DNA of 64,000 nucleotides from Acidimicrobiales bacterium (GTDB taxonomy: Bacteria > Actinomycetota > Acidimicrobiia > Acidimicrobiales > MedAcidi-G1). Every line of letters starts with the position of its first letter. Positions within the stretch are counted from its first letter, which is position 1. The translations under genes and the position numbers were made by a program. Positions 1 to 64,000 of the stretch are shown piece after piece. The DNA lies in the NCBI GenBank assembly GCA_030747595.1, contig JASLKK010000012.1, positions 1-64,000 on the forward strand, read 5' to 3'. The notes under the pieces were generated by a model that ran no database searches, was not told where the DNA came from, and saw only the letters and a list, made by a program, of their open reading frames with translations.

Positions 1-85
1 GCGGCGCGTTATGTGGCGCGTTACTGCCGATAACGGTCTTCCTCGCTGTCAAGGTTACCGGTGGGCCCGGTTTGGCCTCTTGGGA
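1..85 (+). repeat. Dispersed intergenic repeat, copy 1
   Basis: About 85 bp nearly identical to 13743-13827 and 30512-30596. It begins with a direct repeat of GGCGCGTTA (3-11 and 14-22), then a GTTA/TAAC mini-stem and a GC palindrome (ACCGG and CCGGT arms). It lies beyond the 3' end of the ABC ATPase gene, and the window edge removes whatever precedes it. A short frame runs through all copies, but the copies differ at amino-acid-changing positions, so it looks non-coding. A REP/MITE-like element or structured 3' element is possible. Confidence 0.8.
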
Positions 86-127
86 TCGAGCTTTGGTGGG
101 GGTTTAGCTGTGTCGGGGCGCGTGTGG

Positions 128-928
128 TTAACCGTCGGAACGGTGGAGGAGCTGATGGACCCGGTGCCGGTAGGCCAGGAAGTCGGGGTGCTCCTTCGTG
201 GTGAGCTGATCGCGAGGCCGGCTGAGGTCGATGTCGATCATTTCGAGCACGGTGCCGGGTGACTTCCCGAGGGCGACGACCCGGTCCGCCAGGTAGACGC
301 TCTCATCGATGTCATGTGTAACCAGGACGACCGTGATTCCCAGGTCGGCGTGAATCTTGAGCAGGAGGTCTTCAAGGCCCGCTCTGGTCTGGGCGTCGAC
401 GGAGGCAAAGGGTTCGTCCATGAGCAGGATGCGAGGGTTCACCGCCAGCGCTCTGGCAATTGCGACGCGCTGTTGCATTCCCCCGGAGAGTTCCCACGGA
501 TACTTGCCCTCGTGCCCGGTGAGGCCGACGCTCTCGAGGGCCTCGGCCGCCCGCTCCCGTCGTGTCGCCCGGTTCAGGTGTTTCAGCGGGAACTCGACGT
601 TTTGCCGTATGCGGAGCCATGGAAACAGCGATCGGCCGTAGTCCTGAAAGACCATCGCCATTTCCTCTGGCACTCCGTCGATCGGCGTGCCACGAACGGT
701 CACCGTGCCTTGGCTCGGCCGGATGAGCCCGGCCATGATGCGCATCAGGGTGCTCTTGCCGCACCCCGATTGCCCCACGATGCAGGACACGGAGCCCGCG
801 GGCACCTCAAAGGAGATTTCCCCTAACGCTTCGAAGGCGGCCTGACCCTGACCGTAGGTGTGACGCACCCGGTCCACGGCCAGTGCGTGTCCCCTATTCG
901 GATATTCCATCCCATCTGTGACACTCAT
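128..928 (-). CDS. ABC transporter ATP-binding protein (nitrate/sulfonate/taurine type)
   Basis: 266-aa nucleotide-binding subunit of an ABC importer on the inner face of the membrane. Walker [10 protein letters not shown] is at residues 52-60, the Q-loop at about 95, signature LSGGM at 147-151, Walker B ILLMDEP ending at 173, and the switch His in THD at about 205. The ATG at 928 overlaps the stop of the upstream permease (ATGA), so translation is probably coupled. An upstream ATG at 985 would add 19 unlikely residues inside the permease gene. Family similarity is to SsuB/TauB/ThiZ-like ATPases that work with NMT1/THI5-type binding proteins. The substrate is unknown. Confidence 0.93.
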
Positions 929-1755
929 GCCTCGGCGATCCTCGCCATCCCGTGGTGCCAATGCAGCAGTCGACCTTCCACCCACATGAGGATGCCATTC
1001 AGGATCAATCCCACGACCGCCAGGACGATCATGGTCGCCCAGAGGTCGGGGTAGTCGAAGAACAGCAGGTCTGCCTGCAGTCTCAGCCCGAGCCCGTTCG
1101 TGGCCCCTGCGAACTCCGAGATGATCGTCATGATCAGCGCGAACCCGACGCAGATCCGCATCCCCCCGAAGATCTTGGGCGCCGCCGATGGAAGGAAGAT
1201 TCCCGTGATCTGCCTGTGGAACGGCACCTTGAACAAAGCGCCGACCTGCTTCCGCTGCTCATCGACGGCGGCAACGCCGTCGATGGTGTTGATGAGCACC
1301 GGCCAGATGACGGCAAAGGCGATCAGGTAGACCTTGGGACCGTCGCCGATCCCGAAGACGACGAGCCAGATGCCGAGGAGTGCCGGTGGTGGGATCGCCC
1401 GGACGAAGTTGATGATCCAGCTCGTGTACTGCCGGGCCACCTCGCTGAGTCCGAGTGCCGTACCGATGGTGATCCCGAGAAAGACCGCCAGCATGTAGCC
1501 CCTGAGCATCCGCCACATACTGGGAACCACGTCCTCGAAGAACCCGTCGCCAAGGAAGAGGTCGGAGGCCGACGAAGACAGGTACGCCGGTTCACCGAAG
1601 CCACCTGTGTCGGCCCAGAGATGGGGGAACACCGTCGACGGGCTAGGGAAGAAATACGACTCGGACCGCTGGGTGAAGAACTGCCACAGCAGCAGGGCGC
1701 CACCGATCGAGATAGTTGCCGCAACGCCGGTGATGGCACGCTCGCGGATCCTCAT
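925..1755 (-). CDS. ABC transporter permease, SsuC/TauC family
   Basis: 276-aa integral membrane permease (BPD_transp_1 fold). Hydrophobic segments are visible near residues 8-27, 86-104, 115-135, 140-158, 200-215 and 240-258. The coupling loop that contacts the ATPase lies around residues 163-195. The start ATG at 1755 overlaps the stop of the preceding permease (ATGA), and its own stop overlaps the ATPase start, so the three genes form one translationally coupled operon. Two different permease genes in one operon imply a heterodimeric channel, as in several NMT1/THI5-type importers. The substrate cannot be read from the permease sequence. Confidence 0.9.
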
Positions 1756-2540
1756 GCGTCCAGCCCCACCCTCCAGCCGAAGAACCTGGTGTCGATCGCA
1801 CCCAGTCCGAAGTTGAGTGCGAGCGAGAGCACGCCGGCGACCATGGTGGCCCCATAGATGGTGGCCAGGTCGCCACCGCCAATGCCGACGTGGGCCAGGT
1901 ATCCGCCGATACCGGTGCCATCGGGGATGAAGATCTCGACGGCGATCTCGACGACGATCGCTATCGAGGCAGCGACGCGGATGCCCGTGAACACGAACGG
2001 GGACGCCGAGGGGAAGCTGATTCGCCGGATCACACCGAATCTGTCCTCGCTGAAACTACGTGCCGTCTGCTTTGCGACTGGGTCGACCGAGGCGAAGCCG
2101 GTGCGCGTGTTGAACAAGATGGGCCACGTGCACGCGATGGCGACGGTCACAGACCTGCTCATGAGACCTCGCTGGAAAACGGCGATCAGGAGCGGGGCGT
2201 AAGCGATGCCGGGCATCGGCCTGACCATCTCGATGACCGGCAGCAACAGCTTGCGGGCAATCGTCGAGGTGGCAATGAGCGCCCCCAGCGTGACCCCGCA
2301 GACGATGGCCGCACCGAGCCCGACCGCTACACCCTTCACCGTCACCCAGACCTCTCCGAGGAATGAGGGGTCGGTGAGCAGCATGCCCATCTTGGCAAAG
2401 ATGGCCGATGGTCGCGGAATCGACCCGACATCGACAATGCCGAGTGCTACGGCTAACTCCAGGATGCCGACGAAGACGGCCAGACCGACCGCCCCGCGGA
2501 TCCGTGGGGCGGTCGGTGGCAACCGCTTTAAAGGAGGCAA
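1752..2540 (-). CDS. ABC transporter permease, SsuC/TauC family (second subunit)
   Basis: 262-aa membrane permease, the second half of the putative channel. It has five to six hydrophobic segments and a coupling loop around residues 155-190. The best start is TTG at 2540, preceded by GGGGAG at suitable spacing. No ATG gives a comparable N-terminus. It begins 28 nt after the binding-protein stop and overlaps the next permease by 4 nt, so all four transporter genes are probably one transcript reading from the binding protein. It differs clearly from the neighbouring permease, which argues against a recent tandem duplication. Confidence 0.88.
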   Translation of the reverse strand: MPPLKRLPPTAPRIRGAVGLAVFVGILELAVALGIVDVGSIPRPSAIFAKMGMLLTDPSFLGEVWVTVKGVAVGLGAAIVCGVTLGALIATSTIARKLLLPVIEMVRPMPGIAYAPLLIAVFQRGLMSRSVTVAIACTWPILFNTRTGFASVDPVAKQTARSFSEDRFGVIRRISFPSASPFVFTGIRVAASIAIVVEIAVEIFIPDGTGIGGYLAHVGIGGGDLATIYGATMVAGVLSLALNFGLGAIDTRFFGWRVGLDA

Positions 2541-2568
2541 TGCTGTCTCCCCGATCTATTTGCCTTGC

Positions 2569-4929
2569 TCAGCCCTCCGGGAAGGCGACGAATGGTTCAA
2601 CGTCGAAGGTCTCGGCGATGAGGCCGACTTCTGCTGCCAGGTCTACCGAGGGCTGAATGTTTGCGACCTCGGTGGTGGTCCGGTATTCGGTGAGGGCGAT
2701 GACCGCCGCCAACTCAGGGGTGAGGGCCGTGTAGGTCGGGAGGAAGGCCCGGAAGCCCGCCTCGTCGGCATGCATCAACTCCACCACCTCGGACCATGCG
2801 GCGCGTGCGCGCCGGATGGTCTCCTCGTTCTGACCTGCCCATGGCGCCATGGCCATGAAGCCACCGGACGTACCCTGCGCGACCCGACCACCGAACATGT
2901 CGTCGGCGATGACCTTCAGGCCCTGCATCTGGCCGATCGTAGTAAACGGTTCGAGGGACAGCATGGCGTCGATCGACCCCGACATGACCGCGGGGATCTG
3001 CTCGGTTACTGGAACGGCGACGATCTCTACGGTCGAGGCGTCCATGCCGGCGTCCTGGAATGCCGTCAGCAGCGCGACGTGGAACACAGATCCCATCGCA
3101 CCAACGCCCACGGTGCGACCGGCGAGGTCGGCGAGGGTCTCCATGTCGGAGTCCGGGCTGACCAAGACCTTGCCCTGGGCCGCTGCGAGTACCGCGCCGT
3201 CGATGACGGCCCTGAACGGTGCGCCGTTGGCCCACATCGCGGCGAGCGGATGCCACGCGGTGATACCCATGTCGCCTTCACCGGCGGCGACGAGCTGCGC
3301 GGCTGCCGGCCCCGACGCGGCGGTCTCGATGGCCACCTCCAGGCCGTGGGCGGCATAGTGGCCACACCTGGCGGCATAAATGATCGGAGCGACGTCGACG
3401 ATCGGCACGACCACGACACGCAAGGGCAGCACGTCATCGGCAACCTCTGTCGACCGACCAAGCGGACACTCAGCGTCGACTGCGACCAGAGCGGTACCGA
3501 CGATGCTTGAGCCGCCTGGGGCGTACTCATAGATGACGTTGGCGTTGGACGCCGCGATGTCACCAGAATCGGCGTGACCGATCACGGTGATCTTCTGTGA
3601 GCCACAGTCGCCGAACGCGTCACACGACATCAGGCCAATGATCCCCGAGTAGTCAGTCACAGAACTCAGGTATTCGCGTACCCCAGCCCGGTCGATGACC
3701 AGCGTGCCGTCGTCGTCGTAGCTGGCCGCAGCGATCGCGTCGAGCAGCAGCGTCGTGGCGTCATAACTGTGCGCCCAGAACGGCGCCGCTGGGTCCTCGC
3801 CCCACTCGGCGTTGTAGGCAGCCAGGAACGAATCGGCCGTCTGGCCGGTCGACTGGTTCGTGTTAATGCCGTAGCGGATATCCGGACCCGAGAAATACAA
3901 GCCCTCGGATTCCGGAATAGCCATGAAGTTGCTGTTCAGCAGGCCGTCGGCCGCCATCATCGTCGTGTCACCCAAGCCAGCGACCTGGCTTGCCTGCTGG
4001 ATGATGAAGTCACCCTCGGGTTGGAAGATCGGAAAGAACAGCATCTCCGGGGAACCCGCTGCGATTTCGGTCAACACCGGAACCATGTCCGTGTCGCCCT
4101 TGTTCACCGCGGTGAACGTAGTGATTGCCCCCCCGTGGGCCTCGAACGCATCGGCGAACGCCTGGGCCAAACCCTGCGTGTACGGATCTCCGTCATGGAT
4201 CGCCGCAGCCGTCGTCACACCGAGCACCTCGATGGCGAAGCCAGCCGCCGCCGCGCCCTGGTACAGGTCGTTGTGAGCGGTCCGGTAGTAGCCCGGGTAG
4301 TTGTTCGAACCGGCCGTGCCAGCCAGGTCGCTGGTGAGCGACGGCGAGGTGTTCGATCCCGAGATCATGACCATGCCGGCCTCGCTGATCAGCGGAGCCG
4401 CAGAAGCCGCAGCGCCCGAACACGACGTACCGATCACGCCCACGACGTCCTCGTCGGCCACGATCGTCTGAGCGGCCGCCTGGCCACCATCAGCCGAACA
4501 CAGGTCGTCCAGACCCGTGCCGATCGTGACGTCGTGGCCACCAATGGATCCGTAGTCGCGAATAGCGAGTTCGACACCGCGCTGGTTCGGAATGCCGAGG
4601 AACGCCACATCACCGGAAATCGCGTTCAACGACCGAATCTGGATGTCCTCACCGGAATCCACTTCAACAGTGCCCAACGAACCATCACCCAGATGGTCGG
4701 CAACCGTGGCGACCTCCTCTGGAGCCGGTGCAGCCGTAGTAGCCGGTGCAGCCGTAGTAGCCGGTGCAGCCGTAGTAGCCGGTGCAGCCGTAGTAGCTGG
4801 TGCAGCCGTAGTAGCCACAGAAGCAGCGGTGTCTTCGGTGGCGTCAGAGCCGCATGCCGCGGCCATCAGGGCGAGTGCAGTGAGAATCGCCAACGGCAAA
4901 CGCCAAGTGCTTCTACGTCCAAACTTCAT
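2569..4929 (-). CDS. Fused dual-domain substrate-binding lipoprotein (LIV-type plus NMT1/THI5-type)
   Basis: 786-aa secreted lipoprotein. The signal peptide ends in a lipobox (LMAAAC, lipid-anchored Cys26), followed by a Thr/Ala/Pro linker of five TAAPAT units (residues 41-70). Residues about 95-470 match the branched-chain amino-acid receptor type (Peripla_BP_6, type I fold). Residues about 503-786 match the NMT1/THI5/SsuA type (type II fold). The junction at about 472-500 contains a hydrophobic stretch ending in AEC, which looks like a decayed lipobox. This suggests that two adjacent receptor genes merged. The operon has only SsuB/TauC-type partners and no LIV-type permeases. The frame is uninterrupted. 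The ligands are unknown. Confidence 0.9.
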   Translation of the reverse strand: MKFGRRSTWRLPLAILTALALMAAACGSDATEDTAASVATTAAPATTAAPATTAAPATTAAPATTAAPAPEEVATVADHLGDGSLGTVEVDSGEDIQIRSLNAISGDVAFLGIPNQRGVELAIRDYGSIGGHDVTIGTGLDDLCSADGGQAAAQTIVADEDVVGVIGTSCSGAAASAAPLISEAGMVMISGSNTSPSLTSDLAGTAGSNNYPGYYRTAHNDLYQGAAAAGFAIEVLGVTTAAAIHDGDPYTQGLAQAFADAFEAHGGAITTFTAVNKGDTDMVPVLTEIAAGSPEMLFFPIFQPEGDFIIQQASQVAGLGDTTMMAADGLLNSNFMAIPESEGLYFSGPDIRYGINTNQSTGQTADSFLAAYNAEWGEDPAAPFWAHSYDATTLLLDAIAAASYDDDGTLVIDRAGVREYLSSVTDYSGIIGLMSCDAFGDCGSQKITVIGHADSGDIAASNANVIYEYAPGGSSIVGTALVAVDAECPLGRSTEVADDVLPLRVVVVPIVDVAPIIYAARCGHYAAHGLEVAIETAASGPAAAQLVAAGEGDMGITAWHPLAAMWANGAPFRAVIDGAVLAAAQGKVLVSPDSDMETLADLAGRTVGVGAMGSVFHVALLTAFQDAGMDASTVEIVAVPVTEQIPAVMSGSIDAMLSLEPFTTIGQMQGLKVIADDMFGGRVAQGTSGGFMAMAPWAGQNEETIRRARAAWSEVVELMHADEAGFRAFLPTYTALTPELAAVIALTEYRTTTEVANIQPSVDLAAEVGLIAETFDVEPFVAFPEG
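4720..4809 (-). repeat. 18-bp tandem repeat encoding the lipoprotein linker
   Basis: Five tandem 18-bp units encode residues 41-70 of the fused binding protein as TAAPAT repeats, the last unit ending in AP. The near-identical DNA units and low-complexity Thr/Ala/Pro product are typical of a flexible cell-surface spacer between the lipid anchor and the binding domain. Unit number may vary by slippage. Confidence 0.85.
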
Positions 4930-5083
4930 GAGGTCCCCCAGTCATAATTTCCTCCGACTCCGTCGCCGGACTTCAGCCCTATGTATTAGCCATATGGTAA
5001 GATAGAGGATAAACTAGGTCTGCTCTTGACGCAAGTGGGTCCTTCAGGGTTCGGGTCAATGCATCATTGATACCGTCCGGGTA

Positions 5084-6247
5084 GTGAACGACAGGCCCTG
5101 GATCAGAGGGGGTAGCCGCCGCAGGTTGATGACCAGCGCATTGCAGGCCGTGGCTGCCAACGGTCCATCATCGGTATCGGGTCGATCCATCGCTCGTACC
5201 GCTCAGGTACACCATGCCCAGGTCCAGCAGATGTTCGGATCGGTTGACGATCTCGTCACGTTCGCAGTCCTAGAAGAGCGGGATCGCTTTATTCAAGAGA
5301 CGCTCGGTAACTCGAGTGACCTGCCCGACCCGCTCGCAGCTGCCGACTACCCGGAGTTCTGGCGCGCCATCGCCCAAGTCCTGCTCGACCCCGGTCCCGT
5401 CGATCTCAGCGTCCTCGCTGACGGTGGACCCGTCGAGTTGATCCGTGGTCGGTTGACGGCGATTGGCCCAGATCGTGACCCGCTGTTCGAGACCGCTATA
5501 GCAGCGACGTGGGCGGCGATCCCGCTGGGCGCTCTAGTCTTCGCCGATCCGCTATGTAGGGGACTCGGGATTAGCGATGAAGACTGGGGCGCGTGTTGGA
5601 CTCGGCTCGGTGACCGGGTTCGCTCTTTGGCCGACGTAGCGGCCCTTCCACTCTTTCCAACACGGGTTGAGCCGACTAGTTCGGTTGATGAAACGCTTCC
5701 GGGTGGCCGCGGTCGGGAGCGCTTGCTGCACACCGCCGAAACGCTTCTTGAGACGCGTCTCGAAACTGCAGTAACTGGGCGTGAGCTTGCTGCCGCAGCA
5801 GGGGTCAACTATGGCCTCGTGAACCACTACTTCGGCACGAAGACTGCCGTCTTTGACGAAGCTCTGGTGCACCTCCACCAGCGCTTCTTGAGGGATGTCC
5901 TCGATGTCGAGGATGCGATGGCGCACGGTGTCTTCGATGTGTTCTCTCGGCACCGCGCCTTCCTTCGGGCCTGGGCCAGTCGACTCCTTGGTGACCGGCC
6001 GCCGCCCGAGTTCGAGTTGCGCGGTATGGAACGGCTCATGGAGGAGATGCTGGCCGCGCGAGGTATCGGGCTACGCGATCGGGCAGCTCACCTCCATACC
6101 GCCGGCGATGCCCTCGCGTCTATCGCGCTCCAGTTGGGATGGACGATCTTGCGGCCCTTGCCTTCGGCCGTCGATCCCCGCGGCATGGCCGAGATCGCGA
6201 CGCACCTCCAGGCGATCAACGCGTGGCTGGTTCACGGCTCAGAGTGA
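5084..6247 (+). CDS. Tandem TetR-domain transcriptional regulator
   Basis: 387-aa cytoplasmic regulator with two TetR_N-like helix-turn-helix units in one chain. The first, about residues 11-60, is degenerate (Q-x2-Q-x-M-F in place of the usual Y-x-H/Y-F). The second, about 211-260, is canonical (VNYGLVNHYFGTK). Each is followed by a helical ligand-domain-like stretch, so the protein may work as an intramolecular dimer. The start is GTG at 5084 with only a weak ribosome site, so it could shift slightly. The gene is divergent from the fused binding protein across 154 bp, so it is the obvious candidate to control that transporter and possibly the exporter downstream. Confidence 0.85.
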   Translation: MNDRPWIRGGSRRRLMTSALQAVAANGPSSVSGRSIARTAQVHHAQVQQMFGSVDDLVTFAVLEERDRFIQETLGNSSDLPDPLAAADYPEFWRAIAQVLLDPGPVDLSVLADGGPVELIRGRLTAIGPDRDPLFETAIAATWAAIPLGALVFADPLCRGLGISDEDWGACWTRLGDRVRSLADVAALPLFPTRVEPTSSVDETLPGGRGRERLLHTAETLLETRLETAVTGRELAAAAGVNYGLVNHYFGTKTAVFDEALVHLHQRFLRDVLDVEDAMAHGVFDVFSRHRAFLRAWASRLLGDRPPPEFELRGMERLMEEMLAARGIGLRDRAAHLHTAGDALASIALQLGWTILRPLPSAVDPRGMAEIATHLQAINAWLVHGSE

Positions 6248-6366
6248 TCGTCATGTCGCAGTTGAAGAGGCGACAGAATCGACAAGTCTTACCGATGGGC
6301 TAACATCCTGTGCTGTGATCCTAGGGCCACAGGAGGGCATGGGGCGTTGGTTACAGGCAGTCTGGG

Positions 6367-7095
6367 ATGAGCGTCGAAGTCGTCCTCGTGTCTGCCCTGA
6401 TCGTCGCATTCGCGGCGTTCGGCCAGACGGTTGCCGGTTTCGGGTTCAGTCTGCTCGCCGTGCCGCCGCTCGGACTCGTCATCGACCCGAAAGAGGCAGT
6501 GGCGGTAGCAACCGTGTTGCTGGTTGCGAACAGTGCGCTCCTTGCGTGGGGTGAGCGGCGCCACATCGACCGAGGGGCGGTTCGGCTACTTCTTCTAGGT
6601 GCGTTGCCGGGCCTTCCTGTGGGCCTAGCGCTGCTCGCGGCGATGCCAGTCGTTGCGTTGCGCTTCGCCCTGGCGAGCGCGATCCTCGCAGCGGTCGCAA
6701 TCCTGGGGTCGGGTGTCCAGCTCTCCGGCAGTCGTGCCTCGGTCGAGTTCGGCGCCGGCTTCGCCACCGGGGTCTTGACCACGAGCCTCAGTGCCAACGG
6801 GCCGCCAACCGTGCTGGTGCTCCAGGCCCGGGGACTGGCGCCACATGCCTTTCGCCCGACCACGAGTGCCGTCCTAGGTCTGACCTCGGCCGTGGGTGTG
6901 GCGCTGTTCGGCTTTGCCGGTCGGCTGACGGATGAGGTACTGGGGGTGACCGTCGTCGCGATCCCGGCCATGATTCTCGGGTGGTCCATCGGGCTGCGGG
7001 TGCGAGGACACGTTGCTCCCGTTGCGTTTCGTCGGCTGATTCTCGGGCTTTTGGTCCTGGCTGCTCTGGCCACGATGGTCGCGGCTCTTTCCTGA
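6367..7095 (+). CDS. TauE/SafE-family membrane exporter
   Basis: 242-aa polytopic membrane protein of the sulfite exporter TauE/SafE (TSUP) family. Around eight hydrophobic helices are visible, and the family's duplicated halves show as G-F-x-F motifs near the N-terminus (VAGFGFSLLAVPPLG) and FATGVLTTSLSANGPP in the second half. Known members move sulfite, sulfoacetate or other organic anions. The ligand here is not determined. It lies 119 bp after the tandem TetR gene in the same direction and 62 bp before the flavin monooxygenase operon, so it may export an anion linked to either neighbour. Confidence 0.88.
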   Translation: MSVEVVLVSALIVAFAAFGQTVAGFGFSLLAVPPLGLVIDPKEAVAVATVLLVANSALLAWGERRHIDRGAVRLLLLGALPGLPVGLALLAAMPVVALRFALASAILAAVAILGSGVQLSGSRASVEFGAGFATGVLTTSLSANGPPTVLVLQARGLAPHAFRPTTSAVLGLTSAVGVALFGFAGRLTDEVLGVTVVAIPAMILGWSIGLRVRGHVAPVAFRRLILGLLVLAALATMVAALS

Positions 7096-7121
7096 GGCAT
7101 CGGCTCGAGGGAAACCCATGG

Positions 7122-7150
7122 TTGACAGAACCTTACCGTTTGGATAAACA
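7122..7150 (+). promoter_or_regulatory. Possible promoter for a leaderless LLM operon transcript
   Basis: A perfect -35 hexamer TTGACA (7122-7127) is followed after 17 nt by TAAACA (7145-7150), a moderate -10. Transcription starting about 7 nt later would begin at the ATG at 7158. No ribosome-binding site precedes that ATG, which fits a leaderless mRNA, common in actinobacteria. Inference only. Confidence 0.4.
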
Positions 7151-7157
7151 CTCGACT

Positions 7158-8216
7158 ATGGAACTTGGACTGCTGACTCTCGGCGACCACCGTGCTGACC
7201 CGGCGACAGGTGTACGCACCACGCAGGCCGAACGCCATCGCGACATACTGGAGTACCTCGACTACGCCGAACCGGCGGGGTTCGATGCGGTGTTCGTGGG
7301 GGAGCACCACTTCAGTGATTTCATCACTGCATCGCCGCCTGTGTTCCTGGGGTGGCTTGCGGGGCGAACTTCGACGATCACATTGGGTTCCGGCGTGACG
7401 TTGCTGCCTCATCATGATGCGGTGAAGGTCGCCGAGGACTTTGCCACCGTCGACGTCGTGTCAGACGGCCGGGCTGAAGTCTGGGTCGGACGAGGGGTTG
7501 AGCCGTACGCCTATACCTACTTCGGTCAGGACGTTCAACGAGCTGTTGATATGCAACGGGAGGGTCTGGAACTGCTGCTGCGGTTGTGGACCGAATCCGA
7601 TGTGACGTGGTCGGGCGAGTTCCGGCCACCGCTCAACGGTGTCACTCTGCAGCCCCGGCCTGTGCAGGAGCCATGCATCCCCATCAAGGTCGCCGTCTCA
7701 CGCGAAGAGTCAGCTATCGCCGCAGCTGAGCTCGGCCTCGGTATCTCGATCACCATGTTGTCCTTCGACCGCAACCAGCTCGCCCCAGTGGTTGCTGCCT
7801 ACCAAGAGGCCTTTTCCGACGCCGGCCACGCGCACAACCCCTGGGTAGACCTCCACGCTCACGTTCATGTGGCACCAACATCGCAGGAGGCTCGAGATCA
7901 TCTCAGCATCTACCAGGCGCCCTTCCAACGCTGGGTGTTTGGCAAGCGGATGGGCGTGCACGAAGACGAGGTCGAGCTTCCGGCTCGCGTCACCGACTTC
8001 GCGAGCCCCGAGTGTGCGGTGGTGAACGGCAGCCCGGAAGAAGTGGTCGACCGCATCGGCGCCTTTACCTCGCTCGCGCCGATCGATCGTTTCACCATTC
8101 AGAGTGACTATGGCGGTCAGCCCTGGCCACTGGTGATGCGTTCCCTCGATCTGTTCGGCGGTGTGATGGACCAGGTCCGAGCGCTGCAACCGGCACCCGC
8201 CCTCGCCCAGGCATAG
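7158..8216 (+). CDS. LLM-class flavin-dependent oxidoreductase (luciferase-like monooxygenase)
   Basis: 352-aa TIM-barrel enzyme of the bacterial luciferase superfamily (MELGLLTLGD near the N-terminus, GEHHF at about residue 54, GRGVEP in the flavin region). Family members use FMNH2 or F420 to oxidise small molecules. ATG at 7158 aligns with the usual short family N-terminus, whereas an earlier start would add about 60 implausible residues from the exporter gene end. It is the first gene of an operon with a nitroreductase, SnoaL-like protein, AhpD-like selenoprotein candidate, aldehyde dehydrogenase and CoA ligase. The nitroreductase could supply reduced flavin. The substrate is unknown. Confidence 0.9.
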   Translation: MELGLLTLGDHRADPATGVRTTQAERHRDILEYLDYAEPAGFDAVFVGEHHFSDFITASPPVFLGWLAGRTSTITLGSGVTLLPHHDAVKVAEDFATVDVVSDGRAEVWVGRGVEPYAYTYFGQDVQRAVDMQREGLELLLRLWTESDVTWSGEFRPPLNGVTLQPRPVQEPCIPIKVAVSREESAIAAAELGLGISITMLSFDRNQLAPVVAAYQEAFSDAGHAHNPWVDLHAHVHVAPTSQEARDHLSIYQAPFQRWVFGKRMGVHEDEVELPARVTDFASPECAVVNGSPEEVVDRIGAFTSLAPIDRFTIQSDYGGQPWPLVMRSLDLFGGVMDQVRALQPAPALAQA

Positions 8217-8225
8217 GAGTCAGCA

Positions 8226-8867
8226 ATGGATGCACTCGAGCTCTTGTACACGACCAGGGCCATGCGTCGCCTGGCCCTGGACCCCATCGACGACGAAACT
8301 ATCGCCAAACTCCTCGACGCCGCGATGCGCGGACCGTCGGGGGGTAACCGGATGCGCGTCCGGTTCGTCGTAGTCCGCGACCGCAGTACGAAGTCCGAGC
8401 TCCAGACGCTCTACGCGGACGGGATGAAGCAGCTCTACAGTGCACCGGCCCCACCACCGGACCCCAACGACCCGGCGGGGCCACCGGACCCTGCAACCGT
8501 CAAGACCGCAGGCTGGCTGGCAGAAAACCTGGTGGACGTCCCAGTCTTGATCTTCGTAGTCGGGCTCCCGGGGTTCGGCTCCACGTCGTTCCCGATTGCC
8601 TGGCAGTTCTGTCTCGCTGCCCGTGCCTGCGGTCTCGGGACGACCTTCACCACCGTGCTCCGGTTCCATCAAGAGGAGACCGACCGACTCATCGGGATTC
8701 CCGAAGATTCCGACTGGGAGTTCCACGCAATGATCCCGGTGGGAAAGCCGCTGGGCAACTGGGGGCTCGCCAAGCGTCCCCCTGTGAACCGTTTCACCTA
8801 CGACGAGACGTTCGGCAACCCTGTCGACTGGAAAGTGGACCAGCCATGCTGGAACCCAGCCTTGTAG
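8226..8867 (+). CDS. Nitroreductase-family flavoprotein
   Basis: 213-aa FMN-dependent nitroreductase/flavin-reductase-like protein. The N-terminal LLYTTRAMRRL and MRGPSGGNRMRVRF segments correspond to the family's FMN-binding region (usual form: R-S-x-R, then A-x-x-x-P-S-x-x-N-x-Q). The C-terminal part has the AFRAL-like region seen here as AARACGLG and the dimer-swap tail. It starts 9 nt after the monooxygenase stop with an AGGAG site, so it is co-transcribed. Its likely roles are NAD(P)H-dependent flavin reduction for the LLM enzyme or reduction of the pathway substrate. Confidence 0.88.
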   Translation: MDALELLYTTRAMRRLALDPIDDETIAKLLDAAMRGPSGGNRMRVRFVVVRDRSTKSELQTLYADGMKQLYSAPAPPPDPNDPAGPPDPATVKTAGWLAENLVDVPVLIFVVGLPGFGSTSFPIAWQFCLAARACGLGTTFTTVLRFHQEETDRLIGIPEDSDWEFHAMIPVGKPLGNWGLAKRPPVNRFTYDETFGNPVDWKVDQPCWNPAL

Positions 8868-8899
8868 TGGACGATCAGGGCCAACAGGGGGCATCGGAC

Positions 8900-9313
8900 A
8901 TGCCTGACTACCGCGGCCTCATGACACGGTTCCGGTGGGCCTACGTCAGCATGAGCACCGAGGGCCTCGCAGAGGTTTTGGCCCCCGGCTTCAGGTGGAA
9001 CCTCCACTACTTCAACGTTGATGATCCGCTGCCGACCGGCAGGGTCCTCAGCGGTCTGGACGAGATGATCGAAGAGCTTCGATGGCGAAAGAAGAACTGG
9101 GCCCGTGTCCGGTTCAACTTCCTGGCCGAACGCTTCGCTCCCCGCCTGGTGGTGCAGACCTTCCGGATGTCCGCCATCGACGTGAAGGAAGAGCGGGCCT
9201 TCAAGGTCGACGTCGTTGACCTCTACGACATCACGGAGGATGAGCGCATGCTCACGAAGAGCACCTACTGGAAGTACCAGCAGCCGGATCCGACAGAAGC
9301 GAGGTTGGTGTAG
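8900..9313 (+). CDS. SnoaL-like (NTF2-fold) protein
   Basis: 137-aa small soluble protein with the look of an NTF2/SnoaL cone: an amphipathic N-terminal helix (YRGLMTRFRWAYVSM), then alternating beta strands ending in YDITEDERM. NTF2-fold proteins act as small isomerases, hydrolases or binding partners. No catalytic assignment is possible here. The start at 8900 is preferred because AGGGGG lies 9 nt upstream. An ATG at 8846, overlapping the nitroreductase, would add 18 residues. The stop (TAG) overlaps the GTG start of the following gene by one base. Confidence 0.72.
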   Translation: MPDYRGLMTRFRWAYVSMSTEGLAEVLAPGFRWNLHYFNVDDPLPTGRVLSGLDEMIEELRWRKKNWARVRFNFLAERFAPRLVVQTFRMSAIDVKEERAFKVDVVDLYDITEDERMLTKSTYWKYQQPDPTEARLV

Positions 9314-10401
9314 TGGTGACACAGACGAGCATCTACGAGACCGAGTTGCCCATTCGGGACGCTGTCCTGAAGGCCCACGCGGCACTACTCGAGCACTGGG
9401 CCTCCCCGGGGACATGGTGGTCGGCGACCGAGCGCTTCGCCATCGTCAACGAGGTGCGTACGGCCTGGGACGCCGACCAGTTGTCGCCGTGGGTCAGGCC
9501 TTCGACCGTGGATGGCCTCGTGGCCGATGACCATGTGCTGCCGGCTGCGGTGGTGGACATCATCTGGCGCATCACCAACCACACCTCGACGCTCACCCGC
9601 GACTGGTACGACTCGTTTGTCCCGGACCAGGTGAGCGCAGAACAGTACGTGGAGGTTCTCAGCCTGGTCTCAATGGCGAACATGGTTGACCGATTCGCCG
9701 ACTCGTTGTCGATGGATCGCCTCGCCCTATCCGAGCCCCGAGCCGGAGAGCCGAGTCGATACCGACCCGACGGCGTCGAGATCGCCCGGCACTGGGTTCC
9801 GACCGCTTCCCTCGAGGACACCCACTGGTCCCCGGACATGCCCATGGAGGCGCCCAACGTCCGCCGGACCCTGAACCTCGTTCCCGCCGAGGCCGCGATC
9901 TTGTGGATGCTCATAGACGCCCACTACATCGCCGGAGGAATCCTCAGCGAGCTCGATTCCGGCCGGAACTGGTCGATCGAGCGTCCACACTTCGAACTGC
10001 TCGCCACCCGTACCTCTGCTCTTAACGAGTGCTTCTATTGAGCGACCACCCACGCGGTCCTACTCGGTCAGAGTGGGCAAGGTGAGGAGATTTCGCTGGA
10101 GGTGGCGACGGGACCCGGACACGGCGATTGCGGGGTCGACAACGGTGAGCTGGTGGCGCGGTTGGTCGACGCGACATTCGGGCGAGGTGACTTGGACGAG
10201 GTGAAGGCGGAGGTCAGGTCGACCATGGGTGACGCTGTCCTCGTCGACTGTCTGACCGTGATAGCTGGCTTCCACATGGCCAACCGGCTGGTCAACGCGA
10301 CCGGTGCTCCAATCGACCCGTTCATGGTCGAGCCCACGAAGGCAGTTGCGGGCGTGCTCGGGGCGAACGAGTTCCTCAGCCGCGTGGACGCACCGGGATG
10401 A
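9313..10401 (+). CDS. AhpD-like carboxymuconolactone decarboxylase family protein, candidate selenoprotein (in-frame TGA at 10039)
   Basis: Conventional reading stops after 242 aa at ...NECFY. The TGA at 10039-10041 falls where the second redox cysteine should be, and the same frame stays open for 119 more sense codons to 10401 (362 aa with Sec243). Active-site spacing is E228-x11-C240-x2-U243-x3-H247, the same as the E118/C130/C133/H137 arrangement known for mycobacterial AhpD. The downstream part resembles the helical remainder of a CMD fold. A hairpin with a GGUCA loop begins 17 nt after the TGA (10059-10077). AhpD-like proteins reduce peroxides or act as thiol-disulfide partners. The alternative is a C-to-A mutation making a pseudogene. 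I favour selenocysteine. Confidence 0.78.
10059..10077 (+). promoter_or_regulatory. Putative bacterial SECIS hairpin
   Basis: Seven pairs (CCTACTC with GAGTGGG, one of them T.G) close a five-base GGTCA loop. The loop starts 24 nt after the last base of the TGA at 10039-10041, within the range usual for bacterial SECIS elements, and begins with the GGU expected for SelB binding. The hairpin is inside the continued coding frame, as required. A weaker alternative pairing uses CCCAC at 10049-10053 with the same right arm. Confidence 0.65.
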
Positions 10402-10417
10402 TCCGGTCGCTGGCTCA

Positions 10418-11842
10418 ATGAAGAACACGGGGCAGTTCTACATCGATGGAAGTTGGGTGTCCCCGGTGGGCGCTGACACGCTCGACGTGATCAACCCGGC
10501 GACTGAGGAATCCGTTGCCACAATCGCCATGGGCGGCCCGGCCGATGTGGATGCCGCGGTAGCAGCGGCGAAGGCCGCGTTCGCGACGTATTCGCTGACG
10601 ACCGTCGACGAGCGTCTGGACCTGTTGGACAGGGTCCGTTCGGCCCTCCGACCCCGCCTCGAGGAGTTCGCCGAGGCGATCACCTTGGAGATGGGGGCAC
10701 CACGGGGCCTGGCGAGGGCGATGCAGGCAGAGATGGGGATCTACCACGTCACCACGGCGATGGAGGTGCTGAGTACCTACGAGTTCGAGTACGTCAAGGA
10801 CACAGCCCTGATCGTGAGAGAGCCACTGGGCGTGGTTGGGATGATCACCCCGTGGAACTGGCCCATCAACCAGTTGGCCTGCAAGGTCGCTCCAGCCTTG
10901 GCGGCCGGGTGCACGATGGTGGTGAAGCCCTCGGAGGTCTCGCCATTGAGCGCAATCGTCTTCGCGGAAGCCCTCGACGAGGCAGGAGTTCCCGCTGGCG
11001 TCTTTAACCTGGTCAACGGTGACGGGCTGAACGTGGGTGCATACCTGTCGGCCCATCCTGACATCGACATGGTGTCCTTCACCGGTTCGACCCGGGCGGG
11101 CATCGAGGTCGCCAAGAATGCGGCACCGACCGTAAAGCGCGTCGCACAGGAACTCGGTGGGAAGTCCGCCAACATCATCCTCGACGATGCCTGCTTCGAG
11201 GAGGCGATAAGCCGTGACGCGTTCGAGATGTGCCTCAACTCGGGCCAGTCCTGCAACGCCGGCACCCGCATGCTGGTCCCACGAGACCGCATGGACGAGG
11301 CGGCCCGACTGGCCGAGCTGGGGATGGACCAGCTGTCCGTCGGCGATCCACAAGACCTGGCAAACACCGTCGGGCCGGTCGCGTCCGAAGCCCAGTGGAT
11401 CAAGATCCAGGAGTTGATCCAGATCGGCATCGACGAGGGTGCCACCCTGGTCTGCGGGGGCTGCGGGCGACCCGATGGGTTGGACACCGGCTTCTACGTG
11501 CGACCCACCCTGTTTGCCGACGTCACCAACGACATGCGCATCGCCCGGGAGGAGATCTTCGGTCCGGTTCTGGTGATCATCGGTTACGAGGATGACGACG
11601 ACGCCGTGGACATCGCCAACGACACGTCGTACGGGCTCTCGGGCTACATCTCGGGTAGTCACGACCGGGCACTTGCGGTCGCCCGCCGGATCAGGACTGG
11701 AGCCATGCACCTGAACGGAGCCGGCCCCGACCTCCACGCACCCTTCGGGGGCTACAAGCAGTCCGGCAACGGCCGTGAATGGGGCAGGCACGGCTTCGAG
11801 GAGTACCTGGAGACCAAGGCAGTGCTGGGAGCTGGGAGTTGA
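10418..11842 (+). CDS. NAD(P)-dependent aldehyde dehydrogenase
   Basis: 474-aa soluble ALDH superfamily enzyme that oxidises an aldehyde to an acid. Visible landmarks are TPWNWP (Asn147 of the oxyanion hole), VKPSE (about 169-173), FTGS (221-224, NAD loop), the general base in QELGGKS (E245), the nucleophile in NSGQSCNAG (C279) and EEIFGPV. ATG at 10418 is chosen because the FYIDGSW stretch is the usual ALDH N-terminus. An upstream ATG would overlap the AhpD-like gene. It begins 16 nt after the read-through end at 10401, consistent with the AhpD frame being translated to that point. Confidence 0.93.
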   Translation: MKNTGQFYIDGSWVSPVGADTLDVINPATEESVATIAMGGPADVDAAVAAAKAAFATYSLTTVDERLDLLDRVRSALRPRLEEFAEAITLEMGAPRGLARAMQAEMGIYHVTTAMEVLSTYEFEYVKDTALIVREPLGVVGMITPWNWPINQLACKVAPALAAGCTMVVKPSEVSPLSAIVFAEALDEAGVPAGVFNLVNGDGLNVGAYLSAHPDIDMVSFTGSTRAGIEVAKNAAPTVKRVAQELGGKSANIILDDACFEEAISRDAFEMCLNSGQSCNAGTRMLVPRDRMDEAARLAELGMDQLSVGDPQDLANTVGPVASEAQWIKIQELIQIGIDEGATLVCGGCGRPDGLDTGFYVRPTLFADVTNDMRIAREEIFGPVLVIIGYEDDDDAVDIANDTSYGLSGYISGSHDRALAVARRIRTGAMHLNGAGPDLHAPFGGYKQSGNGREWGRHGFEEYLETKAVLGAGS

Positions 11843-11864
11843 GGACTGGCCGGAGAGGGGATTC

Positions 11865-11942
11865 ATGACCGACCACGACATGGCAATGCTGACAGAGCTG
11901 GCGGAGATCGTCGCAGCCAGGACGCAGATGATTCGGTCATGA
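11865..11942 (+). CDS. Possible 25-aa small protein
   Basis: Short frame beginning MTDHDMAMLTELAEIV, preceded by a strong GGAGAGGGG site 4 nt from the ATG. Its stop overlaps the ATG of a second short frame (11939-12025) by ATGA. It lies in the 200-bp gap between the aldehyde dehydrogenase and CoA ligase genes. No family is recognised. It could be a leader peptide, a genuine microprotein, or the remnant of a larger decayed gene. Confidence 0.35.
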   Translation: MTDHDMAMLTELAEIVAARTQMIRS

Positions 11943-12025
11943 GCGAAAATGAGTACATGGGCCAGGGCCGGATCAGCCGGCTGCGCGAAAGCGCCATGGC
12001 CCCCGGCGTCGCTGCTTTCGACTGA
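11939..12025 (+). CDS. Possible 28-aa small protein
   Basis: Second of two overlapping mini-frames before the CoA ligase, overlapping the first by 4 nt (ATGA) and ending 17 nt before the ligase ATG. The product is polar, begins MSENEYMGQ and has no recognisable motif. Its overlap with the preceding frame allows termination-reinitiation or a frameshift fusion of the two. Evidence is limited to the arrangement. Confidence 0.25.
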   Translation: MSENEYMGQGRISRLRESAMAPGVAAFD

Positions 12026-12042
12026 TCCACTGGGAGCAACCC

Positions 12043-13590
12043 ATGACCAACATCCACTTTTCGCCACTACCCGATGTGGAGATCCCCGATTCCACGGTCA
12101 CCGACTACGTGTTCCGCAGCGCCGGCACCCACCCCGACCTTGTAGCGATGATCGACGGCGTCACCGGCTCGAGCCACACCTTCGCCGAGCTCACCACCGC
12201 GATCCGTGCCCTAGCGGGCGGGCTCACAGCTCGCGGCCTTGAGGTAGGCGCCATCGTTGCGCTGATGGCGCCGAACATGCCGGAGTTCGCGATCGTGTTC
12301 CATGGTGCAGCCGTGGCGGGCTTGGCGACGACGACGCTGAACCCCACCTACACCGCCGAAGAGATTCGCCATCAACTCATCGATTCGGGCGCAGTCCTGC
12401 TCTTCACGATCGAGGCGCTGGCACCGCTCGCCACCGAGGCCATCGAAGGGACAGCTGTCACCGACGTGATCTTCCTCGACAAGGCCGAAGGGTCCCAGCG
12501 CCTAGTCGGCATGTACGGGACCCCGAGCAATCAGGTAGCCGTCGACGTGGATGAACACGTGGTGACCCTGCCGTATTCGTCGGGCACTACTGGCCTGGCC
12601 AAAGGGGTCATGCTGACTCACAAGAACCTCGTGGCGAACCTCGCTCAGTGTGGGCCAGTCCTCGACGTACACCATGGGGAAGCCACCCTCGCTGTGCTGC
12701 CGTTCTTCCACATCTACGGGATGCAGGTCCTGATGAACAACCTGCTCGCCAACGGTGCAACGGTCATCACACTGCCGCGATTCGACTTCGTGCGTGCTCT
12801 CGAACTCTTCCAAGAGCACCGCATCACGAAGTTCTACGCCGTCCCACCGATGATTCTCGCCCTGGCCAAACAGCCCATCGTCGACGACTACGACCTGTCG
12901 TCGCTGTCACTCATCATGTCCGGAGCGGCGCCGCTCGGAGGAGACCTAGCCGATGATGCCGCGAAACGGGTCGGATGCGAGGTCGTGCAGGGCTTCGGCA
13001 TGACCGAGCTCTCTCCGGTGAGTCACGCAACGCTGGCCGGCCAGGGCAAAGCCGGGTCTTCTGGCGTCACGATCCCGAACACCGAGTCACGGATCGTCGA
13101 CGAGGCAGGCAACGACGTGCCTGCGGGCCACGACGGTGAGCTGTGGGTGCGGGGACCGCAAGTGATGAAGGGGTATCTCAACAACGAGGGGGCAACCGCT
13201 GCGACCATTGATCGCGACGGCTGGCTGCATACCGGCGATGTCGGCCACATCGACAGCGACGGTCACCTGTTCATCGTGGACCGGCTCAAGGAGCTCATCA
13301 AATACAAGGGGTTCCAGGTTGCCCCCGCAGAGCTGGAGGCCCTCCTGCTCACGCACGACGCAGTGGTCGACTGCGCCGTCGTTGGGATTCCCGACGACGA
13401 GGCCGGGGAACTACCCAAGGCCTTCATCGTACTGAATCCCGAAGCGACCGCTAACGAGGCTGACCTGCGTGAGTTCGTAGCCGGCAAGGTTGCGAGCTAC
13501 AAGCAACTGCGAGCCGTCGAGTTCATCGACGAGATTCCGAAGTCGGCCTCCGGCAAGATCCTCCGCCGATTCCTTCGCAGCGGCGCGTGA
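12043..13590 (+). CDS. AMP-dependent acyl-CoA ligase (4-coumarate/long-chain acyl-CoA synthetase type)
   Basis: 515-aa ANL-superfamily enzyme that activates a carboxylic acid with ATP and joins it to CoA. The phosphate loop YSSGTTGLAKG lies at about residue 178, GFGMTE is the A5 motif, the TGD(V) aspartate is in WLHTGDVG, and the C-terminal catalytic lysine is in SASGKILRR. It starts at ATG 12043 with GGGAGC upstream. As the last gene of the operon after an aldehyde dehydrogenase, it plausibly converts the acid produced there to a CoA thioester. The acid is unknown; an aryl or medium-chain acid fits the family. Confidence 0.93.
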   Translation: MTNIHFSPLPDVEIPDSTVTDYVFRSAGTHPDLVAMIDGVTGSSHTFAELTTAIRALAGGLTARGLEVGAIVALMAPNMPEFAIVFHGAAVAGLATTTLNPTYTAEEIRHQLIDSGAVLLFTIEALAPLATEAIEGTAVTDVIFLDKAEGSQRLVGMYGTPSNQVAVDVDEHVVTLPYSSGTTGLAKGVMLTHKNLVANLAQCGPVLDVHHGEATLAVLPFFHIYGMQVLMNNLLANGATVITLPRFDFVRALELFQEHRITKFYAVPPMILALAKQPIVDDYDLSSLSLIMSGAAPLGGDLADDAAKRVGCEVVQGFGMTELSPVSHATLAGQGKAGSSGVTIPNTESRIVDEAGNDVPAGHDGELWVRGPQVMKGYLNNEGATAATIDRDGWLHTGDVGHIDSDGHLFIVDRLKELIKYKGFQVAPAELEALLLTHDAVVDCAVVGIPDDEAGELPKAFIVLNPEATANEADLREFVAGKVASYKQLRAVEFIDEIPKSASGKILRRFLRSGA

Positions 13591-13717
13591 TCACATGAGA
13601 TCGGCCTAGCTCATGCCGATCGATTGGATCTAGCGCGTTCCTGATTCGCCCAAAACGCGTTCCCAGGGCCACCGGAGCATCTCCGAGAACCCCTTCGTTG
13701 TAGGGGTGTGGGGGTTT

Positions 13718-13827
13718 CGCGCCACCCTCTACGAGGGCGAGGGCGGCGCGTTATGTGGCGCGTTACTGCCGATAACGGTCTTCCTCGCTGTCAAGGTTAC
13801 CGGTGGGCCCGGTTTGGCCCGTTGGGA
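13718..13827 (+). repeat. Dispersed repeat copy 2 with a 12-bp hairpin at its 5' edge
   Basis: The 13743-13827 segment matches copy 1 at positions 1-85 almost base for base. It is preceded by arms CGCGCCACCCTC (13718-13729) and GAGGGCGGCGCG (13739-13750), which pair with one mismatch around a 9-nt loop, so the element's left end is one arm of a hairpin. It lies between convergent genes (CoA ligase and DUF35), where the hairpin could act as a bidirectional terminator. Apart from this element I see nothing in the 242-bp gap. Confidence 0.8.
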
Positions 13828-13832
13828 GCTGG

Positions 13833-14237
13833 TCATGAGATAGGGGCGAAGCCGGGGATGGACGCTCCCGGTTCGAGCTCGAACGCGCGGAACTGCATGG
13901 GCTGGTCGCAATACAGGCAGGCCGGGTCGATGTCGGTCGGCAGGGTGGCGAGCATTCGAACCCCTTCGGTGAGCTCGACCATTAACACGGTGTAAGGAGG
14001 GGCAAGCGGGTAGCCGGCGAAGTACTCGCGGTGAAAGGTGGTCCAGGACCACAGACGGGCGGTGCCGGCCATGTCGCGCCACGTCGCCGGTTGCCCACAC
14101 CGCGGGCATGGGTCGCTCTCAGGTGGGCACGCCATGGTGCCGCAGCCGTCACAGCCAGATAGCCGCAGTACGCCTTCAGCCAGCCCGGCCCAGAACGGCT
14201 CAGCGGCTGGCTCGCGGGGAGGAAGGTGACCGCTCAC
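13833..14237 (-). CDS. DUF35 OB-fold zinc-ribbon protein
   Basis: 134-aa protein with an N-terminal Zn ribbon (C-x2-C in CDGC, then C-x2-C in CPRC) followed by an OB-fold (ATWRDMAGTARLWSW onward), the ChsH2/DUF35 arrangement. DUF35 proteins bind acyl-CoA and stabilise partner thiolase-like aldolases or hydratases. The start is GTG at 14237, which overlaps the thiolase-like gene stop by 4 nt (GTGA). This tight coupling is typical of aldolase-DUF35 pairs. It is the last gene of a five-gene minus-strand operon with a CoA-transferase, Rieske oxygenase and aldehyde dehydrogenase. Confidence 0.88.
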   Translation of the reverse strand: MSGHLPPREPAAEPFWAGLAEGVLRLSGCDGCGTMACPPESDPCPRCGQPATWRDMAGTARLWSWTTFHREYFAGYPLAPPYTVLMVELTEGVRMLATLPTDIDPACLYCDQPMQFRAFELEPGASIPGFAPIS

Positions 14238-15364
14238 GTCCACAGCACGCACCCCCCGGCCATCGGAGTGACGCACATGTAGCAGGCGGTCTGGGCGCCG
14301 CTGACCTGGCGCTCGCCAGCCTCGCCCCGCAGCTGACGGACCGCTTCGGCCACCAGGTTCATGCCCTGCATGTAGGCCTCTGAAGTGTGGCCACCGCTGG
14401 TGTTGAGCGGTAGCAATCCGTCGCGGGTGATGTGGCCGGCTTCGACGAACCGGGCCGCTTCGCCACGCGGGGTGAAGCCGAAGCCGTCGAGGGCGAACAG
14501 CACCGAAGGGGTGTAGTTGTCGTAGATCTGGATGAGGTCGATGTCGCTCGGGGCAAGGCCGGCCATGGCGAACATCTCGGCTGCGGCGGCCTGCGACGGG
14601 CGGTGATAGAAGTCGGCCGCGCTGTAGTGGGCGCCCTGATCCGCTGATGCGGCCAGTCCCCCAATGGCGACTGCTCGCCCGGCCGGACCCGCCGGAGTGT
14701 TGGTGACGATGAGCGCCACCGCCCCATCGTTCACCATGCAGTAGTCGAACAGCCGCAACGGTTCGGCGATGAGCCGGGCGCCGTCGTAATCGGCGTCGGT
14801 CATCGGCTGGCGGAACACGGCCGCCGGGTTGAGAGCGGCGTTGGCCCGGTTGGAACGGGCCACCTGACGAAGGGCGGCGGAACAGTCGCCGAACTCGTGA
14901 CTGTAACGGCGAGCCATCAGCGCCGAGTGTGCGGCCGGACCCCCCATGGCGTGCATGGCCTCGAACAACGTATTGGTGCCAGGCGCAGCGGAATCCTCGT
15001 AGGTGGCCAGCCGCGACAACGCCAATACCAGGAGAACCGTGTCGGCGGAGCCAGCTGCCACAGACTGCACCGCGTGCTGCAGGGCGGGCACGACCCACCG
15101 GCCACCCGAGGCGTACTCGACGGTGACCCGCAGATCGCGGAGCCCCTCGCGCACGGCGAGCTGATCCCAGGGCAGCCCCATGGTCGTGAGCGCGTCGATG
15201 TCGGCGCGGGCCAGGTCGGCATCGGCCAAGGCGGCATCGATGGCCATGGCGGCCAGATCGAGCGGCGGTACCGCCTCGGATCGGACCTTGAGGGCGGCGT
15301 AGTCGGTGGAGCCGACGCCGATGATCGATGCTGCGCCCCGTAGTGGATGGTGCCGCTCAGCCAT
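14234..15364 (-). CDS. Thiolase-like acyl-CoA aldolase/lipid-transfer protein (Ltp2-like)
   Basis: 376-aa thiolase-fold protein. ATG at 15364 overlaps the CoA-transferase stop by 8 nt; the N-terminal GAASIIGVGSTDY is the normal family start. The C-terminal GGHTSEAYMQGMN keeps the thiolase histidine, but the position where true thiolases have the nucleophilic cysteine reads YASGGRWV, with no Cys. Loss of that residue and a coupled DUF35 gene are features of Ltp2-type retro-aldolases in sterol side-chain degradation. I therefore infer a C-C-cleaving aldolase on a CoA thioester rather than a beta-ketothiolase. The actual substrate is unknown. Confidence 0.85.
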   Translation of the reverse strand: MAERHHPLRGAASIIGVGSTDYAALKVRSEAVPPLDLAAMAIDAALADADLARADIDALTTMGLPWDQLAVREGLRDLRVTVEYASGGRWVVPALQHAVQSVAAGSADTVLLVLALSRLATYEDSAAPGTNTLFEAMHAMGGPAAHSALMARRYSHEFGDCSAALRQVARSNRANAALNPAAVFRQPMTDADYDGARLIAEPLRLFDYCMVNDGAVALIVTNTPAGPAGRAVAIGGLAASADQGAHYSAADFYHRPSQAAAAEMFAMAGLAPSDIDLIQIYDNYTPSVLFALDGFGFTPRGEAARFVEAGHITRDGLLPLNTSGGHTSEAYMQGMNLVAEAVRQLRGEAGERQVSGAQTACYMCVTPMAGGCVLWT

Positions 15365-16562
15365 AGGCCCCGTCCGTCGCGGCTGCCGCCAACTCCTGGC
15401 GGATCTCGTCGCCGTGTTCGCCGAGCAACGGGGCACGGGTACGGACGCCGGCCGGAGTTTCGGCGAACCGGAAAGGGCTTCCGGCGATGGCGGCGGGGCG
15501 TGCCGAGCCGGGATGTTCGACCTCAACGATCATCTCCCGCTGGCGCAGATGGGCATCGCTGAACAGGTCGCTCGCCGTCTGCACCGGGGCGGCGGGAACC
15601 CTGGTGCCGATGGCATCGAGCACCTCGGCCCTGGTGCGCGACGCGATCCAGGCGGCCACGATCTCGTTGGCTTCGTCGTCGTGGACGAGACGGGCCTCAT
15701 CGGAGGCGAAGCGTTGGTCGACGGCTAGCTCGGGCCGGCCCATGACGTCGGCCAGGTTGGCCCATTCGTGAGCGAACACAGCGGAGATGCACACGAAGCC
15801 GTCCCGGGCCTCGAACGTGTTGTACAGCGACCACAGGGGATGGCGGTTGCCGGCCGGGATCGGATCCTCACCCGTATAGCCGTACTGGTAGACGATGCGT
15901 TCACACAGCGAGACCATGGCGTCGTACATGGCGATGTCGACGTACTGGCCCTCGCCGGTGCGTTGGGCCGACAGCACGGCGCTGACGACGCCGAGCGCGG
16001 TGATCGCACCCGGGAAGAGGTCGCCGATTCCGGGTCCGGCTTTGGTCGGCTCACCCGGCGGGCCGGTGACACTCATGAACCCGCTCATGGCCTGCGCGAT
16101 GTAGTCCATCGCCGGGCGATCGTTGAGCTCGGTCGCGCCACTGCGGGGATCGCCGAACCCTCGAAGCGAGGCGTACACCAGGGCCGGATTGACCTCCCGC
16201 AGCGTCTCATAGCCGACCCCGAGTCTCTCCAGCACTCCCGAGCGGAAGTTCTCGACCACAGCGTCGGAGGTGCTGGCGAGCGCCAACAGCTCGGCGCGGC
16301 CATCATCGGTCTTGAGATCGACCACGATGCTGCGCTTGTTGCGGTTGATGCTTTGGAAGTAGCCGCCGAAGTGGCGCTCGGAGTCGTCGGCCATATAGGG
16401 CCCTACCGCTCGCATGGGGTCGCCGGTCGGGTTCTCGACCTTGATGACATCGGCACCCATGTCGGCCAGCAGCATCGTGCAATACGGTCCGGACAGCATC
16501 CAGGTCAGATCGAGGATGCGGATGCCGACCAACGGCCCGGCCGCCTGATGCGGTGCCGTCAT
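15357..16562 (-). CDS. CaiB/BaiF family (class III) CoA-transferase
   Basis: 401-aa family III CoA-transferase that moves CoA between carboxylic acids. Visible are the N-terminal VGIRILDLTWMLSGPY block, GADVIKVENP, the NRNKRSIVVDLK region, and the catalytic-Asp region before MSGFMSVTGPPGEP. ATG at 16562 overlaps the Rieske gene stop by ATGA. It starts the acyl-CoA part of the operon (CoA-transferase, aldolase, DUF35) after the oxygenase and aldehyde dehydrogenase. Known relatives act on carnitine, bile acids or dicarboxylates. Context suggests activation of an acid released from a quaternary amine. Confidence 0.9.
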   Translation of the reverse strand: MTAPHQAAGPLVGIRILDLTWMLSGPYCTMLLADMGADVIKVENPTGDPMRAVGPYMADDSERHFGGYFQSINRNKRSIVVDLKTDDGRAELLALASTSDAVVENFRSGVLERLGVGYETLREVNPALVYASLRGFGDPRSGATELNDRPAMDYIAQAMSGFMSVTGPPGEPTKAGPGIGDLFPGAITALGVVSAVLSAQRTGEGQYVDIAMYDAMVSLCERIVYQYGYTGEDPIPAGNRHPLWSLYNTFEARDGFVCISAVFAHEWANLADVMGRPELAVDQRFASDEARLVHDDEANEIVAAWIASRTRAEVLDAIGTRVPAAPVQTASDLFSDAHLRQREMIVEVEHPGSARPAAIAGSPFRFAETPAGVRTRAPLLGEHGDEIRQELAAAATDGAYG

Positions 16563-17683
16563 CGACCGGCCAGTTTGGTCGCCACCCAATGCTGGATGTG
16601 GTGCGATCCGTGTTCGCTCAGCTCGGTGCGTTCGGCGTCGACCATCAGCCGCCCGTGACCGAAACCGCGGCTGTGCAGTCCACGCTGCACTCCTTCGCAC
16701 ACCGCCACGTCTTCGGGTTGGGTGTTCTCGGCCCGAAACCGGAACAGCTCTCGGTGATGCTCAGTCGGCTCGGCGTTTGGCAAGTACCAGTTCTCGACGA
16801 ACTCACAATGATCGGCGTCCACGGGTCGCCACTGCGAAGTCATGATGTAGCCACCGTGCACGATCTGGATCCCCAGGTTTGGCAACACCGTCCAACTGGC
16901 CTGTTCGTCGCTGTCGATGTGGGCGTTGGCGGCCGCCGCCTGGGTCTTCTCATCCCGCAGCTTCATGCGCTGGCGCTGGTAGAGCGGGTTGAGTTCGATA
17001 CGGAACGTGGTGAAGTCGATGAACTCGGCCGCCAGCGGCGGGTGCACGATCGCGCAGTGGTAGCACTCCGACCAGTTCTCCACCGGGATCTTCCAGTTGC
17101 ACTTCATGATGTGGCTGTCGGTGTGGGCGAGCACGAGTGCTTCCGGCTCTGGTACGAACGCTGCTATCTCGGCTTCGAGCCCTGCCGCCTGCTCGGCAAG
17201 GGGTGCGGCGTCGAGGTCGAGGTTGACGAACACCAGTCCCGCCGTCACCTCCACTCCGACGGTGCTGAGGCCGTGCTCGGCAGCCGAAAAACCACTCACA
17301 TTGTCGGAGTTACGAACTTTGACCAAAGTGCCGTCGAGGTCGAATATCCAGGCGTGATACGGACACACGATCCGGTTGACGTGACCCGAGTCGCACAGCA
17401 GATCGTGCCCTCGATGGCGACACACGTTGTAGAACGCACCGATCGACCCGTCCTCGGCTCGAATGACGATGATGTTCTGCTCGAACACCGATGTCGTGAA
17501 GTAGTCGCCCGGTTCTGCCACCTCCGAGACGTGACCCACGAAAATCCAACTGCGAAAGAAGATCTCTTCGCGCTCGAGGGCGACCACGGCCGGATCGGTG
17601 TAGAAGCGGGCCGGTAGCGAATTCGAGTTGGCCGCGTCGCCGGTGAGGCCGTGCTCGAAAGGATCGAGTCGCGTATCGGTCAT
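16559..17683 (-). CDS. Rieske non-heme iron oxygenase alpha subunit (quaternary-ammonium type)
   Basis: 374-aa oxygenase subunit. The Rieske [2Fe-2S] ligands are C88-x-H90 (CRHRGH) and C107-x2-H110 (CPYHAW). The mononuclear iron region reads NWKIPVENWSECYHCAIVH, with H209 and H214. The residue that bridges subunits in classical ring-hydroxylating enzymes (Asp) is Glu206 here, as in carnitine monooxygenase and glycine-betaine or stachydrine demethylases. This supports N-dealkylation or cleavage of a betaine or carnitine-like compound. ATGA overlaps join it to the genes on both sides. No Rieske reductase gene is found in the operon. Confidence 0.88.
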   Translation of the reverse strand: MTDTRLDPFEHGLTGDAANSNSLPARFYTDPAVVALEREEIFFRSWIFVGHVSEVAEPGDYFTTSVFEQNIIVIRAEDGSIGAFYNVCRHRGHDLLCDSGHVNRIVCPYHAWIFDLDGTLVKVRNSDNVSGFSAAEHGLSTVGVEVTAGLVFVNLDLDAAPLAEQAAGLEAEIAAFVPEPEALVLAHTDSHIMKCNWKIPVENWSECYHCAIVHPPLAAEFIDFTTFRIELNPLYQRQRMKLRDEKTQAAAANAHIDSDEQASWTVLPNLGIQIVHGGYIMTSQWRPVDADHCEFVENWYLPNAEPTEHHRELFRFRAENTQPEDVAVCEGVQRGLHSRGFGHGRLMVDAERTELSEHGSHHIQHWVATKLAGR

Positions 17684-19218
17684 GGAGCGTCCTCGCCATC
17701 GTCGCCGGCTCCGCCCGCGAAGGCTTCAGCATCGGCGTACGGGAACCACCAGAAGTCCTGTGGCTCGCAGTCGGGGTCGATCCACACCAACTTGGTCGAC
17801 CGGAAGGTCTCCAGGCCTTCATTGCCGAGCTGACGCCCGAGCCCGCTGGACTTGGTGCCACCGAAGGGGCCGGCGTCGTTGTCGAGCAAAGGTGCGTTGA
17901 TCCACACCATCCCGCCGTCGAGCTCCTCAGTGGCGCGCATCGCCTCTTTCATGTTGGTCGTGTACAGACAGGCGCCGAGGCCGAACATCGAATCGTTGGC
18001 GGCAGCCAGCGCCTCATCGAAGCTGTCGACCTTGCAGATGGGGGCGGCGGGGCCGAAGCTCTCGTTGCCGAAGATGTCCATGTCCGGCGTGCAGTCCGTC
18101 AGGATGGTCGGCTCGACGAACCAACCCTTGTCCTGACCGTCCGGCCTTCCGCCACCGAAGGTCAGGGTCGCGCCTTGATCCTGCGCTCTGGCTAGCACGC
18201 CCTCGTAGCGCGTGCGTTCCTTTTCGGCCACCATCGGGCCCATGTCGACGGCGTCGAGGCCGTTGCCGACACGCAAGGCTCTGGCGTGGGCGGCGAGCCG
18301 TTCGACGAACTCGTCGTGCACGTCCTCGTGGACGAAGAAGCGTTCGGCCGACACGCAGATCTGGCCGCAGTTCATGTAGGCCGCAAAGGCGGCGCCGCGG
18401 GCCACGACGTCTATCGGGGCCGACGGCATGACGATGAAGGGATCATTACCAGACGTCTCGATGAGGGTCGGTTTCATCATCTGCCCGCACGTGGCCGCGA
18501 TGGCCCGGCCGGTCGGCACGCTGCCGGTGAATGCCACCATGTTCGTGCTCTCGTGCTCGACAAGGCGCCGCCCCGCTTCTCCCGCCCCTGTGACGACCTG
18601 AAAGAGCCCGGGCGGCAGATGCTTGTTGAACGCTTCGGCAAACAGCAACGTGGTGATCGACGTGTACTCCGAGGGCTTGGCGATGACCGCGTTTCCTGCG
18701 GCCAACGCGGCGGCGCCCTCCCATGCCAACAACGTCATCGGGTAGTTGAACGGCTGGATCGAGACGACCACCCCGAGGGGCAGCTTGAGGGTGTAGTTGA
18801 GATGACCGGCGACCGCGTTGCCCATGACCCGTCCCATGTCGTTGCGGCCAATCTCGGCGTAATAGCGGATGGCCGACACCGACCAGTCGACCTCGTCGGC
18901 CGATTCCTTGTACGGCTTGCCCATCTCGCGGGTGAGAGCTTCGGCCAGCGGGTGTTTCATGGCGGCGAGGTCGTTGGCGATGTCGTGCATCGCCTCGGCA
19001 CGTTCAAGCCCGCTCAACGCCCACCAAGCGGCCTGAGCGGCGTGGCCCGCGGCGACCGCTTCATCGATCTCGTCGACGCTGGTCTCGGCCAGTTCGGTCA
19101 GCACCGCTTCGGTGGCGGGGTCGATGACGTCACGGCCTGCGGTGGCGTCGCTACGACGGAACTCGCCGTCGATGAGGACGGTCCGGTTGTAGTCGGTGAA
19201 GGTCTGCAGTCCACTCAT
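17680..19218 (-). CDS. Aldehyde dehydrogenase (betaine-aldehyde/succinate-semialdehyde type)
   Basis: 512-aa ALDH superfamily enzyme. It shows SIQPFNYP (oxyanion Asn), AKPSEYT, FTGSVPTG, the general base in LIETSGNDP and the nucleophile in NCGQICVS. The protein ends in an acidic Gly/Asp-rich tail. It is the first gene of the minus-strand operon that continues into the Rieske oxygenase (ATGA overlap). It probably oxidises the aldehyde formed by oxygenase cleavage, for example a betaine aldehyde or malic-semialdehyde-like product. That assignment is inference from position. ATG at 19218 is followed by a normal family N-terminus. Confidence 0.92.
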   Translation of the reverse strand: MSGLQTFTDYNRTVLIDGEFRRSDATAGRDVIDPATEAVLTELAETSVDEIDEAVAAGHAAQAAWWALSGLERAEAMHDIANDLAAMKHPLAEALTREMGKPYKESADEVDWSVSAIRYYAEIGRNDMGRVMGNAVAGHLNYTLKLPLGVVVSIQPFNYPMTLLAWEGAAALAAGNAVIAKPSEYTSITTLLFAEAFNKHLPPGLFQVVTGAGEAGRRLVEHESTNMVAFTGSVPTGRAIAATCGQMMKPTLIETSGNDPFIVMPSAPIDVVARGAAFAAYMNCGQICVSAERFFVHEDVHDEFVERLAAHARALRVGNGLDAVDMGPMVAEKERTRYEGVLARAQDQGATLTFGGGRPDGQDKGWFVEPTILTDCTPDMDIFGNESFGPAAPICKVDSFDEALAAANDSMFGLGACLYTTNMKEAMRATEELDGGMVWINAPLLDNDAGPFGGTKSSGLGRQLGNEGLETFRSTKLVWIDPDCEPQDFWWFPYADAEAFAGGAGDDGEDAP

Positions 19219-19317
19219 GGGTTCACTTCCTGGGTTCGGGTCGAGGCGGAGCTAGCGGTGTCAAATCGTCTCTGAGGGCATTTGGCAACACTACGTGGGG
19301 CGGCAGGTTCGCGGTTG

Positions 19318-19458
19318 GTGACGATCACGATCAGTCAGCTGGCAGCAACGGCGTCGCTGCGCACCGAGGTGCTGGCCGGGCACGGCGGCACTGATCGGAT
19401 CGTGAACTGGGCTCACGTGTGCGAGCTGCCCGAAGCGTGGCAGTGGGTCGGCGATCGC
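19318..19458 (+). pseudogene. Truncated PucR-type regulator N-terminus
   Basis: GTG at 19318 opens a reading that resembles the first part of the PucR (purine catabolism regulator) N-terminal domain: TITISQLAA, then VLAGHGGTDRIVNWAHVCELP. The family would continue into GGELLLTTG, but after about 47 residues the sequence becomes unrelated and soon runs into the end of the FrhB-like gene on the other strand. No CdaR or HTH part exists nearby. It is upstream of the aldehyde dehydrogenase, as a divergent regulator would be. It is probably a remnant of deletion or rearrangement. Confidence 0.5.
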
Positions 19459-19507
19459 CTCGGAAAAGCAGTCAAGGAACCTTTCAGGCCCCCAACGCGA
19501 CAACAGG

Positions 19508-20767
19508 TCAGGCGTGGTCGCTGGGCCTATCGGTTGGAGAGGCGGGCAGTGGTTCGGTGAACCGGCCTTCGGTGGCCCGGCGGAGCGTCCCCGCTTGCTC
19601 GGCGAGCCGGGCTTCTGGGTTGAGACGACGACCGAGGAGGTCGACCCGCAGTCCGGTGGTGTTGATTGTCGGGATCCCGGCTTCCGCTAGGCCAGCGAAA
19701 CGCGAGGCTAGGGCCTCCTTCTTACGGACCTGGTGGGGTTGGAGCTCGTCGAACTCACGGGGGTCTATCGGCCTACCGAGCACCAGGGCGCCAGCTTCCA
19801 CTGCTGACCGCACTAGGGCCTCGCCAGTAGGGGTGCGGACGATGATCCCGTTGAAACCCTCGTCATCGCCCGTTGGGGCCCCACCGGGCCAGACGTCGGC
19901 GGCTGCTATGTCGGCCGCTTCGCCAAGGGCGTCGGGGCAGAACTTGCAGCGGGTCTCAACCTTCCAGCCGGCCTCGTCTTCCCACATCTCGAGGTAGGTC
20001 CTTTCGAACGACCTGCCATCGGTGGTCTCGACCCGGGTGGGTCCGGGGTTTCCGTGGCCGCGGTAGCGGAACAGAGATACCTCATCCTCGTCTACACCTA
20101 CTTCGGCGAGCACATCGGCTGATTTCTCGAGACGGGACTGGCCGCCACATACCAGGGCCAGTCGGGCCACACACAGGTCGTCGACCCGGGGGTCGGAGGC
20201 CGCGTGGGCGTGAAGGGCTCCCAGGTCACAGGGCTTGGCGATGACGGCAAACGGCTCTGCCCGGTCGAGGACAGGGCCCAGGCCGGCTAGTGGGGCAGTC
20301 GGTCCGTAACGGGATCCGGTATTGGCGAGCACCTCCTTGGCGGTTTGGCTCAGCACCCAGTGGCTGCGCATCGGGTATTTCGGGTCGGCTCCGACGTGAA
20401 GCACCGTATCGACGGTTCCGGTGTCTATGAGGTGCATGCCGAGGGCGGTCAACACGCCTCCGGTGGCCGCACGGAACCGGACCTTCGGGTCGCCGGCCCA
20501 CCCGTAGCGCATTGTCGAAAAGGCCCCCCACACCGGGTCGGCTTCAAGGTCGGGCGTCTGGCGTGGGGCGGCTACCACACCCGGGCAGGCGGCCAGCAAC
20601 ACTGCCTCCTCTTCGGGCGAGAACCGTTCGGCCGGGGTGGGCCGCAAACTGCCCGTTGGGGTCATGACCATGGGAATGCGGCCTTGGGTCACGGTCTCGC
20701 AGAGGCCGCAGCCGACGCACAGGCCGCTGGTGACGACCTCGGCGATGCTGTTTGCGGTCCGGTGCAT
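19508..20767 (-). CDS. Coenzyme F420 hydrogenase/dehydrogenase beta-subunit family protein
   Basis: 419-aa FrhB-family iron-sulfur flavoprotein. An N-terminal ferredoxin-like cysteine cluster (GLCVGCGLC, C17/C20/C23) precedes the family segment FRAATGGVLTALGMHL, the GSRYGPTAPL region, KPCDLGALH, and the internal CKFCPDALGEAADI motif. Members pass electrons between F420H2, NAD(P)H or ferredoxin and an Fe-S/FAD centre. It starts 6 nt after the sulfotransferase-like gene, in an operon whose first gene is a Rieske oxygenase without a visible reductase. A role as electron donor is conceivable but unproved. Confidence 0.85.
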   Translation of the reverse strand: MHRTANSIAEVVTSGLCVGCGLCETVTQGRIPMVMTPTGSLRPTPAERFSPEEEAVLLAACPGVVAAPRQTPDLEADPVWGAFSTMRYGWAGDPKVRFRAATGGVLTALGMHLIDTGTVDTVLHVGADPKYPMRSHWVLSQTAKEVLANTGSRYGPTAPLAGLGPVLDRAEPFAVIAKPCDLGALHAHAASDPRVDDLCVARLALVCGGQSRLEKSADVLAEVGVDEDEVSLFRYRGHGNPGPTRVETTDGRSFERTYLEMWEDEAGWKVETRCKFCPDALGEAADIAAADVWPGGAPTGDDEGFNGIIVRTPTGEALVRSAVEAGALVLGRPIDPREFDELQPHQVRKKEALASRFAGLAEAGIPTINTTGLRVDLLGRRLNPEARLAEQAGTLRRATEGRFTEPLPASPTDRPSDHA

Positions 20768-20773
20768 GTCTGG

Positions 20774-21505
20774 TCAGGCCATCAGACGATGCGCAAAGAG
20801 CGCCTCGTAGTGGGGGCGACACGTTGAGTAGGCGTGCCTCAGGAGGTCGTTGTGGTCGATCGATACGTAATCGCGCTGCTGGGAGGTGAGCCCGGTGGAC
20901 GCACGCAGGTTGTCGTGCCATGAACCGCTGTCGTACCAACTCATGGCCTCCTCTCTGGGGGCCGCCCAGTGCAGGGCCTCGGCCAGGAACGGGATACCGA
21001 CAGCGTCACACCACGCCGAGGTGATGCCATCCGGGTCGGCCATGAGGTCCTCCGCGTCGATGACGGGTGGTGGTGTACCCCGGTGTTCGGTGAGTCGGTC
21101 GAACAGGGACCGTTGCTCGGCGAAGCCTGTCTCGGCGATCTCGAAGTCCGGCCACTTGTCGTACATCGAGGGCAGGGTCTTGGCCGGATCACGGATTAGG
21201 AAGGAATGGTTGAAGTGGTCGAGGAAGTCGTCGTCGGCCATGTGGGTTACGTAGTGCGGGAACTCCTTGACGAACACGGGCCCCGTTTCGGCGGCCGCCC
21301 GGAGGTCGGACCAGACCGAGGCCGAGGTCAGCCCGGGTTTCGGTCCGCCCGCCCGTTGCGGAGGGCACCGCCGGTCCTCGCCGAGGTACCAGGCCTCGCC
21401 GAACGGTTCGTGGAGACAGTGGTGGTCCTTTCGTTCGCGCATCATCTGCTCGAAGGCCGTGGATCGTGAGCGGGGTAACGCCCACAGGGCGAGGATCGTG
21501 TGCAT
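20774..21505 (-). CDS. Sulfotransferase-like P-loop protein
   Basis: 243-aa protein with the sulfotransferase-family 5' PSB-like start: ILALWALPRSRSTAFEQMM corresponds to the PAPS phosphate loop. LIRDPAKTLPSMY is the usual R-D-P 3'-phosphate-binding segment. Family members transfer sulfate from PAPS to hydroxyl groups, but many bacterial relatives are uncharacterised. The gene abuts the maleate isomerase-like gene (TGA directly followed by ATG), so it is part of the same operon. Its role beside betaine-type catabolic genes is not clear. Confidence 0.8.
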   Translation of the reverse strand: MHTILALWALPRSRSTAFEQMMRERKDHHCLHEPFGEAWYLGEDRRCPPQRAGGPKPGLTSASVWSDLRAAAETGPVFVKEFPHYVTHMADDDFLDHFNHSFLIRDPAKTLPSMYDKWPDFEIAETGFAEQRSLFDRLTEHRGTPPPVIDAEDLMADPDGITSAWCDAVGIPFLAEALHWAAPREEAMSWYDSGSWHDNLRASTGLTSQQRDYVSIDHNDLLRHAYSTCRPHYEALFAHRLMA

Positions 21506-22300
21506 TCAGAGGGTCCCGAGCAGTAGGCCGTGGTCGCGGACGGGGATCCCGAGGTCGAGCTCGCGGAGCATTCCCCAGAAGAGGGCGTTGTCGGATGCCA
21601 CGACCGGCTTATCGAACATGGCTTCCAGAGCCGGTACATGAGGTGCCGTCCGGAAGCCGGCGCCGGTTTGCACCACGACGTCAGCGTCCTGGGCCGCCTC
21701 GTGGGCTAGGCGGATGCTCTCCATGACGTCGCGGTCCGGGTGGTCCCACACTGTCTGGTCCTCGACCTCCAACTGCTCTTCCAGGGTGGCGTAAAGGCCC
21801 TGGTCGCGCATGTGGCCGCTGGACAGGATCTCGAATCCGGCCTGTTCCAGATAGCGGTTGATGCCGTCCCTCCAGTCGTCTCGGTAGTAGGCGTTACTGA
21901 CAGCGATCCGCCTGGCCCCGAGGTGGCGTAGTGCCTCGACGATGCAGTGTCCAGCCATGAGGAAGCGGGCACCGATCCGCTCGCTGAGGTCGTCGCAGAA
22001 CCTGGTGATCTGGTCTGGCGTCGTACCGGTGCAGTGCACCCAGTTGCTGCCGGCCTGGCCGATCACTTGGCAATGCGACTCGGCCAGACAGGTGGCCGCT
22101 TCGTCCAGTAGGTCGAAATTGCGAGTCCGGTCGTTGAGGTGGTACTCGTAGCCGGGGATGTGAAGCGCCCGTTGCATGGCGCCTACCCCTTCGGGGGCGA
22201 CGGCCGTGAACTGCTGCACCACGTCGTCGAAATAGCGGGGTGTCGTGACGAAGCCCGAGTAGCCGATGTAGCGCTTGCGGGTGATGTCGGTGGTTAACAC
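21506..22300 (-). CDS. Asp/Glu racemase superfamily enzyme (maleate isomerase/arylmalonate decarboxylase-like)
   Basis: 264-aa enzyme of the two-cysteine racemase fold. Candidate catalytic cysteines lie in VHCTGT and AGHCIVEAL, and the family's late GAGF and VVASDNALFW segments follow. The GTG start at 22300 is supported by an AGGAGG site 5 nt upstream and overlaps the MmgE/PrpD stop by 7 nt. A longer reading would be non-homologous. Relatives isomerise maleate to fumarate or decarboxylate substituted malonates. With MmgE/PrpD, a hydratase/isomerase fold, it could process an unsaturated or branched dicarboxylate. Confidence 0.82.
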   Translation of the reverse strand: MLTTDITRKRYIGYSGFVTTPRYFDDVVQQFTAVAPEGVGAMQRALHIPGYEYHLNDRTRNFDLLDEAATCLAESHCQVIGQAGSNWVHCTGTTPDQITRFCDDLSERIGARFLMAGHCIVEALRHLGARRIAVSNAYYRDDWRDGINRYLEQAGFEILSSGHMRDQGLYATLEEQLEVEDQTVWDHPDRDVMESIRLAHEAAQDADVVVQTGAGFRTAPHVPALEAMFDKPVVASDNALFWGMLRELDLGIPVRDHGLLLGTL

Positions 22301-23673
22301 GTGTCCTCCTGGGGTTCGTTGGGGCTGTTGGCGAGCGCCGTCCAGAAGCTGGTCAGGTCCGGCGCATGGCGAAGGTCGCGGGCGGTGGCGATCATGACGT
22401 CGGCGTCGATTCGGTTGCCGACCAGCAGCCGGAACTTGGCCTCCAACTCGTCGGAGGTGAGGGGCTGGTGCATTGAGCCCCTCTGGCCGCATACCCGCAC
22501 GTGGTGCTCCGTGCCGTTCGTGCACACCACTCGTAGGCCGCCGGCCATCTTCCAGGCGTAGCTGGCATCGCACCATTCGGCGGCGGCCATGGAGACCACC
22601 CGGGCTTGAAGGTCGGCTAGCGCCGGATCGGCGATGCGTTCGGCTGTATAGGTGGACGGGTCGGACGGGTCAGCCAGAAAGGCGGCCGCCACGTTGAACG
22701 GTCCGCTGTACTGGGACGCCATCACCGAGGTGGTTCCATCCTGGGAGTTCTGCTCGGCGGCCTTGGTCGGCACCTCGGCGTGGATCTCGGCTATGTCGTC
22801 GGCACGGACGCCCCGACCGCGGATCTCGAGGGCCGCGTCAATGAGCGGGTGGATATCGCTGCAGGCCGCATACGGCTTGACGGTGATCTCGTCGATCATC
22901 CAGCGATCACCGAGGTTGTCGGTGAGGAGGTTGACATCGGGTTCGGTTGTCGAGATCCGGCAGAACCCATATCTGCCGGCCAGCCCGTCAGCGGGCCCGT
23001 CGAAGCCGTCGGCGGCTAGTAGGGCGGCCGTTAACCCGCCCTCCGCCGCCCTGCCGGCGTGGAGTCGCTTGGTGTCTCCTCCACTCTGGTTGAACTCGGT
23101 GGTTCCCGACGAGAAGGTGGCGGCAATTCCCAGGGCGTGAGTCATCATCCCGGATCCGAAGTCCAGAAGGCGCCCAACCGCTGCGGCAGAACCAAACACC
23201 CCGGACTGGCCGGTGGGGTGGTAGCCAGCCAGCATGTGGGATGCCGGCCCAACGGCGATACCGGCTCGTCCCATCGCTTCGTACCCAACCACGATCGCTT
23301 CCAGGACGGCCAGCCCCGAGGCGCCGGTTTCGGCGGCGATGGCGAGCACTGCTGGGATGACGACCGCTCCGGGGTGCGAGATGGCCTCCTCGTGCACATC
23401 GTCCAACTCGAAGGCGTGGCCTGACGCCCCGTTGGCGAAGGCGGCCATTGGAGCCGAGGTAGCGAACCCTGAGCCGACGACCGGACATGGACCACCGTCA
23501 CCACCAGTGCGACGGGCGTGGGCGGCTGCCCGCTGGCTCCACGGCTGGCCGGCTCCGAACACGATGCATCCCAGAGTGTCGACTAGGCAGTCGACGGCAC
23601 GGTCGATGTGATCGTCGCTGATCCGCAGTTCAGGGTCAGTGAGGAAGCCCCCCAGTTCTCGGGTAGCGGTCAT
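22294..23673 (-). CDS. MmgE/PrpD family protein
   Basis: 459-aa protein of the MmgE/PrpD family (2-methylcitrate dehydratase, cis-aconitate decarboxylase and related enzymes). Typical blocks are GHAFELDDVHEEAISHPGAVVIPA (near residues 85-108), the GYEAMGR helix and the KPYAACSDIHPLIDAAL region. The mechanism is usually dehydration or decarboxylation of a tricarboxylate-like acid. It is joined by ATGA to the Rieske oxygenase upstream and overlaps the isomerase-like gene downstream. The exact substrate cannot be read from the sequence; a methylcitrate role is unlikely, as no prpC or prpB neighbours are present. Confidence 0.88.
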   Translation of the reverse strand: MTATRELGGFLTDPELRISDDHIDRAVDCLVDTLGCIVFGAGQPWSQRAAAHARRTGGDGGPCPVVGSGFATSAPMAAFANGASGHAFELDDVHEEAISHPGAVVIPAVLAIAAETGASGLAVLEAIVVGYEAMGRAGIAVGPASHMLAGYHPTGQSGVFGSAAAVGRLLDFGSGMMTHALGIAATFSSGTTEFNQSGGDTKRLHAGRAAEGGLTAALLAADGFDGPADGLAGRYGFCRISTTEPDVNLLTDNLGDRWMIDEITVKPYAACSDIHPLIDAALEIRGRGVRADDIAEIHAEVPTKAAEQNSQDGTTSVMASQYSGPFNVAAAFLADPSDPSTYTAERIADPALADLQARVVSMAAAEWCDASYAWKMAGGLRVVCTNGTEHHVRVCGQRGSMHQPLTSDELEAKFRLLVGNRIDADVMIATARDLRHAPDLTSFWTALANSPNEPQEDTC

Positions 23674-24725
23674 CGTCCCAGCGCAGCGCGGACCAGGTCG
23701 TGCAGGTGGGGGACTGCGTCCTCGGAGTGGACGGTGGCCACGCCGTCGGGACGTTGGATAAGCGGACCGGGGACGTAGCCCCGACTGCGCAGACCCCGTT
23801 GGACGGAATCCATGATTGAGAAGTCTTCGCTGACTGTGGTCCGCCAGTCCAGGTCGATGATCTCGTCCTGTTCAGCGGTCGGGGTATCGCCGTCGAACCA
23901 CCACTCACGGATCAAGAGGGTGCGGTCTACGGCCAGGGGCACCCATCGGAAGGTGTTGAGCACCTCACCGGGATAGCACTGGATCGATGACACCGGGAAC
24001 ACGTAGAACGATTCGTACGCCTGGCCTCCCTCGGCCAGGGAGTACCCGGTGCTGGCCGGCGCTTCGGCGCTGTGGCGGATGGCCTGGCCGCGACCGGCGA
24101 TGCGGTAGCTGCCGGGGGACACGACGCCCTTGGTGAACGATTTGTGCACGTTGGGGCAGTGGTAGCACTCGTTGTAGTTCTCGACGGCCAACTTCCAGTT
24201 GGCGCTGATTAGGTGGGTGCGCCGATGGGTGAGGGTGCGGCTGGCCGCGCTGGGTGCCACAGCCAGCAGCTCGTCCTCGATGTCGGGCACGGTGTCGGGC
24301 AGGCTGGCTGCGTCATCGTCCAGGTTGACCCACAGGAAACCACCGAGCGTGTCTAGCCGGACCGACGGCACGCAAATCTCGCCGACCGACTCGCCGCGAG
24401 CGTGCAGCAGGCGGCCGTCGAGGTCGTAGTTCCAGGCGTGGTACGGGCAGGTCAGGCTGCTGGTGTGGCCGGCATCGTCGGTCAACAGTTCATGGCCACG
24501 GTGCTGGCACACGTTGTACATGGCGTGCAGCGAGCCGTCGGCCAGCCGGGTCACCGCCACCCCCTGATCGCCGACGGAAGCGGTGAGGTAGTCGCCGGGT
24601 TCGGCGAGTTGGCCGACGTGACCGACTAGCTGCCAGGTGCGGGCGAAAATGCTGACCAGTTCGTCGGCGAACACGACCGGGTCGGTGTACCAGTCGCCGG
24701 AGAGAGCTCGGCGGTAGCTACTCAA
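23670..24725 (-). CDS. Rieske non-heme iron oxygenase alpha subunit (second, quaternary-ammonium type)
   Basis: 351-aa oxygenase. The Rieske site is C73-x-H75 (CQHRGH) with C93-x2-H96 (CPYHAW). The catalytic iron segment is NWKLAVENYNECYHCPNVH (H189, H194), with Glu186 in the bridging position as in glycine-betaine, stachydrine and carnitine oxygenases. It is clearly diverged from the other Rieske protein in this window. It starts the operon that continues with MmgE/PrpD, the isomerase-like enzyme, the sulfotransferase-like protein and the FrhB-like protein. It likely N-demethylates a betaine. No dedicated reductase gene is adjacent. Confidence 0.88.
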   Translation of the reverse strand: MSSYRRALSGDWYTDPVVFADELVSIFARTWQLVGHVGQLAEPGDYLTASVGDQGVAVTRLADGSLHAMYNVCQHRGHELLTDDAGHTSSLTCPYHAWNYDLDGRLLHARGESVGEICVPSVRLDTLGGFLWVNLDDDAASLPDTVPDIEDELLAVAPSAASRTLTHRRTHLISANWKLAVENYNECYHCPNVHKSFTKGVVSPGSYRIAGRGQAIRHSAEAPASTGYSLAEGGQAYESFYVFPVSSIQCYPGEVLNTFRWVPLAVDRTLLIREWWFDGDTPTAEQDEIIDLDWRTTVSEDFSIMDSVQRGLRSRGYVPGPLIQRPDGVATVHSEDAVPHLHDLVRAALGR

Positions 24726-24769
24726 TGGGGGCTCCTCGACGGTGAAAGGGGCGACTCAGCCGGCGCAGG

Positions 24770-25876
24770 CTAGGGCAGGTCGGCTAGGGCGTCCACCAGG
24801 TGGTCCATTCGGTGGGGGAGGTTGATGTCGCTTCGTAGATAGCGCTTTTCGAGACCCCGGAAGGACACCGAGCCGTCCTTGACAATGACGCCTCGCTCGA
24901 GGAGGCCTTCGAACACCAGTGTGGAGTCGGTGTCGGGGTCGAGAATTTCGATGAGCATGAAGTTGGAGCGGGTGCCGGGCACCAGCCGGAAGCGGTCCAG
25001 TTCCCCGAAGCGGGCGGTGACGTGGGCTTTGCCCTCGAGAATGGCCGCAATGGTGCGGTCGACGTGCTCGTCGTCGGTCAGGGCGGCGATCCCGCCGGCG
25101 ATCTGGAGTCGGCCCACGTTCCAGGTGGGCTTGACGGCCAGCAGCGGCGGGATCAGGTCGGGGTGGGCCACACCGAAGCCGAGTCGGAGCCCGGCCAGGC
25201 CGAAGGCCTTGGAGAAGGTGCGCAGAACGATGAGGTTGTCGTATTCGGCAGCCAGGTGGATGTAGCCGGGCGTGTCCGAGTAGTGCACGTATGCCTCGTC
25301 GAGGGCCACCAGAGCGTGGGGGGCGGCCTCGACGATGCGGCGCACGTCGGCCTCTTCAAGCCACGTGCCCGACGGTGAGTGGGGGTTGGTGACGAACACG
25401 ATGCGGGTGTCGGGTCCGATGGCGTCGATGTAGGCGTCAACCTCGCAGGTCATGGTGGGTGTGTCGATGTACACCGGGTGGCGGCCTTCGGCTTCGGCGA
25501 ACAGGTGGTACATCGGGAAGCACGGCCGGGTCATGAGCACCTGGCCGCCTGGTTCGGCGAACGCCCGGATGATGAGGGCGATGACTTCGGTTTCGCCGGA
25601 GCCGCACACGAAGTTTTCGGGGGTGTAGCCGTATTTGGCGGCTAGGGCCTCGCGCAGCGGTTCGGCCGTCCACGGCGAGTACAGGTGGACGTTGCCCAAC
25701 TCGGCGGTGATCGAGGCCATGGCCTTGGGGGAGGGGCCGAACGGGTTTTCGGCTGAGCCCAGCTTGGCGACCTCGTCGGCGGGGATCCCGTAGTGGGCGG
25801 TCACCCAGTCCGCTGGCAGGCCGGGCACATAGAACTCGGGGTTTTTCAGGTTGGGGTTAGCCAGGTGGAGGTCCAT
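24770..25876 (-). CDS. Fold-type I PLP aminotransferase (histidinol-phosphate aminotransferase-like)
   Basis: 368-aa class I/II aminotransferase. Landmarks are SAENPFGPSP near the N-terminus, GSGETEVI, VTNPHSPSGT, the DEAYVHY aspartate/tyrosine pair and the PLP-lysine region RTFSKAFGLAGLRLG. ATG at 25876 starts 4 nt after the RpiR gene. A longer frame would extend into that gene. Although it looks like HisC, its position in a betaine-type catabolic operon behind a sugar-isomerase-domain regulator suggests transamination of a catabolic amino acid rather than histidine synthesis. Confidence 0.9.
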   Translation of the reverse strand: MDLHLANPNLKNPEFYVPGLPADWVTAHYGIPADEVAKLGSAENPFGPSPKAMASITAELGNVHLYSPWTAEPLREALAAKYGYTPENFVCGSGETEVIALIIRAFAEPGGQVLMTRPCFPMYHLFAEAEGRHPVYIDTPTMTCEVDAYIDAIGPDTRIVFVTNPHSPSGTWLEEADVRRIVEAAPHALVALDEAYVHYSDTPGYIHLAAEYDNLIVLRTFSKAFGLAGLRLGFGVAHPDLIPPLLAVKPTWNVGRLQIAGGIAALTDDEHVDRTIAAILEGKAHVTARFGELDRFRLVPGTRSNFMLIEILDPDTDSTLVFEGLLERGVIVKDGSVSFRGLEKRYLRSDINLPHRMDHLVDALADLP

Positions 25877-25880
25877 AGGG

Positions 25881-26798
25881 TCACTCCTCGACGTACACAC
25901 CGGCAGCGCGTCGGTGCCGGTGGAACTGATCGATGGCTTCGGCGGCCTCGGTGCGGCTGTCGGCCACCATGAACGCCAGCAGGGTTTCGAGCAGGGCGAC
26001 GACGCCCAGCACGCTGGCAAAGAACAGCGGGGTCTCGACGGGGGTGGTGAACACGTGGTCGGCGTCGAGGGCCGGCGGTGCGGTTCGACTGTCGGTGACG
26101 GTCACCACGGTGATGTCGCGTGCACGGGCCAGGCGGGTGGCTTCGACGATCTCGGCCCTATAGGTGGCGAAAGTCATGGCGACTAGCACGTCGCCGGCGC
26201 CCATGCGGGCGATGTCGTCGATGGGCAGGCCCTCGTTGGTGGGGAGGGTCCACAGTCCGGGGACGGCCATAGAGCCGACGTAGCAGAAGTGGCGGGCTAG
26301 GGGCAGCAGGGCGCCGACGCCGAAGACTCCGGTGCGAGGGGCGGCGAGGATGGTGTCGGCCACCGTCTGGAGTTCGACGGTGTCGAGGTCTTCGAACACC
26401 TGCTCGACGATTCCAAGGTTGGATGAGGCCAGATCGGCCAGCAGGTCGCCGTGATGCTCGGCCCCGGCCAGAGTCTGGAGCCAGCGGGCCTTGTCGGGGT
26501 ACGAGGTTCCGGGGGCGGTGACCTCGTGGCGGAACGGATCACGCAGATCTTCGTAGCCATCAAAGCCCACAGCCCGCGCCAGGCGGACCAGGGTGTTGGG
26601 CTTGACGCCGGCCGCTTCGGCCAGTTGGCGCATCGAGAGCACGGCGACCTGTTCGGGACGGTCGAGGATGTGGCGGGCCGCCTGGCGGACCTGGGGGGTG
26701 AGGTCGTTGTAGGCGTCGGCCAGTCGGTCCAGCAACTCGTTTGACGACAGCGACTTCTTGGATGACAGCGGTTTGGAGGCCGTAGACGTCGCGTTCAT
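25881..26798 (-). CDS. MurR/RpiR-family transcriptional regulator
   Basis: 305-aa regulator: an N-terminal HTH_6 domain (about residues 20-95, with LSMRQLAEAAGVKPNTLVRLARAVGF as the recognition region) and a C-terminal SIS phosphosugar-binding-like domain (about 130-275, VFGVGALLPLARHF). It is divergent from the dimethylglycine-oxidase-like gene over 80 bp that contain two ACA-NN-TGT palindromes spaced 30 bp centre to centre. It therefore probably controls both directions: itself with the aminotransferase, and the oxidase with the enolase. Non-sugar ligands are known for some family members in amine pathways. Confidence 0.9.
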   Translation of the reverse strand: MNATSTASKPLSSKKSLSSNELLDRLADAYNDLTPQVRQAARHILDRPEQVAVLSMRQLAEAAGVKPNTLVRLARAVGFDGYEDLRDPFRHEVTAPGTSYPDKARWLQTLAGAEHHGDLLADLASSNLGIVEQVFEDLDTVELQTVADTILAAPRTGVFGVGALLPLARHFCYVGSMAVPGLWTLPTNEGLPIDDIARMGAGDVLVAMTFATYRAEIVEATRLARARDITVVTVTDSRTAPPALDADHVFTTPVETPLFFASVLGVVALLETLLAFMVADSRTEAAEAIDQFHRHRRAAGVYVEE

Positions 26799-26802
26799 GA
26801 TC

Positions 26803-26814
26803 GTACAAGTGTAC
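26803..26814. promoter_or_regulatory. Palindromic operator candidate A
   Basis: GTACA-AG-TGTAC, a perfect 5-bp inverted repeat with a 2-bp spacer, 4 bp from the RpiR gene start. It shares the ACA-NN-TGT core with the site at 26832-26845. The two centres are 30 bp apart, about three helical turns, so two dimers would sit on the same face of the DNA. Confidence 0.55.
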
Positions 26815-26831
26815 CATTCTCGAAATCAGAT

Positions 26832-26845
26832 CGGACAAATGTCCG
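26832..26845. promoter_or_regulatory. Palindromic operator candidate B
   Basis: CGGACA-AA-TGTCCG, a perfect 6-bp inverted repeat with a 2-bp spacer, 33 bp upstream of the dimethylglycine-oxidase-like gene. Same core as operator candidate A. It is probably bound by the adjacent RpiR-type regulator. Confidence 0.58.
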
Positions 26846-26878
26846 TAATCTCGTTAGTCGTTTCGTGGGAGTCCCTTC

Positions 26879-29302
26879 ATGGCCATGCCCGATCACACCC
26901 GGGTCGTCGTCGTCGGTGGTGGCATCGTCGGTGCCAGTGTCCTTTACCACCTCGCCAAGGAGGGATGGACCGACGCCCTACTCATAGAGAAGGCCGAGTT
27001 CACGTCCGGCTCCACGTGGCACGCCGCCGGCCAGGTCACCCACTCAGTGTCCAGTTACACGCTGGCCTTCATGCGCAAGTACGCCACTGAGCTCTACGCA
27101 GAGCTCGAGGCCGAGACCGGGGTGGCTACCTCGTGGCACGAAACAGGCTCCTTCCGGGTGGCCTACGAGCCCATAGAGGTCGACTGGTTGAAGGGCCAAC
27201 TGGGGGTCGGCGCCTACGCCGGGCTCGAGATGGACTGGGTAGGCCCCGAAGTGGTCGCCGAGCACCACCCTCTCTACGACGTGTCGAACGTCGTGGGCGC
27301 CATCTGGACGCCACGGGACGGCCATGTCGACCCGTCAGGCGCCACCAACGCCATGCTCACCGGGGCCCGCAACCGGGGTGCCTCCACCTCTCGCCGCAAC
27401 CGGGTCCTCGAGATCAACCGACGCCCGGACGGCGACTGGGACGTCGTAACCGAACAAGGCACCGTCACCTGCGAGCACGTGGTCAACGCCGCCGGCTGCT
27501 ACGCCGACCGGGTGGCCCGCATGGCCGGCCTGCGGGTGCCGATGGCCAACGCCCTTCACGCCTATGTCATCACCGAGCCGGTGCCTGAGATCACCGCCCT
27601 TGACCGTGAGCTGCCGGTCATGCGCGACGACTACCTCTCGGGATACATCCGCCAGGAACAGGAGTCGGGCCTCATCGGCATCTACGAGCAGGTCGGAGCC
27701 GAGGCGGCCTGGAATGACCAGCCGGGGTGGGAACTGGAGAACCCGCTGTTCCCGATCGACTACGACATCATCGGCGACCGGCTCATGCGGGCCTTCGAGT
27801 GCATGCCGTGCCTCGAGCCCCGAGGCATCAAGCAGACCATCCGAGGGGCCATCACCCACACCCCGGACGGCGAGGCCATGCTCGGCATGTCAGGCATCCC
27901 CAACTTCTGGATGGCTTGCGGCGCCCAGGTCGGCCTGGCAGACGGCCCCGGGCTGGGCCGGGAGCTAGCCCGCTGGATGGTTCATGGCGAGACGGTTCTC
28001 AGCGTGCGGAGCTACGACCCGCGCCGGTTTGGGTTCGTGCCCGACGGCGACTACGGGCGGGAGAAGGGCGTCGAGGACTACATGTACCGGCACCAGACAC
28101 CGGTGCCGGGCCTCGAACACCCTCATCTCCGCCCCCTGAAGGCCACGCCGGCCTACGAACGCCAGGCCGAGCTGGGTGCCGTGTTCACCCAGGTGTACGG
28201 CTGGGAGCGCCCTAAGTGGTATCCGGGGGCCGCCGGACTACCCGTCGAGGACGATGTCGGGTTTAGGCACGTGCGCTGGTTCGAGCCGGTACGGGAGGAG
28301 GTCCGGGCCGTGCGGGAGGGGGTCGCGCTGCTCGACATGACAGCGTTCGCCAAGTTCGACCTGATGGGTCCGGACGCCTTCAAGGTACTGGACGGGCTGT
28401 GCGCCAACCGGCTCCCGAAGGTAGGCCGCATCGGCCTCAACTACTTCCTCACCCCAACCGGACGAGTCGAGAGCGAGATGACGGTGACCCGCTTGGCCGA
28501 CGACCACTTCTACCTCGTGTCGGCTGCGGTGGGGGAGCTCAAGGACCGCGAGTACATGACCACCCACTGGCCGACCGGGCTCGACGCCATCCTGACCACA
28601 GTTTCCGAGGCCTTCGGTGTGCTGTCGGTGGTCGGGCCGTCGGCTCGCGACCTGCTGGCTGGATGCACCGCTGCTGACGTGTCCAACAGGGCCTTCCCGT
28701 GGCTGACCGCTCAGCAGATCATCGTGTGCGGGGTGGAGGTGCGGGCCCTGCGGGTGGGCTTTGTCGGCGAGTTGGGCTGGGAGCTTCATGCCCCGCTGGC
28801 CGACATGGGCACCCTGTATGACGGTCTGTGGGCCGCTGGTACCGATCTCGGGGTCGTCAACGCCGGCCACCACGCTGTCAACTGCCTGCGCATGGAGAAG
28901 GGCTACCGCACCTCGCGGGACATGACCCACGACGTTGACCCTGTCGAGGCCGGCCTCGGGTTCTTTATCAAGCGTGACAAGGGAGACTTCGTCGGCCGGG
29001 ACGCTCTGCTAGCCCGTGACGAGCAGTCCCGCCGCTGGGCGTCGGCATATCTGGAGGTCGAGTGCGACATCGCCGAGTGCATCGGCGGTGAAGGGGTGTT
29101 TCGTGGCGACCGGGCCGTGGGCCTCACCTCGTCAGGCGGTCACGGCTACACCACCGGCAGGGTGTACGCCTTCGCCTTCGTGTCACCCGACGACGCTGTG
29201 CCCGGCACCGACCTGGAGGTCATGATTCTTGGCGACCGGTACCCGGCCAGGGTGCTCGCCGAGGCCGTCTACGATCCCGGGAACGAACGGCTCCGGAGCT
29301 AG
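26879..29302 (+). CDS. Dimethylglycine oxidase/sarcosine dehydrogenase-like FAD-GcvT fusion
   Basis: 807-aa two-part enzyme. Residues about 8-400 are a DAO-type FAD domain (GGGIVG 13-18; His48 in STWHAAG is the usual covalent FAD histidine). Residues about 430-800 are GcvT-like folate-binding domains (RLPKVGRIGLNYFL, RVGFVGELGWELH). The family oxidatively demethylates N-methylated glycines and passes the one-carbon unit to tetrahydrofolate. ATG at 26879 follows GGGAG closely; an in-frame ATG two codons on is also possible. With an enolase-superfamily racemase downstream and two Rieske demethylases nearby, an N-methylamino acid from a betaine is the likely substrate. Confidence 0.92.
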   Translation: MAMPDHTRVVVVGGGIVGASVLYHLAKEGWTDALLIEKAEFTSGSTWHAAGQVTHSVSSYTLAFMRKYATELYAELEAETGVATSWHETGSFRVAYEPIEVDWLKGQLGVGAYAGLEMDWVGPEVVAEHHPLYDVSNVVGAIWTPRDGHVDPSGATNAMLTGARNRGASTSRRNRVLEINRRPDGDWDVVTEQGTVTCEHVVNAAGCYADRVARMAGLRVPMANALHAYVITEPVPEITALDRELPVMRDDYLSGYIRQEQESGLIGIYEQVGAEAAWNDQPGWELENPLFPIDYDIIGDRLMRAFECMPCLEPRGIKQTIRGAITHTPDGEAMLGMSGIPNFWMACGAQVGLADGPGLGRELARWMVHGETVLSVRSYDPRRFGFVPDGDYGREKGVEDYMYRHQTPVPGLEHPHLRPLKATPAYERQAELGAVFTQVYGWERPKWYPGAAGLPVEDDVGFRHVRWFEPVREEVRAVREGVALLDMTAFAKFDLMGPDAFKVLDGLCANRLPKVGRIGLNYFLTPTGRVESEMTVTRLADDHFYLVSAAVGELKDREYMTTHWPTGLDAILTTVSEAFGVLSVVGPSARDLLAGCTAADVSNRAFPWLTAQQIIVCGVEVRALRVGFVGELGWELHAPLADMGTLYDGLWAAGTDLGVVNAGHHAVNCLRMEKGYRTSRDMTHDVDPVEAGLGFFIKRDKGDFVGRDALLARDEQSRRWASAYLEVECDIAECIGGEGVFRGDRAVGLTSSGGHGYTTGRVYAFAFVSPDDAVPGTDLEVMILGDRYPARVLAEAVYDPGNERLRS

Positions 29303-29380
29303 GGGTGGATCGGCCCGGAATCGGCCGGCTCCAGAGTTGGGGAAAGTTCAGACCGGCGTGGGACGACCAGGGGGTGTGAT

Positions 29381-30493
29381 TTGAGGATCACCCGGATCAC
29401 GATGTGGGGGCTGGACCTTCCCCTGAAGCGGCCCTACTCGCTATCGGGCGGGCGCCTCCACTTCGAGCGCCTTGACTCCACCATCTTGCGGCTCGACACC
29501 GACGAGGGGCTCGTCGGCTGGGGCGAAGGATGCCCATGGGGGTCCACCTACCTGCCGGCCTTTGCCGGCGGTATCCGAGCCGGCGTGGCTGAACTGGCTC
29601 CCACCGTTCTAGGACTAGACCCCCGTCGTACCGACGTCGTCTACAGGGCCATGGACCTGGCGCTACCCGGTCATGGCTACGTGAAGTCCGCCGTCGACAT
29701 GGCCTGCTGGGACCTTGCCGCCCAGGCGGCTGGCCTCCCGCTCTGTGACCTGCTGGGCGGGAGAACAGATGGCTCAGTGCGGCTCCACTCGTCCATACCA
29801 TCCGGCACCCCCGACGAACTCCTAGCCGAGATCGACTTGGCTAGGGCCGAGGGCTACACATTTCACTCGGCCAAGATCGGCGCCGATGTAGAAGTTGACG
29901 TTGAACGCATGCGGATCCTCGACGCAGCCATGGTCCCAGGCGAGGAACTCACCTTCGACGTCAACCGCTCCTGGACTCCCGCCGAGGCAATCAGCGTATT
30001 GAGCGCCACCCGGGAGATTCTCCGAGTGGTGGAACAGCCCTGCGAGACCTACGGGCAACATCTTGCAGTGCGGTCCGCGGTCGGCCAGCCCCTGGCTATT
30101 GACGAGTCGCTCGTCACCGTCGATGACATGATCAGGGCGGTCGGCGACCGGGCCTGCGAGGTGGTCGGTCTGAAGATCGGCAGAGTGGGGGGGATCACCC
30201 CGGCCCGTCGCATCCGGGACGTGGCGGCGGCAGCGGGGATCCGGATGAACATCGAGGACACGGGGGGCACCGCCCTGTCGGCAAGCGCTGCGGTGCATCT
30301 GGCCCAGGCGACTCCTGAACCGTTGCGGCGCGCCACCTGGCTGTGCTTCGACCACCTGACTGACAACCCGGTGGAGGGGGGCGTGGCCAACGACGGGGGT
30401 ACAGCTACCGCCCCGGACTCCCCAGGCATCGGTGCGGTTCCCGACCAGGCCGCGCTTGGCCAATCGCTGGCCATCTTTGAGGCCGACCGGTAA
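29381..30493 (+). CDS. Enolase superfamily enzyme (mandelate racemase/muconate cycloisomerase type; betaine epimerase or hydroxyproline dehydratase candidate)
   Basis: 370-aa enzyme with an N-terminal capping domain and TIM barrel. Mg2+ ligands are D193, E218 and D241. Acid-base lysines are K165 (FHSAKIG) and K265 (GLKIGRVGG), as in the MLE subgroup. The start is TTG at 29381, with AGGGGG seven bases upstream and no alternative ATG at the family N-terminus. It follows the dimethylglycine-oxidase-like gene. Known relatives in betaine pathways include 4-hydroxyproline-betaine 2-epimerase and cis-3-hydroxyproline dehydratase. Context favours an amino-acid-betaine substrate, but the specificity is not provable from sequence alone. 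Confidence 0.87.
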   Translation: MRITRITMWGLDLPLKRPYSLSGGRLHFERLDSTILRLDTDEGLVGWGEGCPWGSTYLPAFAGGIRAGVAELAPTVLGLDPRRTDVVYRAMDLALPGHGYVKSAVDMACWDLAAQAAGLPLCDLLGGRTDGSVRLHSSIPSGTPDELLAEIDLARAEGYTFHSAKIGADVEVDVERMRILDAAMVPGEELTFDVNRSWTPAEAISVLSATREILRVVEQPCETYGQHLAVRSAVGQPLAIDESLVTVDDMIRAVGDRACEVVGLKIGRVGGITPARRIRDVAAAAGIRMNIEDTGGTALSASAAVHLAQATPEPLRRATWLCFDHLTDNPVEGGVANDGGTATAPDSPGIGAVPDQAALGQSLAIFEADR

Positions 30494-30499
30494 ATAGCC

Positions 30500-30596
30500 C
30501 CCTCGGTGAGGGTGGCGCGTTATGTGGCGCGTTACTGCCGGTAACGGTCTTCCTCGCTGTGAAGGTTACCGGTGGGCCCGGTTTGGCCCTTTGGGG
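30500..30596 (+). repeat. Dispersed repeat copy 3 with 5' hairpin
   Basis: The 30512-30596 segment matches copies 1 and 2, differing at a few positions. One difference turns the internal GTTAC/ATAAC pair into a perfect GTTAC/GTAAC stem. A hairpin, CCCTC-GGT-GAGGG (30500-30512), sits at its left edge, 6 bp after the enolase-superfamily gene. It lies between convergent genes. The rest of the 401-bp gap (30597-30894) holds one possible small minus-strand gene and nothing else recognisable. Confidence 0.78.
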
Positions 30597-30676
30597 CGGA
30601 TCCGGCTGGCTGGTAGGCCTAACGTCGCGACGGTGCGCCTGACGGCGGTCCTAGTAACAACCCTGTTCGCGTCCGT

Positions 30677-30868
30677 TTATTGGGGCGGTGGCAGCCTGGA
30701 TTTCCACCATCGCAGGAGTCGATACTCCCGACCCCTCGTCTTGCCCTTATTGGCCCGATCCTGCTCGCGCTGAGCCTTACTCGCCCTAGCGTTTTCTACC
30801 GCTTCCTGGCGTTGGAGCTCAAACCATTCTGTAGTTAGAGGGAACGGTTTCTCGTCGTCGGGGTCCAC
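30677..30868 (-). CDS. Small charged hypothetical protein
   Basis: 63-aa frame starting at GTG 30868, 26 bp after the enoyl-CoA hydratase stop and in the same direction. The product is rich in Glu, Lys, Arg and Gln (WFELQRQEAVENARASKAQ) and could form a helix. No ribosome site is obvious, and the same frame is open upstream into the hydratase gene, so the start is uncertain. No family is recognised. It fills most of the gap left by repeat copy 3. Confidence 0.4.
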   Translation of the reverse strand: MDPDDEKPFPLTTEWFELQRQEAVENARASKAQREQDRANKGKTRGREYRLLRWWKSRLPPPQ

Positions 30869-30894
30869 TGGAGAAATGCCTTCTGTCGCCTCGT

Positions 30895-31707
30895 CTAGGT
30901 ACCGGGGGAGAACGCAGCGAATGAGCCGTGACGCCCTTCACCATCGGCAAAGCGGGTGGCACCCTCCTGGGTCTCGCCGCTACGAATGGTCGCCATGCCC
31001 CGGCGGACCTCGTTGGCGAGCGCAGGTCCTAGATCCAGCCCCCACTGCTCGATAGCCGAGAGACGGTCGGATCGCAGGCATCGTTGCGGAAACGTCGCCA
31101 ACTCCCTGGCGACCTCGACGGCCGTGTCCAGCGCAGCACCGGATTCGCACAGCCGGTTGGCCAGACCCATCTGGAGTGCCTCGTCGCCACCCACCGCTCG
31201 TCCGGTAAGGATCAGGTCCATGGCGCGGCTATGTCCGATTAGACGGGGGAGGCGAACCGTTCCACCGTCTACCAGGGGGACCCCCCAGCGTCGGCAATAG
31301 ACACCGAAGACAGCGTCGGTGGCAGCGATTCGCAGGTCGCACCACAGCGCCAACTCCAGGCCGCCGGCGACGGCATGGCCCTCAATGGCGGCGATCACCG
31401 GCTTGGACAGCGCCCGGCGCGTCGGCCCCATCGGGCCCAGCGAGTCGACGATCCCGGCTACATCGGGCTCGGTCACCCGGTTACCGCGACCGTCTGAGAG
31501 GGCCTTGAGATCGGCCCCGGCGCAGAACGTGCCACTTGAACCGGTGAGCACGATGACCGAGGTGTCTTCGTCGGCATCAACTGCGTCGAATGCCGAGCCC
31601 AAGGCTTCGGCGGTGTCTCGGTCGACGGCGTTGCGAACCTCGGGGCGGTCGATGGTGATGACAGTCACCGGTCCGTCGGAGTTGGTGTGGACGGTCATGA
31701 TCGGCAC
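30895..31707 (-). CDS. Enoyl-CoA hydratase/isomerase family protein
   Basis: 270-aa crotonase-fold enzyme. Typical segments are the N-terminal ITIDRPEVRNAVDRDT, the first oxyanion loop TFCAGADLKAL, and the second IEGHAVAGGLELAL with the catalytic-glutamate region RWGVPLVDGG. Crotonases hydrate or isomerise enoyl-CoA, or cleave related thioesters. Three in-frame start options exist (31707 and 31698 are both ATG); the latter gives MTVHTNSDG, closer to the family. It is a single gene divergent from a PhyH dioxygenase, separated by a strong palindrome. Confidence 0.9.
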   Translation of the reverse strand: MPIMTVHTNSDGPVTVITIDRPEVRNAVDRDTAEALGSAFDAVDADEDTSVIVLTGSSGTFCAGADLKALSDGRGNRVTEPDVAGIVDSLGPMGPTRRALSKPVIAAIEGHAVAGGLELALWCDLRIAATDAVFGVYCRRWGVPLVDGGTVRLPRLIGHSRAMDLILTGRAVGGDEALQMGLANRLCESGAALDTAVEVARELATFPQRCLRSDRLSAIEQWGLDLGPALANEVRRGMATIRSGETQEGATRFADGEGRHGSFAAFSPGT

Positions 31708-31803
31708 GGTATACGGCTCGACCTGTAGCCGACCTGATATTGGTACCCGGCTGGAATTCGTCAGTACTGGTACGGGAGTCGGAAGGGATAGGGCGGGCTA
31801 TAG

Positions 31804-31839
31804 GTCAAGTCGCCTTGCGTGAACCCCAGGCGCCTTGAC
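31804..31839. promoter_or_regulatory. Long inverted repeat between divergent genes
   Basis: Arms GTCAAG-T-CGCCT and AGGCG-C-CTTGAC pair over 11 bp with one mismatch around a 12-nt loop. It lies between the enoyl-CoA hydratase (start 31707) and PhyH dioxygenase (start 31933) genes, which are divergent, and no T-tract follows. This fits an operator or a cruciform better than a terminator. Confidence 0.45.
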
Positions 31840-31932
31840 GGTGTCTTAAGGCTGCATTCCTGATCATCTCAATCGGCCCGAAGGTCGCTCTGTATCGCGT
31901 AGGTACGCTTTTCTTGGGGAGGAGAAGGATCG

Positions 31933-32790
31933 ATGTCACAGGCACTGACCAGACTTTCGGCTGACGGCTTGCTCGCGTCGGCCCTTGAGGTCTTCGACAC
32001 CGATGGCGGCATGGTCGTCGAGGGCATGGTCGGCGGGGGCGTGATAGATGAACTGCTCCGTGCAACGACGGCGTTCGCGAAGGGCGTTCAACCGGGTGCC
32101 GCTAATCAGGGCATGGGCGAAGCGGGAAAATTTTTCGTTGGCGCGAACACTGTTCGCTTCTCAAGCCTCGGCAGGATCACTCCCGCCTACTTCGATCTGC
32201 TCGACAACGAGGTCTACGCCGCCCTTGCGGACGCCGTTCTCCTGCCCAACTGCGGCTCGTACTGGGTTAACACGGCACAGGTCATGTTCATCGGACCCGG
32301 CGAGCCGGCTCAGGTGCTACACCGCGACGCCGACAATTGGTTCCAACACGTGGAACCCACCTGGCCTGACACGCCGGAGGTGACCATCAGCGCCATGATT
32401 GCCCTCGAAGAAGTGACCGAAGAGCTCGGCGCGACCCGGGCGGTTCCTGGAAGCCACCGGTGGCCCGAGTTGGAGGTGTACGACTTTGAGGCAGAGTCCG
32501 TTCCAGCCGAACTCGCCCCCGGCGATGCGTTCGTCTACTCCGGGAAGACCCTCCATGGGGGAGGGGCCAACCTCACTGTCGACCGGTGGCGACGTGCACT
32601 ACACCTCAGCTTCGTGGTTGGCTGGCTCACTCCCGAGGAGGCCAACGCGCTCGACTACGCCCCTGGTGAACTCGATGGCCGGTCACCACGCGTGCAAAGA
32701 CTGCTTGGACATCGCTCCTACGACCCGCGCCCCCACATCGGCGGTGGGCTGTGGCTCCGGCACGTTCGACCCATCGAGGACCAGGCTTGA
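31933..32790 (+). CDS. PhyH-family Fe(II)/2-oxoglutarate dioxygenase
   Basis: 285-aa phytanoyl-CoA dioxygenase-like enzyme with a double-stranded beta-helix. The iron facial triad is H130-x-D132 (LHRDADNW) with distal H208 (SGKTLHGGG). The 2-oxoglutarate-binding Arg is likely in the RWRRALHLSF segment. The family hydroxylates diverse substrates, including phytanoyl-CoA, ectoine and phosphonates. ATG at 31933 follows a clear GGGGAGGAG site. The gene stands alone between divergent and convergent neighbours, so its substrate is unknown. Confidence 0.9.
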   Translation: MSQALTRLSADGLLASALEVFDTDGGMVVEGMVGGGVIDELLRATTAFAKGVQPGAANQGMGEAGKFFVGANTVRFSSLGRITPAYFDLLDNEVYAALADAVLLPNCGSYWVNTAQVMFIGPGEPAQVLHRDADNWFQHVEPTWPDTPEVTISAMIALEEVTEELGATRAVPGSHRWPELEVYDFEAESVPAELAPGDAFVYSGKTLHGGGANLTVDRWRRALHLSFVVGWLTPEEANALDYAPGELDGRSPRVQRLLGHRSYDPRPHIGGGLWLRHVRPIEDQA

Positions 32791-32899
32791 CCGGCTAGCC
32801 CTTTCTGGTTCCATGTCGGAGAGCGCAGCACGCACCAGCCATCTACGTCTGTCGCTCGGTGCTCGAGGAACGTGAGGGCTTGGAACCGGGTTCTGCTAC

Positions 32900-33787
32900 C
32901 TACAGGTGCGTGTGCCAGTCGGCCAGCGCTGTTCCTATCTCATCAGCGGAGTCCTCCTGGATGAAGTGTTTTCCGGCGACTGTGAGCTCTGTCTGGTTGA
33001 GCCAGGTACGACAGAACTGGCGCTGGGCGCCGGTCAGGATGGCGCCGGGTTCTGCGTTCACGAACAACTTCGGGAACGGGGCCGACGCCATGAAGTTCGC
33101 GTATGCCGAGGCGATCGACACCACGTCGGCCGGCTCATCAGCTATTGGGATCTCACGGGGCCAGGTGAGGGTGGGGCGCCGCCCTTCACCCGGTTCGGTG
33201 AACGGTCGTCGGTACTCGTCGTGGTCCTCGGGTGCCAGGTCGCAGATCGTCGCCCCGGGGAGGACCGCCTCAACGAACAGGTTCTTCTCTAGCACCATGT
33301 CCTCGCCCGCCGCCGACCGGAAGGCCTGGAAGATGCCCCGTGCGGACTCGGGCCACTCGTCCCACGTGGCTATGGGCCGGACGATGGCCTCCATGTAGCA
33401 GACCCCGGCTACCGCCTCGGGGTGGTTGGCGGCCCAGTCGAACCCGAGAGCCGAGCCCCAGTCGTGCACGACCAGGGTCACACGCTCCGTCACGCCGATC
33501 TGTTCCAACAGTTCCCACAGGTAGGTTCGGTGTTCCACGAATCGGTACGAGCCGGGGCCGGAGTCGTCCAACTTCTCCGAATCGCCCTGGCCGATCAAGT
33601 CGGGGGCGATGCAACGCCCGAGGTCGGCCACGTACGGGATGATGTTGCGCCAGAGGTACGACGACGTGGGGTTGCCGTGCAAGAACACGATCGGGTCGCC
33701 CTCACCGACCTCCACGTAGGCCATCCGTTTGCCATTGACGGTGGCGAATCGCTTGTCGATCGGGTGCTTTCCTGTGGTCGGGGTCAT
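32900..33787 (-). CDS. Haloalkane dehalogenase (HLD-II type)
   Basis: 295-aa alpha/beta hydrolase. All five residues of the HLD-II catalytic set are present: nucleophile D109 (VVHDWG), acid E133, base H274 (AGKHFIQED), and halide-binding N39 (FLHGNP) and W110. These positions nearly coincide with those known for LinB (D108, E132, H272, N38, W109). It hydrolyses haloalkanes to alcohol and halide. ATG at 33787 is preferred over an upstream start that lacks homology. A near-perfect 24-bp palindrome lies 4 bp before this ATG. Aerobic marine actinobacteria could meet bromo- or iodo-alkanes naturally. Confidence 0.93.
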   Translation of the reverse strand: MTPTTGKHPIDKRFATVNGKRMAYVEVGEGDPIVFLHGNPTSSYLWRNIIPYVADLGRCIAPDLIGQGDSEKLDDSGPGSYRFVEHRTYLWELLEQIGVTERVTLVVHDWGSALGFDWAANHPEAVAGVCYMEAIVRPIATWDEWPESARGIFQAFRSAAGEDMVLEKNLFVEAVLPGATICDLAPEDHDEYRRPFTEPGEGRRPTLTWPREIPIADEPADVVSIASAYANFMASAPFPKLFVNAEPGAILTGAQRQFCRTWLNQTELTVAGKHFIQEDSADEIGTALADWHTHL

Positions 33788-33791
33788 ACCG

Positions 33792-33815
33792 ACGGACCGT
33801 AGTCCTACCGTCCGT
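33792..33815. promoter_or_regulatory. 24-bp palindrome at the dehalogenase start
   Basis: Left arm ACGGACCGTAG is repeated inverted with one mismatch after a 2-bp centre. It ends 4 bp from the haloalkane dehalogenase ATG, where it would overlap the promoter or block a leaderless transcript, since no ribosome-binding site is seen there. It looks like a dimeric repressor operator, although no regulator gene is adjacent. Confidence 0.5.
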
Positions 33816-33985
33816 ATACCTTCAGGAAGTGGCTCGTCAACCAGCAGATGCAGGGAACGGCTTCGCACCGCAGCCAGCGGCTCGGACCTTGGCACCAAGA
33901 CGGTCAAGATCTTGATGCTTTGCTCACTTCGAGGGCCGTGGCCCAGGGGAGGCCCAACTCTGGGTCAAGGTGCGATGCTGGCCTG

Positions 33986-34966
33986 ATGCGGTGGGGGATT
34001 GTTGGACATGGGGGCATTGTCTCCACGTTCCTTAGCGCGGCCAGAGGAGTCGGCCATGAGGTCGTCGCTGTCGTTGGCCGTGATGCCCCCAAGGTCGCGG
34101 CTTTCGCAGACGATCACGGTATCGGCGCGTCGAGTTGCGACTTAGGCGACCTCGTAGGCGAGGTGGACGCCGTTTACGTCGCCACCCCGCACAGCAGTCA
34201 TCGAGACGTTTCCGTGACTCTCCTGGACGCCGGGGTTCCCGTGTTGTGCGAGAAACCGATGGCGGTCAACGCCGCCCAGGTTCGACAAATGATCGAGATC
34301 TCTCAACTATCGGGGACCTTTCTCATGGAGGCCATGTGGACTCGGCACCTTCCTGTCATGGCGGCATGCAGGAAGTGGATCGAGGAAGGGCGTCTAGGCG
34401 AGATTCAAATGGTCGAAGCGAACTTCGGCTTCAACGCCCCCTATGACCCGAATAGTCGTCTTTGGGCGCCCGAATCGGCCGGAGGCAGCCTGCTCGACGT
34501 CGGGATCTACACCTTGACCTTGGCAGAACTGGTATTCCAGTCCCCGCCTCTTTCCTTTGACGCTGAGGCTGAACTATCTGCCGATGGTGTGGATGTCCGC
34601 CTTTCCGTGACTGCCGAATACCCCACCGGTGGGTTGGCCAAGCTCAACTCTGCGATCAATACCGACCTTGGCGTCGACGGACGCATTGTCGGGTCCAAGG
34701 GCCATGTCGACATTCCACGCTTCTGGCGTGCCGAGCAGATGACGCTTACAACTCTGGAAGGCGAAAAGGTCGACGAGGTGCATGTGGCTCATCGAGTCAA
34801 CGGTTTCGAATACCAGATCACCGAAGTGGCCCGATGCCTTGAGGCCGGGATGATGGAGAGTCCAATAGTCCCCGGGTCGTGGTCATTGGCCATGGCGGTC
34901 CTGATGGACGAGATCCGGTCTCGAATCGGAGTCGTCTACCCATGCGACGCAGAGGTTCTCTCGTGA
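33986..34966 (+). CDS. Gfo/Idh/MocA-family oxidoreductase
   Basis: 326-aa NAD(P)-dependent dehydrogenase. The Rossmann start MRWGIVGHGGIV, the VATPHSSH segment and the conserved LCEKPMAV lysine (about residue 88-95) are typical. The C-terminal substrate domain contains GGSLLDVGIYTL. ATG at 33986 places the Rossmann motif at the N-terminus, whereas a longer reading from 33848 does not fit. The family oxidises sugars, inositols or related polyols, and trans-dihydrodiol dehydrogenases are close relatives of this type. An aldo/keto reductase gene follows 13 nt later, suggesting a shared redox conversion. Confidence 0.9.
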   Translation: MRWGIVGHGGIVSTFLSAARGVGHEVVAVVGRDAPKVAAFADDHGIGASSCDLGDLVGEVDAVYVATPHSSHRDVSVTLLDAGVPVLCEKPMAVNAAQVRQMIEISQLSGTFLMEAMWTRHLPVMAACRKWIEEGRLGEIQMVEANFGFNAPYDPNSRLWAPESAGGSLLDVGIYTLTLAELVFQSPPLSFDAEAELSADGVDVRLSVTAEYPTGGLAKLNSAINTDLGVDGRIVGSKGHVDIPRFWRAEQMTLTTLEGEKVDEVHVAHRVNGFEYQITEVARCLEAGMMESPIVPGSWSLAMAVLMDEIRSRIGVVYPCDAEVLS

Positions 34967-34979
34967 ACGGTCTATTTAA

Positions 34980-35900
34980 ATGCTGCCGACTGTGATTCAG
35001 GGGGCAACGCCCCTATTCGGAGCAACCTTGGTGCCAGACCCAGACCGACTTCTCGATGAGGTCCACGCCTCCGGGGTCGGTGCCTTCGATTCGGGTCTCG
35101 TCTACGCAGACGAAGGCGGTACGTGTGATGGACGCCTCGGCGCCTGGGTAGCCAGCCGAGGTGTCCGCGAATCGATCACGCTTATCGGGAAGGGATGTCA
35201 TCCCGGGCCACCCGACTGGACGGCGTCCAGAGTCTCGCCCGAGACAGTGGCCGTCGATATCGCAGCGACCCTCGACCGGATGGGTACCGACAGGCTCGAC
35301 CTCTGGTTGTTCCACAGGGACGATGACACCGTGCCTGTCGGCGAGTTGGTAGATGCTGCCCAGCGCGAGGTGGCCCTGGGCACCATTGGAGCCTGGGGAG
35401 TGTCCAACTGGTCAGCCGAACGATTCTGGGAGGCTCGAAGTAGGGCAGACGTCGCTCTGCCGGTAGCCACCAGCCCGCAGTTCTCGCTGGTTGATCAACT
35501 TGCAAAGCCTTGGCCAGGGGTCACCACTATCACGGGGCCAGCCAATGCTGAAGAACGGGTTCGCCTTGCCGATTCCGAGATCTCGGTCATCACCTGGTCG
35601 CCCTTGGCTGGCGGTTTCCTTACCGCAGCACGGAGACCGGAGTCGGCCACTGATGCGGAAACGACCCGCTGCTATGACTCGGTGCAGAACCGGGATCGAA
35701 GGGACCGGACGCTGCAACTAGCGACCTCGCGGGGATGCAGTCCAGAGCAGGTCGCCATTGCTTACGTTGCGACTTCGCCTTTCCGCGCCCATGTCGTCTG
35801 CGCTGCACGCAATGGCCTGGAGGCCGCCGCGAATCTTCAGGCAGCGAAGATAGAACTCACCAGCGAAGAGCGCCAGTGGCTCGAAGATGGGGACCGGTAG
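34980..35900 (+). CDS. Aldo/keto reductase
   Basis: 306-aa (alpha/beta)8 NADPH-dependent oxidoreductase. The catalytic set can be traced as Asp and Tyr in AFDSGLVYADEGG, Lys in LIGKGCHPG and His in WLFHRDDD. SNW at GVSNWSAERF and the ITGPAN region near the C-terminus bind the cofactor. It is co-directional with the Gfo/Idh/MocA gene and only 13 nt away. Such pairs often act on sugar or inositol derivatives, but no transporter or kinase is present to define the substrate. Confidence 0.9.
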   Translation: MLPTVIQGATPLFGATLVPDPDRLLDEVHASGVGAFDSGLVYADEGGTCDGRLGAWVASRGVRESITLIGKGCHPGPPDWTASRVSPETVAVDIAATLDRMGTDRLDLWLFHRDDDTVPVGELVDAAQREVALGTIGAWGVSNWSAERFWEARSRADVALPVATSPQFSLVDQLAKPWPGVTTITGPANAEERVRLADSEISVITWSPLAGGFLTAARRPESATDAETTRCYDSVQNRDRRDRTLQLATSRGCSPEQVAIAYVATSPFRAHVVCAARNGLEAAANLQAAKIELTSEERQWLEDGDR

Positions 35901-35934
35901 CCGGGAAATCGTCCACCAGAACTACGGTCCGGGG

Positions 35935-36807
35935 ATGCCCAAGGCCGAAGTCAACGGGATTGCTATCGAATACGACGTCCAAGGCGATGGCGAGCCATTG
36001 CTCTTGGTCATGGGACTTGGGGGCCAGTTGACGGACTGGCGAGATGAGTTCGTTGGCCTGTTCGTCGATCGGGGCTTCAAGGTCATCCGCTACGACAACC
36101 GTGATAGCGGGTTGTCTTCACAGGGGACCTGGAAGCCACCCAGCCAATCGACCATTACTCGCGCTCTCCTCACCAGGCAACCGGTGAAGGGAGTGGCCTA
36201 TTCCATGGTCGACATGGCGGACGATGCCGCCGGTCTACTCGACTTCCTCGAGATCGATTCGGCTCACGTCGTCGGCCTCTCGATGGGCGGGATGATCGTC
36301 CAGGAGATTGCGCTCAACCATCCTGATCGCGTCCGGACCATGTGCTCCATCATGTCGAACACTGGTGACCGCCGAAATGGGGGTATTGCGGCCTCGCTGA
36401 TTCCCAAGTTCGCGTGGCGGCAAAAACCCTCGCTGGAAAACGCCGTGGAAGACAATGTCGAGGTCTTCCGCCTGATTTCCGGGCCCCATTTCGATGCTGA
36501 CGAGTACCGGGAGCATGTTCGACTCAATATGGATAGAAGTTTCCAACCGGAGGGGTTGGAGCGGCAAATGGCCGCCATCTCCAGCACCCGTGATCGAACG
36601 AAATTGCTTGAAGCAGTTACGGCCCCGACCTTGGTCATCCACGGACTGGTCGATCCACTGGTCAAGCCCAGTGGTGGTCTGACGACAGCCAAGGCGGTGC
36701 CGGGATCGCGGTTCCTAGGCATACCCGACATGGGACACGACCTACCAGAGCAGCGTTGGCCGGAGATATGCGACGCCATTATCGAGAACTGTCGACGCGC
36801 CAACTAG
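35935..36807 (+). CDS. Alpha/beta hydrolase
   Basis: 290-aa hydrolase. The nucleophile elbow is GLSMGG (Ser near residue 120), the oxyanion segment is VMGLGGQLTDW, the acid is in IHGLVDPL and the base His in DMGHDLPEQ. The likely start is ATG 35935 (MPKAEVNGIAIEYDV), since an upstream start overlaps the aldo/keto reductase end. The family hydrolyses esters, lactones or related bonds. The gene runs in the same direction as the two preceding oxidoreductase genes and could be the last step of a small sugar-lactone-like pathway; this is inference. Confidence 0.9.
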   Translation: MPKAEVNGIAIEYDVQGDGEPLLLVMGLGGQLTDWRDEFVGLFVDRGFKVIRYDNRDSGLSSQGTWKPPSQSTITRALLTRQPVKGVAYSMVDMADDAAGLLDFLEIDSAHVVGLSMGGMIVQEIALNHPDRVRTMCSIMSNTGDRRNGGIAASLIPKFAWRQKPSLENAVEDNVEVFRLISGPHFDADEYREHVRLNMDRSFQPEGLERQMAAISSTRDRTKLLEAVTAPTLVIHGLVDPLVKPSGGLTTAKAVPGSRFLGIPDMGHDLPEQRWPEICDAIIENCRRAN

Positions 36808-37005
36808 TGCCATTGGTTAACCGGTCCAGGCGAGATCGGTGTCTTCCCGGTCTCTCCTAGCGGCGAGGCCTTGAGTGCCCGGACTGGGCGGGGATGGAAG
36901 AAGTCGCTGCCTGCTACAGAGGTGAGCGCAGGCCCACGGGGGTGGTTTGGTCAACGCCATCTCCCAGGGAGACGATGGCCTCGCTGTCGCCCTGGTCCTA
37001 GGCGG

Positions 37006-37476
37006 TCATGTGCCTCCGGTGACCACCACGGAGGTCATGTCGCTGATGACCTTCCCATCAACGTGGTAGTCCCTGTGGTCGTTTGCCGAAAGCGTGACCA
37101 TGACCGTGTGGTTACCGTTGCTTAGGCCCGTGACGTGGTAACTGGTATCGGCGATCATCGCCACGGACGAGCCGTCGACCATCACATGCACGTGTCCCTC
37201 TCCGGGTTGGTGGTCGACTCCTGCATCGGCTGGCACCAACTCCAGACCATGGACTTCGATGTCCAACAAGATCCCGCCTGATCCGTCGGGCTCGGCGACG
37301 AGAGATACCTCAGGTCGAACCGAGAGGTCGGTGAGGTCGATGGCCGAGCCGTGGTCATGGCTGTGGTCGCCGTGGTCGCCGTGGTCGCCCATTTCCCCAT
37401 CTGCCGTGTCTCCCCCGCAGGAGGAAATACACGCCGCAAGGAGGGCTACGGCCAGTAGCAGTTTCGAGTTACCCAC
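37006..37476 (-). CDS. Histidine-rich secreted lipoprotein
   Basis: 156-aa lipoprotein. The signal peptide ends in the lipobox ISSC (Cys20), followed by a metal-binding-like run of GDHGDHGDH and SHDHG. The rest is a beta-rich domain with H-x-H-x-M (GHVHVMVDG), NGNHTVMVTLSANDH and YHVDG. It resembles small copper- or zinc-binding periplasmic domains, but no named family is certain. Its start overlaps the PhyH gene stop by 8 nt, so the two are co-transcribed. A role in metal supply to the iron dioxygenase is speculative. Confidence 0.75.
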   Translation of the reverse strand: MGNSKLLLAVALLAACISSCGGDTADGEMGDHGDHGDHSHDHGSAIDLTDLSVRPEVSLVAEPDGSGGILLDIEVHGLELVPADAGVDHQPGEGHVHVMVDGSSVAMIADTSYHVTGLSNGNHTVMVTLSANDHRDYHVDGKVISDMTSVVVTGGT

Positions 37477-38350
37477 TTTTCACCGCCTGGACGGCGAAGA
37501 AGGAGGCCACGGTGGGCATCTCGGGTAGTGCCATTTCATAGTCCGAGGTGCGTACTCGTCCGGTGGCCACGCCAGCCACCACCTCCTGGTCAAAGCGGCT
37601 GGGCAGGTGGTTGGGGGCCAACGGGTGGGCGTCCTCGGCGTGGTACTGGACAATGAACAGCGTTCGGGGTGACGCGGACAGATTTGGGGCCGAGCCGTGC
37701 AACACCCGGGCGTCCATGAGATACGCCGAGCCGACGGCCCCATGGCAGGTAACGGCTCGCTTCCGAGCCTCGGCCTCGATGTCGGGGCACACCGCGCCGG
37801 TGAACACCCCGTCGTGCCAGTGCTCAAGCAGCGGCCCCTTGTGGCTACCCGGCACAACCTCCAGTGGGCCGTTGTCGGAGCCGACCTCGTCGAGGTGGAA
37901 CAGCACGGTGATCAGGTCGTCGTTGCTGAGCGGGCCGAACGGAAAGTCCTGGTGGTACTTCAGGTGGGTGGCCGTTCCAGGCAGTTTTGAGTTGATCTTG
38001 GACTCACGGAACCGCAGATTGGCACCGACCAACTGGGTCACGGCTTCCAGGGCCCGGTTGGAGCGCATCGCGTCGAGGTAGACGTCGGACACCTCGATGG
38101 GCGAGGCGACGCGGCGAAGGCCCGGGCTTTTCGCGGTATGGCCGGGCTCGACGTCGAATCGGGGGCGCCCATCGAAGGTTTCGCCGTACGGCCCCGCATG
38201 GGAGCGGCTTTCCTCGACCCAATTGTCGAACACCGTTCGCAGGTCGGACACCTGCTGCGGGGTGAGCGCGTCCTCTAGGTACAGGTATCCGTCGGTCTCG
38301 TACTGGCTGACCTGCTCAGCGGAGAGCACCGGCGTCGAGGGTTCGGACAT
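37469..38350 (-). CDS. PhyH-family Fe(II)/2-oxoglutarate dioxygenase (second)
   Basis: 293-aa phytanoyl-CoA dioxygenase-like protein, distinct from the one at 31933. The iron site is H-x-D in KYHQDFPFG, with the distal His in DARVLHGSAPN; the Arg of SASPRTLFIVQY likely binds 2-oxoglutarate. The start at ATG 38350 gives the usual LSAEQVSQYETDGYLYLE opening. A longer reading upstream is not family-like. It overlaps the histidine-rich lipoprotein gene. The KINSKLPG and DEVGSDNGPLEVVPGSHKG segments are typical of the ectoine-hydroxylase/PhyH branch. Substrate unknown. Confidence 0.9.
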   Translation of the reverse strand: MSEPSTPVLSAEQVSQYETDGYLYLEDALTPQQVSDLRTVFDNWVEESRSHAGPYGETFDGRPRFDVEPGHTAKSPGLRRVASPIEVSDVYLDAMRSNRALEAVTQLVGANLRFRESKINSKLPGTATHLKYHQDFPFGPLSNDDLITVLFHLDEVGSDNGPLEVVPGSHKGPLLEHWHDGVFTGAVCPDIEAEARKRAVTCHGAVGSAYLMDARVLHGSAPNLSASPRTLFIVQYHAEDAHPLAPNHLPSRFDQEVVAGVATGRVRTSDYEMALPEMPTVASFFAVQAVKSG

Positions 38351-38425
38351 CAGCAGCGGAGCGTAATGGTCCGGACGAGTCCCGAGCCGAGTTTTGGTCG
38401 GACTGATCCGGTGTGAGACTGCCGG

Positions 38426-39085
38426 ATGCGCACTCGTCTGATCCTGTTGGTCGTGGCCTGCATCGTTGCGGGAGCGTGTTCTGACGACGTCGAGCCCGAG
38501 CTGGCTGTACCGACAACCACTGCTGTGCCGACCAGCACCTACGACGTCGACGAGGCGATGGATGGTGTTCGCGAGAATGTCGTGCGTCTGGTCATGGAGC
38601 GTGATGGCCTGGATCGGGAGGCTGCTGAGATTCGTGCCGACGAACTCATGGAGCGCGGCGTGGACACCGAGGTTGTCGACCAGCAGTTCTCCCTCTTTGC
38701 CAACTGGATGGACAATCATCAGTCGCATCCCGTTCTGGGTCGACACTGGACCGAGGACGAAGCCGAGTGTGCCGTGGTCACCATGCTCCAGGTAGAGGGG
38801 ATCGGCCGGACCGGTGCGCTCATGAACGGCGCCTCAGTGGGCGGCATGGCCGTCGAGGACGCTCTGTCCCTGGTACAACCCGTGGGTTATTGCACCGACC
38901 TTCTGGCATTGATGAAGGCTGACATGGCCGACCTCGGCGTCCCACAGGACCCCGATTGCTTGCTGGCCGGCTTGGTCGAGGAGGACGTCGCCAAGTGGTT
39001 CGTCGCCCTCTTCATGTACGGCCGTGAGGGGTTCAATGCTGCGATGGGCGAGGACCTCGACCTGACCTGCCCGGCGGGTTCCTGA
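38426..39085 (+). CDS. Hypothetical lipoprotein
   Basis: 219-aa secreted protein. The signal peptide MRTRLILLVVACIVAGAC ends in a lipobox (VAGAC, Cys18), then an acidic, Thr-rich spacer and a helical domain with four cysteines (C near AECAVV, YCTD, DPDCLL, LTCPAGS) that could form two disulfides. No family is recognised. It is divergent from the PhyH gene across 75 bp and convergent with the gamma-glutamyltransferase gene. Confidence 0.75.
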   Translation: MRTRLILLVVACIVAGACSDDVEPELAVPTTTAVPTSTYDVDEAMDGVRENVVRLVMERDGLDREAAEIRADELMERGVDTEVVDQQFSLFANWMDNHQSHPVLGRHWTEDEAECAVVTMLQVEGIGRTGALMNGASVGGMAVEDALSLVQPVGYCTDLLALMKADMADLGVPQDPDCLLAGLVEEDVAKWFVALFMYGREGFNAAMGEDLDLTCPAGS

Positions 39086-39136
39086 CCGCCTCGTCTCCGG
39101 GCCGACTGGCTACCACCGTCGTTACGAGGGTGGTCG

Positions 39137-40786
39137 TCAGGGAGTGAGCGCCATTCCGTCGCCGCCCGGATCGGCGGCTCCGGACAACCCACTGGGTCCC
39201 ACGGCGATGGCGTGCACCCTGGCGAACTCGTAGCTGCCGGGCCACCGGACCACCTCGTAGCCGTCGGCCTCCAGCTCTCGGGTCACCGATCGGGGGATTC
39301 GGTTGCAGACGTCGATGGTGTCGCTCGTGGCCGAGAACCGGGGGGCCGAGATCGCCTCCAGCACCGGCATGTCGTGGTCGACGGCGTTGAGGATCACCTG
39401 CAGTACGCCCATGGCGATCTGGGTACCCCCTGGAGCGCCGACTACGAACCGCAGCGCTTCGTCGTCTGGGAGTCTTCGGTCCAGAAGGAGGGTCGGGCAG
39501 AGCGAGGTAAAGCGGCGCTTGCCGGGGGCCAGCGAACCGGGTCGTCCCGGACGGGGGTCGAACACCCCCATGCAGCCGTTGTACATGAAGCCCAGGCCCT
39601 CGGTGACGACGCCGGACGGCATACCCAGCGAGTGGGTCATCGACATGGCGTTGCCGTCGGCGTCGACCACGCAGACGTGGGTGGTGTCGGGTGGCTCACC
39701 AGCCATGCGATCCACGTGGGCACGTTCGCCGGCCATGATGCGCTGGGCCATCTCGGCGGCGTGGTCGTTCGACAAGAGCCGGTCCAGTGGCACGTCGACG
39801 AAGGCTGGGTCTCCGACGTGGGCGTCCTTGTCGGCTGTGGCCCACTTCATGGCCTCAGCCACCGTCCGGACGTATTGGACGCTGTTGTGCCCCATGGCCC
39901 CCAGGTCGAAGAGGCCGAGGATGTTGAGCATTTCGGCCACCATGACTCCACCGCCAGGCGGCTGATTCGTGGCCACCTCCAGTCCCCGGTAGGTCGTGCG
40001 CAGCGGCTCGCCCCAGACGGTCTGGTACTCGTCGAGGTCGGCGGCCGTCAGTAGACCGCCGTTGGCCGCCATGTCGGCATCGATCTCCGCTGCGATCCCA
40101 CCCCGGTAGAACTCGTCCGCTCCACCTTCGGCGATGCGGGTCAGAGTCCTGGCCAGATCGGGGTTTCGGAGCGTCTCACCGATGGGTCGAAGCGACCCGT
40201 TCTCGTCGAAGTAGATGCGGCGCCCGGCCGGGGTGTGGGCCAGACGCCCGACGTTGTCGGCTCGGCCGAGCGTGGCGCCCTCCTTCCACCAGTGGAACAC
40301 CGACGGCCGGATCGCAAAGCCGTCGGCTGCCCAGGCAATGGCCGGAGCTACTACGTCAGCCCAGTCGAGACGGCCGTAGCGGCTCTGTGCTTCGTAGTAG
40401 GCCAGTAGCGAGCCGGGCGTGGTGATCGACTGGTAGCCAACGTCGTTGACGTTGCCGTCGAGGATGAAGCCGAACCCGTCTCGGGTTTCGCCGACCAGCA
40501 GGTGCTCCCACATGTCGGGGCGCACGGCGGCCGGCGACGTGCCATGGAAGTCGACACAGGTGTGGATGGTCTCACCAGAATCGGCGCCTGGGCGGCCGGC
40601 GGGCAAGAACAACTGGGCGCTCCCGAATCCGGCTATGCCGCACATCTGGGGATCGACCACGCCGGCCACAAGGGCGCAGGCCACCGCGGCATCCACAGCG
40701 TTGCCACCGGCCCGTAGCGCTTCGACACCGGCCTCCACCGCCTCGGGTTGAGCGGCCACCACCATCCCGGTCGCGAATGGGCTCAT
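39137..40786 (-). CDS. Gamma-glutamyltransferase family protein
   Basis: 549-aa Ntn-hydrolase proenzyme. The autocatalytic processing Thr is in the PPDTTHVCVVDADGNAMSMTHSLG segment, and the family N-terminal GGNAVDAAVACALVAGVVDPQMCGIAGFG is clear. Family members cleave gamma-glutamyl amides such as glutathione, or related amide bonds. No signal peptide is visible, so it may be cytoplasmic. The ATG at 40786 is favoured over 40792 because of its spacing from GAGGGG. It lies divergent from an aminotransferase. Links with gamma-glutamyl-methylamide metabolism in the window are possible but unsupported. Confidence 0.87.
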   Translation of the reverse strand: MSPFATGMVVAAQPEAVEAGVEALRAGGNAVDAAVACALVAGVVDPQMCGIAGFGSAQLFLPAGRPGADSGETIHTCVDFHGTSPAAVRPDMWEHLLVGETRDGFGFILDGNVNDVGYQSITTPGSLLAYYEAQSRYGRLDWADVVAPAIAWAADGFAIRPSVFHWWKEGATLGRADNVGRLAHTPAGRRIYFDENGSLRPIGETLRNPDLARTLTRIAEGGADEFYRGGIAAEIDADMAANGGLLTAADLDEYQTVWGEPLRTTYRGLEVATNQPPGGGVMVAEMLNILGLFDLGAMGHNSVQYVRTVAEAMKWATADKDAHVGDPAFVDVPLDRLLSNDHAAEMAQRIMAGERAHVDRMAGEPPDTTHVCVVDADGNAMSMTHSLGMPSGVVTEGLGFMYNGCMGVFDPRPGRPGSLAPGKRRFTSLCPTLLLDRRLPDDEALRFVVGAPGGTQIAMGVLQVILNAVDHDMPVLEAISAPRFSATSDTIDVCNRIPRSVTRELEADGYEVVRWPGSYEFARVHAIAVGPSGLSGAADPGGDGMALTP

Positions 40787-40961
40787 CCTCATGTCCCCTC
40801 GTAGGTGGTCAAGGATGCTTGATCCTTGCATGGGCCGGTTGGGTAGAAGTGCCCAGTGGTCCACATGGCAGGCTGTGGGAGGTACCAGAGGGGCCGGATT
40901 AGGCATCGGGACAGTCGTCGGTGATGCTCGTGGGCTGCGGCCTATTCCAGGAGGGAACGCC

Positions 40962-42413
40962 ATGACTATCGAACGTGAGATCTCAGTAGCCGCCGATGCC
41001 GAGGCGGCCGCTCGGTTCGCCTCCTACGACACCCAGGACATCTGGCAGAAGGACAAGGACCACTTCGTCCACCCGTGGACCGACTTCGCCACTTTTCACG
41101 AAAAGGGATCACTCGTTGTCGCAGAGTCCGAGGGCGCCTACATCTATGACAGCGACGGCCGCCGCTACCTCGACGGCATTGGTGGACTCTGGTGCGTGAA
41201 CACCGGATACGGCCGAAGCGAGATTGCCCAGGCCATGGCCGACCAGGCCACGAAAATGACCTACTACTCGTCGTTCGGACACCACACGACCATTCCTGTG
41301 GCCGAGTTGTCGTCAGTGCTGGCCCGCCTTGCCCCGGGGCCGTTGAACCACGTGCTGTACGGCTCCGGCGGGTCGATGGCCAACGACACCGCGGTGCGAC
41401 TCATCCACTACTACTTCAACATGCTCGGCAAGCCCGAGAAGAAAATGTTGATCACCCGCACCAACGGGTACCACGGGTCCACCTACATGGCCATGTCGTT
41501 GACCGGCGTGGAGTACGACCACATTGGTTTCGACGTCATCGGCGAGCCGCTCATCCAGCGGGTATCGGGGCCCGACCTGTACCGACGACCCGAGGACACC
41601 ACACCGGAGGAGTACGGGGCACAACTGGTTGCCGAGTTTCGGGCCAAGGTCGAGAGTCTTGGCCCAGAGAACGTGGCCGCCTTCTTCGCCGAACCGATCA
41701 TGGGTGCCGGCGGCGTGCTCATGCCGCCCCCCGGCTACCTACCGGGCATGCGCGAGGTCTGCACCGAGTACGGGATCCTCTACGTATCCGACGAGGTGGT
41801 CACCGCCTTCGGACGCCTCGGCCACATGTTCGCCAGCGAAGACGCCTTCGGGATCGTGCCCGACATCATCTCGTCGGCCAAGGGCCTGACCTCGGCGTAC
41901 GCCCCGCTGTCGGCCACCATCATCTCCGACGAGATCTACGACGTGATCAGCGTTCCACAGGCCGAGGGGTCGGTCTTCGCCCACGGGTTCACCTACTCGG
42001 GTCACCCGGTGTGCTGCGCCGCTGCACTCGAGAACATCGCCATCCTCGAACGCGAGGACATTTGCGGGCACGTCCAGCGGGTCGGCCCGTACTTCGGTGA
42101 GCAACTGGCGACGCTGGCGGACCTGGGGATCGTCGGCGACGTCCGGGGCAGCCACTTCATGCAGTGCGTAGAGAACGTGGCCAACAAGGAGACAAAGGAA
42201 CTCTTCGACCCGTCGGTCCACGTGGGCGACCGGGTGGCCGACGCCTGTGAGAAGCGAGGGCTAATCGTCCGACCCATTGCCCACCTGAACGTGATGTCGC
42301 CCCCGTTGGTGCTGTCCGTCGAGCAGATCGACTGGATGGTCGAAACTCTGCGCGAGGGCATCATTGAGGTCCAGGCCGACCTGATTGCCGAGGGGCTCTG
42401 GTCGCCGGAGTGA
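40962..42413 (+). CDS. Class III PLP aminotransferase (omega-amino acid:pyruvate type)
   Basis: 483-aa fold-type I aminotransferase. The N-terminal block shows VAESEGAYIYDSDGRRYLDGIGGLWCVNTGYG, then YGSGGSMANDTAVRLI, SDEVVTAFGRLG (PLP aspartate) and SSAKGLTSAYAPLSA (PLP lysine). Related enzymes transaminate taurine, putrescine, beta-alanine or amino alcohols with pyruvate. ATG at 40962 has an AGGAGGG site. It overlaps the next gene by GTGA, so aminotransferase and reductive-dehalogenase-like protein are translationally coupled. The substrate is unknown. Confidence 0.9.
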   Translation: MTIEREISVAADAEAAARFASYDTQDIWQKDKDHFVHPWTDFATFHEKGSLVVAESEGAYIYDSDGRRYLDGIGGLWCVNTGYGRSEIAQAMADQATKMTYYSSFGHHTTIPVAELSSVLARLAPGPLNHVLYGSGGSMANDTAVRLIHYYFNMLGKPEKKMLITRTNGYHGSTYMAMSLTGVEYDHIGFDVIGEPLIQRVSGPDLYRRPEDTTPEEYGAQLVAEFRAKVESLGPENVAAFFAEPIMGAGGVLMPPPGYLPGMREVCTEYGILYVSDEVVTAFGRLGHMFASEDAFGIVPDIISSAKGLTSAYAPLSATIISDEIYDVISVPQAEGSVFAHGFTYSGHPVCCAAALENIAILEREDICGHVQRVGPYFGEQLATLADLGIVGDVRGSHFMQCVENVANKETKELFDPSVHVGDRVADACEKRGLIVRPIAHLNVMSPPLVLSVEQIDWMVETLREGIIEVQADLIAEGLWSPE

Positions 42414-43639
42414 CCGGGTCCGAAGTCGGCACCGCCGACGCAGGAAGCGAGGTCCCAGTAGGCCTTTACCGGGGGCGTCGGCCTCAGGGGCCATCCTGGG
42501 AGGTGCTGGACGACTTCGAACGGTTCAGCCAGGTCGATGACGTGTTCAACCGGGCTTTCTGGGACCCGGAGATCGCCACCGACGAGGCCCGTCGGTTCTT
42601 CAGTTCATATCGGGAGGACCTCCTTGAGTGGCGCAACGCTGCCGGCTTCAGGCAACGCGACTATGCGATCCGCAACGCCGCTTGGCACGTAGTCGGGGTG
42701 TTCTCCGAGATGCACGACGCCGATGACCTGCGTGACGGCTTCCTAAGTCCGTTGAGTCAACTACGCGACGGGCCTGACGAACGCTTCGATCTGGGGTCAC
42801 CGGTTGAGGCGTCAGCCACCGTGAAACAGGTGGCCACCGTGTTCGGGGCCGATCTGGTTGGGATCTGTGCCAACGACGACCGGTGGCTATACAGCGAGCG
42901 GTACGCCCGCCGTGCCAACGAGGGTCGACCGTTGGGTCTGGACGAGGACCTGGACAATGTCATCGTGGTGGGTCAGGCCATGGACCACGATCTGGTCGAC
43001 ACCGTGCCGTCGGCCTTGTCCGGAGCGGCCACCGGACTTGGGTACTCCAAGGACGTGATGGTCCTCTTGGCAACTGCGCAGTGGCTTCGAAACCTCGGCT
43101 ACCGGGCAGTGCCGAGCCTCAACGACACCGCTCTGGCCATACCGCTCGCAATCCAAGCTGGGCTTGGCGAGTACGGACGTCACGGACTGGTGATCACTCC
43201 CGAGTTCGGTCCACGGGTTCGCTTCGGAAAGATCTTCACCGATGCCCCGCTACACCACGACTCACCGTCCCGGTTTGGGGTGACGGAGTTCTGCGAATCA
43301 TGTCGCCGTTGCACCGAGGCGTGTCCGCCGGGAGCAATCACCGACGGGTCGCCGACATCGGTGAAGTTGAACCGGTCGACGATCGGCGGTGTTCGAAAGT
43401 GGACGACCGACGGAGAGAAGTGCTTTTCGTACTGGGCCCAGATCGTCAGCGACTGCATGATCTGCATTCGGGTCTGCCCGTACAACAAGAACTTCTCAAA
43501 GTGGCATAACCGTCTGGGTCGGCGGTTGGCCGCCACTCGACTACGCCGGATGATGGGTTGGTTACACGATCGCCTGGGTTATGGCAGGAGACTTCGACCG
43601 CGCGACTGGTGGGAGGGGGCCACCCGACGACGGACCTGA
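42410..43639 (+). CDS. Reductive-dehalogenase-like corrinoid/4Fe-4S protein
   Basis: 409-aa protein. The C-terminal third carries two [4Fe-4S] motifs: CESCRRCTEACP and CMICIRVCP, the latter preceded by a Cys in KCFSYWAQ. A nitroreductase-like corrinoid-domain region precedes them (EYGRHGLVITPEFGPRVRFGKIF). This is the order of the RdhA/QueG superfamily. There is no Tat signal, so it would be cytoplasmic, as in aerobic RdhA-like enzymes rather than respiratory ones. GTG at 42410 overlaps the aminotransferase stop. QueG is excluded by the size and neighbours. Substrate unknown; halogenated aromatic or alkane reduction is an inference. Confidence 0.83.
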   Translation: MTGSEVGTADAGSEVPVGLYRGRRPQGPSWEVLDDFERFSQVDDVFNRAFWDPEIATDEARRFFSSYREDLLEWRNAAGFRQRDYAIRNAAWHVVGVFSEMHDADDLRDGFLSPLSQLRDGPDERFDLGSPVEASATVKQVATVFGADLVGICANDDRWLYSERYARRANEGRPLGLDEDLDNVIVVGQAMDHDLVDTVPSALSGAATGLGYSKDVMVLLATAQWLRNLGYRAVPSLNDTALAIPLAIQAGLGEYGRHGLVITPEFGPRVRFGKIFTDAPLHHDSPSRFGVTEFCESCRRCTEACPPGAITDGSPTSVKLNRSTIGGVRKWTTDGEKCFSYWAQIVSDCMICIRVCPYNKNFSKWHNRLGRRLAATRLRRMMGWLHDRLGYGRRLRPRDWWEGATRRRT

Positions 43640-43676
43640 TGGTCAGTCGTCCCGTTGGTGGGGGTTACTTGCCGGG

Positions 43677-43973
43677 TCAGGCGCGGGTACCGCTGAATGA
43701 GGCGGTGCCGAACGCTCCTAGCTTGGCCTCCCCGGTGATCGAGTCGCCATTGACCGTGGCTGTGGACTCGACCTTGATGGGCATGGGCGACGTCATGTTC
43801 ACCGTCCACGACAAGGTGTCGCCGTCGACCGTGCCGTCTTCGATCTCCATCGAACCCTGTGGCCCAGACATCGAGCCGGTGAGAGTGCCGCCATCAGTGG
43901 CGAGAGTCAGCGTTCCCGCCTGATCGCCCATAGGGGTCTTCATGGTTACGTTCCAGGTGCCGTCGGCGCCCAT
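43677..43973 (-). CDS. Small beta-rich hypothetical protein
   Basis: 98-aa protein made of alternating strands and turns: TWNVTMKTPMGDQ, GTLTLATDGGTLTGSM, TLSWTVNMTSPMP and ATVNGDSITGEAKLG. It resembles small lipocalin-like or beta-barrel proteins found in many bacteria, where the TPMGDQ and TGxMxxP segments recur. No signal peptide is seen. ATG at 43973 has a GGAGC site. It is convergent with the RdhA-like gene. Function not known. Confidence 0.75.
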   Translation of the reverse strand: MGADGTWNVTMKTPMGDQAGTLTLATDGGTLTGSMSGPQGSMEIEDGTVDGDTLSWTVNMTSPMPIKVESTATVNGDSITGEAKLGAFGTASFSGTRA

Positions 43974-44287
43974 CGTCTTGCTCCATTTCCGGCCCGCCGC
44001 TCGGCCTGGGCCATACAGTCACCGTAGAGCCTGTGACCGTCCGTCCATGATTCGGGCGGCCCAGCCTTAAGCGGTGTGGGAGTTGGAACGAAACCCAGTT
44101 GGATAACGGTAGTTCGGACCAATTTCAGAATTAGCTCAGATGGTCTGGACCAGTTCAGCAGTTGCGCCTCGTTTGGACGGTCAGCCAAGACTGTATGAAG
44201 TGGATGCCCGTTGTTAGTTCCTGTGCCGGTAAGCCGAGGAATCTCAACTCGGAATCCCTGTGCGGAAGAGGATGAAGTGAGAGAAAT
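43974..44287. other. Gene-free stretch between divergent genes
   Basis: 314 bp between the small beta-rich protein gene (minus) and the YHYH lipoprotein gene (plus). It must hold both promoters. I see no tRNA, riboswitch, repeat or convincing hairpin. Base composition is slightly more AT-rich than its surroundings. The segment just before 44288 holds GTGAGAGAAAT, which could serve as the lipoprotein ribosome site. Confidence 0.5.
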
Positions 44288-45544
44288 ATGACAGCGAAGC
44301 GCTTTGTTGTCCTGGTTGTGCTTCTGCTGGCTACCGCGTGCGGTGGCATCACGACTACGGCTCAGGCCCCGGCTACGACGGCTATCACCACGACTACGGC
44401 TCAGGCCCCGGCTACGACGGCTATCACCACGACTACGGCTCAGGCCCCGGCTACGACGGCTACCACCACGACTACGGCTCAGGCCCCGGCTACGACGGCT
44501 ACCACCACGACTGCGGTTCAGGTTCAGGCTCCGGCCTTGACGACTACCACCACCGCACCTGCGGAAAAGACCATGGCTACCGGTTCCGAGTATTTGGGTT
44601 CGTACACCCTGGTTGACGAAGAGTTCGGCACGATGGTGACAGTGGTCGTCGACGGTTCGGTTCGAATCATCGACAGCAATGCGCTGCCCGATCATGCGAC
44701 TGGCGACTTTCCCAATAGTGGGAATCCCAACACCATTTCTGAGCAGGACGCCAGTTACGAGTTCGCTATCGAACCGATCTACACGGGTACTGCTACCGGT
44801 GTCAGCGTCACAGGTGTTGCGGTCAATGGGGTGAAGTTTGAGCCTGGCACTGCGGAGACTGTTACGTGTGCAACCGGTGAGACCTTCCGGGTTGAGGCGT
44901 TTCAGGACATCTACAACCTCGGGTTTGATTTCAACAATGCTCACGTTCAACCGACAGGCGAGTACCACTATCACGGTGTCTCTCAGCTCCTGGTGGAGGC
45001 CTATGAGCACGGCGACGATCTCGTTCTTGTGGGTTTCGCTGCTGACGGCTTTTTGATGTACTACTCAAAAGCCGGTACTTATGAGTCCGGCTATGAGTTG
45101 ACAACGGCAGATCGCACTGGCGCGGATTGCGTACTCAGCCTTCCCCCCGGGAACGCGGTCGATATCGGCGGAACAAGCCCTGACGGCACCTATACCTCTG
45201 ACTGGGTCTACAACGAGGGAAGTGGTGGGCTCGATAGTTGCAACGGCATCACGATCGGTGACGAGTACTTGTACGTCATCACCGATGACTACCCGTACGT
45301 AGGTCGCTGCCTGAACGGTGAGGTGAGTGTCGGTGCAGGTAGACCGGTCGGTAATCCCGGCGCAGGTGTTCCTGGTGATGGCCCCGGTGGCCCACCCGAC
45401 TTGACGGTGGCGGCAGAGGCTCTCGGCGTGACCGTTGCCGAACTCCAAGCCGCTCTAGGGCCTCCACCGCCCGATATTGCCGGAGCAGCAGCCACTTTGG
45501 GCGTAGATATCGAAGCCCTGCGGGAACTCATTGGACGTCCCTGA
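44288..45544 (+). CDS. YHYH-domain lipoprotein with Thr/Ala/Pro repeats
   Basis: 418-aa secreted lipoprotein. The signal peptide ends in LATAC (Cys18), then four 13-residue AQAPATTA-type repeats (25-76) form a rigid surface spacer. The following beta-rich domain contains the YHYH motif in GEYHYHGVS, with FAADGFLMYYSK, typical of the YHYH family. The C-terminus has two repeated AAEALGVTVAELQAALG-like segments that look like small helical motifs. Some YHYH proteins are linked to metal or surface binding, but their function is not established. It stands alone between divergent and convergent neighbours. Confidence 0.85.
   Translation: MTAKRFVVLVVLLLATACGGITTTAQAPATTAITTTTAQAPATTAITTTTAQAPATTATTTTTAQAPATTATTTTAVQVQAPALTTTTTAPAEKTMATGSEYLGSYTLVDEEFGTMVTVVVDGSVRIIDSNALPDHATGDFPNSGNPNTISEQDASYEFAIEPIYTGTATGVSVTGVAVNGVKFEPGTAETVTCATGETFRVEAFQDIYNLGFDFNNAHVQPTGEYHYHGVSQLLVEAYEHGDDLVLVGFAADGFLMYYSKAGTYESGYELTTADRTGADCVLSLPPGNAVDIGGTSPDGTYTSDWVYNEGSGGLDSCNGITIGDEYLYVITDDYPYVGRCLNGEVSVGAGRPVGNPGAGVPGDGPGGPPDLTVAAEALGVTVAELQAALGPPPPDIAGAAATLGVDIEALRELIGRP
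44360..44515 (+). repeat. 39-bp tandem repeat (four units)
   Basis: Four 39-bp units encode AQAPATTA followed by ITTTT or TTTTT/TTTTA. The DNA copies are almost identical, so they probably arose by slippage. They serve as an extracellular linker; unit number may differ between strains. Confidence 0.88.
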
Positions 45545-45556
45545 TTCGTCAACCGG

Positions 45557-45847
45557 TCAGTTGGCTAGCCGGGAGCGTGCCTCGTCTTCAGTGAGTCCGG
45601 TGACGTGAAAGCGCTTTGTGCGCGAGGTGCCGCCTGATTCGAGGGCGACTGCTGGTCGACGGAGGTTTAGAGCCGCGGCTAGGGAGCGGCGGGCGGCTTC
45701 GGTTGCCTTACCGTCTTCGGGGGCTTCGGCCACCCGGACGCGGATCACGTCGTCCACCAGACGCAAGTCGGTGCGGCGGGCCTTTGGTGTCACCCGCACT
45801 TCCAGCACGCACGAGGGCTCGGATGGTTCGCCGGTTGCTGGGCTCAT
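45557..45847 (-). CDS. DUF167 (YggU) family protein
   Basis: 96-aa protein of the DUF167/YggU family. Typical features are the VRVTPKARRTDL opening, the IRVRVAEAPEDGKATEAARRSLAAAL helix and a short C-terminal strand-helix (GTSRTKRFHVTG). The function of the family is not settled. ATG at 45847 overlaps the P450 stop by ATGA, an unusual pairing for this usually housekeeping gene. Confidence 0.85.
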   Translation of the reverse strand: MSPATGEPSEPSCVLEVRVTPKARRTDLRLVDDVIRVRVAEAPEDGKATEAARRSLAAALNLRRPAVALESGGTSRTKRFHVTGLTEDEARSRLAN

Positions 45848-47046
45848 CGGGCATTACCCGAGGCGTTCCAGCTCACGGGAACCCGTGCCGGTTTGCGGAA
45901 CACCAGGCCCCGAGCAGGCTCGAAGCCCCCGTCTGGTGACGCATGGTCGAGGTGCACGTTGGGGAGCAGGTTGAGTACGGCATCCACCGCGGCGATCGTC
46001 TGCAGGCGGGCTAGATGCAGGCCCAGGCACACGTGCGGTCCCTTCACGAAAGCCAGCTGGAGCCGGGCGTTGTCCCGGCGCACGTCATAACGGTCGGGCT
46101 CGGGGAACACTTCCGGGTCGCGGTTGGCGCCGGCCAACGAAACCGTCACTAGGTCGCCGGCCGGTATGAGTGCGTCTCCGAGAACCACCTCGACGGTGGT
46201 GTAGCGGTCCACGAGTGTCGCAGCGGGCTCCATACGCAGCGACTCCTCCACAGCACCGGCAACCAGGGACCGGTCACTGCGTACGGCATCGGTCTGGTCG
46301 GGGTCGGTCAGCAGGTGGGCCAGCGCGTTGGCTGTCATCCCCTCCGAGGTCTCGATGGCTCCGAACATGAGCACCGCAGTGTTGGAGAAGACTTCGTCGG
46401 CGGTCAGTGAACTTTCTCCGGCCACTCCGGCCAGCATCGATCCGGCGGCCTCTCGCACGGTCCGGTCCACCTCGGCCCTCAGGTCGGCCACCGCCCGCCG
46501 GGTGTCGTCTCCCACCTCAAGCCCGGCGTTCACCCCTTCAACGCCGACCACGATGGCCCGGTACCAGCCCAGCACCCGGTCGGGATCGGCGTCGACCAGT
46601 CCGAGCGCCCGGGCGATGGCAGCTACAGCCAGCGGTCCGGCCAATTCGCTCCGGAGGTCGGCCCGTGGAGCAGTTCGCTTCTCGGGCCTTGTGGCCAGTG
46701 TCTCTACCAGCTGCCGGGCTGTCGATCCGGTCCAATCCTCGAAGCCTTCTCGCACGGCGGCCTGTTGGAACGGCGGGGCGAACGGTGTCCGGTGGCGAGC
46801 GTGCTCGTCGCCGTCGGTGGAGAGCATCGACGGTCCGACCACCTGGGCCGTCGAGAACCGTGGGTCGTCGACGGTGTAGGTGGCTGCGTCTCTCAGCACC
46901 TCGAGTGCTGAGGTTCGGTCGGTGACCAGCCAACCTCCAAGGGCCGGAAGCCACGACACGGGTTCGGTGGCACGCAGTCGGGCCAGGTGGGGGTGCACGT
47001 CGCCCGCCAGGTCGTCCAGCGTGATTGATGCCCCGACCGGATACAT
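45844..47046 (-). CDS. Cytochrome P450
   Basis: About 400-aa soluble bacterial P450. The haem-binding segment is FVKGPHVCLGLHLAR (proximal Cys), the K-helix ExxR is in VEESLRMEP, and the I-helix oxygen-activating region is MFGAIETSEGM. GDEHARHRTPFAPPF is the usual C-helix region. Redox partners (ferredoxin or reductase) are not nearby. Start uncertain: ATG 47046 (MYPVGASITL) is used here; a GTG at 47112 would add 22 residues, and neither has a strong ribosome site. The gene is divergent from the XRE-cupin regulator. Substrate unknown. Confidence 0.88.
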   Translation of the reverse strand: MYPVGASITLDDLAGDVHPHLARLRATEPVSWLPALGGWLVTDRTSALEVLRDAATYTVDDPRFSTAQVVGPSMLSTDGDEHARHRTPFAPPFQQAAVREGFEDWTGSTARQLVETLATRPEKRTAPRADLRSELAGPLAVAAIARALGLVDADPDRVLGWYRAIVVGVEGVNAGLEVGDDTRRAVADLRAEVDRTVREAAGSMLAGVAGESSLTADEVFSNTAVLMFGAIETSEGMTANALAHLLTDPDQTDAVRSDRSLVAGAVEESLRMEPAATLVDRYTTVEVVLGDALIPAGDLVTVSLAGANRDPEVFPEPDRYDVRRDNARLQLAFVKGPHVCLGLHLARLQTIAAVDAVLNLLPNVHLDHASPDGGFEPARGLVFRKPARVPVSWNASGNAR

Positions 47047-47289
47047 GGTGGGCGGCGTAGTCCTGTCGGACCCCGTGGGCTGGTCAGGCTGGCTGGACCA
47101 GTTGGTTGGAGACACGTTCCGGAGCGTAGGACGGCTGCACCGGCCAAGAGAGCGGTCGTGTTGTCTGCCGCCTCGACCGGCTGGGAAGTCTGGCTGCCAG
47201 CCTTCTACTCGCGTGGGTTTTACCACTACCGTGAAGGGTTCTCATTAGCATCGGGATTAGGCAGCGGTCCGGACGAAAGGCTCACAACG

Positions 47290-47901
47290 ATGATCCAGAA
47301 GGATGATGAGGTTGGGCATGTATTTTCGTCTGACGACGTGTGCCGGGTCGTGGGGGAGCGTGTGCGAGACGCTCGACGTGCGCTCGGCTTGACCATGGCC
47401 CAGTTCGCCGAAACGGCTGAGATCTCCCTGGGCATGGTGTCCAAGATCGAACATGGGCAGACCTCTCCCAGTTTGTCGACCCTGACGCGACTGGCCCATG
47501 CCTCCCGTGTGCCCATTACGGCCTTCTTCCGTGGACTCGACGAGGAGCATGATGTGGTGATCGTGCGGGAAGGCGAACGCATGGAGATCCTCCACGAGGG
47601 AACTCGCGAGGGCCACGTATACGAGGACCTCGGATCGCTGCGAGGCAAGACTCGAATCATCGAGCCGATGATGGTCACACTGGAGTCCAGCGACGAGGTG
47701 TTCCCACTATTTCAGCACGAAGGCGTGGAATTTCTTCACATGCTGGAGGGAGCCATGGAATACGGCTATGGGCCCAAGAATTATCGCCTTGCAGCCGGCG
47801 ACACCATCCAGATCCACGGCGAGGTGGCCCACGGACCGGTGAGACTGGTGGATCTCCCGGTCCGGTTCATGTCGGTCAAGGTCTTCCCGGCGGGGGAGTA
47901 G
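47290..47901 (+). CDS. XRE-family regulator with C-terminal cupin domain
   Basis: 203-aa regulator: helix-turn-helix of the XRE/HTH_3 type (about 21-78; RRALGLTMAQFAETAEISLGMVSKIEHGQTSPSLSTL) and a cupin (about 130-200; EGVEFLHMLEGAMEYGYG and PVRLVDLPVRFMSVK). This architecture (PuuR/HipB-like with a small-ligand cupin) is common for amine or amino-acid pathway control. Start ATG 47290 fits the domain boundary. It precedes the Amt region and methylated-amine genes in the same direction and is the best regulator candidate for them. It is divergent from the P450. Confidence 0.88.
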   Translation: MIQKDDEVGHVFSSDDVCRVVGERVRDARRALGLTMAQFAETAEISLGMVSKIEHGQTSPSLSTLTRLAHASRVPITAFFRGLDEEHDVVIVREGERMEILHEGTREGHVYEDLGSLRGKTRIIEPMMVTLESSDEVFPLFQHEGVEFLHMLEGAMEYGYGPKNYRLAAGDTIQIHGEVAHGPVRLVDLPVRFMSVKVFPAGE

Positions 47902-47906
47902 TAGTC

Positions 47907-48119
47907 GTGGGAGTTCTCTGGCTCCTCGGGGCCCATCAGAGCGGCTTCCTCTTTCTGCTGCTGCTGGCTGCCATCGGGCTGACGTTCTGGGAAGCGCGTC
48001 AGCAGGGCTTTGACCGACGCTTAACCCTTTGGTGGATCTCGGTGGTCGGTATGACCCATGTTCTCGGCTACCTGGCTCTTAGGGCCTGGGTTGCAGTCAA
48101 CGAACGGAGAGAACGGTGA
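47907..48119 (+). CDS. Small membrane protein
   Basis: 70-aa protein with two hydrophobic segments (about 12-30 and 42-60) and an Arg/Glu-rich tail ending NERRER. GTG at 47907 follows the XRE gene by 5 nt, and its stop overlaps the next GTG start (GTGA). No family is recognised. It belongs to the run of small membrane genes ahead of amt. Confidence 0.65.
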   Translation: MGVLWLLGAHQSGFLFLLLLAAIGLTFWEARQQGFDRRLTLWWISVVGMTHVLGYLALRAWVAVNERRER

Positions 48120-48439
48120 CCCCCATTAGGCAGTGGTCGATGGCGTCAAAGGTATTCATCGTCTTGTTCGTGGTCGTGGTGGGCGGCTACCTGGGCGGGT
48201 GCCTCGGTCGAACTTCCGTATCAGGGGACGAAGCGGTTCGTATCGCTCGTGCCGAGATCGACTTCGTACCCGAGGAGATCAATGCCGAACTTGGCAAAAA
48301 GGGCTTTCCGCCACGGGCCGTTTGGGGGGTCACGTTCTGGATCCCGGCTGCTGACGGCGAGGGCGGGTTCGAACGGAGGACAGCGGTCGAGGTGGACGCT
48401 GGCACCGGCGACGTCATAGCGGTCCACGTCGACTACTGA
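48116..48439 (+). CDS. Small secreted/lipoprotein-like PepSY-type protein
   Basis: 107-aa protein with an N-terminal membrane segment (KVFIVLFVVVVGGYLGGC) ending in a lipobox-like LGGC. The rest resembles a single PepSY repeat: VSGDEAVRIARAEIDFVPEEI then AVEVDAGTGDVIAVHVDY. PepSY domains often act in protease inhibition or accessory roles at the surface. GTG at 48116 overlaps the preceding stop. Its link to ammonium transport is only positional. Confidence 0.65.
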   Translation: MTPIRQWSMASKVFIVLFVVVVGGYLGGCLGRTSVSGDEAVRIARAEIDFVPEEINAELGKKGFPPRAVWGVTFWIPAADGEGGFERRTAVEVDAGTGDVIAVHVDY

Positions 48440-48638
48440 CACGCCGGAACTCCTTCTACTTTCACTTTCCTCTGAGGAGAATCTTTTCCCAGCACGGATC
48501 GTTACCTACTGTTACTGTGACCCTCGTCATACCAGTGGTAGATGTGAATGACAGCTCCCGGGTGGGCGAGTTGGGACCGGCATCGACCCAATTTCAGACC
48601 CGTGCCGTAAGGCGCGCCAGTAGCTAAGGGGAGGACGA

Positions 48639-48686
48639 ATGTCCATGTCAGTACGCAGTCCGGGTGGGGAGGTGAGGATCCAATGA
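48639..48686 (+). CDS. Possible 15-aa leader peptide before amt
   Basis: Short frame MSMSVRSPGGEVRIQ, preceded by the strong AAGGGGAGG site, ending in TGA that overlaps the amt ATG (ATGA). Such an arrangement can couple translation of a leader to the downstream gene. The 243-bp gap before amt otherwise shows only GTTAC-like half-sites near 48501-48515, which are too weak and badly spaced to call. Confidence 0.4.
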   Translation: MSMSVRSPGGEVRIQ

Positions 48687-50059
48687 TGGGTGATGACCTC
48701 TTCATCGAGAACTATTACTTCGTCACCGTGGTCTTCATGTGGTTCCTGCACGTCGGCTTCATGTGTTACGAGGCCGGGGTAAGTCGCCGAAAGAACGTCA
48801 TGTCGACGGCGATCAAGAACATCATGACCATCGCCGTGGTTACGCCGGCCTTCTACTACGCCGGGTGGTGGACCTACCTGTGCATGGCCGAAGGCTTCAT
48901 CCCGACGGTCGGCGATGCCGTCCACGGCGCAGAGTGCACCTGGGGCAACCCGTGGGGCGAGCTAATGGGCCCGAACATCGGAGACCACGTGCTGGCCGTC
49001 TTCTGGGCGGCGTTCCTGTTGTTCTCCTGGACCACCGGCTCGATCATGTCGGGAGCGACCATCGAGCGCATTCGGGTCACCGCCTACCTGATACTCACCG
49101 TGTTCCTCGGTTCATTCGTGTGGATCATCGGCGCTGCCTGGGGCTGGAGCTGGCACGGCTGGCTGGTCATCCACTTCGGGTTCCACGACTTCGCAGCCTC
49201 GGGAGTGGTGCACGGCATTGCCGGGCTCTTCGCCCTCGGGGTGTTGTTCAATCTGGGACCGCGGATCGGTGCGTTCGATGACAACGGGGGTGCCAGGGCA
49301 TTCAAGCCTCACAACCTCCACATGACCCTCATGGGCCTCATGATCATCTTCACCGCCTTCTATGCCTTCTACGCGGCTTGCCTGGCGGTGTTGCCGGGTG
49401 AGGCTCCGGGTTGGAACAACATCTATTACAACCCGACCACGCTGGGTGCCATCACGTTCACGATCACGATCGCGTTCGCTGGTGGCTTCATGAGCGGTTA
49501 CATCTGCTCGAAGGGTGATCCGTTCTGGACCCTGTCCGGTGGCCTGGCTGGCGTGATCGCCGTGTCGTCCGGTGCGGACGTCTACGCGCCCTCGCTGACC
49601 TACCTGCTGGCAATGCTGGGCGCGGCGTTCGCCGTGTGGATCGGTACCTGGCAGCAGGAGAAGATGCGGGTCGACGACGCCGTCGGGGCGGTCGCCGTCC
49701 ACGGTTGGACGGGCTTCCTGGGTGTCCTGCTCATGGGCGTCTTTGCCAGCGGCTACCCGGCCGCATCGGGCGCTGGGAACCAGATCACCGTGACCATCCT
49801 GGGCCAGCTGGTCGGCATAGCCGCCCTCCTTCCGCTGGCGTTCCTCTCCGGTTACATCATCTCGTGGCTGCTGAAGCAGGCGAACCTGCTTCGGGTGCCG
49901 CCCGAGGTGGAGTTGGAGGGTCTCGACGTCGCCGAGTTCGGTGGGGACTTCTACCCGGACTTCGCTGGCACCACCGAGGTCATCGTGGAAGCCGATGGCA
50001 CTGAGGTACCAGCCGGACCGGTACTTGCTCATGCCGCCAGTCAGATCATCCGAGGTTGA
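48683..50059 (+). CDS. amt: Ammonium/methylammonium transporter, Amt family
   Basis: 458-aa integral membrane protein with about 11 transmembrane helices. The Amt signature region reads FHDFAASGVVHGIAGLFALG (first pore His) and AVHGWTGFLGVLLMG (second pore His). The gap before this gene carries a short leader frame. It stands upstream of TMAO and methylamine genes and may import ammonium or methylammonium. The FGFHDFAASG segment and the unusual N-terminus MCYEAGVSRRKN suggest an Amt branch apart from standard AmtB. Three single-TM microproteins follow in the same direction, and there is no glnK/P-II gene. Confidence 0.9.
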   Translation: MMGDDLFIENYYFVTVVFMWFLHVGFMCYEAGVSRRKNVMSTAIKNIMTIAVVTPAFYYAGWWTYLCMAEGFIPTVGDAVHGAECTWGNPWGELMGPNIGDHVLAVFWAAFLLFSWTTGSIMSGATIERIRVTAYLILTVFLGSFVWIIGAAWGWSWHGWLVIHFGFHDFAASGVVHGIAGLFALGVLFNLGPRIGAFDDNGGARAFKPHNLHMTLMGLMIIFTAFYAFYAACLAVLPGEAPGWNNIYYNPTTLGAITFTITIAFAGGFMSGYICSKGDPFWTLSGGLAGVIAVSSGADVYAPSLTYLLAMLGAAFAVWIGTWQQEKMRVDDAVGAVAVHGWTGFLGVLLMGVFASGYPAASGAGNQITVTILGQLVGIAALLPLAFLSGYIISWLLKQANLLRVPPEVELEGLDVAEFGGDFYPDFAGTTEVIVEADGTEVPAGPVLAHAASQIIRG

Positions 50060-50062
50060 TTG

Positions 50063-50188
50063 ATGCTGGAACTCATCGGGGCCATTGCGCTGATGTACGC
50101 CGTCGTGCTGACGGCGGGCATTTGGGCAACGCGCAAGTCGCGGGCCCTGCGTGAGGCGGCAGACAACGACATCGACAGTTCAGTTTGA
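50063..50188 (+). CDS. Single-TM microprotein after amt (41 aa)
   Basis: Begins MLELIGAIALMYAVVLTAGIW, 3 nt after the amt stop. One transmembrane helix, then a basic anchor (ATRKSRALRE) and an acidic tail. It has no named family. The position directly behind amt and the two similar genes that follow suggest an accessory subunit of the transporter complex. Confidence 0.6.
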   Translation: MLELIGAIALMYAVVLTAGIWATRKSRALREAADNDIDSSV

Positions 50189-50205
50189 AAGGAGTGTGAA
50201 TCGAT

Positions 50206-50424
50206 ATGGATACCTTTCCCTACGCCGATTGGACGGAGGCGCTAGAAGCGAATGGTGCGATCTTCACCTGGGCCGACAATGAGAGTGCAATCTTTGTGCT
50301 CACTGGTCTGGGCATCGCAGCCTTCGTGTTGAGCTTCATCCACCTGATCAGGACCGAGGACAGGAACCTCAAGCATGCGGCCAGCCGACTGGCGGCCCGG
50401 GACACATCGATGGGAGGTGAGTGA
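50206..50424 (+). CDS. Single-TM microprotein (72 aa)
   Basis: Product with an acidic extracytoplasmic-looking N-terminus, one hydrophobic helix (about 28-48: AIFVLTGLGIAAFVLSFIHLI) and a basic C-terminal tail (RTEDRNLKHAASRLAARD). Clear GGAG site before ATG 50206. Same order and spacing as the adjacent small membrane genes. No known family. Confidence 0.65.
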   Translation: MDTFPYADWTEALEANGAIFTWADNESAIFVLTGLGIAAFVLSFIHLIRTEDRNLKHAASRLAARDTSMGGE

Positions 50425-50425
50425 G

Positions 50426-50590
50426 ATGGCTGGAAAGCAGATTGAGTTCAAGGAGAACCACACGCACAAGAAGTCCTACGAGCGTGGGATGTTGATCCTG
50501 TCGCTCGCGTGCATCGTGTTCGTCATCATCGCTGTGAACGTCGTCAGTGGCCCCACGTGCGGTGAAGATACATGGGCGATGTCCTGCTAG
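50426..50590 (+). CDS. Single-TM microprotein (54 aa)
   Basis: ATG at 50426 begins 1 nt after the previous stop, with GGAGGT inside the preceding gene end. The product has a basic, His-containing N-terminus (HTHKKSYERG), one helix (MLILSLACIVFVIIAV) and a short Cys-containing tail (CGEDTWAMSC). The two tail cysteines could form a disulfide. Unknown function; third of a run of three behind amt. Confidence 0.62.
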   Translation: MAGKQIEFKENHTHKKSYERGMLILSLACIVFVIIAVNVVSGPTCGEDTWAMSC

Positions 50591-50620
50591 TCCCTGACGA
50601 GCAGTAGGCGAAGCAGTCGA

Positions 50621-50971
50621 ATGACGGCGGCGGTGCGCCTCCGAGTTGCGGAGGTGGCCGCCGCCATCGTCGTCATTTCGTCGTTCCTGCCCTGGACCGT
50701 CGAGGACGACCGCACGCTGAGGGGCGTTCAGGTCGGCGACGGTCAGGTGATCGTCCTCACCGCAGTGGTGACGATCGTGATGATCCGGCTTGGTAGCCGT
50801 TTGGCGTGGTTTGCCGCCGGATTCTCCGCCGCTGTCCTCTGGCGCCAGTGGTTTGAGGATGACGTAGGCCTCCAGAGCCTCGGCCCGCTGCTTGGCGCGT
50901 TGGCGGCCTCTGTGGCCGTCGGCCTTCTGGTCTGGAACCTGCTGGCCGACATCCGGGAGAATGCCCCGTAG
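50621..50971 (+). CDS. Small integral membrane protein
   Basis: 116-aa protein with about four hydrophobic segments (10-25, 40-58, 62-78, 88-108) and a conserved-looking SSFLPWT motif after the first helix. ATG at 50621 follows the microprotein run by 30 nt. Similar short 'SFLPW' membrane proteins occur widely in actinobacteria and have no assigned function. It ends 63 nt before the sarcosine-oxidase-like gene. Confidence 0.7.
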   Translation: MTAAVRLRVAEVAAAIVVISSFLPWTVEDDRTLRGVQVGDGQVIVLTAVVTIVMIRLGSRLAWFAAGFSAAVLWRQWFEDDVGLQSLGPLLGALAASVAVGLLVWNLLADIRENAP

Positions 50972-51034
50972 ATAGGTGGCTTTGTTGGCGTCGGAGGTTC
51001 TCATGAGCGACGATGGGCCGATGATGGAGAGCCG

Positions 51035-52252
51035 GTGACGGGGGAGCGTCGCTGTGAGGTGGCGGTGGTTGGTGCCGGCATGCTGGGTGCATCGGCGGCC
51101 AGACACCTAGCCGACGCCGGCTGCGACGTGGTGCTCGTCGGTCAGGCCGAACCGACCGATCGACAGACCCATGGGGGCGTCTTCGGCAGTCACCATGACG
51201 TCGCCCGGGTGAGTCGCATTATCGATCCGGATCCGGTCCGGGCGTGGCTGGGCTATCGGTCGGTCAGCCAGTTCACGGAAGTGGCAGCCCGTACCGGCAT
51301 CGACCCCGTCAACCCTGTGGGCCACCTCTGGGTGGACTCGCCTGCCGGTATCGACCTGCTGGCCGAAGCCGACGTCCGGTATGGGCTGTGTTGCCAACGA
51401 CGTGGTGCAGCCGAAGCAATTGAGAGCATGGAGTTTCTCTCGCTCCCTGATGAGTGCGAGACCCTGTGGGAGCCACCACCGGCGGGCAGTGTGGACCCCC
51501 GGGCCCACGTAGCCTCCGAGACCGCCGCCGCGGTGGCTGCCGGGGCCACCCAAGTGGTCGCCCTTGTTGACTCGGTCCTCGAGGGAGCGGTCGGCCCGGT
51601 CTCGGTGTCCACCGACATGGGCGTCATCGCCGCCGACCGCGTGCTGCTGGCTACCGGTGCATTCTCCGGGTACGGCAAGTCCCCAGCGGCCGGCTTGGAC
51701 CTGGAGTACGCGTTACACACCCAGTTGCTTGTCCACCTGGATGCTGCCGAGGTCGACAGGTTGGCCGGCATGCCCAGCATCATCGGTAAGTTCCCCGACC
51801 CAGTCGACGACTTCTACCTGACGCCTCCCGTGCGTGACCATCTTGTCGGACACCCTCCTGGTTCGGAGGACCGTCACATCCTCAAGGTGGGGGTACCAGA
51901 GGACGACCATGTGCGGGCTACGGCAGCCGAGTTGGTTGCCTGGTTCCGGACCGACGGTGACCCTGTAGTGGCTTTGAGGCTTGAGCGGATCTTGGGAGGG
52001 TTGCTTCCCGGGCTCCGTGACATGGGGCGCAGGACCACGTCGTGCGTCACCACCTACACGCCTAGTGGCTTTCCGTTCATCGATCTGCTGGGCGACCAGG
52101 TCAAGGGCCGGACCTACTGCGCAATCGGCGGGAACGGGTTCGCGGCGAAGTGTGCTCCGGCGCTCGGGGAACTGGCGGCAGGGCTGATCCTTGGTCGGGA
52201 CTGGCCGACCGAAGTCGACCGGGAACTGTTCCGGGTCCGATTCCTGGACTAA
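51035..52252 (+). CDS. Monomeric sarcosine oxidase-like FAD oxidoreductase (SolA/MTOX family)
   Basis: 405-aa flavoprotein. The N-terminal ADP-binding motif is VVGAGMLGASAARHL. RRTTSCVTTYTPSGFPFID carries the cysteine that corresponds to the covalent-FAD Cys of monomeric sarcosine oxidase, and the C-terminal GGNGFAAKCAPALG is also family-like. It probably oxidises an N-methylated amino acid (sarcosine, N-methylglutamate or similar). GTG at 51035 has GGAGA upstream; a tiny 11-codon frame overlaps it. Its end overlaps that of tdm by 4 nt, tail to tail. Sitting beside tdm and mgs genes, N-methylglutamate is a candidate substrate. Confidence 0.85.
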   Translation: MTGERRCEVAVVGAGMLGASAARHLADAGCDVVLVGQAEPTDRQTHGGVFGSHHDVARVSRIIDPDPVRAWLGYRSVSQFTEVAARTGIDPVNPVGHLWVDSPAGIDLLAEADVRYGLCCQRRGAAEAIESMEFLSLPDECETLWEPPPAGSVDPRAHVASETAAAVAAGATQVVALVDSVLEGAVGPVSVSTDMGVIAADRVLLATGAFSGYGKSPAAGLDLEYALHTQLLVHLDAAEVDRLAGMPSIIGKFPDPVDDFYLTPPVRDHLVGHPPGSEDRHILKVGVPEDDHVRATAAELVAWFRTDGDPVVALRLERILGGLLPGLRDMGRRTTSCVTTYTPSGFPFIDLLGDQVKGRTYCAIGGNGFAAKCAPALGELAAGLILGRDWPTEVDRELFRVRFLD

Positions 52253-54606
52253 CTCCGCACGCGTTCCTTATCGGGGTCATAGTGCGGGAAGCGCACCACG
52301 GTGGCCGGGAGGCGCTTCTGGTGGCCATCCATCTGCCCCACCTCGACCTCGGTACCAATCTCAGCGTGTTCGACGGCCATCCAGCCGAGAGCGATGTTCT
52401 TCCCCAGGATGGGTGAACGGGTTCCGCTGGTGATCGTACCCACCTGCTGGCGGGCGATCATGATCGGGTTACCGGGGCCGGCTGGCTCGTCCCCTGAGAG
52501 TTCCAATCCGACCAAGGTGCGCTGGGGGTGTTCCTTGCCGCGAACCAGCGCGTCACGACCGATGAAGTCGTCCTCTTTGGTCTTGATAGGCACGGTAAAG
52601 CCGATACCTGCCTCCAGCGGAGTGGTCTGGTCGTTGAACTCGGAGCCAGCAAAGATCAGGCCGGCCTCGATGCGGAGCATGTCGAGTGCCTCGAGGCCCA
52701 AGGGTGTGAGGCCCTTTGGGCGGCCGACGGCCCAGATCGCGTCCCACACCTCCGGAGCGTCCGATGGGTGGCAGAACACCTCGAATCCCAACTCACCGGT
52801 GTAGCCGGTACGGGAAACCACGATCGGTATGCCGTGTTCGTCGCCGATGCGGGCCACTGAGAGGCGGAACCAGCCCAACTCGTCGATCGAAGCCTGGTCC
52901 GGTCGGGTCCAGATCACCTCCGAGAGGATCTCCCGACTGAGCGGCCCCTGGACCTGCACGTTGTGCAACTGGTCGGTGGCGTCACGTACCCAGACGTGGA
53001 GGCCCATTTCCTGAGCCTGCTTCCGGAGCCACAGTCCACTGGAGTCACTGCCGCCGATCCACCGGAAGTTGTCCTGGGCGAGGCGGTAGATCGTCCCGTC
53101 GTCGATCATTCCTCCGGTGTCGTAGCACATCGCCGTGTAGACGACTTGGCCGACGGCCAGCTTGCGGACGTTGCGGGTCACGCATGTCTGGAGGAGGAGC
53201 TCGGCATCGGGGCCTACGACCTCGTACTTGCGCAGCGGCGACAGGTCGATGATCCCCGCCTTCTGGCGGGTGGCCCAGTACTCGTCGAGGGGGCCATGGT
53301 TGGTGTAACTGTTGGCCAACCAGTAGCCGGCGTATTCCGTGAAGTTGCGGGTGAGTTCCGAGGTTCGGGCGTGGAATCCCGTCTCCTTGGTCAGTTCGGG
53401 GTCGGAATCTGTTGACATGCGGAAGGCCGTGGCTTTCTTGAAGGTGTTGGTCGCCGGGTACACCCGGACGTGGATGTCGGTGGGTTGCCAGCCGTTGGCG
53501 GCGTCGATGTCGCATGGGCAGGCCGACGAGACGCAGACCAGGTCGGTCAGCGCCCGCAAGAGTACGTAGTCGCCGGGTCGGGACCACGGTTCCTCAAAGT
53601 AGAGCTGGTTCGCGTCGTCCAGGTTGGTGTTGTAGAAGAAGTTGATGGCCTCCCAGCCTCGGCGGGGAGCGATGTCGTAGGGGGCCAGAACCCGGTTGAA
53701 GTTTTCACTGCAGTTGACGTGGCCCGGGTAGCCCATGTCCTCGTAGTACTTGGGGTTACAGGCCGTGTTGAAGGTGTCGTGGCGCCCCACCGTGTCGTGG
53801 ACGACCTCCACCATCGGTTGGAAGTCCAGCGAGTAGTACTTGGCGAACAGGCCGGGCATGGGGTAGCTGGCGCCCATGAGGCTGCGGGTGATAGTGGCGT
53901 CCAGCGCGGCTTCCACGCCACCGTCCAGACGGGCGGCGTCGAAGCACTGGAAGTCGGAACACTCCCGGCCCTCGACGTCGATGACCTGGATGAACTCGCC
54001 GGCCTTCACCTCGTAGACCCGGGCGGTGGCCGCGTCGATTCGGAGATCCTGATTCTGGTCGGCTAGTGGCGTGGGGAGGACCTCGAGGCCCGGTACCGGG
54101 GGGGCGGTGCGGTGAACGAAGGCGATGATGTCGGTGGGCGGGTTCTGCTCGTGGGGGAGCATCTTCCCGCCGGTCACGCCGATGACGCAGACCACGTCGG
54201 CCGTGGCGGTCAACCAGGCTTCCAGGCCGGAAGGGGAATCGGGGGCGAACAGTTGAACGGCAGTAGCCGTAGCGAGGTCGATGCCCTTGGCGGCCAGCGC
54301 GTCGGCAACCCGCTGGGCGTCATGCTGGTTGGCGGCCAGGATCGCTGTGATGCCCGTTGCCGGGGCACCCGATGCACCATGGGGCAGATCGCCCAGCAAG
54401 CCTGGGTCGGAGTTGCCGTCCCGGTCGAACGCGGCCACCTCGACGGGCTGGCAACCCTCGGGATCGATGATCTGCAACCGGTCGCCTGCGCCTAGGAGCA
54501 CCGCGGTTACCGCGCCGCCGGTAACCCGGTAGCGCTCCACGCCGGGCGCTAGGCCGGCCATCCCCGGCATGAGAAGCCGAGGTCTTTCGGCCATTGTGAT
54601 CGTCAT
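52249..54606 (-). CDS. tdm: Trimethylamine N-oxide demethylase
   Basis: 785-aa two-part enzyme. The N-terminal ~400 residues are DUF1989-type and include cysteine groups likely to bind zinc (ECSDFQC and CVSSACPCD), also found in the known Tdm from Methylocella. The C-terminal ~360 residues are a GcvT-like folate-binding region (RLEAGL-type RIEAGLIFAGSEFND, SRTGYTGELGFEV). It converts TMAO to dimethylamine and formaldehyde, with the folate domain collecting the formaldehyde. ATG at 54606 has GGAGAGCACGAA upstream; longer readings add implausible residues. It is divergent from gmaS across 277 bp, which may share regulation. Confidence 0.9.
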   Translation of the reverse strand: MTITMAERPRLLMPGMAGLAPGVERYRVTGGAVTAVLLGAGDRLQIIDPEGCQPVEVAAFDRDGNSDPGLLGDLPHGASGAPATGITAILAANQHDAQRVADALAAKGIDLATATAVQLFAPDSPSGLEAWLTATADVVCVIGVTGGKMLPHEQNPPTDIIAFVHRTAPPVPGLEVLPTPLADQNQDLRIDAATARVYEVKAGEFIQVIDVEGRECSDFQCFDAARLDGGVEAALDATITRSLMGASYPMPGLFAKYYSLDFQPMVEVVHDTVGRHDTFNTACNPKYYEDMGYPGHVNCSENFNRVLAPYDIAPRRGWEAINFFYNTNLDDANQLYFEEPWSRPGDYVLLRALTDLVCVSSACPCDIDAANGWQPTDIHVRVYPATNTFKKATAFRMSTDSDPELTKETGFHARTSELTRNFTEYAGYWLANSYTNHGPLDEYWATRQKAGIIDLSPLRKYEVVGPDAELLLQTCVTRNVRKLAVGQVVYTAMCYDTGGMIDDGTIYRLAQDNFRWIGGSDSSGLWLRKQAQEMGLHVWVRDATDQLHNVQVQGPLSREILSEVIWTRPDQASIDELGWFRLSVARIGDEHGIPIVVSRTGYTGELGFEVFCHPSDAPEVWDAIWAVGRPKGLTPLGLEALDMLRIEAGLIFAGSEFNDQTTPLEAGIGFTVPIKTKEDDFIGRDALVRGKEHPQRTLVGLELSGDEPAGPGNPIMIARQQVGTITSGTRSPILGKNIALGWMAVEHAEIGTEVEVGQMDGHQKRLPATVVRFPHYDPDKERVRS

Positions 54607-54883
54607 TTCGTGCTCTCCGTTGTACCTAGGGCGCAGGTTCCGTTGGATCCGATCCCGATCATGACACCGAACAAAGTGTCTGGACGGCGGCTTCCGCCCC
54701 ACCCCCCGTGAGCGTAGATGTCCTCCACTCACACGAAAGATTTCACTGGCAGGGACTGTAGTTGATTGGTATGGTACGCCGGTCCGGGAAGCGTGACCCC
54801 GGGCTCGGGCCCTCTTCCCGAGGGGGTCGACGTTCTAGCGAAACCGTCACTAGCGATGCGCCCTCGGGCGCCAGGGGGAGACC

Positions 54884-56293
54884 ATGACCGACATCCAGGC
54901 CTTCATCGAGGCAGAGGGGCGTGCCGAGCAGGTCGCTGAGGTCCAAAAGCGCATCGAGGCAGAGGGCATTCAGTACCTTTACTGCCAGTTCGTGTCCGTG
55001 ACCGGGCGCATCATGGGCAAGGGCATCCCGGCTAAGCACTTCGGTACCATCGCCAACAAGGGCTTCCAGTTGGTCTACGGGTCCACGGCCAACCTGTTCG
55101 TCGACCGTCATGGCCAATACATCGGTTACGGCCCGGAGTCCCGCGAGTTGGTCGGCGTAGCCGAAGTAGACACCTTTATGAAGCTCCCCTGGGACCCCAA
55201 GACGGCTCGGGTTTTCTGCACGTTGTTCCGGGGTCGTGAGGAAGAGGTCGACGGTGGGATGTTCCTCACCTCGGACTGTCGCGGCAACCTCCAGCGCATC
55301 CACAAGGAGTTCGAGGAGAAGACCGGCCTCCACCTGCGTGCCGGGACCGAGCCCGAGATGATGTGGCTCAAGGCTGATGCCGACGGAAAGCCCACCGTTG
55401 AGGGCCTGACCAAGCCGAACTGCTACCACATCGACCAGTTCGCCGAGCTCCAGCCGCTCATCCACAGGGTGGTCGAGTACAGCGAGGCCATGGGCCTCGA
55501 CATGATCCAGGGTGACCACGAGGACGCTCCGGGCCAGCTCGAACTCAACTTCAACTTCGACAGGGCCGAGCTGACCGCCGACCGGCTCACCACCTACCGC
55601 CAAATCTGCAAGCAGGTCGGTAGAGAACTCGGTGCCTTCCCCTGCTTCATGCCCAAGCCCTTCGTGGGCGTGTCGGCCAACGGCTGCCACCACAACATCT
55701 CCCTGTGGACCGGCGAGCCCGACGAGGGTGGCGAGAACAAGTTCATGCCCGAGGGTGACGACCCGCAGATCCCCGGAGCGATCGGGATGAAGGCCATTGG
55801 CGGGATCATGGAGCACCTCAATGCGCTGACCTGCTTGGGTTCACCAACCGTCAACTCCTATCGACGACTCTGGGATACCGGTTTCTGGGCACCCGTCTTC
55901 GCCGACTGGGGCTTCCAGAACCGCACCACCGCGCTGCGCATCAGCGCTCCGGGCCGCTTCGAGTACCGCTCGGTCGACTCGGCGGTCAACCCCTACCTGT
56001 CCTTCGCTGCCCTCATCAAGGCCATGGATGACGGGATGGATCGCAACCTGGATCCCGGCCCGCCTGAGGAGCGCAACATCTACGAGGCCATGGAAGAAGG
56101 CAAGGAAGTCAAGAAGATCCCGATGAACCTTGGCGAGGCCTTGGATGCTCTGAGGGCCGACGAGGTCGTCAAGAGCGCTCTCCCCGGAGAGATGTTCAAG
56201 GTGTTCGAGCACTACAAGCGCGACGAGTGGGAGCGCTTCATGCACACCGTGACTGACTGGGACGTCGAGGAATACCTCGACATTCTGCCGTAG
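54884..56293 (+). CDS. gmaS: Gamma-glutamylmethylamide synthetase (glutamine synthetase type III-like)
   Basis: 469-aa member of the glutamine synthetase fold. The Glu/Mg2+-binding region includes GTEPEMMW and GQLELNFNFDRA, NGCHHNISLW holds the conserved His, and CLGSPTVNSYRRL with RTTALRISAPGRFEYRSVDS is the substrate/ATP region. It begins the run gmaS-mgsA-mgsB-mgsC, the order known from N-methylglutamate-pathway operons (and rhizobial glnT-glxBCD). With these partners it most likely makes gamma-glutamylmethylamide from glutamate, methylamine and ATP. A plain glutamine synthetase role is the alternative. Clear AGGGGGAG site. Confidence 0.87.
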   Translation: MTDIQAFIEAEGRAEQVAEVQKRIEAEGIQYLYCQFVSVTGRIMGKGIPAKHFGTIANKGFQLVYGSTANLFVDRHGQYIGYGPESRELVGVAEVDTFMKLPWDPKTARVFCTLFRGREEEVDGGMFLTSDCRGNLQRIHKEFEEKTGLHLRAGTEPEMMWLKADADGKPTVEGLTKPNCYHIDQFAELQPLIHRVVEYSEAMGLDMIQGDHEDAPGQLELNFNFDRAELTADRLTTYRQICKQVGRELGAFPCFMPKPFVGVSANGCHHNISLWTGEPDEGGENKFMPEGDDPQIPGAIGMKAIGGIMEHLNALTCLGSPTVNSYRRLWDTGFWAPVFADWGFQNRTTALRISAPGRFEYRSVDSAVNPYLSFAALIKAMDDGMDRNLDPGPPEERNIYEAMEEGKEVKKIPMNLGEALDALRADEVVKSALPGEMFKVFEHYKRDEWERFMHTVTDWDVEEYLDILP

Positions 56294-56379
56294 GGCCAAT
56301 TCCCGGGAGTCTGTTTCGGGCCCTGACCTAAGTCATACGGAACAGACCACAGAGCGATACGAGAGATCAGGAGACCCCT

Positions 56380-57312
56380 ATGTGTGGCATCGCCGGCATC
56401 ATCCATCGCGACGGCTCGGCCGACATCGGCGCCGAGTTGACCGCGATGCTCCAGTCCATGAAGCACCGGGGTCCCGACTCCACCGGTTACGCCATGTACG
56501 GCCCGCCCGACGACCTGGTCGTCGTACGGTTCATGCTGGCTGAGCCCAACGAGGTCGGTGGCTTCGGCATGGACGAGAAGATGGAGCGCAATCGGGCCGA
56601 GGTCGAGGCCCGCCTGGCCAAGGTCGGTGCAGACCTGGCCACCATCCACACCGAGTCCGGCGGCTACGCCTTCCGGGCCACCATCCGGTACGGCGGTGAC
56701 CTGAAGCCGCTGGCCGACTATCTGGAGGACATCGACGGTTGCGAGGTGCTCTCGCTGGGCAACTCGTTGGAGATCGTCAAGGACCTCGGTGACGCGGAGT
56801 CGGTCCACGAGCAGTACCAGCTGGACAACCTGAAGGGCACCCATGGCATCGGGCACGTACGCATGGCGACCGAGTCAGACGTGGACCTGGCCAGCGCTCA
56901 CCCCTACTGGGCCTACCCGTTCGCCGACGTATCGGTCGTGCACAACGGACAGCTCACCAACTACCACGTATGGCGCCGTCGTCTCGAGCGCATGGGCCAC
57001 CGGTTCCAGTCCGAGTGCGACTCGGAGATCATTGCCGTTTACCTGGCCCAGCAACTGGAAAACGGCATGCCGCTGGAAACGGCCATGAAGCACAGCCTTG
57101 ATGACTTTGACGGCGTATTCACCTACCTGGTGGCAACCGGCAACGAGTTGGGTGTGGCCAAGGACGAGATGGCGGCCAAGCCGCTGGTGCTCATGGAGAC
57201 CGACGACCTGGTCGTCATGGCCTCCGAGGAGATGGCGATCCGGGCGCTGATGGGTCGTGAGGTCGAGAGCCGCGATCCGTTCGAGCGGGAGGTCCTGACG
57301 TGGCAGGTATGA
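56380..57312 (+). CDS. mgsA: N-methylglutamate synthase subunit A (class II glutamine amidotransferase domain)
   Basis: 310-aa Ntn-type glutaminase domain. The N-terminal MCGIAGII provides catalytic Cys2 once Met is removed. MKHRGPDSTGY and HNGQLTNYHVWRRRLE are typical purF-like segments. In this operon it probably hydrolyses gamma-glutamylmethylamide (or glutamine) so the amine is channelled to the synthase subunit. It begins 86 nt after gmaS. The stop overlaps the start of mgsB (ATGA), so the subunits are produced in step. Confidence 0.9.
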   Translation: MCGIAGIIHRDGSADIGAELTAMLQSMKHRGPDSTGYAMYGPPDDLVVVRFMLAEPNEVGGFGMDEKMERNRAEVEARLAKVGADLATIHTESGGYAFRATIRYGGDLKPLADYLEDIDGCEVLSLGNSLEIVKDLGDAESVHEQYQLDNLKGTHGIGHVRMATESDVDLASAHPYWAYPFADVSVVHNGQLTNYHVWRRRLERMGHRFQSECDSEIIAVYLAQQLENGMPLETAMKHSLDDFDGVFTYLVATGNELGVAKDEMAAKPLVLMETDDLVVMASEEMAIRALMGREVESRDPFEREVLTWQV

Positions 57313-58091
57313 ACACCAAGAGTGGGGTTATCTACGACGCCCGGGGTCTGGTCGAGCCGGATCCTGAGCCGCCGATGACCGCTGAGATCGACGGCGACAG
57401 CGCCGTCATCGACGCTACCGATCTGACCACCAGGAAGATCAACCTGGAACTCAAGCGGATCGTCTACGACGAGGGTGTCAACACCGTCACCATCGTGAAC
57501 CCCGGCTCCAAGCACTCCCTCGGCGTCGGCATCCTCAAGCGTTGCAACATCACGTTCGAGGGCAGCCCCGGCTGGTACGCCTGTGGCCTGATCGACGGAC
57601 CTGAGGTCCAGATCAACGGCCGGGTCGGCTGGTCGCTGGGCGAGAACATGATGTCCGGATCGGTCGTGGTCGAAGGCCCGGCGGGCTCGCTCACCGGAGC
57701 CGCCCTGCGCGGTGGAGACCTGGTCGTGAAGGGCAACGTCGGCGCCCGGACGGGCATTGACCAGAAGGGCGGGACGATCATCGCTCTGGGCAGCGCCGGC
57801 ATCAACACCGGCTTCATGATGCAGCGTGGTCGCCAGATCATCTGCGGGAACGTCAACGACGGCCTGGGCGACTCGATGTACGACGGCATCATCTACGTCG
57901 GCGGGAACGTGGCCTCGCTCGGCGTGGACTGCGTGCCCGGCGAGATGAACGACGATGACGTCGAGTTCATCAACCGGAAGTTCGAGATCTACGACCTCGG
58001 TACCCCGCCGGACCTGAAGAAGTTCGAGTGCGGCAAGGTGCTCCACAACTACGACGCGCTGGAGCCTTCCGAGCGCAAACTCGTTCTCTAG
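57309..58091 (+). CDS. mgsB: N-methylglutamate synthase subunit B (GXGXG domain)
   Basis: 260-aa right-handed beta-helix protein of the glutamate synthase C-terminal (GXGXG) family. Repeated G-rich turns such as GVGILKRC, GRVGWSLGENM, AALRGGDLVVKGNVGARTG and GTIIALGSAGINTG mark the fold. ATG at 57309 overlaps the mgsA stop (ATGA). It forms the structural/coupling part of the synthase. Gap to mgsC is 12 nt. Confidence 0.9.
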   Translation: MNTKSGVIYDARGLVEPDPEPPMTAEIDGDSAVIDATDLTTRKINLELKRIVYDEGVNTVTIVNPGSKHSLGVGILKRCNITFEGSPGWYACGLIDGPEVQINGRVGWSLGENMMSGSVVVEGPAGSLTGAALRGGDLVVKGNVGARTGIDQKGGTIIALGSAGINTGFMMQRGRQIICGNVNDGLGDSMYDGIIYVGGNVASLGVDCVPGEMNDDDVEFINRKFEIYDLGTPPDLKKFECGKVLHNYDALEPSERKLVL

Positions 58092-58103
58092 GAGGGACAG
58101 GCG

Positions 58104-59540
58104 ATGCCAGAAGCGAACGACATCAAGGGCGTGGACACGCCGGTGGTGGACACCAACGCCGCCACCGACGTCATCGGCAAGAGCAAGATCTTCACGCCGG
58201 AGGTCATCAACGACATCCACGTGAAGGCTGAACTGGGCCGCTATCGGATGCGGGGATTCTCACTATTCAAGAAGATCCCACACTGGGACGAGTTGGTGTT
58301 CCTTCCTGGAACGCTCACCCGCTTCGTGATCGAGGGCTATCGCGAGAAGTGCGAGACCAAGACGGTCATCGGCGGCCGGTTTGCCGCCAAGCCGTTGGAG
58401 TTGGACATTCCCGTCTACATCACCGGCATGAGCTTCGGTGCGTTGTCTATCGAGGCCAAATCGGCACTCGCCAAGGGCGCCTCGATGGCCGGCACGGCGA
58501 CATGCTCCGGTGAGGGCGGCATGATTCCGCCCGAGCGGGACCTGTCGACGAAGTGGTTCTATCAGGTCATCCAGAGCCGTTACGGCTTCAACCCGCACCA
58601 CCTGATGCTGGCCGACGCGATCGAGTTCTTCATTGGACAGGGTTGCAAGGTCGGCCTTGGTGGACACCTCATGGGCCAGAAGGTCACCGAGCAGGTGGCC
58701 GAGATGCGATCGCTGCCCGCTGGCATCGACCAGCGCTCTCCGGCTCGCCACCCCGACTGGATTGGGCCTGACGACTTGTCGCTGAAGATCCAGGAGATCC
58801 GTGAGGCCACCAACTACCAGGTACCGATCCAGTTGAAGTTGGGTTCGTCACGGGTGTACGACGACGTACGGATGGCCGCCAAGTGCGGTCCTGACTCGAT
58901 CTATCTCGATGGCGCCGAAGGAGGTACCGGTGCTGGTCCACACCTCGCCACCGAGGAGACGGGCATCCCGTTGATGGCCGCCATCCCCGAGGCTCGGCGG
59001 GCGCTCGAGGACGTGGGCCTGGCCGATGAGGTCGACCTCGTGGTGGCCGGCGGCATCCGCAACGGTGGTGACGTGGCCAAGTGCCTGGCTCTGGGCGCTA
59101 AGGCAGTGGCACTCGGTACCGCTGCCCTGATGGCCCTGAACTGCAACAAGCACATCGAGGGTGTCACTGACTATGAGGGCACCATCGGAGTGCCTGCCGG
59201 CGAGTGCTACCACTGCCACACCGGTCGCTGTCCAGTGGGTGTGGCCACCCAGGACGTCGAGCTGCGGGCACGCCTTGACGTCGACGAGGCCGCCCTGCGG
59301 GTCTACAACTACCTCCATACATTGACCATGGAGGTCCAGTTGCTGGCCCGTGCCTGCGGCAAGACCGACATCCACAGCCTCGAGCCTGAGGATCTGGCTG
59401 CTCTCACCCATGAGGCGTCGGCCATGGCCAAGGTGCCGCTGGCGGGGACCACCTACATCCCGGGAGTCAGTGAGGAGCGTGCGCTTCAGGAGATGAAGGA
59501 CATGATGGCCAAGCAGCTCGCAGAGAGCGGGAGGAACTGA
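58104..59540 (+). CDS. mgsC: N-methylglutamate synthase subunit C (FMN-binding glutamate synthase domain)
   Basis: 478-aa FMN-dependent TIM-barrel domain of the glutamate synthase family. Visible are MSFGALSIEAKSALAKGA, SGEGGMIP, YLDGAEGGTGAGP (FMN phosphate region) and GGIRNGGDVAKCLALGAKAV. The cysteine cluster CYHCHTGRCPVGVATQ supplies the Fe-S ligands. It would reduce the 2-oxoglutarate-derived imine with methylamine to N-methylglutamate. The GGAGGG site is strong. The product goes to the downstream flavoproteins for oxidation. Confidence 0.9.
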   Translation: MPEANDIKGVDTPVVDTNAATDVIGKSKIFTPEVINDIHVKAELGRYRMRGFSLFKKIPHWDELVFLPGTLTRFVIEGYREKCETKTVIGGRFAAKPLELDIPVYITGMSFGALSIEAKSALAKGASMAGTATCSGEGGMIPPERDLSTKWFYQVIQSRYGFNPHHLMLADAIEFFIGQGCKVGLGGHLMGQKVTEQVAEMRSLPAGIDQRSPARHPDWIGPDDLSLKIQEIREATNYQVPIQLKLGSSRVYDDVRMAAKCGPDSIYLDGAEGGTGAGPHLATEETGIPLMAAIPEARRALEDVGLADEVDLVVAGGIRNGGDVAKCLALGAKAVALGTAALMALNCNKHIEGVTDYEGTIGVPAGECYHCHTGRCPVGVATQDVELRARLDVDEAALRVYNYLHTLTMEVQLLARACGKTDIHSLEPEDLAALTHEASAMAKVPLAGTTYIPGVSEERALQEMKDMMAKQLAESGRN

Positions 59541-59542
59541 CG

Positions 59543-59965
59543 ATGGGTGTGAAGCACACGGTCGCCATCGATGCCGAGACCCTGGCCGGGAAGCGGTTTG
59601 ATTACCAGGAGGACGTCTCGCTGGTAGAGGACCTTGACCTGATGGAGTTGACGCCGGGGAAGGATCTGAACTGGTTGGAGGACATCCACCTACTGGAGGA
59701 GGACGGCACCCCCGCGGTGTTTGATCGGAACTCCAACGCCTTCCTGAAGATTTACTTCGACATCCCGGAAGGTCGGGGGGACGAGTTGGCCCGCAAGGTG
59801 CTCATGAGACACCTCATCTCGGGGAACTCCTACGGCATCCAGCTCAAGGAGAAGCACTGCAAGTTCCACCAGGTGGAGCTCGGCCCGTGGGTCGCCGACT
59901 CAAAGTCGGTGGGCGACAACTACAAGGCGCCGGTTCTCGAAGGCTGGGAGCCGCCGGCCCACTAG
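59543..59965 (+). CDS. Uncharacterised 140-aa protein of the methylamine operon
   Basis: 140-aa acidic soluble protein starting 2 nt after mgsC. It contains LVEDLDLMELTPGKDLNWLEDIHLLEEDG, and later FDIPEGRGDELARKVLMRHL and QLKEKHCKFHQVELGPWVADS. No Fe-S or cofactor motif is evident; one Cys lies beside a His (KHCKFH). It is not obviously any known Mgd/Sox subunit. Placed between mgsC and a SoxB-like flavoprotein, it may be a partner or small subunit of the flavoprotein. Function unknown. Confidence 0.75.
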   Translation: MGVKHTVAIDAETLAGKRFDYQEDVSLVEDLDLMELTPGKDLNWLEDIHLLEEDGTPAVFDRNSNAFLKIYFDIPEGRGDELARKVLMRHLISGNSYGIQLKEKHCKFHQVELGPWVADSKSVGDNYKAPVLEGWEPPAH

Positions 59966-60003
59966 CTCGCCGGCGGGACGATCACCGAAGAAAATCTCTG
60001 ATT

Positions 60004-60033
60004 CGGACCCGTCGACACCTGTCGGCGGGTCCG
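60004..60033 (+). other. Strong stem-loop between the 140-aa gene and the flavoprotein gene
   Basis: Arms CGGACCCG and CGGGTCCG (8 bp, perfect) enclose a further CGAC/GTCG inner stem around an ACCT loop. It occupies the 134-bp gap between co-directional genes and has no T-tract. It could stabilise the upstream transcript or reduce read-through into the flavoprotein gene. Confidence 0.6.
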
Positions 60034-60099
60034 GTCATGTCCGACCCGTGATGGATCGGTGCCGCTGACTCGGTGGCACCCAAGCAACAGGAGTACCCC

Positions 60100-61440
60100 A
60101 TGAGCACCACCGGCAAGCTTCCCGAGTCGGTCCGGTACTGCATTATCGGTGCCGGTATCCACGGCCTGTCCACTGCTTGGCACCTGGCCCGCGAGTTGAA
60201 GGCCCGTGGCGCCGGCAGTGGTGACGACATCCTCATCATTGAGAAGTCCGCGGCGGGTGCCGGTCCGTCGGGCATCGCCTGCGGCGTGGTTCGAAACAAT
60301 TATTTCCAGCCCGCCATGCGCGAGCTGATGGCTCATTCGGTCGAGGTGTGGGACGCCAATGCTGAGGCCTTCGAGTATCACCCGGTCGGCTACCTCCAGA
60401 TTTCGTATGACGAGATGAGCGAGGACGTGGCGACAATCCACGAGCAGCAGAAGGCCATTGGATACGAGTCGGAGTTCATCGACGGTGTTGATGCCACCCG
60501 CGACCACATGCTGGGCATCTTCGACGACTGGCGTGCCACCGGTGTTAGCAGCGTGTTGCACGAGAAGAAGGGCGGCTACGCCCACAACATGGCCACCGTC
60601 AACGGACTGCTGGCCAAGGTGGAGGCCGAAGGCGTCAATGTCGTGTCCGACACCGTGGTCACCGAACTAGCCGTCAACGGTGGTGCCGTGACGCACGTGG
60701 TGACCAGCCGGGGCATGGTCGCCGTCGACCATGTGGTCGCCGCCGCGGGGCCGTGGGTACCGAAGTTGTGGGAAATGCTGGACCTGCCTGACACCACCGA
60801 CATCGTGTCCGGCGATTCCACCCACACCGTGCCGACCTGGAAGTTCTGGGCCCTCCAAGAGGGGACGCTGGACGTCGATCCCGGTTACCTGATGAACAAC
60901 GCCGGGACTATGCCGCCGGTCGTCCATGTGGATGCCGACGCACCCCTGCATGACGAGGATGGGAACCTGTTGGTAGATGGCAAGTGGGGCGTGTACTACA
61001 AGCCCGACTTCAACTTCGGTGGGGTGCAGGGCGGCTATATGCCCTACCCGGTCGACAAGCCATGGCGTGACGTGGCCATCGATCCTTACGGCCCAGCCAG
61101 TCCGGACTTCGTGGTCGGCGAAGACTTCCGGGCTGTGTGGGCCGCTGCGTTGTCGCACTGCCAGTCACGGTTCGAGGGCAAGGCCCACCTGATGAGTCAG
61201 GTGCCATCCGGCGGGATCGGGGCGTTCACCCCGGATAGCTTTCCAGTGCTGGACACCTTCTGTGAGAACGTCTACGTGATCGCTGACTCGAACCACGGCT
61301 TCAAGATGATCGGGTTGGGCGCACTGGTGGCCAAGGAACTCTGCGGCGCCACGCAGGCCCTGTTGGAGCCGTTCCGGTACAGCCGGTACGCCTTGGGCAA
61401 TCTGCATCCGGAGAGCAACTCGCCGTATCCCTGGAGTTAG
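60100..61440 (+). CDS. FAD-dependent amine oxidoreductase (SoxB/DAO-like)
   Basis: 446-aa flavoprotein with N-terminal dinucleotide motif YCIIGAGIHGLSTAWHLA and a C-terminal YVIADSNHGFKMIGLGALVAKEL segment. It is related to the sarcosine oxidase beta subunit and other DAO-family oxidoreductases. ATG at 60100 follows CAGGAG; an earlier ATG at 60073 has no site. In the known N-methylglutamate pathway, a four-subunit dehydrogenase (MgdABCD) oxidises the methylated product. Here only this one flavoprotein and the 140-aa protein follow mgsC, so together they are the best candidates for that step. Confidence 0.82.
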   Translation: MSTTGKLPESVRYCIIGAGIHGLSTAWHLARELKARGAGSGDDILIIEKSAAGAGPSGIACGVVRNNYFQPAMRELMAHSVEVWDANAEAFEYHPVGYLQISYDEMSEDVATIHEQQKAIGYESEFIDGVDATRDHMLGIFDDWRATGVSSVLHEKKGGYAHNMATVNGLLAKVEAEGVNVVSDTVVTELAVNGGAVTHVVTSRGMVAVDHVVAAAGPWVPKLWEMLDLPDTTDIVSGDSTHTVPTWKFWALQEGTLDVDPGYLMNNAGTMPPVVHVDADAPLHDEDGNLLVDGKWGVYYKPDFNFGGVQGGYMPYPVDKPWRDVAIDPYGPASPDFVVGEDFRAVWAAALSHCQSRFEGKAHLMSQVPSGGIGAFTPDSFPVLDTFCENVYVIADSNHGFKMIGLGALVAKELCGATQALLEPFRYSRYALGNLHPESNSPYPWS

Positions 61441-61551
61441 GGCCAGTCGCTTCATTCTCTCTGGGGCGGTGGTCGTTTTGAGTTTTGCAGCGAGCCGGGA
61501 GCCTAAGGTCGGTCTGGGTCAAGAGGTCAACAGAAAGTTGGAGAGTCCGCT

Positions 61552-61662
61552 ATGGCTAGTAAAGACAAGGGTGGCCGGAGCAGCAAGACTCCCGCCTCCA
61601 AGAGCGCTAAAGAAAAGCGACAGGCAAAGAAAGACAAGAAGGCAGGGAAGGGCGGCCTCTAA
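61552..61662 (+). CDS. Small lysine-rich protein (36 aa)
   Basis: Frame MASKDKGGRSSKTPASKSAK followed by a basic tail ending KGGL. GGAGAG lies 7 nt before the ATG. Comparable short Lys/Gly-rich proteins (opening MxxKDKGGR) are known in actinobacteria without a function. It sits between the flavoprotein gene and the convergent tmm gene. Confidence 0.6.
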   Translation: MASKDKGGRSSKTPASKSAKEKRQAKKDKKAGKGGL

Positions 61663-61710
61663 GCCTGATGGGGGCTGAGCGGTGAACCGATCTCGAAGGG
61701 TGTCGGCCTC

Positions 61711-63081
61711 TCAGCCGCCGCCGTCCGGGGCCTCGTCTAGCAGGTAGGTGGCCATCGAGTCGTCTAGCGCATCCAGCCACGGCGTGTGGTGGGGCGGCGC
61801 CACGGTCCCGGTCAGTGTCGACGGGAATCCGAGGTTCCGGTAGCCCATGATGTCGGCCTTCTTGTGGCCCTTCCAGTCCTTAAACATCTGGTTCACTGCC
61901 GGGATATTGAAGTCCGGGTAGTCGGTTTCGTCGACCAGAACCTGGGTGTAGTCGCCCTGGAAGTCAATTTCTTCGTAGGCCGTCTCGAGTGCCTCTTCGC
62001 GGGCCAGCCAGGCAGCACCGTCGGCAGCCATCTCCTCGGCAGACGGCAGATCGATGCGTCCCATCATGACGTCGCGGGCGTACCAGGCCTGCGCATCGAA
62101 CATGTTGAATGTGTAGTACTGGTCCTGCATCCCGAGGTAGAAGAGTTTCGGGTTCCGCTCCCACACCACGCCCTTGTAGAGGCCGGAGACCCACAGCCGG
62201 TTGGCCGTCTCGAGCCGAAGGTCGTCAGGGAGGTAGGGGAAGTGATGCTGGTATCCAGTGCACAGGATGATGGCATCCACGTCACGGGTCTGGCCGTCGG
62301 AGAAGTGGACGGTGTTGCCGTCCACGTGGGTGAGGATCGGAAGTTCCTCCCAGTTGTCGGGCCAGTCGTAGCCCATGGTGCCGGCCCGTGACGTGCAGTA
62401 GATGCGGTTGGCGCCGTACTTGTGGCACTGCGAGCCGATGTCCTCGGCCGAGTAGCTGGCCCCCACGATGAGGATGTCCCGGCCGGTGAACTCGACGGCG
62501 TCACGGAAGTCGTGGGCGTGAAGGATACGGCCCAGGAACCTTTCGAAGCCCGGGTAGTGGGGCACGTTGGGCACCGAGAAGTGGCCTGAGGCGACCACGA
62601 CGTGGTCGAACTTCTCGGACGACGTGTGGCCGCCATCCAGATCGTGGGACGTAACGGTAAACATCCCGGCCCCGTCGCCAGCGGCCCCGTCATAGGTCAC
62701 CTCGCGCACGGTGGTCCGGAACCGGATCTGGTCACGTACGCCGCTCTTTTCGACGCGGCCTTTGATGTAGTCCCACAGGACCTCACGGGGCGGGTAGGAG
62801 GCGATGGGCTTCCCGAAGTGCTCCTCGAATCCGTAGTCGGCGAACTCCAGGCACTCCTTGGGTCCGTTGGACCACAGGTAGCGGTACATCGACCCGTGTA
62901 CCGATTCGCCGTACTCGTCGACACCGGTGCGCCACGTGTAGTTCCATAGGCCACCCCAGTCGTCCTGCTTCTCGTAGCAGACGACCTCGGGGACCTCGGC
63001 ACCCTGTTTGGCGGCGGATGCGAAGGCTCGCAACTGGGCCAGACCGCTGGGGCCCGCGCCGACCACGGCAACTCTGGTCAT
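61711..63081 (-). CDS. tmm: Trimethylamine monooxygenase (bacterial flavin-containing monooxygenase)
   Basis: 456-aa bacterial FMO. The FAD motif [15 protein letters not shown] is at the N-terminus, the FMO signature region reads [17 protein letters not shown], and the NADP motif is [25 protein letters not shown] is the C-terminal FMO segment. Length and motifs fit Tmm, which oxidises trimethylamine (and some other amines or DMS) to the N-oxide with NADPH. ATG at 63081 has AAGGAAA upstream. It lies 22 nt after the permease gene on the same strand, so uptake and oxidation are co-transcribed. Tdm, encoded 7 kb away, takes the next step. Confidence 0.88.
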
Positions 63082-63103
63082 GTCGTTTCCTTTCGGCCTC
63101 AAA

Positions 63104-64000
63104 TTAGGAAATGAGACCGAGTTGGCGCTTGCGCTTATCGGCCCATTCGGAGATGAGTACGTCGGAAGCCATGCCTATGCAGGCCACGGCAATTCCGGCG
63201 ACGATAGCCCGGCCACTGTCGATGTTGGGCTGAGCCTCGATGAGCTCTCGAGCCAGCCCCGTGGTCTTGATGAGTCCGGCGATCATCACCATGAAGAGGC
63301 CGAACATGATTGTCTGGTTGATGCCGAGCATGATCTCCGGCACGGCCATGGGCAACTTCACCTTCCAGAGGGTCTGTCGTCGTGTGCAGCCTGTCATCGT
63401 CGATGCCTCGACCAACGACTCCGGTACGTTTTGGATGCCGAATATCGTGTACCGGATGGCTGGTACGGATGCGGACAGGACCACGGCGACGATGATCGCT
63501 GTTTCGGAGACGTCGAAGAACATGATTGCTGGGAACAGGTAGACGAACGACGGGAAGGTCTGGAAGAAGTCGAGGACCACTTGTACTGCCGTGTTACGCC
63601 TCGCCGTGGTCGCTGCCCAGATCCCGAACGGAACACCGAAGATGATCGCCAGCAACACGGCAAAGGTCAGCTGGTAGAAGTTCCACATGGCCTGCCACCA
63701 GAACCCGGCGAGGGAGATGAAGGCGATCATGCCTGCGGCCATGAGGGCGGGCCGGCGACCGTTGATGAAGTATCCGATCACACCGAAGAGCAGGACGAGG
63801 CCCACCCATGGAATGGTGAGGTAGGCATCGCGCAGGGGTAGCAGGATCCAGGACTCGAGCACATCTCGAAAGGCGATGGTTTGGTCGCGGAGGTTCACAG
63901 TGAAGGACTCGTCAGTGGTTCGGAGGGTTACCCAGCCGAGCGTTACGAGCACTGTCATGGCCGTCGTCCAGGTGAAGCGAAGCGACTCTCGGGCCCGGGC
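63104..64000 (-). CDS. ABC transporter permease, glycine betaine/TMAO (ProW/TmoW) type, 5' end beyond window
   Basis: Permease fragment of 298 codons. The frame remains open to the window edge, so the true start is outside. It shows several transmembrane helices ([28 protein letters not shown]) and a coupling-loop region around [36 protein letters not shown], with [14 protein letters not shown] typical of osmolyte permeases. It is most like the betaine/choline/TMAO uptake permeases. Its neighbour tmm suggests TMAO or TMA-related import. An ATP-binding and a substrate-binding protein should lie beyond 64000. Confidence 0.82.

Follow-up and report, generated by a model that had tools for sequence, protein, structure and literature searches.

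A member of the AhpD-related selenoprotein family NF041238 in an Acidimicrobiales contig, with a predicted two-half AhpD-like fold and monooxygenase neighbours in its closest subgroup

Described relatives and the gene in the window

The active-site residues of AhpD are spaced as E-x11-C-x2-C-x3-H. NCBIfam holds a family model, NF041238 (AhpD_rel_CFYUT), under the product name 'alkylhydroperoxidase-related (seleno)protein'. According to the available part of a 2026 review, this family corresponds to the 'AhpD-related protein (hypothetical protein 1, Sargasso Sea metagenome)' and carries a CxxU motif (PMC13188914). Sargasso Sea hypothetical protein 1 goes back to 2005, when four sequences with a CXXU motif and a predicted SECIS element were described, in the excerpt available without functional evidence (PMC1088965), and other AhpD-like selenoproteins are listed in the accessible portions of PMC9312934 and PMC1794560. 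In the accessible portions of the literature examined, no function is reported for the NF041238 family. A two-domain architecture has been described as well: in the excerpt available of a 2024 review, fused AhpD pseudo-dimers from bacteria, whose N domain has no cysteine, are presented as Sestrin analogues (PMC11429811).

In the window, that is, the whole stretch of 64,000 nucleotides that was analysed, we found a gene of the NF041238 family with the following features:

9313-10401, forward strand: AhpD_rel_CFYUT selenoprotein gene, 362 residues with the TGA read through; 322.8 bits to NF041238 against a cut-off of 175
10039-10041, forward strand: in-frame TGA, read as selenocysteine codon 243 on the basis of the translation and of the order-level matches spanning the motif, 122 of 124 of which have a TGA

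The frame starts at GTG 9313, overlapping the stop of the upstream SnoaL-like gene, and ends at a terminal TGA at 10399-10401 (codon 363). A first-pass annotation of this DNA had placed a TGA at 10039 inside the frame 9313-10401, counted 119 sense codons after it and noted that it replaces the second Cys of an E-x11-C-x2-C-x3-H motif; the coordinates proved exact to the base, the count matched the translation, and the motif, E-x11-C-x2-U-x3-H, was located at E228, C240, U243 and H247. The active-site string reads C240, F241, Y242 and TGA243 followed by ATTH (CFYUATTH). Plain ORF calling truncates the protein at residue 242, whereby the active site is lost.

The match to NF041238 runs from residue 14 to 355 of the protein and from position 1 to 356 of the 357 in the model. 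Both have CxxU and a downstream SECIS element, and the only difference noticed is the residue after U, which is T in the model name but A in the window protein. Since NF041238 and Sargasso Sea hypothetical protein 1 already define this kind of selenoprotein, the window gene is a sound fresh example of a catalogued family, not a new family. What is added here is the two-half AhpD-like fold with a Sestrin2-like layout, together with the monooxygenase neighbours of the closest subgroup. The first-pass annotation had missed the NF041238 naming, its literature and the second, cysteine-free AhpD-like half at the N terminus, whereas its selenocysteine call itself was supported (see below). Matches above the NF041238 cut-off were present in 45 of 296 genomes in the class sample and 82 of 397 in the order sample; the phylum sample gave matches in 4 of 296 genomes, all from the same class.

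Predicted fold

The structural model divides the protein into two regions:

9313-9828, forward strand: predicted N-terminal cysteine-free AhpD-like pseudo-domain (residues 1-172, boundary approximate), from AlphaFold2 and a match to 3c1l
9829-10398, forward strand: predicted C-terminal catalytic AhpD/CMD-like domain with C240-F-Y-U243-x3-H247, from a match to 6k40 and sub-cut-off matches to TIGR01926 and CMD

The AlphaFold2 model of the whole protein, built with 44 sequences, is almost all helical (pLDDT 91.6, pTM 0.92), and the N half modelled alone reached a pLDDT of 92.5; residues 1-172 of the translation contain no cysteine. In VIA-align, Sestrin2 (5dj4) ranked top with a Z of 17.3 and an rmsd of 3.7 over 244 of the 362 residues, within residues 2-333. 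AhpD-like proteins came next, mostly on the C half, with Z reaching 12.9 (6k40, 2prr, 2oyo and 3c1l among the solved ones; 6k40 at Z 12.9, rmsd 3.0 over 172), and the debrominase Bmp8 stood at 11.8 (6ohi; rmsd 3.0 over 172). The best match of the N half was 3c1l (Z 8.7, rmsd 2.8 over 119). Z values of 8.7 and below fall in a range where helical proteins can match by common arrangement, and they are trusted here only on the ground that each of the first 12 rows is an AhpD-like chain, with the next, unrelated row at 3.4. With Foldseek, neither the whole model nor the N domain had a PDB match at E <=0.001; the top matches of the whole model were AhpD-like proteins. A sequence-profile match to 6k40 was obtained at 7.8e-15, and no sestrin chain was among the 23 sequence-profile matches at E up to 10. 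A single chain with two AhpD-like halves is thus predicted, the N half being free of cysteine and the C half bearing CxxU.

The Pfam CMD model PF02627 matches below its cut-off (15.8 bits against a gathering score of 23, E 0.014), as does TIGR01926 (37.7 bits against 81.8, 1.8e-9). We therefore label the protein AhpD-like, and not a scored CMD member, since CMD stays under its cut-off but the fold agrees. The fold of its C half is common to the AhpD-like or peroxidase-related proteins (TIGR01926, 6k40, 2prr, 2oyo, 3c1l; Z 11.9-12.9). Solved AhpD-like proteins have about 180-200 residues, whereas the window protein adds a preceding cysteine-free domain and has selenocysteine as the second cysteine. 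Sestrin2 has two AhpD-like halves in one chain, as the window protein has, but the two are only 8% identical, and the active pair of the window protein lies in the C half, whereas the redox Cys125 of Sestrin is placed in the N half in the excerpt available of PMC11429811. The N-terminal domain of the window protein is without such a redox cysteine. We did not accept membership in the Sestrins and kept the likeness of fold. An electronegative DDYDY hinge is ascribed to the Sestrin C-terminal domain in the same excerpt (PMC11429811), and a plain string match gave no DDYDY in the translation of the window protein.

The fused pseudo-dimers of Corynebacterium ureicelerivorans and Comamonas aquatica, as described in that excerpt, combine a cysteine-free N domain with an active C domain, like the window protein; they have two cysteines where the window protein has selenocysteine, and are likened to it by description only (PMC11429811). 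Because of these pseudo-dimers, the two-domain layout counts as already known from the part of PMC11429811 available, and its presence in a selenocysteine family is the addition made here.

Gene neighbourhood and possible role

The selenoprotein gene lies among the following genes:

7158-8216, forward strand: luciferase-like (LLM class) flavin monooxygenase, start at ATG 7158 or GTG 6981; Pfam Bac_luciferase 2.3e-61 on 7149-8216
8226-8867, forward strand: nitroreductase-family protein, possibly a flavin reductase partner; Pfam Nitroreductase 1.5e-15
8846-9313, forward strand: SnoaL-like protein, start uncertain, overlapping the preceding gene; SnoaL_2 5.3e-5, 24.2 bits against a cut-off of 27
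10418-11842, forward strand: aldehyde dehydrogenase, 16 bp past the selenoprotein stop; Pfam Aldedh 4.7e-151
12043-13590, forward strand: acyl-CoA ligase; NCBIfam PRK06187 7.6e-123, 410.5 bits against a cut-off of 476

The flavin-monooxygenase/CoA-ligase surroundings given in the first-pass annotation were thus recovered as closely spaced genes for the monooxygenase, nitroreductase, SnoaL-like protein, selenoprotein, aldehyde dehydrogenase and CoA ligase. Elsewhere in the window, on the reverse strand at 2569-4929, a 786-aa ORF joins two substrate-binding proteins, Peripla_BP_6 (residues 96-432) and NMT1 (512-721), with a repeated TTAAPA stretch near the N end, before Peripla_BP_6; it is either an unusual fusion or an assembly join.

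Neighbours were searched by tblastn with 13 window proteins in 89 loci, including 15 family loci with long flanks (L021-L025, L055, L108-L116). Six loci, L021, L022, L023, L024, L025 and L116, carry relatives with at least 50% identity to the window protein, and the LLM gene lies beside four of them (L021, L022, L024, L116); it was not found at L023 or L025, nor at any of the nine more distant long-flank loci (45% identity or less). The LLM neighbourhood is confined to the closest subgroup, and since most other loci have a flank of about 1.5 kb, absence of the LLM gene there means little. L021 and L022 are near-duplicates and have a TetR-like gene like the window's, L024 has the LLM gene and SnoaL, and L116 has the LLM gene, SnoaL and a broken-looking nitroreductase. 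The last is a nitroreductase-like gene of genome G473 with in-frame stops (L116:7503-8162, reverse strand). The paralogue in the window's own genome (L018, L055) lies in a different setting. Among the literature matches listed, in the portions available, no paper connects the selenocysteine family with flavin monooxygenases or with the two-domain layout of Sestrin.

We regard it as highly probable that selenocysteine is inserted at position 243 and that the protein has a thiol/selenol redox role, most likely that of a thiol/selenol reductase. By analogy with AhpD, the redox centre would be Cys240-x-x-Sec243 in the C half, acting with Glu228 and His247, which we take to correspond to the AhpD active-site residues, and it would be recharged by a cellular dithiol. 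Its most likely substrate is a peroxide or some other reactive compound, perhaps a product of the adjacent luciferase-like monooxygenase, and it may in this way serve in peroxide detoxification. A connection with the product of the monooxygenase is tentative, and we give it appreciable but minority credence.

A selenoprotein with a non-peroxide role, either reductive dehalogenation like that of the AhpD-fold debrominase Bmp8 or a Sestrin-like scaffold or redox sensor, is unlikely but a serious competitor: Bmp8 (6ohi, Z 11.8) and Sestrin2 (Z 17.3) are both among the structural matches, but Bmp8 scores level with plain AhpD-like proteins (Z 11.3-12.9), a common fold shows no function and, as to dehalogenation, the window genes that were scanned, which cover part of the window, include none recognised as halogen-related. 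Somewhat more doubtful is a selenocysteine-using bacterial counterpart of the Sestrin layout, in which a cysteine-free N half would be regulatory or serve for docking and the CxxU C half would, in the closest subgroup, act as a dedicated hydroperoxide or halo-compound reductase of the LLM pathway. For the thiol/selenol reductase that we favour, the two-domain fold and the LLM neighbours of the closest subgroup point to a concrete, testable substrate class.

Reading of the in-frame TGA

That TGA-243 is read as selenocysteine is strongly supported by a complete machinery and a conserved SECIS hairpin. A search for selA, selB, selD and tRNA-Sec, proposed in the first-pass annotation, returned all four in the window's own genome, which comprises 2.46 Mb in 84 contigs and is 95.87% complete. 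The tRNA-Sec is at C2:25067-25158 (66.9 bits, anticodon tca), selB at C2:9070-10131 (266.5 bits) with selA adjoining it at C2:10213-11367 (398.2 bits), and selD, which carries a TGA of its own in GUGCK, at C4:97516-98439 (357.5 bits). ARAGORN found no tRNA within the window, and the tRNA-Sec sits on another contig. Another hit of the tRNA-Sec model, at threshold with 47 bits, was rejected as tRNA-Ser(tga). A selA is present in 44 of the 45 family-bearing genomes, whereas in the whole sample about 200 of 296 genomes have a match above the selA cut-off. A one-sided Fisher test, which used 200 genomes where the list counts 201 and which ignores shared ancestry, gives p 1e-7; the sole exception is G234, about 90% complete, which has a family member but showed no selA.

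The order survey listed 127 matches, three of them fragments short of the motif that were set aside. Among the remaining 124, a single in-frame TGA occurs in 121, two TGAs occur in one, and two matches lack it; its position within the frame was read for part of the rows. The CxxU TGA was read base by base at 81 sites, which were picked by a pattern requiring TGA and therefore carry no information on its frequency. In-frame TGA also occurs in MAGs labelled Gammaproteobacteria and Myxococcales. The three TGA-less relatives that were read, L105 and L106 of the order survey and L059 of the class survey, have TGC in its place. Homologues do not end at codon 243; such an end had been named in the first-pass annotation as adverse to its call. 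L106 (G353:C434) has TGC, yet its SECIS hairpin is kept (25.5 bits, starting at the TGC), which looks like a recent Sec-to-Cys switch; L105 scores only 9.4 bits to the SECIS model at the same place, and L059 has no match to it.

Conservation extends through the protein on both sides of the TGA, with median identities of 43 relatives to the window protein of 31% before it and 27% after it. In alignment A2 (44 sequences, the window protein and these 43 relatives), E228, C240, residue 243 (entered as C where the codon is TGA) and H247 are invariant columns in 44 of 44, and R325, which like H247 follows the TGA, is also invariant in all 44; alignment A3 holds 42 sequences, L075 and L076 being excluded.

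Downstream of the TGA lies the following element:

10059-10077, forward strand: bacterial SECIS hairpin, 7-bp stem, loop GGUCA, kept with compensatory changes over 71 sequences

The hairpin (CCUACUC-GGUCA-GAGUGGG) begins 17 nt past the TGA, as the first-pass annotation had it. SelB with Sec-tRNA(UCA) would read UGA-243 as selenocysteine because of this hairpin. The isolated 7-bp stem has a folding energy of -9.7 kcal/mol, and the energy of the 62-nt stretch is unexceptional (z -1.40, 21 of 200 shuffles equally stable). Energy alone is therefore no proof of the hairpin, and it is the comparison with relatives, with the protein conserved on both sides of the TGA, that places it above chance.

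For the stem, 71 of the 81 TGA sites were aligned from the TGA onward (alignment A1), 10 identical or closely similar ones being dropped. At the stem columns 22-27/33-38, 90.4% of the cells are paired, compared to 29-53% for stems slid by one to three columns. None of 500 shuffles matched the stem in paired percentage, in both-side-changed cells or in covariation score, whereas 22 of 500 equalled it on pairs changed on both sides and 76 of 500 on further pair types; the shuffles ignore shared ancestry, and codons constrain the stem too. On both-sided changes, slid stems equal or beat the true one: the stem at -1 has 12 such cells where the true one has 9, and the stem at +2 has 4 such pairs where the true one has 3. 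The clearest compensation is at column pair 24-36, both third codon positions, which is G-C in 56 sequences, G-U in 12, A-U in 2 and unpaired in 1, the two A-U cases being the window itself and L078. In L076, U-A replaces C-G at columns 25-35. Pairing is weak at the outer columns 22-38, where 31 of 71 sequences are unpaired, while the innermost pair is constant and the loop G (column 29) is invariant in 71 of 71. RNAalifold independently predicts five of the six stem pairs. Retention of the 10059-10077 stem among TGA-bearing relatives, singled out for checking beforehand, is thus borne out; as to its covariation, likewise singled out, the window itself has a compensatory change.

An Rfam search of 9900-10300 with E up to 1 had no family at the hairpin and a single match elsewhere, far under threshold. 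The SECIS model built from the family (R1) turned up no second convincing hairpin within the window, the runner-up scoring 12.7 bits (E 0.053). Nor did R1 match at the selD TGA (L107) or at the third AhpD-like gene, located in L058; the model is thus family-specific and leaves room for other selenoproteins.

It is very improbable that the TGA is a true stop and the downstream frame a decaying pseudogene or the result of a sequencing error. Decay was seen nearby in one relative, where the nitroreductase beside the L116 copy has in-frame stops, and none was specific to the window gene; against this reading, the in-frame TGA recurs in 122 of the 124 order-level matches spanning the motif, in the paralogue of the same genome and in the MAGs labelled Gammaproteobacteria and Myxococcales, and the protein is conserved past it. 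Reading of the TGA as Trp or Cys through a changed code or general suppression, without selenium, would also leave the frame open but has a negligible chance, the smallest of all, as 8 of the 11 window genes checked end in TGA, the selenoprotein gene included, the genome has tRNA-Sec, selA, selB and selD, the hairpin is conserved and the TGA-less relatives read have Cys. The Sec machinery, the recurrent TGA and the conserved stem support the selenocysteine reading, and none of the three findings named in the first-pass annotation as speaking against it (a genome lacking the machinery, homologues ending before the codon, a stem not conserved among relatives with TGA) was made.

Several further copies were noted in the surveys. 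A family member with two in-frame TGAs lies at G497:C18:83529-84458. At L113 (G531:C16), three family matches occur within 12 kb on one contig, two of them in tandem, and the second tandem copy has one broken SECIS stem pair, the weak outer pair being uncounted. The window's own genome holds a same-family paralogue at G000:C4:181988-182989 (L018, L055), with one TGA and 44% identity to the window protein. It also holds a third AhpD-like frame at G000:C2:95244 (L020:1789), which measures about 184 aa from stop to stop and contains CHYU-x3-H and a single in-frame TGA; at 51.3 bits it falls under the NF041238 cut-off, and it is likely a further AhpD-like selenoprotein.
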